IMG/VR virus record: IMGVR_UViG_3300006917_000105
Location: 1 to 29,111 of that record
Strand: one strand, 5' to 3'
Length of the DNA: 29,111 bases
DNA from: a virus
Shown here: in pieces, positions 1 through 29,111 of the stretch
Layout: each line of letters begins with the position of its first letter
How positions within the stretch are numbered: the first letter of the stretch is position 1
Translations under genes and position numbers: made by a program
Notes under the pieces: generated by a model
Told to the model about the DNA's origin: nothing
Databases searched by the model: none
Seen by the model: the letters and a program-made list of their open reading frames with translations, nothing else

Positions 1-3000
1 AGCGTCTCGACCCCCCCTGTGTTCCAGCCGCCGTTCTTTCTGCCTGCCAACACGAGCAGCTTTCTGCTCGCAGGGGACGCTACGAACAGGATCGCGGCAG
101 GGCAAATGCTGCGGCTGGGGGCCTCGACCTTCTACGTCCAATCTGTCACCTACGACCCGACGACCAAGACGATCCCCTCGATTGAAGCTCCCTATCAGAC
201 CTACCCCAACACCACTGGTGCGACCACCGTGGACATCTTCCCGCCGACGGTTGCAGAGGCGGGTCTGCGTTCGCCTTCACAGCAGGCGCTGACGCTGATC
301 ACAGCACAGCCCGTGACGGCTACGGTCAACACCCAGACGGTTTCGACCGCCCCCGCCGGGTTGTTCTTGAGCGTCACGACTCCCTACGAGCCAGTCGTTC
401 GGGGTCAGACGACTATCACTTTCCTCGGCCCTGTCGAGTTTTCGGTCAGTGCCCCCCGCGTTATCGTGCAAGCGGGCATGATCCTTGAGATTGGCGGGCA
501 TCCCTATACGGTGGCCGACAGCCAGCTTTCCGATGATGGCTCTCAGCAGCGGATTACCGTCACGGCACCTTTCATCTACTTCTACGAGGTCACCAACGGC
601 GACCTCGTGCGCTTGAGCGCACGCCCTGTGTACCCGCAAGGTGCCAAGCAGTTTCTGCCTCTCGGCCCTCTGGTGTCCTCGGAGGACATCGAGGTCGTCT
701 ACTTCCCCTCGGGAAAGCCCGGTCAGTTGCTGATCCGCGACCTCGAATGGAAGGTCGATCCTGCCGTGGGGGCGATCCAGATTATCACCCCCGCCGCTTA
801 CTCAAGCGGCATGGCCTCGGGATTGCAAAGCGGCGACCGCTTGCTCGCTCGCTACACGGCCCAAGAGGTTCTGGGCATCACCTTTGACAGCGGCATCCCT
901 CAGCTTCCGCGCTATCTCGCGGAGTACCGCTTTAGGACAATCCCTTCTGAGGACAACGGCTACCTCGGCTCGACCGTCCAAGGCCGCTATTCCTTCCGCT
1001 TCCCAGACTCGTTCTACTGCCGCGACTTGCCCTTGCTGGCTTACCAAGGCGAGTTCGCCAAGACCATCTCCTCGCTGACCAAACAGCTCTCGGGTCAGTC
1101 GGGAGGGCCTGTGTTCAGCAGCAGTTCCCTCAGCTTGTCCGACCAAGGGCAGCAGAGCCTACTGTCACAGCGCACGACGCTGGCGAACCAAGACCGTGCC
1201 GCTCGTACCTACCTCGCCTTCTACAACGACTGCGTGGTTGCCTTCGAGCAAGTGCTGGAAGCCATCGACGGCAGGATTATTGGCGACCGCAACGGCAAGT
1301 TCCGCTTCTACAACGCGACCTCGGCTTTCCTACCGACGCCGGGCTTGACTGACCCCATCACGAGCCTGCTCGTCACCCGCAATGTGTTTAGCGACGTGTG
1401 GAACGCCAACTCGACCTACGACATCCCGATCCTGACCAGCGACCGCATCGTCGATCCTGCCGAAACCGTCACGCTGTCGAACGGCGTTCTCGACGGCGAC
1501 ATGATGGACGCCGACCGCCTCGGACGGCTGTTGAGCGAGCAACCCAGCCGCATCCGCAATGACATCGACGACCTCCTGCTCTCGCAACAGGGCGAGAGCC
1601 ACTACGAGTTGCTCTTTCACTCCTACACCTTCGGCGTCTACCGCCGCATGGCCGCTCCTAGCCAGTTCAGCCGCTTGTTCCCCGAGGCCACTCGGGGTCT
1701 CATGCTCACCAACCCCGGTATCGACGCCAACTTGGCTAATGGGTACAAGGGCTTCTACTCGTTTGCGGACTACAGTTGGGAGGAGGGTCTGCGTTCGACC
1801 TTCCTCAAGCAAGCAGCACAGGTGGCCAATCCTGTGCTGGGGCCGATTGGCAATCTCACGAGCATCTCTGTCGAACTCCGCACGCCTCGCGCATGGGTCT
1901 GGGGCTTCTTTCCTACAGGTATCCCTGCCAACTCTTTGTTCGTCGGACAGGCTGCGGTCGTTGTGCCTTGCCTCATCGCGACCGTGCTGCCGCTCGGACA
2001 AGTGCCGATCAACCCGCTAACTGGCTTCCCCGATGTGCAGCAGTTCGCCTATTCCGCTGGAGCTAGTGGCCTGATCGACCTGACGACAGGCGACCCGTCG
2101 ATCCTTCTGCCCTACTGGAAAAGCCAATCCCTCGGGGCCTTCTGGCCGCTTATGCAACTCATGGGCGGCACACCCAACGGCAGCACTTTGGCCCTGACGG
2201 CACCCGCCCTCAACGACGGCGAACCCGGAGGCTTGTTCGTCTCGGATGTCCTGTACGGCTGCGTGGTGACCTTCAAGGACTACAACGACAACCCGGTCAT
2301 CAACGCGGGGCAGTTGATCAACCTCACGGCATCCTCTCTCTGGGTTCCCGTGCAGGGCGACTCGCTCTACGTTCGCGTCCGTCCTGACACGAGCAGCAAC
2401 ACGCTCTATCAGAGCCTCCGCTTCCGCGACACGGACGAGATCGATACTCGGTTCGCAACAGGCGTAATCGAGGACTACACGGTGTTTCGCCTCACCGACA
2501 ACCAGACGCTCAACTCGCCCGGCCCCCTTCAGTTCTGGCAGGCAGAGGTTGGCTTTTCCAACCCCAACACGACCCCTGCACGAGTCCCGGCTCTGCTCGG
2601 CTTGGACAAGCTCGATAGCGGTGACTACGGCTTCCCCTTCCTGCGCTCTCGCAATACGGAACTTGAGCGGTTCGGGCAAATCACCAATGCCATGGCTGAG
2701 GTGCTAACAGCTCGCAGCCCCCTGCCCAACCAGTACTACGTCTACCCTGACGAGATCCTGTTCAATGGCAGCGTGCAGCCTGCCTTCGCTGGCGGTCTGC
2801 CCCCTTCGACGCTGTTCACCACGACTAGCCTTACCCCCGTGGGTGTCGGCAAGGGCAGTGCCACTCCGTTTGACCTCGTGCTGGTGCAGACGGTGACAGG
2901 AACCCCGCTGTTGCCTGCCAGTGCTGAGGGCTTCCAATCGCTGGCGGTTTCGTCCGTCAGCGGCGGCGAGACACTGGTCGAGGTGCCTCGGTTCTACTCG

Positions 3001-6000
3001 GAGACGGTCAAAGGCGCACCCATGAGCTACGCCTTCGAGAACGTCTGGTCGAACGACACGCTGACAGGAACGCTGACGCTCATCGAGGATCAGTCGGGAC
3101 TGCCCCCCAATGGCATCGCAGGCCAATGGGCAACCCTGCTTGACTTCAGCCTCCTCGGCTCTGGCTATCTCGACGATGGGCAGAACGCTGGCGTAGGTTT
3201 GCCCAGCGCAGGAGGCTTCAATAGCATCCTCGCGGCTTCGCCAACCAACGCGGTCGTGATCACCATCTACACGACTCAGAACACGGCGCAGGGCGGCATC
3301 AACTACGACGCAGGCGATTACGTCGAGCAGCTACTAATCAGCGCGAACGGCATCCAGCGGATTGTCGCTGGCGGTTTCGTCAACGGCGTTACCTACTTTG
3401 GCTGGAACAACAACCACTTGTTGATCCGCTTCACGCCGCCTGTCATCCCCGGCCCCCCAGTCGGCACCATCTTCGACTTGTCCAACCCCGCCACGACCCG
3501 CTTTGGCCTCATCAACAACGCGGGCGGCGTCTACACGACCGACAAGCAGTTCAACTTCTCGATCTCCGTGCTGACGAATTCGATTTTGGCTGCTTCTACG
3601 AGTGCCTCGCTTGCCGCCGACCGCTTGACCTTCCGCGAGGTCTACGACCTGACCCACGCCAAGACGCGAGGAGAACGTCACAGCCTCGGCGGGTGGGACT
3701 TGCAGGCCAAGCTGACCCTCATTGCCGCGACCGCACGAGACTCTGCCAACAACCCGCAGATTGTTCCCTACCTGTACCTCAACGGCAAAACAGGCATCGA
3801 CGGTTGCCCCTTTACCTTCCTGCCCCGCAACGGCATCCCCGGCGTCGGCACCATCGGCACCTTCACCCCAGCTACGGCTAGCGGTGCGGGAGACGAGGTG
3901 GGCACGGTCAAGGTCATGTCGTGGGAAGGCGTGCTTCCTGTCGGCTCTGGGGCCGTGCTGACGGCCAACCTCGTCGCTGGACAGGTGGACACGATCACTG
4001 TCACCAACGGCGGTTCTGGCTACAACGGCGGCTTCGTCGAACTCGTCATCGCAGCCCCCGGCGGTGCCAACCGCACGGCGACTGCTGTTGCGACCGTTGT
4101 CGGCGGCGTCATCACGATAGCTACGGTCAAGCTCAAGGGCAATGGCTATGCCGCTGCCCCAGCGATTACCGTTCGGCACTTTGCAGGCAATCAGCAGATC
4201 CCCTCGACGACAGGGATGTTGACCAGCGTCATTCCCTCGTCGCCCGAGGACGAGGTGGGCGTCATCTGCAACGGCACGGCTCTGCTCGACGCTCGCCCAA
4301 TCCTGCGTGCCCCCTCTGTCTCGCTCTCTCAGGTGGTCAAGGGCGACGTGGTGCGTGTGACCCACTCGACGACAGACCCCCTCTACAAGGCCACCGTCAA
4401 GGCGGGTACCTATCTGGCTCGCCATGCCATCAACCCCACCGTTGTCGGCGGGGAGTTCCGCTCCTACAACCTGACTGCCGCTGTCGGCTATGGCGGGTGG
4501 GCACCCTTCCAGACGCCCACGGTGGTTGCTTGGGACGACACCATCTACACGCTCAAGCTCAACACCCTCAATCGCTTTGGCGGCGTGCTGATCACAGCAG
4601 CCACGCAGACGGCTACGACGACGCTCACGACCGCAGAGCCGCATGGCTACAAGGTGGGCAACACCCTTACCATCGCTGGCTCGGACACGGTTCCCTCGCT
4701 CGACGGCACGCACACCGTCACGGCGGTTCCCTCGGAAACCGAACTGACGATCAACTTCAACTTCATCGCTGGCTCTTTCCTCTACGGTGGGCGCATCCTC
4801 GACAGCGCACGACCCTCACCACCGCACCTGTGGGCGGGTGTCGAGGACTACGGCGCGTTCCCCAACCCCGTGACCTACTTTGCCGCATACGGCCAGAACC
4901 CTCGGGTCTATGCCGTCACCAAACTCGACGGCGTGTCTACGGAAGTCGTCAGCGTCGAGTACATCACAGGCATCTCGGCAGACCCCAACAACAACGTCTT
5001 GCAACTCGTACCCGGCACGGCTCGTGATGAGAACGGCGTGCTGTTTGCAGGCTTGCCCGCCCAGAACATCGCGGCTTTCTTTGCTGCCCTCCAAGTGGGG
5101 CAGAAAGTCGGCGGCATGGTCTACGCCCCCATCGAGCTTGAGGGCTTGTCGGGTTTGCCTGCGGACAACATCGTGGCTTATGGCACCTACGGCCTTCAGG
5201 CGTTGCGCTTCGAGAACACGGACACAAACCACGTTGCAGACTACGCCGCCTTTACCGCTGTTACGCCCTATTCGACAGGCTACACCCCGCCTGTCGTCGG
5301 CAACGTCGGCGTCGGCTTCTGCTTGCCTGCGGACTCAGACCGCTTCGTGAGGAGCCGCTCTCAGGCCGTCTACGACAAGGTCTTTGGCCTGCTCGACCTC
5401 ATGGGCATTGCCAATAACCACCTCGGCCAACTCGACGGCCCCGCTGCCCCGCTGCCGACCAAGCCACACGTCCTCGCGGGTGCTACCTGTCTATTCCCAA
5501 GCGACTTGCTGATCACCGACGACGGCACAGGCACTCAACTCCTGCGCGTGCAAGCGGGTGTGTTCCTAGAGCCTAGCTTCCCTGTCAGCAACCTCCCCGT
5601 CGTCGGAGGCCCTTGGTTGTCTGACGTGATCAACGTCACCCCCATCGGCCCGACCACGGCAACCGTGAACTTGGGCACCGCTGCACGCCTTCGGGTGGGT
5701 GAGGTCGTCGCCATCGGCGGTTCGTCTCTGGCTGCGGCCAACAACACCTTTACGGTGCAGAGCGTCCTTGGCCTTACGGCGTTCAATATCACCGTGACCC
5801 TCGGTGCTGTGTCCCTCGGCGGCGACCTCTGGGGCACCAATCAGTCACGGCTGGTGGACGCTGCCAGTGTGCCTGTACCGCTGGCGACGGTCGGCGTGCG
5901 ACACACTGTAGAGGGCGTGACTGGCTTTGAGCAGCAACTGGCTTTCGAGGTGCGGCGCATCCGTCGCTTCCACGACACCAACGATGAGATCAACGCGAAC

Positions 6001-7692
6001 TTCATGCCCCTGCGCTACGCCTACGAGACTCGGCGGGGCATCGTCAAGACGTACTCGACGGACAGTCGGCAACTCGGCTACGTCGGCGCGGTGAGCTTCT
6101 CCTTCCCACCTGATGACCCCGACTATGAGAACGGCAAGAGCTACACAGGCACCCAACTCGGCGGCTTCACCTCTCCTGACGTAAACATCAAACCCGGTGA
6201 TCTGTTCCGTCTCATCGACCCCCTCGCGCCCCCCAGCGAGCGAGTGCTGCAAACGGCAATCATTCAGCGCATCACGAACTCGGGCAATCTGGTGCTGGAG
6301 GCTCCCGGCATCACGGCAGTCCCTGCCGCCTCCGTGCCGAACCTCTACTTCGAGGTCTGGCTTCGCAACGCCGTGGTGCCTCACCAGCAGTCGTGCGACC
6401 AACTGCTCGAACTGGTCACCGAGAGGACACTGCTTGACCGCGTGGCTGACCGTGTGACTCAGAAGGGTGGCTATGTCACCGTGCCCTACGGCCCCAACCG
6501 CATCCCCGATTACACCTCGGCGGTCAACAAGCTGCGGGACGACCTCATGCCCGTTGGCAAGAACTTTGCCAGCTACGGCGTGCAGATTGGCGACATCGTG
6601 CTAATCGACCCGCAAGGTGTCGTCGGGCAGGATGGCAGCGGCAACCCCCAGAGCGGCTCTCGCCCCTTTGGCGACATCTCTATCATCGAGCGTGGGGCAC
6701 CCGCATACACGGCAGGCAAGCCCTCGACACTTGACGACAACCGTGGCTTCTACCGCGTCACCAAAATCGACGCGGCCAACAACGTGCTGACCGTGGATGG
6801 CTCCACCAAGCTCGGCAGCGCCTCTCCTGCTAGCCCCGCGACGTTCCCCAAGTCCGTTGTGGGCAAGGCGGCTCGTGGCTACGCGGTCTACCCGACCGTG
6901 CATGACAGCGTGACTGTGGCCCCCGCAGGCGCGGAAGGGCAGACAGTGCTGCGTCCGACTTCGCTCCCCGGCGTGGACAACAACAACGTCCCCGTGGTCG
7001 GCCAGCCTGACAGCTACACGGTCAACGACTACAGCGTGCGGCCCTTCAGCTACCGCATCATCAGGCCGACGACCCTGCTTTCGACTGAGGCCGTCGATCT
7101 GATCCTGACCATGCGCGAGCGGATGCTCTCTCTCATCGAGCAGTTCAAGCTCGCCTTGCAAGGCAACTACGGCGGCGACTACTGGACGTTCCAAGACAAA
7201 GAGTATGGGCGCGACCTCGGCTTCCCGACCCTGCCCGATACTGGTCTCGGAGTGTTCCGCAACCTCGTCATCGAGGGCCTCATGGGCCGCATCGGCACAA
7301 CGCCCTTCACCAATGACTCCGACTGCCTGTCGGTTCTCGACCGCCGCTTCTGGATCCTCGACACACGGCTGGACATGCTGACCAAGGATACCAGCGGGTA
7401 TGGTGTCAGGCTCCTGCCCATCCCTACCCCGCCCGGTGTCTACCCCTACACCGCGTACAATGACGCGACAGGTTCGGACGTGCGTCCAGTGCTGCCCGAC
7501 CGTATCGAGATTGTGCTGGATGCTCGTGACCGCCTGCGTGAGCAGCGGTTCTCGTGGATCTCCTATCGGGCCAATAGGCTGACAGGTACGCTAGCGAACC
7601 TCGACCGCTTCGACAGCCAGTATGCCACTGCAAGGGCGCAGCAAATCGAGGCCATGCGCCAGAACCGTAGCCTCACTGGAGGTGTGCCATGA
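1..7692 (+). CDS. Giant beta-rich virion/tail structural protein, 5' partial
   Basis: The frame is open from base 1, so the gene starts left of the window; the GTG at 19 is only the first in-window start-like codon. At least 2563 residues are visible. Composition is rich in Thr, Gly, Pro, Val and Asn with no membrane segment or signal peptide, as in phage baseplate, tail-hub and fibre proteins. Visible pieces, numbered from the first window codon: a Glu/Asp-rich motif containing IGDRNGKF near 430; two successive GGSGY/GNGY-type motifs near 1337 and 1380, of a kind common in phage tail proteins; an HGYKVGN...LTIAG segment near 1548 and a related RVGEVVAIGG segment near 1898, resembling small beta-barrel tail domains; and a partly helical C-terminal region from about 2350. 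I see no convincing enzymatic motif. The final codons overlap the next start (ATGA at 7689). A structural role is inferred from composition, size and neighbours; the exact family is unknown. Confidence 0.8.
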   Translation, partial: SVSTPPVFQPPFFLPANTSSFLLAGDATNRIAAGQMLRLGASTFYVQSVTYDPTTKTIPSIEAPYQTYPNTTGATTVDIFPPTVAEAGLRSPSQQALTLITAQPVTATVNTQTVSTAPAGLFLSVTTPYEPVVRGQTTITFLGPVEFSVSAPRVIVQAGMILEIGGHPYTVADSQLSDDGSQQRITVTAPFIYFYEVTNGDLVRLSARPVYPQGAKQFLPLGPLVSSEDIEVVYFPSGKPGQLLIRDLEWKVDPAVGAIQIITPAAYSSGMASGLQSGDRLLARYTAQEVLGITFDSGIPQLPRYLAEYRFRTIPSEDNGYLGSTVQGRYSFRFPDSFYCRDLPLLAYQGEFAKTISSLTKQLSGQSGGPVFSSSSLSLSDQGQQSLLSQRTTLANQDRAARTYLAFYNDCVVAFEQVLEAIDGRIIGDRNGKFRFYNATSAFLPTPGLTDPITSLLVTRNVFSDVWNANSTYDIPILTSDRIVDPAETVTLSNGVLDGDMMDADRLGRLLSEQPSRIRNDIDDLLLSQQGESHYELLFHSYTFGVYRRMAAPSQFSRLFPEATRGLMLTNPGIDANLANGYKGFYSFADYSWEEGLRSTFLKQAAQVANPVLGPIGNLTSISVELRTPRAWVWGFFPTGIPANSLFVGQAAVVVPCLIATVLPLGQVPINPLTGFPDVQQFAYSAGASGLIDLTTGDPSILLPYWKSQSLGAFWPLMQLMGGTPNGSTLALTAPALNDGEPGGLFVSDVLYGCVVTFKDYNDNPVINAGQLINLTASSLWVPVQGDSLYVRVRPDTSSNTLYQSLRFRDTDEIDTRFATGVIEDYTVFRLTDNQTLNSPGPLQFWQAEVGFSNPNTTPARVPALLGLDKLDSGDYGFPFLRSRNTELERFGQITNAMAEVLTARSPLPNQYYVYPDEILFNGSVQPAFAGGLPPSTLFTTTSLTPVGVGKGSATPFDLVLVQTVTGTPLLPASAEGFQSLAVSSVSGGETLVEVPRFYSETVKGAPMSYAFENVWSNDTLTGTLTLIEDQSGLPPNGIAGQWATLLDFSLLGSGYLDDGQNAGVGLPSAGGFNSILAASPTNAVVITIYTTQNTAQGGINYDAGDYVEQLLISANGIQRIVAGGFVNGVTYFGWNNNHLLIRFTPPVIPGPPVGTIFDLSNPATTRFGLINNAGGVYTTDKQFNFSISVLTNSILAASTSASLAADRLTFREVYDLTHAKTRGERHSLGGWDLQAKLTLIAATARDSANNPQIVPYLYLNGKTGIDGCPFTFLPRNGIPGVGTIGTFTPATASGAGDEVGTVKVMSWEGVLPVGSGAVLTANLVAGQVDTITVTNGGSGYNGGFVELVIAAPGGANRTATAVATVVGGVITIATVKLKGNGYAAAPAITVRHFAGNQQIPSTTGMLTSVIPSSPEDEVGVICNGTALLDARPILRAPSVSLSQVVKGDVVRVTHSTTDPLYKATVKAGTYLARHAINPTVVGGEFRSYNLTAAVGYGGWAPFQTPTVVAWDDTIYTLKLNTLNRFGGVLITAATQTATTTLTTAEPHGYKVGNTLTIAGSDTVPSLDGTHTVTAVPSETELTINFNFIAGSFLYGGRILDSARPSPPHLWAGVEDYGAFPNPVTYFAAYGQNPRVYAVTKLDGVSTEVVSVEYITGISADPNNNVLQLVPGTARDENGVLFAGLPAQNIAAFFAALQVGQKVGGMVYAPIELEGLSGLPADNIVAYGTYGLQALRFENTDTNHVADYAAFTAVTPYSTGYTPPVVGNVGVGFCLPADSDRFVRSRSQAVYDKVFGLLDLMGIANNHLGQLDGPAAPLPTKPHVLAGATCLFPSDLLITDDGTGTQLLRVQAGVFLEPSFPVSNLPVVGGPWLSDVINVTPIGPTTATVNLGTAARLRVGEVVAIGGSSLAAANNTFTVQSVLGLTAFNITVTLGAVSLGGDLWGTNQSRLVDAASVPVPLATVGVRHTVEGVTGFEQQLAFEVRRIRRFHDTNDEINANFMPLRYAYETRRGIVKTYSTDSRQLGYVGAVSFSFPPDDPDYENGKSYTGTQLGGFTSPDVNIKPGDLFRLIDPLAPPSERVLQTAIIQRITNSGNLVLEAPGITAVPAASVPNLYFEVWLRNAVVPHQQSCDQLLELVTERTLLDRVADRVTQKGGYVTVPYGPNRIPDYTSAVNKLRDDLMPVGKNFASYGVQIGDIVLIDPQGVVGQDGSGNPQSGSRPFGDISIIERGAPAYTAGKPSTLDDNRGFYRVTKIDAANNVLTVDGSTKLGSASPASPATFPKSVVGKAARGYAVYPTVHDSVTVAPAGAEGQTVLRPTSLPGVDNNNVPVVGQPDSYTVNDYSVRPFSYRIIRPTTLLSTEAVDLILTMRERMLSLIEQFKLALQGNYGGDYWTFQDKEYGRDLGFPTLPDTGLGVFRNLVIEGLMGRIGTTPFTNDSDCLSVLDRRFWILDTRLDMLTKDTSGYGVRLLPIPTPPGVYPYTAYNDATGSDVRPVLPDRIEIVLDARDRLREQRFSWISYRANRLTGTLANLDRFDSQYATARAQQIEAMRQNRSLTGGVP

Positions 7693-7922
7693 CCAAGGAA
7701 GAAGCAGAGCAAGTCGAAAAGCGGCTGCGCGAGGCAGGCGTTCCTGTCAACGGCTGGTTCGAGACGCAGGAAAGCCCTGTCCACGCCGAGGCTTTGCAGA
7801 ACCAAGTCGCGCTGCTCGACCAACTCAAGGGGCTTCTGCAAGCGCAACTCGACGACGACATGCGCCAGATTGACGCACTGCGTCGTCAACTGGCGATGAA
7901 GCAGCACGGTGGGGGCCAGTAA
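7689..7922 (+). CDS. Small coiled-coil-like protein of unknown function
   Basis: This 77-residue protein starts at an ATG overlapping the upstream stop (ATGA) and is preceded by a good Shine-Dalgarno sequence (GGAGGTG at about 7679-7685). It is highly charged: an N-terminal Lys/Glu helix (KEEAEQVEKRLREAG), a short Pro/Gly/Trp turn, then a long Leu/Gln/Asp helix (about residues 34-72) with leucines at heptad-like spacing. This predicts a helical hairpin or coiled coil. Its stop codon shares one base with the start of the next gene (TAATG), so the three genes appear translationally coupled. It could be a small virion component or an assembly chaperone for the giant neighbours. No family is recognised and the role is inferred only from context. 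Confidence 0.75.
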   Translation: MTKEEAEQVEKRLREAGVPVNGWFETQESPVHAEALQNQVALLDQLKGLLQAQLDDDMRQIDALRRQLAMKQHGGGQ

Positions 7923-10885
7923 TGACCACTTCTGCGGGCGTCAAGAACTACTCAGGCGGGGCAGGCACCCTCTCTGGGGTTCCCAACCTCTCGAATGTGC
8001 CCAACATTGGCGAGATCAGCGCCCAAGACCTCAGCGACTTGACCCAGCAAATCTCGTCCTCGTGGATCGTTGGAAAGCTGTTTCCGAACGAGATACCCGG
8101 CCTAGACAAAGTCAAGAAGGGCTTCGACTCGATAGCGCAGTTCCTCGTGCAATTGCTGGAGATTGTCAATCAGATCCTGCAAGTAGCTAAGGTGTTCGTC
8201 GCCGCCTATGCGAACCCGGTACAGACCCTAGCCAAGGTGCTGATCGACCAGATCAAGGTACTGATCAACGACATCGCGCAGATCGGCGTGTACATCACCT
8301 CTGACGCAGACCTGTTCAAGGACATCGGCTGGCCCTTTGCGCCGCTGCGTGGTGGCTACTACGCCTACGAGCAGCGCATGGTTGCCCGCCTGACGGATAC
8401 GTCTGACCCGACTCGGCCCAACGTGTCGAACCAGACCTACGTTCTGGGCGTGTTCGCCTACGCCTCGGTGGACATCACTGGGGTCTACCAGATGCTCAAG
8501 GGCATCCAACAGCTTTTGGCCCTGTTCTCCTTCAGCCTGCCCGTCAACGCCCTGCCCTCCTGCTCACCGCCCAAGGTGCGCTACGGCTTCGACCCTTACA
8601 ACCTCGTTGCCTCTTTCACGGTGGCGTTTCGCAATGCCTCTAACCCAGTGACGATTGCGAACCTCGAATGGACAATCGACCGCCCACGAGCGGGAAGCCC
8701 TGTGCTGACTGTCCCCCTGCCACCCCCGCAGGGTTTCATTATCGAGGTCTCGACCGTTCTCGGCGGTCTCGCACTTTTCGTTGACCGCCCCTCCTCGACC
8801 AAGGGCGGCAGTGTGTCGGACAAGAGTGGCAACAGCGCCGAGCCGCGTGAGATCGTTATCGCCACGGACAGTGACGATGACCCGGTGATCGTGTACGGCG
8901 GCTTCGATGTGATCGACTGCAAGTCCGAGAATTCCATCTCGACGGCTTACGACACCGCTGGGAACCTCAAGCCCGGAGCCAACTACTACTTCCTCGCTCG
9001 CGTCAGTGACAAGGCGTCGAACGAACTCATCCCCCCCGACAAGCTGCTCAATACCGAGGACGGCACCTATTACCTCCAGCGTAGCTTCAAGCTGTCGCAG
9101 GCCGAGTTGGTGCTTGACCCCACCATCGGCGTTTACCGCTATGCCCTGAACGCCAAGGACATGCCGCACGAGGCATCGTTCGTCCGCAACGGCGACAAGT
9201 TCGATGTAATCGACCTCGGCCAGCCCTCGAACTACTACGTCCGCATCTCGGCCATCTCCGACGAGGCTGACCAGTACCCCATCGGCAACCCGCAGTCGGC
9301 ACTCCAGTACGACCTGACGAATCCCCCCGCGCCTCAAGGGGACGTTATCGTCACGCTGATCAACCAAGCCAAGCCGTCTGTGCAGCGAGGCAAGCCCAGC
9401 CTGCCTGCCCCGCTGGTATTCCCTTCCAAGCAGACAAACGAGTTGCTCTCGTCGCTTCGCTCGGCACTGGCTCTCATCGTGCTGCTGAGGGCTGACCTCA
9501 GCGTGCTGGATTCTAACGGATGGGTGTTTGACCCCACGGTCGAACTCTATCGCAGCACCAAGACGCTGCCTGACATCCTCGCGCACAAGCTGCCCGCTGG
9601 CCCCTACGCACAATCCGTCTTGCCCTTCACAGACGGCCTCGGAACGAACCTAGAGTCGTTCGCCAACACCTTGTTCTCTCAGATGGTGCCCAACAAGGTT
9701 CCCTACTACAACGGCACGACGCAAACGCCCGAGGCGTGGGGGCAAGCCCTGTACGGCGTGATCAGCAATCTGGCCGACCAGCTATACAAGCAGACAGGGA
9801 GCCTGCCTGCCGTCGAGAAGCTGGTATCAGAGAAAACTAAGGAACTCCGCGAGTTGACCTTCACCGAGATCAGCGGGGGCAAAACAGACTTCGATGCGAC
9901 CATCCAGAGTGTTCTGCTGGGCAAGTACAAGGACGGCACGGACTTCACTTACGAAGGCCCCGGCGCAAAGGGCATCGCCTCCTCAACCCATCAGGTGACC
10001 AAGGCCAGTGGTCTTGCCCTCTCCCCCTCCACGCTGAAGTCAAACGATTTTCCTTACCTGTGGCAGGAGACCCCGCGCTACACGCTCCTTGAAAGGCAGA
10101 ATTACGAGAGGGCAAATGCCGACATCAATTCCGCAGGGACGCTCGGGATTGGAGGCTATTCCTCTCCAGAGGCGTACATGGCCGTCTTTGGCTACCGCAA
10201 GGGAACCCAGAAAGAGTTTGGCGTGGGAACTTCGACCACTGTCGAATACCTCCAGCTAGACGAGAAGCCCCCGCAGAAAATCCACTTCCAGAGTGAAGGG
10301 TTTCCCATTGTCTACAGCCTCAACACCTTCGGGTCGGGCTTGGCCGTGCAATACACCCCGATCCGCTCTCTGTTCGATACCACGCTGGGTCGGCAAGTCT
10401 TGGATCAAGCTCAACTTGTGCTGGGCTACGTTGCGGCTCAGGTACAGCAAGGGCCGATCAAGGGCCAGTGGTACGCCCTACGCTTCGGCAACACGTTTGC
10501 AGCGGGTGCCCTCGAACGTGCGCTCCAAGCGTTCAACCAGTACGTCAAAGCGGTCAACAACGCCTTCGCCAGCGCGGTGCGCGTGATCACCGATTACATC
10601 GACTTCTTGCAAGCCCGCATCCGCGAACTGCAACGCTTTATCAACCTGATCAACTACTACATCCAGCAGATCAACCTCATCGTCATCCCGCAACTCGGCC
10701 TCCTAATCACCATCGCCCCCGGCACCCAAGGCACCCTGTCGGCCTTCCTCTCGGCCAAGAACAAGCCCATTGACGGTGCCGTCACCTATGGGGCAGGAGC
10801 GGCGGTTGTCGTGCCCCTGCTGGCAGGAACCAAGTTCATCCTCGACCTCATCATCGCGGCGCAGAAGGCGAACGCAGGAGGCTAG
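7922..10885 (+). CDS. Large virion structural protein (987 aa) with helical ends
   Basis: The ATG overlaps the upstream TAA by one base, and the SD upstream is weak (GTGGGGG), consistent with coupled translation. The sequence shows three zones. Residues about 40-210 are helical and aliphatic (for example VQLLEIVNQILQVAKVFVAA). The middle (about 210-480) is beta-rich, with segments such as YYFLARVSDKA and YYVRISAISDEA that look like fibronectin-III or Ig-type strands. The C-terminus (about 875-987) has amphipathic helices and a hydrophobic, Ala/Val/Ile-rich tail (AAVVVPLLAGTKFILDLIIA). The terminal hydrophobic stretch could be membrane-active or simply packed in an oligomer. A tape-measure role is not favoured, because the middle is beta-rich rather than continuous helix. 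Probably a tail or baseplate-associated virion protein; the family is not recognised. Confidence 0.75.
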   Translation: MTTSAGVKNYSGGAGTLSGVPNLSNVPNIGEISAQDLSDLTQQISSSWIVGKLFPNEIPGLDKVKKGFDSIAQFLVQLLEIVNQILQVAKVFVAAYANPVQTLAKVLIDQIKVLINDIAQIGVYITSDADLFKDIGWPFAPLRGGYYAYEQRMVARLTDTSDPTRPNVSNQTYVLGVFAYASVDITGVYQMLKGIQQLLALFSFSLPVNALPSCSPPKVRYGFDPYNLVASFTVAFRNASNPVTIANLEWTIDRPRAGSPVLTVPLPPPQGFIIEVSTVLGGLALFVDRPSSTKGGSVSDKSGNSAEPREIVIATDSDDDPVIVYGGFDVIDCKSENSISTAYDTAGNLKPGANYYFLARVSDKASNELIPPDKLLNTEDGTYYLQRSFKLSQAELVLDPTIGVYRYALNAKDMPHEASFVRNGDKFDVIDLGQPSNYYVRISAISDEADQYPIGNPQSALQYDLTNPPAPQGDVIVTLINQAKPSVQRGKPSLPAPLVFPSKQTNELLSSLRSALALIVLLRADLSVLDSNGWVFDPTVELYRSTKTLPDILAHKLPAGPYAQSVLPFTDGLGTNLESFANTLFSQMVPNKVPYYNGTTQTPEAWGQALYGVISNLADQLYKQTGSLPAVEKLVSEKTKELRELTFTEISGGKTDFDATIQSVLLGKYKDGTDFTYEGPGAKGIASSTHQVTKASGLALSPSTLKSNDFPYLWQETPRYTLLERQNYERANADINSAGTLGIGGYSSPEAYMAVFGYRKGTQKEFGVGTSTTVEYLQLDEKPPQKIHFQSEGFPIVYSLNTFGSGLAVQYTPIRSLFDTTLGRQVLDQAQLVLGYVAAQVQQGPIKGQWYALRFGNTFAAGALERALQAFNQYVKAVNNAFASAVRVITDYIDFLQARIRELQRFINLINYYIQQINLIVIPQLGLLITIAPGTQGTLSAFLSAKNKPIDGAVTYGAGAAVVVPLLAGTKFILDLIIAAQKANAGG

Positions 10886-10887
10886 AC

Positions 10888-11832
10888 ATGAGTTCCTTTA
10901 GCTTCATGTCCAAGTACCGCACAGGGTATTACCTTGGCGTTCGCTCCTTTTTGCTTCGAGAGCGGCGCAGCGTTCCTGACCGTATCTCGCACATCAACGC
11001 CGAGATTTCCCGCATCGGAGAGGTCGAAGTCGTCTACGACAAGTTGACGAGCGCGGACGGCAGCGTCAGAGCGACCGAGAAGCGCATTGGCTTTTCCGTC
11101 ACACCCGAATCGACGCTAGAGAAACTCCTTCGCGCCTACATCGTGCAAGGGGGTAACCCGCTAGACATCAGCATGTTTCTCATCCCAGACCTCACCGAGG
11201 ACGGCGAGGAGGTCAACGGTGCGACAAGAGAGAACGAGAAGTACCCCTACGGAGGCGTAGCCTACCCGCTGACGACAGAGCAGCACGCGACCAATGACGG
11301 CCCTGCAACAGGCACCCTCTCCGTCGAAACCCAGAAGCAGCAGGAGAAGGGGCCAGCAGAGACATGGGGCGACTACCCCGGCGGCTATCTCAACATCATC
11401 AAGTACCCACCTCGTCGCCTCAGTGGCCGACTCGACCCCGACCAGACGGCAACGCTGAACTCGATGGCCTTCCACGACATCCGCAAATGGGCCAACGCAG
11501 AGATCCGCTACAAGCTGCACGACCTTGAGGCTCGGATCATCAAGCAGTGCGACTTGCGCGAGCAACTCAAGAACGAACTCGAAGTTATGCTCTCGCAGGC
11601 ATGGGGCGGCATCTTCTCTGGCCTCAAGTGGAACGAAGAAACCAACGTCAAGGATCGGCGTGTCTCGGAGTCGCTGGTCGCCCTCGACCGCGAGATGTTC
11701 CTGTTCTCGTCAGAGTACACCCCGTCGGGCAACAACACCTCGCGGATGCTGCCCGACCCCTCGGGGGTCAACGTCAACAAGTGGCGGTATCTCGACGACC
11801 CGACGGAAAACCTGCTCGACCTGATGCCTTAG
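10888..11832 (+). CDS. Hypothetical protein, probable virion-associated (314 aa)
   Basis: The ATG lies 2 nt after the upstream TAG, with a strong SD (GCAGGAGG) inside the end of the upstream gene. The protein is soluble-looking and rich in charged residues. Its N-terminal half includes a basic stretch (FLLRERRSVPDRIS) and a predicted beta-hairpin. The middle is Glu/Gly/Pro-rich and probably loosely structured (about residues 105-170). A helical segment around 190-245 contains KWANAEIRYKLHDLEARI. I recognise no catalytic motif or family. It is the last gene of the left-hand structural block; the first copy of the conserved intergenic element begins directly after its stop. The start and reading frame are secure; the function is unknown. 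Confidence 0.75.
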   Translation: MSSFSFMSKYRTGYYLGVRSFLLRERRSVPDRISHINAEISRIGEVEVVYDKLTSADGSVRATEKRIGFSVTPESTLEKLLRAYIVQGGNPLDISMFLIPDLTEDGEEVNGATRENEKYPYGGVAYPLTTEQHATNDGPATGTLSVETQKQQEKGPAETWGDYPGGYLNIIKYPPRRLSGRLDPDQTATLNSMAFHDIRKWANAEIRYKLHDLEARIIKQCDLREQLKNELEVMLSQAWGGIFSGLKWNEETNVKDRRVSESLVALDREMFLFSSEYTPSGNNTSRMLPDPSGVNVNKWRYLDDPTENLLDLMP

Positions 11833-11834
11833 CG

Positions 11835-11895
11835 GAAAGTCGTTAGCCCAGCCAGCCTCCCGCGTACACAGGGCGAGGAGGCCGGGAGCCTCCCG
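11835..11895 (+). promoter_or_regulatory. Conserved intergenic element, copy 1 (putative promoter plus leader hairpin)
   Basis: Contains GAAA (11835-11838), 3 nt, GTTAGCCC (11842-11849), 11 nt, CGCGTACAC (11861-11869), then 7 nt and a stem-loop GGAGGC / GCCTCC (11877-11882 with 11888-11893, 5-nt loop). The same blocks at the same spacing recur ahead of two other small genes. TTAGCC and TACACA are 16 bp apart, a spacing compatible with -35/-10 boxes, which would place the hairpin at the 5' end of the mRNA. A strong SD (AAAGGAGG, 11897-11904) follows. The arrangement is directly visible; the promoter function is inferred. Confidence 0.6.
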
Positions 11896-11908
11896 CAAAG
11901 GAGGCCGA

Positions 11909-12196
11909 ATGGAAACTGTCGCCTACATCAAGACCCTCGCCAACGACCCCGCCTACGCCTACATGGCGGTCACGGAGGTCGAGGTCGAAGCCGCTCTCGC
12001 GAAGATCGCCGCCAACGGCGAGGAAGCCTCCGTCGAGAACGTGTTCTGGACTATCCTCCTCGGCATCCGCACCCCCGCTGAACCCCTCAACCCCACTTGG
12101 GCCGACGCCCCCCTCCACAAGCAGATCGCTGCCGCGATGGGCATGGACGACGGCGAGGCCGAGATGTTCTACCTCGGACTCGGTATCGAGGACTAA
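11909..12196 (+). CDS. Small hypothetical phage protein (95 aa)
   Basis: ATG with a near-perfect SD (AAAGGAGG, 5 nt upstream-proximal spacing) just downstream of element copy 1. The product is acidic and alanine-rich and predicted mostly helical: METVAYIKTLAND at the N-terminus, an AEVE-type helix, an aliphatic core (VFWTILLGI, about residues 46-54) and an acidic end (GIED). Codons end strongly in C or G (GCC, CTC, ATC, AAC), more consistently than in the giant structural genes, which suggests high expression or a different history. First gene of the seven-gene cassette. No family or function is recognised. Confidence 0.75.
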   Translation: METVAYIKTLANDPAYAYMAVTEVEVEAALAKIAANGEEASVENVFWTILLGIRTPAEPLNPTWADAPLHKQIAAAMGMDDGEAEMFYLGLGIED

Positions 12197-12226
12197 AACC
12201 ACCCCCAAAGCGCAAGGAGTGCCGCC

Positions 12227-12403
12227 ATGTTTACCAAAGGTCAGATCGTCAAGGGCAAAGTCATGGGCGTGTTCATCGTCATTGGCCACAAGGTGGTCGG
12301 CGGCGAACCGATGGTCGTAGTCAAGGCCGTCAACCCCGACAACCACAGCGAGGTCGGTCGCGGTCAGTTCTGCCTGCCCGCCGACAAGCTCGTTGCCCTC
12401 TAA
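12227..12403 (+). CDS. Very small hypothetical protein, possible SH3/KOW-like barrel (58 aa)
   Basis: An ATG with SD CAAGGAG (about 12213-12219) opens a 58-codon frame ending in TAA. The sequence begins MFTKGQIVKGKVMGVFIVIG and then alternates valine-rich strands with Gly/Asn/Asp turns, ending in LPADKLVAL. The lead motif (KGQIVKGKV...G.F.V) and the strand pattern resemble small SH3- or KOW-like barrels, and I believe similar small 'KGQ.V.G' proteins occur in phages, though this cannot be checked here. It follows the 95-residue gene by 30 nt with no copy of the conserved element between them, so the two are probably co-transcribed. Function unknown. Confidence 0.65.
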   Translation: MFTKGQIVKGKVMGVFIVIGHKVVGGEPMVVVKAVNPDNHSEVGRGQFCLPADKLVAL

Positions 12404-12439
12404 GGATTACCTACAACGTCTCGCTCTAGGAGGAAAACC

Positions 12440-12772
12440 ATGCAATACCGCAACGGACAACTCATCGTCATGCAACCCGACGCCTTTGTGTTCAAGGTCG
12501 AGGACGACAACCCCTTGCCCATACCTCAGCAGTCCGACGAACTGCTTGCCATCCTCGAAGTAGGCATGTGCTGGCCCTCCGTCCAAACCGCCTTCGGGAT
12601 CATCTGCCAAGCGTTGATCCATCAAGGTGCCCCCAACGTGGACAACATCGACTGGGCCATCTGCTCGCCTGTCCACCTGTTCGAGGGCGAAGTCATCAGC
12701 GACAAGCCGCCTACCGTCTACCTTGTCCGTCTCGATCAGGTGCTGGGGGTGACGGATGCGACCCCCAATTGA
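12440..12772 (+). CDS. Small hypothetical phage protein (110 aa)
   Basis: ATG preceded by a strong SD (TAGGAGG, about 12428-12434). The product starts with a short beta-strand segment (MQYRNGQLIVMQPDAFVFKV), followed by a Pro/Asp linker and a hydrophobic, cysteine-containing central region (about 33-60, with CWPSV and IICQALI) and ends with beta-like VYLVRLDQV. No membrane segment, signal or known motif is evident. Its TGA stop overlaps the start of the second conserved intergenic element (the GAAA block begins within TTGAAA at 12769-12774), so the element is packed against the gene end. Function unknown. Confidence 0.75.
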   Translation: MQYRNGQLIVMQPDAFVFKVEDDNPLPIPQQSDELLAILEVGMCWPSVQTAFGIICQALIHQGAPNVDNIDWAICSPVHLFEGEVISDKPPTVYLVRLDQVLGVTDATPN

Positions 12773-12834
12773 AACCTGTTAGCCCGGCTCCTCTGCCGCG
12801 TACACCACATGAGAGGGGGCGAGAGACAGCCCCC
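12771..12834 (+). promoter_or_regulatory. Conserved intergenic element, copy 2 (putative promoter plus leader hairpin)
   Basis: GAAA (12771-12774), 3 nt, GTTAGCCC (12778-12785), 11 nt, CGCGTACAC (12797-12805), 9 nt, then hairpin GGGGGC / GCCCCC (12815-12820 with 12829-12834) closing an 8-nt loop GAGAGACA. Block spacing is identical to copies 1 and 3. The SD AAGGAG (12846-12851) of the next gene follows. There is no T-run after the hairpin, so it is not a standard intrinsic terminator; a 5' leader structure or protein-binding site fits better. Confidence 0.65.
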
Positions 12835-12860
12835 ACCACCTACGCAAGGAGACAGACACC

Positions 12861-13166
12861 ATGAAGGTCACCGCCCACAACTACAGCAACGGCCCTCGCG
12901 GTCTGGAATACAGCGGCTTCCGCGCTGACATGTTTATCGACGGCAAACTCGCCGCTCGCGTCTGGAACGACGGCAACGGTGGCCCCAACGCCTATCAGTG
13001 GATGGGCGACTACGCCAACCACCGTGGCTTCACCCCGCCCAAAGCCGTGCAGGACTGGCTCGACTCCCTGCCGCCTGTGTCCTACCACGGCCACAGCATC
13101 CAACTCGACCTCGACTGCGTGTTCGAGGACGCCATCGACGCCTACCGCGCTGCCCGCGCCAACTAA
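12861..13166 (+). CDS. Small hypothetical phage protein (101 aa)
   Basis: ATG with SD AAGGAG (12846-12851), downstream of element copy 2. The product looks like a compact alpha/beta domain: a beta-rich N-terminal half (KVTAHNYSNG, then FRADMFIDGKLAARVWNDG, which reads as a pair of strands with a conserved-looking aromatic/Asn/Gly turn), a PPKAVQDWLDSLPP helix near residues 56-70, and an acidic helical end (CVFEDAIDAYRAARAN). The strand pair around residues 22-50 would suit a small nucleic-acid- or protein-binding fold, but this is speculative. Codon use is strongly C-ending. It ends 8 nt before element copy 3. Function unknown. Confidence 0.75.
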   Translation: MKVTAHNYSNGPRGLEYSGFRADMFIDGKLAARVWNDGNGGPNAYQWMGDYANHRGFTPPKAVQDWLDSLPPVSYHGHSIQLDLDCVFEDAIDAYRAARAN

Positions 13167-13174
13167 CCCCAATT

Positions 13175-13236
13175 GAAATCTGTTAGCCCTTCCCCCCTCC
13201 CGCGTACACCAGATGTGAGGGGCGATGGACAGCCCC
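13175..13236 (+). promoter_or_regulatory. Conserved intergenic element, copy 3 (putative promoter plus leader hairpin)
   Basis: GAAA (13175-13178), 3 nt, GTTAGCCC (13182-13189), 11 nt, CGCGTACAC (13201-13209), 9 nt, hairpin GGGGC / GCCCC (13219-13223 with 13232-13236) and an 8-nt loop GATGGACA matching the copy-2 loop in pattern GA-N2-GACA. Copies 2 and 3 also share upstream CCCCAATTGAAA, but in copy 2 part of this is the end of the coding sequence. The next gene's SD (GGAGG, about 13243-13247) follows. Confidence 0.65.
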
Positions 13237-13252
13237 CAACACGGAGGACGCT

Positions 13253-13516
13253 ATGGCTGACCGCTTCGACATGCCCCGCCTGATGCGCGAGTTCCTGAAC
13301 GTCGCGCTTCGCACCCGCACCCTCGACAGCGCCGAAATGTGGGTGCTGGCCTGCAACCACGGCACCGACTGGACGGCGATGCGGGAGGTAGTGATGCACT
13401 ACGCCTTCGTCCGTCGCCACTGCGACATCGAGGCTCACCGCGAACTGTGCAAGCTCAACGATGAGTGCTACCGCGTGCTGGTCATGGGCCGCGAACCCAC
13501 CCTGCACTTCGACTAA
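13253..13516 (+). CDS. Small hypothetical phage protein (87 aa)
   Basis: ATG with SD ACGGAGGA just upstream and element copy 3 before that. The product is predicted all-helical: MPRLMREFLNVALR, then SAEMWVLACNHG, then a Arg/His/Cys-rich helix (VVMHYAFVRRHCDIEAHRELCKLNDECYRVL, given here as the region of residues about 46-75). Three cysteines and several histidines lie in the last half; they are not arranged in a clear CxxC zinc-binding pattern. The fold suggests a small helical binding protein. It is followed after 11 nt by the next small gene with its own strong SD, so the two form one unit. Function unknown. Confidence 0.72.
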   Translation: MADRFDMPRLMREFLNVALRTRTLDSAEMWVLACNHGTDWTAMREVVMHYAFVRRHCDIEAHRELCKLNDECYRVLVMGREPTLHFD

Positions 13517-13527
13517 GGAGGTCTAAC

Positions 13528-13698
13528 ATGGCTCGCACCCTCAAGAAGGCTCCCTACCGCCCCTACTCCAAGGAGGACAAGGAACACCGCCACGCGACCC
13601 ACGTCCGCTACCGCGCCAAGGTTCGCAACGTGATGGCTGCGGGCAAGTACGATGACGTGCTGCCCTTCAAGGGCACCAGCGGCTGGGAAACCCACTAG
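13528..13698 (+). CDS. Very small basic protein (56 aa)
   Basis: The ATG at 13528 is preceded by AAGGAGG (about 13515-13521), which overlaps the region just after the upstream stop; an earlier in-frame start at 13465 would overlap the preceding gene without an SD, so I reject it. The product is very basic in its first 40 residues (MARTLKKAPYRPYSKEDKEH, then HATHVRYRAKVRNVMAAGK) and ends with a Gly/Trp-containing tail. The charge suggests RNA, DNA or acidic-protein binding, for example a small host-takeover protein, but no family is recognised. It is tightly linked to the gene on each side (11 and 10 nt gaps). Confidence 0.65.
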   Translation: MARTLKKAPYRPYSKEDKEHRHATHVRYRAKVRNVMAAGKYDDVLPFKGTSGWETH

Positions 13699-13708
13699 GA
13701 GATTAGCC

Positions 13709-14092
13709 ATGAGCCACAACCCCGCTGAGAACCTCTGCATCAGTGACCCCATGTTCACCCCCACCTACGAGCGGATCGTCTGGAAGAACCCCTACAAGGG
13801 CCACTTGATGATCAGCTTCCTCTACACCCCCTCCGCTGAAGCCACTAGCTGGGACGGCGTTCCCGCTGACAGCATGGCAGTAGGCTCAGAGAAAGGCGGC
13901 TGGTTCTACATTGGCCTGCGCCGCACGGGCAAAACGCCTACCCGCATCCCCAACACCAACGGCACCCTTGGCCTGCGCTGCAAAATCCTGTTCAACGCAG
14001 ACCGCGCTGGCGTGGACGGCAACGAAAAGGACATGTGGACTGACGGCTATCTGCTCGATGTGCCCGATCTGCCCTACGTCACCAAGTACTAG
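13709..14092 (+). CDS. Small hypothetical phage protein (127 aa)
   Basis: I chose the ATG at 13709, with SD TAGGAGAT (13696-13703) overlapping the upstream stop; a start at 13652 in the same frame would run into the upstream gene. The product appears beta-rich with many aromatics: an N-terminal helix-turn segment (NPAENLCISDPMFTPTYERI), a WKNPYKGHLMISFLYTP strand pair, a GGWFYIGLRR segment (about residues 64-73) with Arg/Thr/Lys-rich loop, a CKILFNADRAG region and an acidic DVPDLPY end. No recognised motif. It is the last gene of the cassette; the next gene is the gp25-like baseplate protein with an 81-nt gap. Confidence 0.72.
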   Translation: MSHNPAENLCISDPMFTPTYERIVWKNPYKGHLMISFLYTPSAEATSWDGVPADSMAVGSEKGGWFYIGLRRTGKTPTRIPNTNGTLGLRCKILFNADRAGVDGNEKDMWTDGYLLDVPDLPYVTKY

Positions 14093-14173
14093 CACGCCCG
14101 TACTGGCCATGATCGAGGATGCTGTGGCAAACGGTTGCGACCCTATGGTGCTTCTCCTTGCGGGAGGTGCCTC

Positions 14174-15484
14174 TTGTCGAGAGATGTCCAGCTTGGGTGG
14201 AACTGCCCGCACCTAGTCCTAGAAGAACGGATTGCGCTGTCAGGCGACCGCCGCGAGTTGGTGACGCTCAACCCCGTCGCCAACGATGGCATTGTTGCCC
14301 TCATCGCCAACAACGAGGTCGAGATCCCTCGTGATGGCCTGTACGCCTATGCCAAGCTCGTGAGCTTCCAAGCTGGCCCCTACACCCTGATCGAGAACGA
14401 GAACGACCTGTCGATCGTCACCTCGACGGAGAACTTTTCGCTGACTCTGCCTGCCGCAACCTTTCTCACCGCCGACGAGGTCGCGCTGGCTATCAACCGC
14501 GCCTCCCCGAGCAAGAAAACCCTCGCCAGCAGCGAGAGGGGGCGGCTGACGATTACCGACCTGTCGAGCATCGGCCCTCGTAGCATCGTGCAAGTCTTTG
14601 GCGGCTCGCTGCCCAAGCTGAACCTCAATCAGCAGTCTGGCGCACAGGGCCGCATGGTCTATCCCCCATGGCAGCTATACTCGCCGCCTGTGACCTTCCC
14701 CAACGGCAACTACACCATCGACCCGGCGACGGCTGAGAACAGCATCCTGCTCATCCAGTCCGAACTGGCCGAGCCTTCTTTGTCAGCCTCTAAGAGGCTC
14801 GCGCTGGAGAAGCAACTCAAGAAGCTGCAAGATTACGTCAAGCAGTACAAGGAGTTGCTGGGTCTGACGCCTACACGCTACCCGCGCTTCGTGCAACCTG
14901 TCAGCGGCAATCCCATGCTGTCGGTCTCGTATGTGACCTCGCAGAACCGCTGCATCAGGTGCCGAGGTTCGGGTGTCGAGAACGACTACCGCTTCACGAC
15001 CACGGCGTCTCTCGCGACCAACACGCAGCCCTCGCGCCCTGCTGGCAGTGTCTACATGGTGAAGAACGAGGACTTGCTGTATCAGGCTGCGCTCAAGATT
15101 GTGCTGACCACTCGCGGCAGCAACCCCTTCCACCCGGCATACGGCTCGACCGTGCTTTCGCGCATCGGCTCCAAGGCTGTGACGGCTACAGCAGCGGCAA
15201 TCAATCAGGATGTGCGCCGAGCGTTGCGGACGCTGCAAGACACCCAGACTTCGCAAGCTCGCTACCAGCCTGTCACGGCGCGTGAGCGTCTTTACGCTGT
15301 GCAGAGTGTCGAGGTCACCCCAGATCAGTATGATCCGACGGTCTACTACGTCGCGGTTACGGTGCAGAACGCCTCTACCGCGCCTATCAGCCTCAACATC
15401 GTGTATGCGACCAGCGGCGTGTTCTCGCGCAGCGGTAACTTGACCCTCGGAAACCAAGCCTTCGGCGGTAGCGCATGGCCCTAA
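14174..15484 (+). CDS. Baseplate wedge protein, gp25-like, with long N-terminal extension
   Basis: I prefer the TTG at 14174 because a strong SD (GGGAGGTG, 14162-14169) stands about 4 nt before it; the longer in-frame start at 14135 has no SD. The product is 436 residues. Its C-terminal part (about 299-425) has the gp25/W-type baseplate signature: a helix with LYQAALKIVLTTRGSNPF followed by HPAYGS, then VRRALRTLQ, QPVTARERL and a strand-rich end. Known gp25-type proteins are about 130 residues and bridge the tail tube and wedge in contractile tails. The N-terminal 290 residues are extra: an early domain with a DEVALAIN motif, a coil around 205-230, and a CIRCRGSG segment near residue 260 that could hold one half of a zinc site. 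The last 10 nt overlap the next gene. Confidence 0.8.
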   Translation: MSRDVQLGWNCPHLVLEERIALSGDRRELVTLNPVANDGIVALIANNEVEIPRDGLYAYAKLVSFQAGPYTLIENENDLSIVTSTENFSLTLPAATFLTADEVALAINRASPSKKTLASSERGRLTITDLSSIGPRSIVQVFGGSLPKLNLNQQSGAQGRMVYPPWQLYSPPVTFPNGNYTIDPATAENSILLIQSELAEPSLSASKRLALEKQLKKLQDYVKQYKELLGLTPTRYPRFVQPVSGNPMLSVSYVTSQNRCIRCRGSGVENDYRFTTTASLATNTQPSRPAGSVYMVKNEDLLYQAALKIVLTTRGSNPFHPAYGSTVLSRIGSKAVTATAAAINQDVRRALRTLQDTQTSQARYQPVTARERLYAVQSVEVTPDQYDPTVYYVAVTVQNASTAPISLNIVYATSGVFSRSGNLTLGNQAFGGSAWP

Positions 15485-18400
15485 ACCCCAAGTTCTACGG
15501 CCCCGACAACACCCTGCGGCAGGAGTGGATCTTCACCACGACTCGCACGCAGCGGTTCCTCACGGGCACCCTCGACCCGCAGACGGCTTACGTCGAGGTT
15601 TCCGTCTACGGCGGGGCGTTCACTGCCGACCCGAACCTCGTGACCTTCGAGGGAACCAGCTTCACCGTGCCCAACCCTACGGCGTACCCGCAGGGCTTGC
15701 GGCTGCTGCCGGGATCGAACGTCATCAAGGTGCGCTCCGTGCTGACCAGCGGGGCGACGACCGACTACGCGACGGCCAACATCACGGTGGTGCAGGCAGA
15801 GGGCCAGCTAGGCACCTACACGCCGCCCTCGGGCATCTCCGTCGAGCGGCTCGATGGTCTGATCAAGGTCATCATCCGTTCGACCGTCTTGCAGACCAAC
15901 CTCGTCGGGCACAACTTCTACGCCACCTCGCAGATCGGCGGCGGCACGATTGGCTATTACCAGATCAACCCCACGCTGGTGCAGGCAGAGGACGCAGAGT
16001 ACCTGATGCAAAGCACTCTCGTGGGCACGCTGATCGTAGACAGCCCCATGTACCAAGACCCCAACGAGGTCACACAAGACATCTCGTTCCGTTACCAAGG
16101 TAGCCAAGTCGGTACGCAAACCCCCTCGGTGACGATTGTCCCCGAGTTCGACGAACTGATCCTGTTGCCGCCTTACAATGACCCCGACAGCCCACTCAAA
16201 CTTCGCAGCACCATCACGCTGGAAGCCTTGTCGCGGACGTTCCTCTACACGTTTACGCACGACCGCTACGGCGACACCTTCTCGGTGCATCCGACCCTGC
16301 CCAACGGCATTTTGTCAGCGGTCATCCCGACGGAACCTCTCTACTACGCGGCCACGGCGGTCTACTACGACCCCCTTACCAGCACCGAGGTTGAAACGGC
16401 TCTGAGTGCAGAGGTGTCGGGCATCCCGCTGCAAGTCACTCCCGCTATCGGCACCTTCCCCATCGCAACTCGTCAGGAGGTCACGCAAGACCTCGTCGAG
16501 TCGATTTACCGCACCAACCCCGACATCTCCGTCGTGCCCGGCAGCGTCATCCGCGACACGTTCATCGACCCGATGGCCAGCGAGTCTGAGCGTCTGCGCT
16601 ACATCATGGACTTTGTCCATCGGGCGCAGAGCTTTACGACTCTGCTGGCCATTGACGACCCAGAACTCACTGGCACAAGCATCCCCGTTCGCCAGTCCAC
16701 CTACAAGCTGGCGCTCGCGCAAGCCTTTCGCCTCACCGACCTCAATCAGGTGCAGGGCATTATCGACATGGCCTTTGACAAGCTGGCGAGCAACTTCGGC
16801 CAGCCGCGTCTCGCAGGCAAGGCGGCAGAAGGCGAGGTCACGTTCTCTCTGTCGTCGATCCCGCTCAATACCATCCTCCTGCCCATCGGTACGACGGTCA
16901 GCGGTGGTGGCGTTGAGTTCACCACCACTTCGAGCGTCACGTTCGACCCCAACAACCTCGCCCCCTTCTACAACCCCGCCACAGGTCGGTATGCCGCCAA
17001 GGCGTACATCCAATCCTCCGTCAACGGTCCTAGCGGCAACGTGCCCTCACGAGCCATTACCTCTGTTGGCGTGTCCAACGTCAGCGTGTCCAACGAGGCC
17101 CCGACCTTTGGCGGCACGGCGGCTGAGACCAACTACAACCTCGCTACTCGTTGCATCCGCACGCTAGCCTCGGTGGACACCAGCACCTATCAAGGCATCA
17201 TCCAGACGGCGACGAACATCGCGGGCGTGCTGGAGGCTAAGATTATCAGCGCAGGAAGCCCCTACATGCTGCGCGACGTAGACCCCACCACTGGCAAGCA
17301 CATGGGCGGCAAGGTGGACGTGTGGGTGCGCGGCACGCAAACCAGCAGCAACACAGACACCTTCGCCTTCAGCTACGAGAACATGTACGGCGTCACCTTC
17401 GAGGTCGTCGGCAATGTGGCTGACCTGACCTTCCGCGCCATCCTCAAGGACGCCAACGGCAACTCCCTGCTCTCGGCAAATACCCCCCTGACGCAGATGC
17501 TCAACTACCCCTCGAACACCCCTCCGCTTGGGTTGCACAACGTCTCGCAGGGGTACGACTTCATCCTGACCAACGTGTCCTACCCCGGCTTCGACACTAT
17601 CAAGCTGGACGCGACCTACAACGATCCGACGGCTGTGTCCGTGGCCGACGTGCTGACTGGCGACTTTCGGATGCGAACGAGCTTCGAGTACTCCTTCAGC
17701 CGCCAGCCCGTCCTCTTTGTCTCCTCGGTCAACGGCAACCCGGATGCCACTGGCACGGTTAGTTTCTCGCAGTACCAGCTATACAAGCTGGAGTCGCCGT
17801 TCCAACTCGGCCAATCGAGCTACGCGAACGATTACATCCAGTTCAGCAGCCCTGAGCCGAATGGTGCCCTCGGCGGCGTGCTGACCCAGACGGACGAGAG
17901 CCACGTTCTGATCGGCAACTACATCGAGCGGCTAAACTTGCTCGGCCAGAACGCGCTGACGATTGCCGTTTGGAACCTCGCTCGAACGGTGCAATACAAG
18001 GCGGTCAGCCCCTACGAGTCCTCGCCCGACTTCCGCATCGTCGCCCCGGCTGACCCGATGAAGGAAGCCTACGGTATCCAGCGCACAGAGCAGTCCACCA
18101 TTGCCAGCGGCGAAACCGTGCTTGTGGACTACGAGTACAACGAGAACTTCACTGTCACCTACACGACCAACGCAGTTATCGGCGTGGCCCAGAACGACAT
18201 CGACCGCAAGCGCAGCCTCACTGCCGACATCGTGGTCAAAGAGGCCAACGCCCTCGTCGTGGACATCGACGCCACGGTGGTCTTGCAGCAAGACCAGCGG
18301 TCTAACATCGTGGATCCCCTGATCCGTGCGAGCATCATCAACCTGATCCTCAACTCCCCCCTCGGCTCGGGTATCCGTCAGGGCGATGTGATCAGCGCCA

Positions 18401-19131
18401 TCGACAAGGTCAACGGCGTTTCCTACCCCATCGTCCCTCTGACCAAAATGACCGTGGCCGACAACACGCACATCCTTGGCGAGCCGCTGGTCACCAGCAT
18501 CGAGGGCGATGTCGTCCTGCTCACGGCGTGGACGACGAACACCGTTTCCGTCTACCTCGTGGCTGACCCCCTGACGTACAACACGACCAACGGTGGCGGC
18601 TCTGACGCCCTCTACCGTGCGGTAGCGCAAGACGATGTGCCCCTCACCCTGCTGACTCAGGTTCCCAACCTCGCAGGCCAGCCCATCAACAACGCTATCG
18701 GGCAGGCGTTCATCGTCGGCGTGGATGGCTTGTCCGTCCCCGGCTATTCCGACGATGCCACCCTCCTGCCCCAAGCGGTTGGATACCCCCGCTGGATACA
18801 GCTACAGCCACTGGTGCAGGCGGGCACGGCTACGCCCCTGCAAGTGCAGGAGTACACCAAGCTGACAGGGCAAATTCAGACGGAAGTGCTGAGTTTGCGT
18901 CAAGACCTGACAGGTAATCGCATTATCGTCACGACAGCTCCGACGGACACCCCACTGAACCACGACTACGCGGTTACCTACTTCGTTAGCAATGACACAG
19001 GGGCCAAGGACATCGAGGCGACCAACTTCGATTACGTCGCCATCGGCACCATCAACTTGACCTACGACACCGACCGCCAGACCAACCGCCGCACGTTCAT
19101 CGTCAACGGCCAGAACACGTTCGCGGTGTAG
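15475..19131 (+). CDS. Baseplate J / gp6-like wedge protein
   Basis: The ATG overlaps the end of the gp25-like gene by 10 nt. The protein has 1218 residues, much longer than P2 gpJ (about 300) and nearer T4 gp6-sized or larger. The first ~330 residues are beta-rich Ig-like repeats. From about 336 the J-type core begins: DLVESIYRTNPDISVVPGS with a following helical SESERLRYIMDF, then IPVRQS, LLPIGTTVSGGGVEF near 465, GPSGNVPSRAIT near 520 and a NEAPTFGG-AAET motif near 540, which match the baseplate_J pattern (PF04865). The C-terminal region around 920-985 (VVDIDATV, then GIRQGDVISAIDKVNGV) fits the usual J end. It should form wedge arms around the tail hub. gp25-like then J-like is the typical order in contractile injection systems. 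Confidence 0.82.
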   Translation: MALNPKFYGPDNTLRQEWIFTTTRTQRFLTGTLDPQTAYVEVSVYGGAFTADPNLVTFEGTSFTVPNPTAYPQGLRLLPGSNVIKVRSVLTSGATTDYATANITVVQAEGQLGTYTPPSGISVERLDGLIKVIIRSTVLQTNLVGHNFYATSQIGGGTIGYYQINPTLVQAEDAEYLMQSTLVGTLIVDSPMYQDPNEVTQDISFRYQGSQVGTQTPSVTIVPEFDELILLPPYNDPDSPLKLRSTITLEALSRTFLYTFTHDRYGDTFSVHPTLPNGILSAVIPTEPLYYAATAVYYDPLTSTEVETALSAEVSGIPLQVTPAIGTFPIATRQEVTQDLVESIYRTNPDISVVPGSVIRDTFIDPMASESERLRYIMDFVHRAQSFTTLLAIDDPELTGTSIPVRQSTYKLALAQAFRLTDLNQVQGIIDMAFDKLASNFGQPRLAGKAAEGEVTFSLSSIPLNTILLPIGTTVSGGGVEFTTTSSVTFDPNNLAPFYNPATGRYAAKAYIQSSVNGPSGNVPSRAITSVGVSNVSVSNEAPTFGGTAAETNYNLATRCIRTLASVDTSTYQGIIQTATNIAGVLEAKIISAGSPYMLRDVDPTTGKHMGGKVDVWVRGTQTSSNTDTFAFSYENMYGVTFEVVGNVADLTFRAILKDANGNSLLSANTPLTQMLNYPSNTPPLGLHNVSQGYDFILTNVSYPGFDTIKLDATYNDPTAVSVADVLTGDFRMRTSFEYSFSRQPVLFVSSVNGNPDATGTVSFSQYQLYKLESPFQLGQSSYANDYIQFSSPEPNGALGGVLTQTDESHVLIGNYIERLNLLGQNALTIAVWNLARTVQYKAVSPYESSPDFRIVAPADPMKEAYGIQRTEQSTIASGETVLVDYEYNENFTVTYTTNAVIGVAQNDIDRKRSLTADIVVKEANALVVDIDATVVLQQDQRSNIVDPLIRASIINLILNSPLGSGIRQGDVISAIDKVNGVSYPIVPLTKMTVADNTHILGEPLVTSIEGDVVLLTAWTTNTVSVYLVADPLTYNTTNGGGSDALYRAVAQDDVPLTLLTQVPNLAGQPINNAIGQAFIVGVDGLSVPGYSDDATLLPQAVGYPRWIQLQPLVQAGTATPLQVQEYTKLTGQIQTEVLSLRQDLTGNRIIVTTAPTDTPLNHDYAVTYFVSNDTGAKDIEATNFDYVAIGTINLTYDTDRQTNRRTFIVNGQNTFAV

Positions 19132-19132
19132 C

Positions 19133-22100
19133 ATGGCAACTGAGTACGGCAAGGATCAAGCTCCTGTAGAGCAGCAGGCAGTCCTCGTCCAAGAGGCGAT
19201 GGTCAAGCCTTTGCCGTCGAACGTGCAGGAGAACCCTTCGCTTGCCGTTGGCGAGGACATGGCCTACCGCATCGCGGTTGACCAGCAAGTCCAGAGCATC
19301 ATGGCCTTCTTCCTCGCCGTGCTGCCCTCGAACTACACGAGCCAGACCAAGGGTCCGTTCTACACGATGCAGTTCCAAGCGGCTGCCGAGCAGATCGCCC
19401 GCATCCAAGTGTCGGCCTCGGAGATTTTCACCGACGCTGACGCCGACTTCACGCGGCCTGAGTTCCTGTACCAGATCCTCGGCTCGCTCGTCTTTCCCGA
19501 TGTGGATACCGATGGCGTGCCCACACTGCCCTCTGACCTCGCCCAGCGCAAGTTCATCAAGGACATGATCGGCATCCTCTTGCAGGGGGCCACCAAGTCC
19601 GCGCTCTACGAGGCAATCAAGCTGCTCACCTCAGCGGATGTGCAGATCATCGAGAAAGCCATCACGGCTCGCTCGATCCCGAATACCGCTTACACGCTGG
19701 CTGACCAGTTCCAGTTCGAGATCACCCTCGCCAAGGCTATCCGAACCTCGGTGACCTCGGTCAGCGGGTCTCCTTCCATCGCCCCGCACTCTCACACGCT
19801 ATCCGTCGATGAGACAGGGAACGGCAAAACTGTGGATACCGTGTGGACAACCTCGACGGAAGGCGAGGCGCACACCCACGACATTTACGATTGGCTCTTG
19901 CAGCCTTACGTCGCCACAACGACGATCCCCGCGCACTACCACGACATCATCTCGGACTTCCCCGACGCAGACCCCCTCTCGCTGTTGCGGAATGTCCTGC
20001 TGGTTCTCAAGGCCATCAAGCCAGCGCATACGCTGTACGACTACCGCAATCTGTTGCGCGAGACCTTCCGCACGTTGTTCTCCGACAGCGCGTCCTTTGT
20101 CTACAACACGGCGTACTACGATGACTTGCGGAAGTACTGGTGGGGCGCAGCGCGGATGACCGGGCTGTTGGGCGAGACGCTGGCTGACCGCACGCTGTTT
20201 TCCGACCCGACCCGCAGCTTTGCTCGCATCAGCGTCGGTGCCGCTCTCACCGTGCTTTCTGGCCCCAATGCCATCGACGCCAGCAACACCGACCAGAACA
20301 CGGTGGGCCGCTACACGGTCACGGACATCCTGACCTTCCCTGTGCCCAGCGATACAAGCGTCGTGCTGTTCACCACCATCCCGACTGGCCTCAGCGGGCA
20401 CCTCCAGATTACAGGCACCAACACGCTTCAGGCGATGGTGTTCGACGTGGCGACTAACCAGTACATCCCCGACACCGCGTTCAACTGGGTTGGTATCGAC
20501 GAGAACGAGATCCTCTACATCACGGAAGCGGCCAACGAGGGCAACTACCGCTTCGACGCTCTGCTAGGCACCAACGGTGGCCCTGTGCTGACGGCTGTTG
20601 GCCCTGCCTATCAGGCCCGCATGGCCCCCTCGCTACTGCGCCTCGACCGCAGGATGCGCTACACGACCTCCTCTCAGCAGTACGAGGTCGTCGTAGACCG
20701 CCTCGGCGTGCTGACCCCGCAGCAAGTCGTCAACGAGGACGTATCGGGCTACTTCATCACCGTTCCCCCGCCCTTGCCCCCTGTCACGCCTGCGGTGAAC
20801 CCAGACTTCTTGTTCGGGAGCCTCACGGAGCCTGTGCCGGGTGACATCTACCGCTCGGCCTTCCTCACGCAGAACGGCCCCCTAGTCAAGGACTGGGGCG
20901 ATATGACGATGGCGACCAAGAACGACGTGACGGTTCTCGTCAACGGCGTTCCTGTCGCGGTCGATTCCGTCAACCCTTACACGGGGCGTATCGATCTCGT
21001 CACGCCGATCCAGATTACGCCAGCCCCGATGATGCCGTGGGTCGTCGAGGTGTCCTACAACTGGATGCCCAAGGCGATTACGGACATCATCGCTCTCAAC
21101 ACTGTCGGTCTGGTGCTGAACCAGTGGGATAGGTCGATCAACCGCGACGCGACTACGGCTCTGGCCGACCAGCAACTCGGGGCTGTGTCTAACGGCTCCC
21201 GCTTCCAGCTCGGCATCGAACTCGGCCCCATCGCGGATCAAGAACCCCTCTACGTCGGCTGGCGTTACCTCGGCTTGGAACGCGCCTACACGGCAGCACT
21301 GAACGACCCTACGAGTCTATTGCTCAACCAGAACCCTCACGCCCTCCAGACGGATACCTTCGAGGTGACGCCCTCGGAAGTCGCGGTGTCCTACGAGGGC
21401 ACGGGTTTCCCCATTGTCGAGAACTGGGCCTTGGTGGGCACCGACTCTGGGACATTGGTCGGCAACGGCACTTACGAGGTCAAGGCCGACAACGTCGGGT
21501 CTTACGGCGTAGGACAGCCCGCGCTCTATTACCAGATGACGGACATGACCCTGCCCGCGACTGGGCGCGTGGTAACGCGGCTCACGCTCGACCCCGCGAC
21601 GGTCACGCCGACCGGGGTGTTCACTGGCGTCGTGTTCGGCACACACGACAACCGCCGCTCCTACATCGTCGGACTTCTCCTGCTCCCCGCTCTGGCTACG
21701 GAAGCCCCCTTCCGCTGTATCGGCTTTCTGCTCGACCCCGCGAGACCCGACTTGCGGGCATCGTGGCTCGCTGGCTTCCAGACAGACTCCTCTGTGGCCA
21801 CGCCCAAGGTGACGATTACGGCTCAGAACAAGCTCTCCGTCATCACCTCGACCATGCCCCAGAACGTCAAGGCAGGAACCCGCTTTCGCATCGAGAGCGG
21901 CCCCCAGCAAGGCGTCTATACCGTCTCCTCGGCGGTGGCCCAGACAGGGCGCGAGAAGCAAGTTTGGGGCAACACCCTGACTTTCACAGGCCAAGTGCAG
22001 CAGAACGTGACCTTCCCTGTGCCGCTGGTGACCAGCGACTACCGCGTCGAGTTCTACTTCGACCCAGAAGGGCCGGGTGGGTATGCCACGAACAAGACGG

Positions 22101-22435
22101 CAAGCGGCTTTACGCTCGTCCTGACAGGAACCGCTGGCTACACTGGCTCCGTCGTCTACAAGGTCTATCAGACGCTCGCTACGACGACAATCACGACCAC
22201 GACGAACTTTCCCGCAGACTTCAGCCTGTTCGGGGGCAAATACCCGACGCTGCTCTGGGAACTCGACTACAGCGTGGCCACGACCTACGCGCTCACTGTT
22301 AGCACCTCGACGCACGCGGCATCGGTCTACTGCTCAGGTGCGCTGTTCGGTACGTTCTTGACCGCCACGGCGACGACTCCGCTGGCACAACCCGCCCAAG
22401 TCGGGCCGCTCGATTACGGATACGCAGGAGGATAA
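19133..22435 (+). CDS. Large baseplate/tail protein with histidine motifs, position of gpI/gp7
   Basis: ATG 1 nt after the upstream stop, with only a weak SD, consistent with coupling. The 1100-residue product has a helical N-terminal part (about 1-180) including LPSNYTSQTKGPFYTMQFQA and an EFLYQILGSLVFPD motif, reminiscent of the tail-protein I / gp7 place in the order 25-J-I. Residues about 219-272 carry three His clusters (PHSHTL, EAHTHDI, AHYHDI) flanking a DETGNGKT loop, a pattern that I associate with metal-binding or trimer-forming segments in fibre proteins. The rest is beta-rich, Thr/Gly/Pro-dense. A wedge or fibre-attachment role is inferred from position. The SD AGGAGGAT of the next gene lies inside its end. 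Confidence 0.72.
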   Translation: MATEYGKDQAPVEQQAVLVQEAMVKPLPSNVQENPSLAVGEDMAYRIAVDQQVQSIMAFFLAVLPSNYTSQTKGPFYTMQFQAAAEQIARIQVSASEIFTDADADFTRPEFLYQILGSLVFPDVDTDGVPTLPSDLAQRKFIKDMIGILLQGATKSALYEAIKLLTSADVQIIEKAITARSIPNTAYTLADQFQFEITLAKAIRTSVTSVSGSPSIAPHSHTLSVDETGNGKTVDTVWTTSTEGEAHTHDIYDWLLQPYVATTTIPAHYHDIISDFPDADPLSLLRNVLLVLKAIKPAHTLYDYRNLLRETFRTLFSDSASFVYNTAYYDDLRKYWWGAARMTGLLGETLADRTLFSDPTRSFARISVGAALTVLSGPNAIDASNTDQNTVGRYTVTDILTFPVPSDTSVVLFTTIPTGLSGHLQITGTNTLQAMVFDVATNQYIPDTAFNWVGIDENEILYITEAANEGNYRFDALLGTNGGPVLTAVGPAYQARMAPSLLRLDRRMRYTTSSQQYEVVVDRLGVLTPQQVVNEDVSGYFITVPPPLPPVTPAVNPDFLFGSLTEPVPGDIYRSAFLTQNGPLVKDWGDMTMATKNDVTVLVNGVPVAVDSVNPYTGRIDLVTPIQITPAPMMPWVVEVSYNWMPKAITDIIALNTVGLVLNQWDRSINRDATTALADQQLGAVSNGSRFQLGIELGPIADQEPLYVGWRYLGLERAYTAALNDPTSLLLNQNPHALQTDTFEVTPSEVAVSYEGTGFPIVENWALVGTDSGTLVGNGTYEVKADNVGSYGVGQPALYYQMTDMTLPATGRVVTRLTLDPATVTPTGVFTGVVFGTHDNRRSYIVGLLLLPALATEAPFRCIGFLLDPARPDLRASWLAGFQTDSSVATPKVTITAQNKLSVITSTMPQNVKAGTRFRIESGPQQGVYTVSSAVAQTGREKQVWGNTLTFTGQVQQNVTFPVPLVTSDYRVEFYFDPEGPGGYATNKTASGFTLVLTGTAGYTGSVVYKVYQTLATTTITTTTNFPADFSLFGGKYPTLLWELDYSVATTYALTVSTSTHAASVYCSGALFGTFLTATATTPLAQPAQVGPLDYGYAGG

Positions 22436-22438
22436 GTC

Positions 22439-23998
22439 ATGCCCGGTATTTTCAGCCTGAGCGAGACAGTTCGGTTCACTCTCCCTGTGTTCAAGATGTC
22501 GTTGCCTGCTGCGTTTAGCGGCGACATCACATACACGCTGTTTGGCCTTCCCCCTGCGAGCTTGGCGATTACGGATCTAAGGGTTAGCCTTCAGATTGAC
22601 GGCACGTCCAAGTTCGCGGCGCAAGCTGTCAACTTGGACGGAACCATCACGGGCCAGACAGGGATTCTGGTCAAGGTCAGCGGCGGCATCGTCACCGTTC
22701 TAGCGGATACTACCTACACGGGGGCTGTTGGCAACGGCGCAGGACGATACGTCGTCCGTGTCTACTCAAATACTTACAGCAGCGCGAGCTACCCTTCGAC
22801 GGATTGGGCCGATGTGGGCACCAACGTCTCTGTTGGCGCATTGGACGCGACCACAGCCAAGACGGCGGTCACGGCAGGCACGATCTACACGAACGCGGCT
22901 ACTGCGGCCACACAAGCCACTACTGCGGCTACGCAGGCAACTACTGCTGCTACGCAAGCCACCACGGCAGCTTCGCAGGCCACGACAGCGGCTACGCAAG
23001 CGACGAACGCAGCAAGTTCGGCGGCGGCGGTCAACACGCAAGTCCAGACGGGTGGCTACATCTACACCCAACTGCATACAGGCGGTGCCGTGTACGACGG
23101 TGCCACCGCAGCCACCGCTGCAAACACGGAACTGCAAACAGGTGGCTACGTCTACACGCAGCTTCACACTGGAGGCAATGTCTACGACGGGGCTACTGCG
23201 GCTACCACCGCGAATACGGAGTTGCAAACGGGCGGCTACGTCTACACCCAACTGCACACAGGTGGGAATGTCTACGATGGGGCGACTCGTTCCAATTCCC
23301 AACTTCAAGCTGGTGGCGACGTATACGACAACGCAGCCTCTGCGGCGACAGACGCGGCTGCGGCTGCACTAGCGGCAGGCAACGCTGAAACGGCTGCAAA
23401 CAACGCGGAGGTGCAAGCAACTATCGCTGCCACGGCTGTGACTGCGGGTGGCACGGTTTACGACCAACTGCAACCGGGCGGCGACGTGTACGACAATGCG
23501 GCTGCTGCGGCTACGGATGCGGCTGCGGCTGCTGTTGCCGCGACCAATGCCGAGACGGCAGCAACCAACGCTGAGACAGCGGCTACCAATGCCGAGACTC
23601 AGGCCACTATCGCAGCGACAGCCCTGACGGCTGGCGGCACGGTCTATGACGAACTGCAACCGGGTGGTGATGTATACGACAACGTGGCAGCAGCGGCTGC
23701 GAACACGACCTCGCAGATCCCTGTGCCAGACCTGATCCCTTCCATCCTCACCCCCTCGCTCACCCCCAGCATGTCGGATCAGGTGGCCCTGCTCTACCTG
23801 TTGCTTTCTGGCTTGCCCCGCACGTTCGACCCTGCGACTGGCCGCATCTACCTCGACTTGAGTCCGATGTATGTGCCCGCTGGGCCTGTGCCGCCGGGGA
23901 AGGTGGCGTTCTACCAGTGCTGGGCTGATCCTGCTCGGACGATCCCCCCGACCACGCTGGCGGCAGTCGTCGCGCAAGACCCTCTGACGGTGGTCTAA
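22439..23998 (+). CDS. Repeat-rich tail fibre protein
   Basis: ATG with a strong SD (AGGAGGAT, about 22426-22433). The 519-residue product has a beta-rich N-terminal domain (about 1-135), resembling BppU-like or other Ig-type fibre heads, then a repeat shaft. The shaft comprises about five to six 7-residue TAATQAT units (about 154-195), three near-identical 30-residue units with TGGYVYTQLHTGG and VYDGAT (about 200-285), and 62-residue-spaced units with TAGGTVYD and QPGGDVYDN mixed with TNAETAA heptads (about 290-420). The C-terminal ~95 residues are globular and proline-rich. Low-complexity alanine/threonine heptads with Gly-Tyr-Asp punctuations fit a trimeric fibre shaft at the virion surface. 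No catalytic motif is seen. Confidence 0.75.
   Translation: MPGIFSLSETVRFTLPVFKMSLPAAFSGDITYTLFGLPPASLAITDLRVSLQIDGTSKFAAQAVNLDGTITGQTGILVKVSGGIVTVLADTTYTGAVGNGAGRYVVRVYSNTYSSASYPSTDWADVGTNVSVGALDATTAKTAVTAGTIYTNAATAATQATTAATQATTAATQATTAASQATTAATQATNAASSAAAVNTQVQTGGYIYTQLHTGGAVYDGATAATAANTELQTGGYVYTQLHTGGNVYDGATAATTANTELQTGGYVYTQLHTGGNVYDGATRSNSQLQAGGDVYDNAASAATDAAAAALAAGNAETAANNAEVQATIAATAVTAGGTVYDQLQPGGDVYDNAAAAATDAAAAAVAATNAETAATNAETAATNAETQATIAATALTAGGTVYDELQPGGDVYDNVAAAAANTTSQIPVPDLIPSILTPSLTPSMSDQVALLYLLLSGLPRTFDPATGRIYLDLSPMYVPAGPVPPGKVAFYQCWADPARTIPPTTLAAVVAQDPLTVV
22899..23031 (+). repeat. In-frame 21-bp tandem repeats encoding TAATQAT heptads
   Basis: About five to six degenerate 21-bp units (consensus around ACTGCGGCTACGCAAGCCAC) lie in frame in the fibre gene. 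Synonymous differences between units show the array has diverged in DNA while the protein repeat is kept. Confidence 0.7.
23035..23304 (+). repeat. Three 90-bp in-frame tandem repeats in the fibre gene
   Basis: The segment GGTGGCTAC / GGCGGCTAC recurs at 23051, 23141 and 23231, exactly 90 bp apart, so each unit is 30 codons. Copies differ at several third positions but encode nearly the same amino acids; the last unit is replaced after VYDGAT by a different sequence. Confidence 0.75.
23447..23690 (+). repeat. Long in-frame repeat (186-bp spacing) in the fibre gene
   Basis: GGT/GGC-GGC-ACG segments at 23447 and 23633 are 186 bp (62 codons) apart and are each followed by VYDxLQPGGDVYDN. Between them lie three 21-bp TNAETAA units. 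Confidence 0.6.
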
Positions 23999-23999
23999 C

Positions 24000-26792
24000 A
24001 TGATTCCTGTTATTCCCCTCGCCCCCCTCTTGTCGGGGCCGTTTGACCCAGCCTCACCCAACGCGCTGCCTGTTGGCGCACCGCCATCGGCGGCGTTGGC
24101 CACGCTTCGCACTGATGGGGAAGGACAGGTCATCTGGGGTTCTCTGGACTCCCAGACGGCGAACACCTCCATCTGGTCTTTCGTGCGCTATCAGATCAGC
24201 CCTGACCAAGGGCTGCTGACCAGCCGAGGGTTCATCGTCGATACGGAGATGGACACCCTGCCCGAGAACAACCCCGACTACGAGTGGTTCCGAGGGGCCT
24301 CTTTCGGGCAGTCCTTCTTGACTGTCGGCCCCCCTTCGTTCCTAAACCTCAAGTCCACCGTCGCAAGCCCTGACCTCTACTACTCGTTCTACTACCAGCG
24401 GGTCGAGCCTTTCCTCAACAATACGACCATCTTTGACCTCGATGCTCGTTTCTTGCTCGACTACGGCACGCAAGGCACGGGCGATGCTCGGATTGCCTTG
24501 CAGGACACTGTCCGCTATGTCGAGCTTGCGACCCTGCTTTATGCCGACCCGCTCGGCAACCGCATCCGCAGGATTATCAACAACCCCTCGCTCTCCTTTG
24601 CTGGCCTCATCGTTCCAACGGACAGTACGGCTTGGGCTTCTAGCGGCTTCATCCTTGCTACCCCCTATGAGCGAGTCCTCAATACCCGCATGTCGCACCC
24701 CCTCGGCGCGGGGTACTTTGCGGGCACTCTCGACCCCTACATCACCCCGCTGACAGGAACGATCAGCACCGCGCAGACAAGCAACCTCTACGCGCCTACG
24801 GTGCGTATGCTCGGCACCAGCACGCGGTTTGAGCAAGAGATCAACCCCGGCGATTTCGTCAAGACCGATGATGGCCGCACGTTCACTGTCTCGGTCGTGT
24901 CCTCGCAAGAGAGGATGACCTTTACGACGGCCCCTACCACGCCGATCAGCGACAGCTCGCTGTACACCACGCCCTACGCGGACACCAACTCGCGCATCAC
25001 CGAAGCTCGCCTCAAGATGACGACGTACCCTGCCATTGCAGGCAACGTGGACACAGGGGCCTACTTCAGCGGCAAGGCCAACGGCTTCCTCTACACCGTG
25101 TCCCTGCAAGTCGTGGGCGGTGCCCCTGCCGTGCGCCTGCTTCAGAATGGCCCCAGCAGCGCAAGCCTCCTGACGGTCTTTTACAACTGGAACGACGACG
25201 ACTTCCACAGCTACCGCGTATGGGCTGATGCGAGTGCGGACAACCTGACGCTTTCGATCGACGATGTCGTCGTCGGTGCCGTTGCCCTGTCTGCGTTCGC
25301 GGCAACACTGATGACCGAGGATGTGCGGTTCGGTCACGCCAACGGCTCCTCAACCATCGCATGGGAAACGCTCTCGCACATCTGGGTTCCCCCCCTCTCG
25401 GCCATCCGCACGCTGGGCGTCTGGCTAGGCGGCGACCGCAACAACATCGACAACTGGAAGCTGCCCCGCACGGACAGCACGCTCGCGCCCAACAGCAGCA
25501 CCTCCGCGATCATCTATGCGATGGACTGGACTTCGCCTATCGAGGTTCGCGTCCACCGTGACCCCACCTTCGGCGTGTCGGTCTATCGCCCAGACCTCAT
25601 CTCAGCAGCGGTGTTCCCGCCCACTTGGACAGGCACCCCGCAGTTCAACAGCGAGTACACCGACCCGACGCTGGCTTGGATCAACGTCGAGGAAACCCGC
25701 CTGCCCGCACAAGAGGGCGAGGTGTTTGGCTCTGTCGCCTTCGGTTCGATTGACCCGCAGAGCATCTGCTACCAGTCGTGGGATTACGTCCGCTATCGGC
25801 TCTACCAGTGGCCCGATGTGGACACTCGCAGCCCAGAGCATCATGTCCTCAACCACGCCAACCAGATCGGCTCGACCGAACTGTTTGGCCAGACGGAAAC
25901 GGAAACGCTTGTCGTCGAGTCCTTGGACAACCGCACGGTCAGCTTCATCCCCACGGACATCTACGCCCAGAGCGTCTACCGCGTCATTGACGGCAACACG
26001 CTGATCAGCGCGAACTACTGGACGTTCGACCCCCAGAGCCAGACAGTCCAGCTTGGCTATGATGCTGACGGCTTCCCTGTGACCTTCAGCAGCGATCATG
26101 CCGCCGTGACGCTGGTCTTTGTGCCCGGAACCCCGGTCACCTCGACCTACCTCGCCAGCGTGCCTCTGCTCCAGACGGCTACACTGCTCAACGAAGGCAC
26201 GCCTCCGTTCGTCCTCCAGCAAGCCGAGGACATCACGCGCTCGGTCGTCGCGGGCGGCATTGTGGTCGATCCGACCACTGGCGGGTTCATCGACAACACG
26301 CCCTACAGCACGCTTGACTTCACGGCACCCTTTAGCGACATCCCGCCCATTCCTCCCGCTCCAGCCCCGCCGCCGCAAGTCGAGTCGATCTATCAGGACG
26401 TTACGGTCTACACGATCACGAACGAGGCGCAGCAGAACCTCATCGCCATCTGCGACGACTCTCTCGCGACCATCGACTTCAGCGGGGAGATCGCACCCAA
26501 CACGGTCGCCGTCGGCCCTCAGTTCCAAGAGTATGGGCCTATTCCGCATGAGCCACCGTGGGCACAAGCGGGTCTGTTCCCCGCTGGCCCGACCTCGACC
26601 ACAGGCGTTCTTCGCCTCTCTGGTGGCCCTTCGACCGTGGGCCTCCAGAACGACGGCATGGGCGGCATTACCGTTTGGTCAACTAGCGGCACACTTGGCC
26701 CTGCTGGCTTGTTCGTCCTAGCTCCGACCAAGGGACAGGGCATCAATCAGCAAGTGTTTATCTATCAGAATGGCGTGCCCTTGTTCCCCTAA
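24000..26792 (+). CDS. Large virion/adsorption protein with possible LamG-like lectin domains
   Basis: ATG 1 nt after the fibre gene stop, with weak SD (coupling). The 930-residue product starts with a short hydrophobic proline-rich leader (MIPVIPLAPLLSG) that lacks a basic N-terminus and is unlikely to be a signal peptide. Around residues 100-200 and 331-465 are beta-rich segments with features of concanavalin/LamG folds: YYSFYYQRV, IFDLDARFLLDYG, and later AYFSGKANGFLYTVSL, a DDDFHSYRVWAD strand and NLTLSIDDVVVG. Such domains bind glycans in phage adsorption proteins. The remaining parts are beta-rich with PPIPPAPAPPPQVES near 785, a probable linker to a C-terminal domain. Beside the fibre gene it likely belongs to the receptor-binding apparatus; the lectin assignment is tentative. 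Confidence 0.68.
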   Translation: MIPVIPLAPLLSGPFDPASPNALPVGAPPSAALATLRTDGEGQVIWGSLDSQTANTSIWSFVRYQISPDQGLLTSRGFIVDTEMDTLPENNPDYEWFRGASFGQSFLTVGPPSFLNLKSTVASPDLYYSFYYQRVEPFLNNTTIFDLDARFLLDYGTQGTGDARIALQDTVRYVELATLLYADPLGNRIRRIINNPSLSFAGLIVPTDSTAWASSGFILATPYERVLNTRMSHPLGAGYFAGTLDPYITPLTGTISTAQTSNLYAPTVRMLGTSTRFEQEINPGDFVKTDDGRTFTVSVVSSQERMTFTTAPTTPISDSSLYTTPYADTNSRITEARLKMTTYPAIAGNVDTGAYFSGKANGFLYTVSLQVVGGAPAVRLLQNGPSSASLLTVFYNWNDDDFHSYRVWADASADNLTLSIDDVVVGAVALSAFAATLMTEDVRFGHANGSSTIAWETLSHIWVPPLSAIRTLGVWLGGDRNNIDNWKLPRTDSTLAPNSSTSAIIYAMDWTSPIEVRVHRDPTFGVSVYRPDLISAAVFPPTWTGTPQFNSEYTDPTLAWINVEETRLPAQEGEVFGSVAFGSIDPQSICYQSWDYVRYRLYQWPDVDTRSPEHHVLNHANQIGSTELFGQTETETLVVESLDNRTVSFIPTDIYAQSVYRVIDGNTLISANYWTFDPQSQTVQLGYDADGFPVTFSSDHAAVTLVFVPGTPVTSTYLASVPLLQTATLLNEGTPPFVLQQAEDITRSVVAGGIVVDPTTGGFIDNTPYSTLDFTAPFSDIPPIPPAPAPPPQVESIYQDVTVYTITNEAQQNLIAICDDSLATIDFSGEIAPNTVAVGPQFQEYGPIPHEPPWAQAGLFPAGPTSTTGVLRLSGGPSTVGLQNDGMGGITVWSTSGTLGPAGLFVLAPTKGQGINQQVFIYQNGVPLFP

Positions 26793-26874
26793 CGGCTGCA
26801 TACGGTAGCAGGGGTATCGTTTGCCAGACTATGCCTGCCCCAAGGCAGGACAACACCCGCCGTAGGTGCTACCG
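26793..26874 (+). promoter_or_regulatory. Structured intergenic leader with an inverted repeat ending at the start codon
   Basis: CGGTAGCA (26803-26810) is perfectly complementary to TGCTACCG (26867-26874), whose last base touches the ATG at 26875. Inside it, CCTGCC / GGCAGG (26834-26839 with 26844-26849) form a 6-bp, 4-nt-loop hairpin. The SD AGGTG (26864-26868) lies at the edge of the outer stem. No U-run follows the hairpin, so a classic terminator is not supported; a translational control or processing structure is possible. Confidence 0.4.
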
Positions 26875-27516
26875 ATGCCAGCCTTCCAAGACAAACTGCC
26901 GCAGCCCAAGACAGGGATCAGCTTCCAACTGCACAGCGCAGGAGAGGAAACCGTCAGCGGCCCTCGCGGCGATGTGTTCCTCACGCTGACCGACGCCGCG
27001 ACTGGCGAAGTCGTGCAGCAAGTCGAGAAGCGCAACATCATCACTCGTGATGCGGGCATCCTCGCGGCGATCCTGTTCAAGAACAGCGCGGCCCGAGATG
27101 GCTTGAACATGCTCGCGGTAGGCACTGGCGCGACTGGCAACATCCTGTCGCCCGACGCCCCGGACAACCGCCAGCGCAAGCTCAACACCCCGCTCTTTCG
27201 CAAGGCGTTCTCCAGCACGACCTTCCGTACCACTGGTGGTGTCGCGGTAGCCTACCCCACCAACATCGTGGACTTCACGACCACCTTTGCTGCGGGAGAA
27301 GCCAACGGCCCCCTCAACGAGATGGGCCTCGTCTCGGCCATCAACATTGCTGGCCCCGCGCTGCCCAACACCAATGGTGGTCTGCCTGCGCCCCCGAACT
27401 ATGACCCGACCGTGGACGTTACGAACCTCGACATCCTCGCGAACTACTTGTCGTTCCCTGTCGTGTCCAAAACGCCTGCGACCGTGTTGACCATCACATG
27501 GAGGTTGAGCTTTTAG
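26875..27516 (+). CDS. Virion structural protein, fibre-accessory type (213 aa)
   Basis: I prefer the ATG at 26875; the GTG at 26866 in the same frame would overlap the candidate SD (AGGTG). The product has an N-terminal disordered part, then strands and helices in a pattern I recall from small virion proteins coded beside tail fibres: EKRNIITRDAGILAAILF (around 50-67), a LAVGTGATG motif near 80, KLNTPLFRK, then an ANGPLNEMGLV motif near 143 and a beta end LTITWRLSF. The combination of 'NxIT-x-G-x-LA', 'VGTG' and 'ANG-x-x-x-E-x-GL' is typical of such proteins; their exact function is not known to me. It stands alone behind a structured 82-nt leader and is followed after 9 nt by an HNH gene. 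Confidence 0.72.
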   Translation: MPAFQDKLPQPKTGISFQLHSAGEETVSGPRGDVFLTLTDAATGEVVQQVEKRNIITRDAGILAAILFKNSAARDGLNMLAVGTGATGNILSPDAPDNRQRKLNTPLFRKAFSSTTFRTTGGVAVAYPTNIVDFTTTFAAGEANGPLNEMGLVSAINIAGPALPNTNGGLPAPPNYDPTVDVTNLDILANYLSFPVVSKTPATVLTITWRLSF

Positions 27517-27525
27517 TAGCTTGAA

Positions 27526-28332
27526 ATGATTATGAAACTCTGCCCTGCTTGCAAAGTTGAGAAGCCTTCAACGGAGTACGGTTTCAGCCGTACTCGCCGT
27601 GATGGTCTTTCTCCTTACTGTAAGCCGTGTGGCAAAGAGAAGGCAAACGCCCTCGCCAAACGGCCAGATCAGGCGCAGAAGCGCAAGGACTGGTACGAGG
27701 CCAATCGTGACAAGGTGCAGAAGCAGGCCAAGACCCGCTGGCAGGAAAAGAAAGAAGCCTACAACCCTGCGCGACAGCGATGGGCAGAGGAAAACCGCGA
27801 CAAGATGTTGAGGCACCAGAAAAATCTGCGTATCTCCTTCTTGGCCTTCATCGAGGAGATGAAGAAGGGTAAGCCCTGTTTGGATTGCGGCAAGGCATAC
27901 CCCAGCTACATCATGGAGTACGACCATGTGCGCGGGGAAAAGCGATTCAACATTGGCGGGATGGCGCACCATAAGCGTGATCGGGTGTTAGACGAGATCG
28001 CCAAGTGCGAACTCGTCTGCTGCGCTTGTCACCGCACCCGCAGCCACAAACGCCGCCAAGAAGCACAGACAGAGAGGCTGGTGGCGTTCAGAACATGGGT
28101 CAATCTGCTCAAGGAGAACCCTTGCAAAGATTGTGGTGCAGTTCTTCCTGCGGAAGCTATGGACTTTGACCATGTGCGGGGCGAGAAGAAGAAGGGTATC
28201 TCCAACATGTGGACTTGGCCACGCTCAAAGGTCTTGGCTGAGTTGGGGAAGTGCGATCTCGTATGCGCCAACTGCCACCGCGAACGAACAATTCAACGCC
28301 TATGGTCCATTGAAGGCAGGAAGGCAGCATGA
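27526..28332 (+). CDS. HNH-family endonuclease with zinc finger and two tandem HNH modules
   Basis: A 268-residue frame from ATG 27526 (an ATG at 27532 is an alternative); the SD is weak. The N-terminus has CPAC...CKPC (residues about 6-32) with a DGLSPYC motif, a zinc-finger type frequent in phage HNH proteins. After a basic helical linker (about 40-105) come two similar modules. Module 1 (about 121-180) has CLDC, EYDHVRGEK, and LVCCACHRTR. Module 2 (about 200-262) has CKDC, DFDHVRGEK and LVCANCHRER. Each has the CxxC, D-H and C-x-x-C-H elements of HNH/ββα-metal nucleases, so both could be active. It is probably a free-standing homing-type endonuclease nicking a related phage genome. Base and codon use, especially at its start, is more A/T-rich than in its neighbours, consistent with transfer. 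Its stop overlaps the next start. Confidence 0.8.
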   Translation: MIMKLCPACKVEKPSTEYGFSRTRRDGLSPYCKPCGKEKANALAKRPDQAQKRKDWYEANRDKVQKQAKTRWQEKKEAYNPARQRWAEENRDKMLRHQKNLRISFLAFIEEMKKGKPCLDCGKAYPSYIMEYDHVRGEKRFNIGGMAHHKRDRVLDEIAKCELVCCACHRTRSHKRRQEAQTERLVAFRTWVNLLKENPCKDCGAVLPAEAMDFDHVRGEKKKGISNMWTWPRSKVLAELGKCDLVCANCHRERTIQRLWSIEGRKAA

Positions 28333-29111
28333 GCGTCAAGGACACGATCAAGCAATACTCTGCCATCGACACAGCCCCCGCGCCTGTGACGGTTCCGAAT
28401 GATGTCAGCCGCAGCTTGCCGCCCGGTGACCGATCCTTCGCTGACGTAGTGTTCCAGTCGGGCAAGCCCGTGCTGGACTGCGAACTGAACCTCCAGCAGG
28501 ACGTGCAGACGTTCGCGGATGCGCTGGTCAGCAAGCACGGTCAGCAGTCGGGCATCTTCCGTGGCCAGACCCGCAACAACGCTTACGATGATTTCTCGTT
28601 CGACACGCCCCCGAGCGTGCCTGTGAACGGCTTCATCATGAAGCGGGTTGAGGCCATCGTGGCTGGCTTCCCGCTGGTCATCGAGTACACCAACACGCCC
28701 AACGACGGCGAGAACCTGATCCAACTCGACGCCCCCACGACCTTCGTCATCGGTGACCCAACCACCATCAAGCGCACGGACTTTGTGTTTCTTGAAGTCT
28801 GGCAGGCTCTGGTGGCCCCCTCCCCGCAAGCGCAGGCCACGGTCGCGCTCAATAGCGTCGTGGCAGGCGACACCCTCCAGTTCGCATGGGCAGGCCCAAC
28901 GACCTTTACGGCGGTGGCAATTCCTGCGGCCCCTACTGACTTTGCTGTGGGCATCGACGACACGGCGACTGCTGCCAACTTGGTGGTGGCCATCAACACG
29001 GTGCTAGCAGGCCAAGTCGCGGCAGTGGCTGCGGGCAACTATGTCCTCATCTACATCACCGACCCTGCTCTGGCGGGTGCGGCGGGCAACGGCCTCGTCC
29101 TCGCTGGCGCA
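28329..29111 (+). CDS. Large tail/baseplate protein, 3' partial
   Basis: The ATG overlaps the HNH stop by 4 nt (ATGA) and has an SD (CAGGAAGG) within the HNH gene's end. The frame stays open to the right edge for 261 codons, so the gene continues. The N-terminus contains FADVVFQSGKPVLDCELNLQ (about residues 37-56), very like the 'F-x-x-V-x-F-x-x-G-x-P-x-L-D-x-E-L-N-x-x-Q' motif at the start of large phage tail proteins, and FVFLEVWQ near 152, resembling the 'V-Y-L-E-V-W' motif that follows in the same proteins. The end of the visible part has TAANLVVAIN...AAGNGL, the same kind of small tail domain as in the gp25-like protein. A role in the baseplate or fibre network is likely; the precise family is not settled. 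Confidence 0.72.
   Translation, partial: MSVKDTIKQYSAIDTAPAPVTVPNDVSRSLPPGDRSFADVVFQSGKPVLDCELNLQQDVQTFADALVSKHGQQSGIFRGQTRNNAYDDFSFDTPPSVPVNGFIMKRVEAIVAGFPLVIEYTNTPNDGENLIQLDAPTTFVIGDPTTIKRTDFVFLEVWQALVAPSPQAQATVALNSVVAGDTLQFAWAGPTTFTAVAIPAAPTDFAVGIDDTATAANLVVAINTVLAGQVAAVAAGNYVLIYITDPALAGAAGNGLVLAGA

Follow-up and report, generated by a model that had tools for sequence, protein, structure and literature searches.

A two-block element repeated before small genes of a probable huge-phage fragment, most likely a lineage-specific promoter family with attached leader hairpins

Introduction

Why does one precisely spaced sequence recur three times before unrelated small genes in the midst of a phage tail module, and what might read it? 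The question is raised by the IMG/VR virus record IMGVR_UViG_3300006917_000105, the whole of which (29,111 bases, a genome fragment) is here called the window; copy counts given for it cover 29 kb only. The structural genes of the window share 36-38% identity with their counterparts in LR745208.1, an uncultured and unannotated huge phage of 485 kb, and more weakly resemble baseplate genes from Tunturiibacter phage Tunturi_5 and Bacillus phage G; the window thus probably derives from a huge-phage genome. A preliminary description of the locus had read the repeats as a phage-specific promoter family. Our follow-up leads us to conclude that the element is most likely a virus-specific switch that turns on add-on small genes, since LR745208.1 carries about 50 copies of a differently spelled, similarly laid-out signal.

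Results and Discussion

Small genes inserted between two tail genes

Synteny with the relatives L007-L013 and with LR745208.1 delimits a 2.3-kb insert (11833..14173, + strand) that holds seven small genes and three elements and lies between two tail/baseplate genes: g4, a 314-aa structural gene (10888-11832), and g5, a gp25-like baseplate gene with a probable TTG start at 14174, whose matches to gp25/sheath-initiator proteins are weak and below cut-off. Gene order is the same in relatives; the g4/g5 gap measures tens of bp in L007, L008, L010, and L011 and is filled by other small genes in L009 and LR745208.1. Behind copy 1 of the element stands s1, a 95-aa orphan gene (11909..12196, +; SD AAGGAGG at 11898-11904), followed by s2 (12227-12403, +) and s3 (12440-12772, +); behind copy 2 stands the 101-aa gene s4 (12861..13166, +; SD AAGGAG at 12846-12851); and behind copy 3 stands s5, an 87-aa orphan gene (13253..13516, +; SD GGAGG at 13243-13247), followed by s6 (13528-13698, +) and s7 (13709-14092, +). 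When four of the small genes were searched against phages, only s4 had a match, and a weak one, with none found for s1, s3, or s5. The small genes are mutually unrelated, including those behind the three copies. Duplication of neighboring genes, the outcome that the preliminary description had named as fatal to its reading, therefore fails as an explanation, but two of the element copies are themselves probably duplicates, as set out below.

Elsewhere in the window, between structural genes at 27526-28332, is a 268-aa protein whose cysteine/histidine repeats resemble a doubled HNH nuclease; it has several partial homologues in LR745208.1 and no Pfam match.

Three exact copies with conserved blocks and divergent spacers

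The element reads GAAA-N3-GTTAGCCC-N11-CGCGTACAC and matches exactly at three places in the window, all on the + strand: copy 1 at 11835..11869 (GAAA 11835-11838, GTTAGCCC 11842-11849, CGCGTACAC 11861-11869), copy 2 at 12771..12805 (12771-12774, 12778-12785, and 12797-12805, in the same order), and copy 3 at 13175..13209 (13175-13178, 13182-13189, and 13201-13209). No further copy occurs elsewhere in the window at up to three mismatches, and 100 dinucleotide shuffles of the window contain none, so that the three sites and their identical spacing stand as first described, as does the 16-bp distance from TTAGCC to TACAC. All 21 of 21 block positions are identical in every pairwise comparison, and spacer positions agree at 5-8/14, where the C-rich composition of the 11-nt spacer would by itself give about 40%. 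The 11 nt earlier described as unconserved are not random in composition, 58% of them being C.

Copies 2 and 3 remain alike well past the blocks, with 84% identity across 77 bp, and are probably one duplicated cassette. Copy 1 agrees with them at only 3/8 upstream and 5/13 downstream flanking positions, its likeness being confined to the blocks. Because copies 2 and 3 share flanks, the claim of selection on two separated blocks is independently tested by the comparison of copy 1 with copies 2/3, where it stands, and not by the comparison of copies 2 and 3 with each other. The element had also been called intergenic, which needs amending for copy 2, since its GAAA overlaps the TGA stop of s3 (12770-12772). 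The two-block element is real, selected, and repeated.

The sequence CCCCAATTGAAA (12763-12774 and 13167-13178) forms the coding end and TGA stop of s3 at copy 2 and is non-coding at copy 3, an arrangement that looks like the product of joining a gene to the element. Such flanks could be read to mean that the element is a boundary or cassette sequence, kept mainly for recombining or shuffling small genes and free of any regulatory role, or else a recent duplication that has not yet decayed; the copies do mark the edges of inserted small genes, the flanks of copies 2 and 3 are alike, and s3 does end inside copy 2. We consider this reading very improbable, as copy 1 retains every block position while spacers and flanks agree at only 36-50%, which argues for selection on the blocks and not for recency. 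Shuffling of cassettes would in any case be compatible with a promoter role and may add to it. An integron attC site and an intrinsic terminator were both rejected on sequence.

The 16-bp distance matches -35/-10-like geometry, and the preliminary description had held the blocks to be unlike the host sigma-70 consensus. Compared by eye with TTGACA and TATAAT, TTAGCC and TACACC each match at 3/6 positions, and no sigma-70-like promoter was found in 10500-15500; a host sigma-70 promoter was accordingly discarded. These observations also bear on the idea that the element is an operator, bound by a phage repressor or activator at several small-gene operons. The blocks lie about two helical turns apart and several copies stand before genes, as such a site would require, but the blocks are neither inverted nor direct repeats of each other, unlike most operators, and the stretch 10500-15500 offers no sigma-70-like promoter to control. 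With the LR745208.1 element, described below, itself reading as a promoter, we judge an operator improbable.

Stem-loops and leaders

Downstream of each copy, 7-9 nt after block 2, begins a GC stem-loop, followed by a strong SD, an arrangement already noted in the preliminary description and borne out by perfect stems of 6, 6, and 5 bp in copies 1, 2, and 3, all within 32 nt past block 2; for comparison, stems of at least 5 bp occur at 11.8% of window positions and stems of at least 6 bp at 3.0%. The copy-1 stem-loop (11877..11893, +; 17 nt), evident from sequence, folds, and stem statistics, is GGAGGC-CGGGA-GCCTCC and can be extended by outer GCG/CGC pairs with a bulged A. That of copy 2 (12815..12834, +) is GGGGGC-GAGAGACA-GCCCCC, with a fold z of -3.3, and that of copy 3 (13219..13236, +) is GGGGC-GATGGACA-GCCCC, with a fold z of -1.75. 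The loops of copies 2 and 3 share GA-N2-GACA, again as described; the 5-nt loop of copy 1 is unrelated to them. From block 2 to the ATG the distance is 39, 55, and 43 nt, respectively.

In copy 1 (11877-11904), GCCTCC can pair either with the upstream arm GGAGGC or with an SD-containing GGAGGC, so that this leader may have two states. In copies 1 and 3 the C-rich spacer can be drawn as paired with the stem that follows it, but the structures disagree between copies, and under a promoter reading the spacer would lie outside the transcript, so that we disfavor such pairing.

Hairpins in this position invite an RNA-level reading, in which blocks and hairpin are both transcribed from an upstream promoter and serve as an antitermination site of boxA/boxB type or in translational control. 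Read-through from the upstream structural genes is likely because all genes lie on one strand, the 7-9 nt between block 2 and hairpin resemble boxA-boxB spacing in all copies, and the copy-1 3' arm can reach the SD. The core of boxA, however, is CTCTT, which CGCGTACAC lacks, and since loop and stem both differ in copy 1, the copies have no conserved protein-binding hairpin in common; on these two grounds a nut-type antitermination site was rejected. Folds of the whole leaders are inconsistent between copies (z of -1.8, -2.0, and -0.4), a search with the Rfam 15 covariance models gave no match, and the LR745208.1 element consists of two blocks with no hairpin. An RNA-level leader therefore seems to us unlikely.

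Distribution among relatives and a second leader motif

Outside the window, the element was found only in L005, a strain 99.7% identical to it, when viral contigs (with four patterns) and genome contigs were searched; L005 has 29 differences in 9203 bp, none of them inside the elements. No moderately distant relative with the same element sequence was found in these collections. A scan of L007-L015 and LR745208.1 at up to three mismatches gave no excess over a reversed control. Isolated single matches to less than the full element in L015-L018 and L110-L112 were taken as chance; the one in L015, at the end of a homologous tail gene, has different spacing, no GAAA block, and no second copy. De novo dyad searches returned nothing in G001, G002, G005, and G008, and in G009 only GC-rich words (e.g. 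GGGCGTAA) with no two-block likeness; the contigs so searched are mostly short and structural. In the 266-kb relative L015 (IMGVR_UViG_3300032243_000867), Sigma70 region 2/4 is matched several times and GGGCGTAA is in excess within intergenic regions.

A different motif, CYTATRG, occurs at 14142-14148 in the leader of g5, and the hexamer CYTAT(A/G) occurs in the leader of the g5 homologue in seven relatives, L007-L013. Intergenic DNA of LR745208.1 shows about 8-fold enrichment of CYTATAG, which in several instances stands 7-31 nt ahead of a gene outside the stretch where that phage's first element (below) is frequent. We regard CYTAT(A/G) as a candidate second promoter class, perhaps a late one. 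It thus seems that the structural module has a leader motif of its own, and because the motif before g5 differs from the three-copy element and is common to relatives, we assign the latter to the inserted genes.

LR745208.1 carries its own two-block element and sigma-like proteins

An intergenic dyad search of LR745208.1 gave one overwhelming signal, GATT-N3-CTAAAAA-N14-CCGATAGGG, with 51 occurrences at up to two mismatches against 0 and 1 in a reversed-pattern control; its core form is GATT-N3-CTAAA-N16-CCGATA. Nearly all copies examined (48/49) precede an ATG-started frame, at a median distance of 20 nt and with a median product of 79 aa. The copies lie mostly within the first 160 kb and include three back-to-back divergent pairs. 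The element matches the sigma-28 consensus, TAAA-N15-RCCGATA, and on that basis reads like a sigma-28 promoter. Our literature search found no phage precedent for sigma-28 promoters, which by itself does not prove their absence. As the only other genomes in which this element turned up are near-identical strains of LR745208.1, elements of this type are lineage-specific. No LR745208.1 homologue of a window small gene was found to be preceded by it.

Two LR745208.1 proteins, of 197 aa (near 420 kb; L088 1183-1776) and 269 aa (near 154.1 kb; L089 1210-2016), contain Sigma70 region 4 above the Pfam cut-off, with no match to Sigma70 region 2; the RNA polymerase domains Rpb1_1 and Rpb2_6 (beta/beta' large subunits) were not detected in this genome. 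The gene for the 197-aa protein overlaps a 207-aa gene (L088 1761-2384) whose product has a weak KOW-motif match. Jumbo phages that lack an RNA polymerase and redirect that of the host by their own sigma-like factors have been reviewed (PMC13282480), and LR745208.1, with region-4 proteins present and large-subunit domains undetected, fits such a phage steering host RNA polymerase.

The two elements have the same layout: GA(A/T)(A/T) at position 0, block 1 at +7, a C-rich (pyrimidine-rich) spacer, and block 2 in about the same register. Both lie upstream of small genes, with LR745208.1 copies on either strand, and both are lineage-specific; TGTGAGG stands at +39 in window copy 3 and at +38 in the LR745208.1 element. 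The blocks themselves differ (CTAAAAA and CCGATAGGG in LR745208.1, GTTAGCCC and CGCGTACAC in the window), as do the distance from block 2 to the ATG (about 20 nt versus 39-55 nt), the number of known copies (about 51 versus three), and the hairpin, present only in the window. Scored against a weight matrix of the LR745208.1 element, the window copies jointly score highest when GAAA is placed over GATT, with a column-permutation p of 0.006-0.01 when the shift is left free and about 0.2 with the two main blocks only; among 58,132 window positions, copy 3 ranks 27th, copy 2 444th, and copy 1 1002nd. These p values and ranks are somewhat generous, as the register was first seen by eye, and the window copies fail the CTAAA-N16-CCGATA consensus blocks. 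Common descent is plausible, and homology of sequence is weakly supported. For the preliminary description, comparison with relatives thus yielded a similar layout in LR745208.1 but further exact copies only in L005; its promoter family gains by analogy with the roughly 51-copy element, while the same sequence recurs in no moderately distant relative.

Comparison with known systems

Among the closest precedents are the PeSL (promoter-early stem-loop) cassettes of T4-type phages (Arbiol 2010; Comeau 2014), as related in PMC4503421 and PMC3950731. In those accounts PeSLs, like the window element, join a promoter-like motif to a stem-loop among small ORFan genes, which suggests shuffling cassettes. 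They are described there as early promoters whose stem-loop makes a promoter-terminator composite, whereas the window blocks are not sigma-70-like and the stem-loop, which has no T run, lies downstream of the promoter; no terminator-like site was found at the window stems. In the haloarchaeal virus HGTV-1, a promoter-like motif with an inverted repeat precedes most ORFs of one genome half, but this is an archaeal virus and its motif is archaeal TATA-box-like (PMC3950731). The SAS/ESAS repeats of cluster K mycobacteriophages lie just upstream of non-structural start codons, partly with inverted repeats (PMC3203893). SAS, which is GGGATAGGAGCCC, contains the SD and lies 3-7 nt from the start codon (PMC3203893), whereas the window blocks lie 39-55 nt upstream and do not include the SD; GGGATAGGAGCCC is absent from the three window leaders. 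SPO1-type late promoters, CGTTAGA-N17-19-GATATT as cited in PMC3601020, share GTTAG in the -35 block and use a phage-encoded sigma-like factor, of the kind proposed here; their -10 GATATT is absent in the window (ACACCA or GTACAC), so that only one block matches, and they belong to a different genomic class, that of late genes. By sequence, the window element is not a member of any of these four groups. It most likely adds to a known kind, phage-specific promoter families, here with an attached leader hairpin.

A promoter family with 5' hairpins

Several two-block copies with fixed spacing and divergent spacers lie upstream of genes in the transcribed orientation, as the members of a promoter family do, and we think it probable that the element is such a family, specific to this phage lineage, whose transcripts would start with a 5' hairpin. 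Speaking for this are the three exact copies, their -35/-10-like geometry, their position 39-55 nt upstream of small genes on the same strand and ahead of strong SDs, the many copies and region-4 proteins of LR745208.1 with beta/beta' undetected, the joint matrix fit in the GAAA/GATT register, and the distinct motif at g5. Speaking against it are the low number of copies (three, two of them probably duplicates), the two-block matrix similarity, which is not significant, the failure of either block to match a known sigma consensus, the confinement of copies in the searched collections to one 99.7% identical strain, the lack of a hairpin in LR745208.1, and the fact that the 29-kb fragment shows no sigma-like gene.

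From this layout we infer promoter activity, start sites, recognizing factor, timing, and hairpin function as follows. The -35-like block, an extended one, would be GAAA-N3-GTTAGCCC and the -10-like block (CG)CGTACAC, spaced as one would expect for a sigma-type holoenzyme. The reader would probably be either the host RNA polymerase core equipped with a sigma-like factor from the phage or a host holoenzyme that the phage has modified. Each copy would turn on a small orphan-gene operon (s1-s3, s4, and s5-s7), these operons being carried, in our proposal, as an insert among late structural genes. Starts are predicted about 7 nt past TACAC(A/C), near 11877, 12813, and 13217, which is 0-2 nt before the stems (11877, 12815, and 13219) and would give an mRNA with a 5'-terminal hairpin and then an open SD. 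Since 5'-terminal stem-loops shield mRNAs from 5'-end-dependent decay, we propose that the hairpin likely protects or insulates the mRNA 5' end ahead of the SD, with an extra translational effect possible in copy 1, where the 3' arm can pair with the SD. As the LR745208.1 element has no counterpart to it, the hairpin may be accessory.

Conclusion

More tentatively, and with clear doubt, we suggest that the huge phages of this tail-gene clade may each have evolved a private promoter code, read by a diverged sigma-like factor of their own and used as a cassette that switches on newly acquired small genes wherever they have landed, even in a late structural module; the code would be sigma-28-like in LR745208.1 and GTTAGCCC/CGCGTACAC in the window phage. 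For LR745208.1, the analysis supplies a set of about 51 putative promoters together with two sigma-like proteins as candidate factors, and thus a concrete pairing of promoter and factor. In archaeal viruses, new anti-defence genes were discovered by way of a regulatory sequence that early genes share upstream (PMC11065993). If our reading is true, the motif described here would likewise mark those small genes that a huge phage, known from metagenomes only, keeps under private control and may direct at its host.
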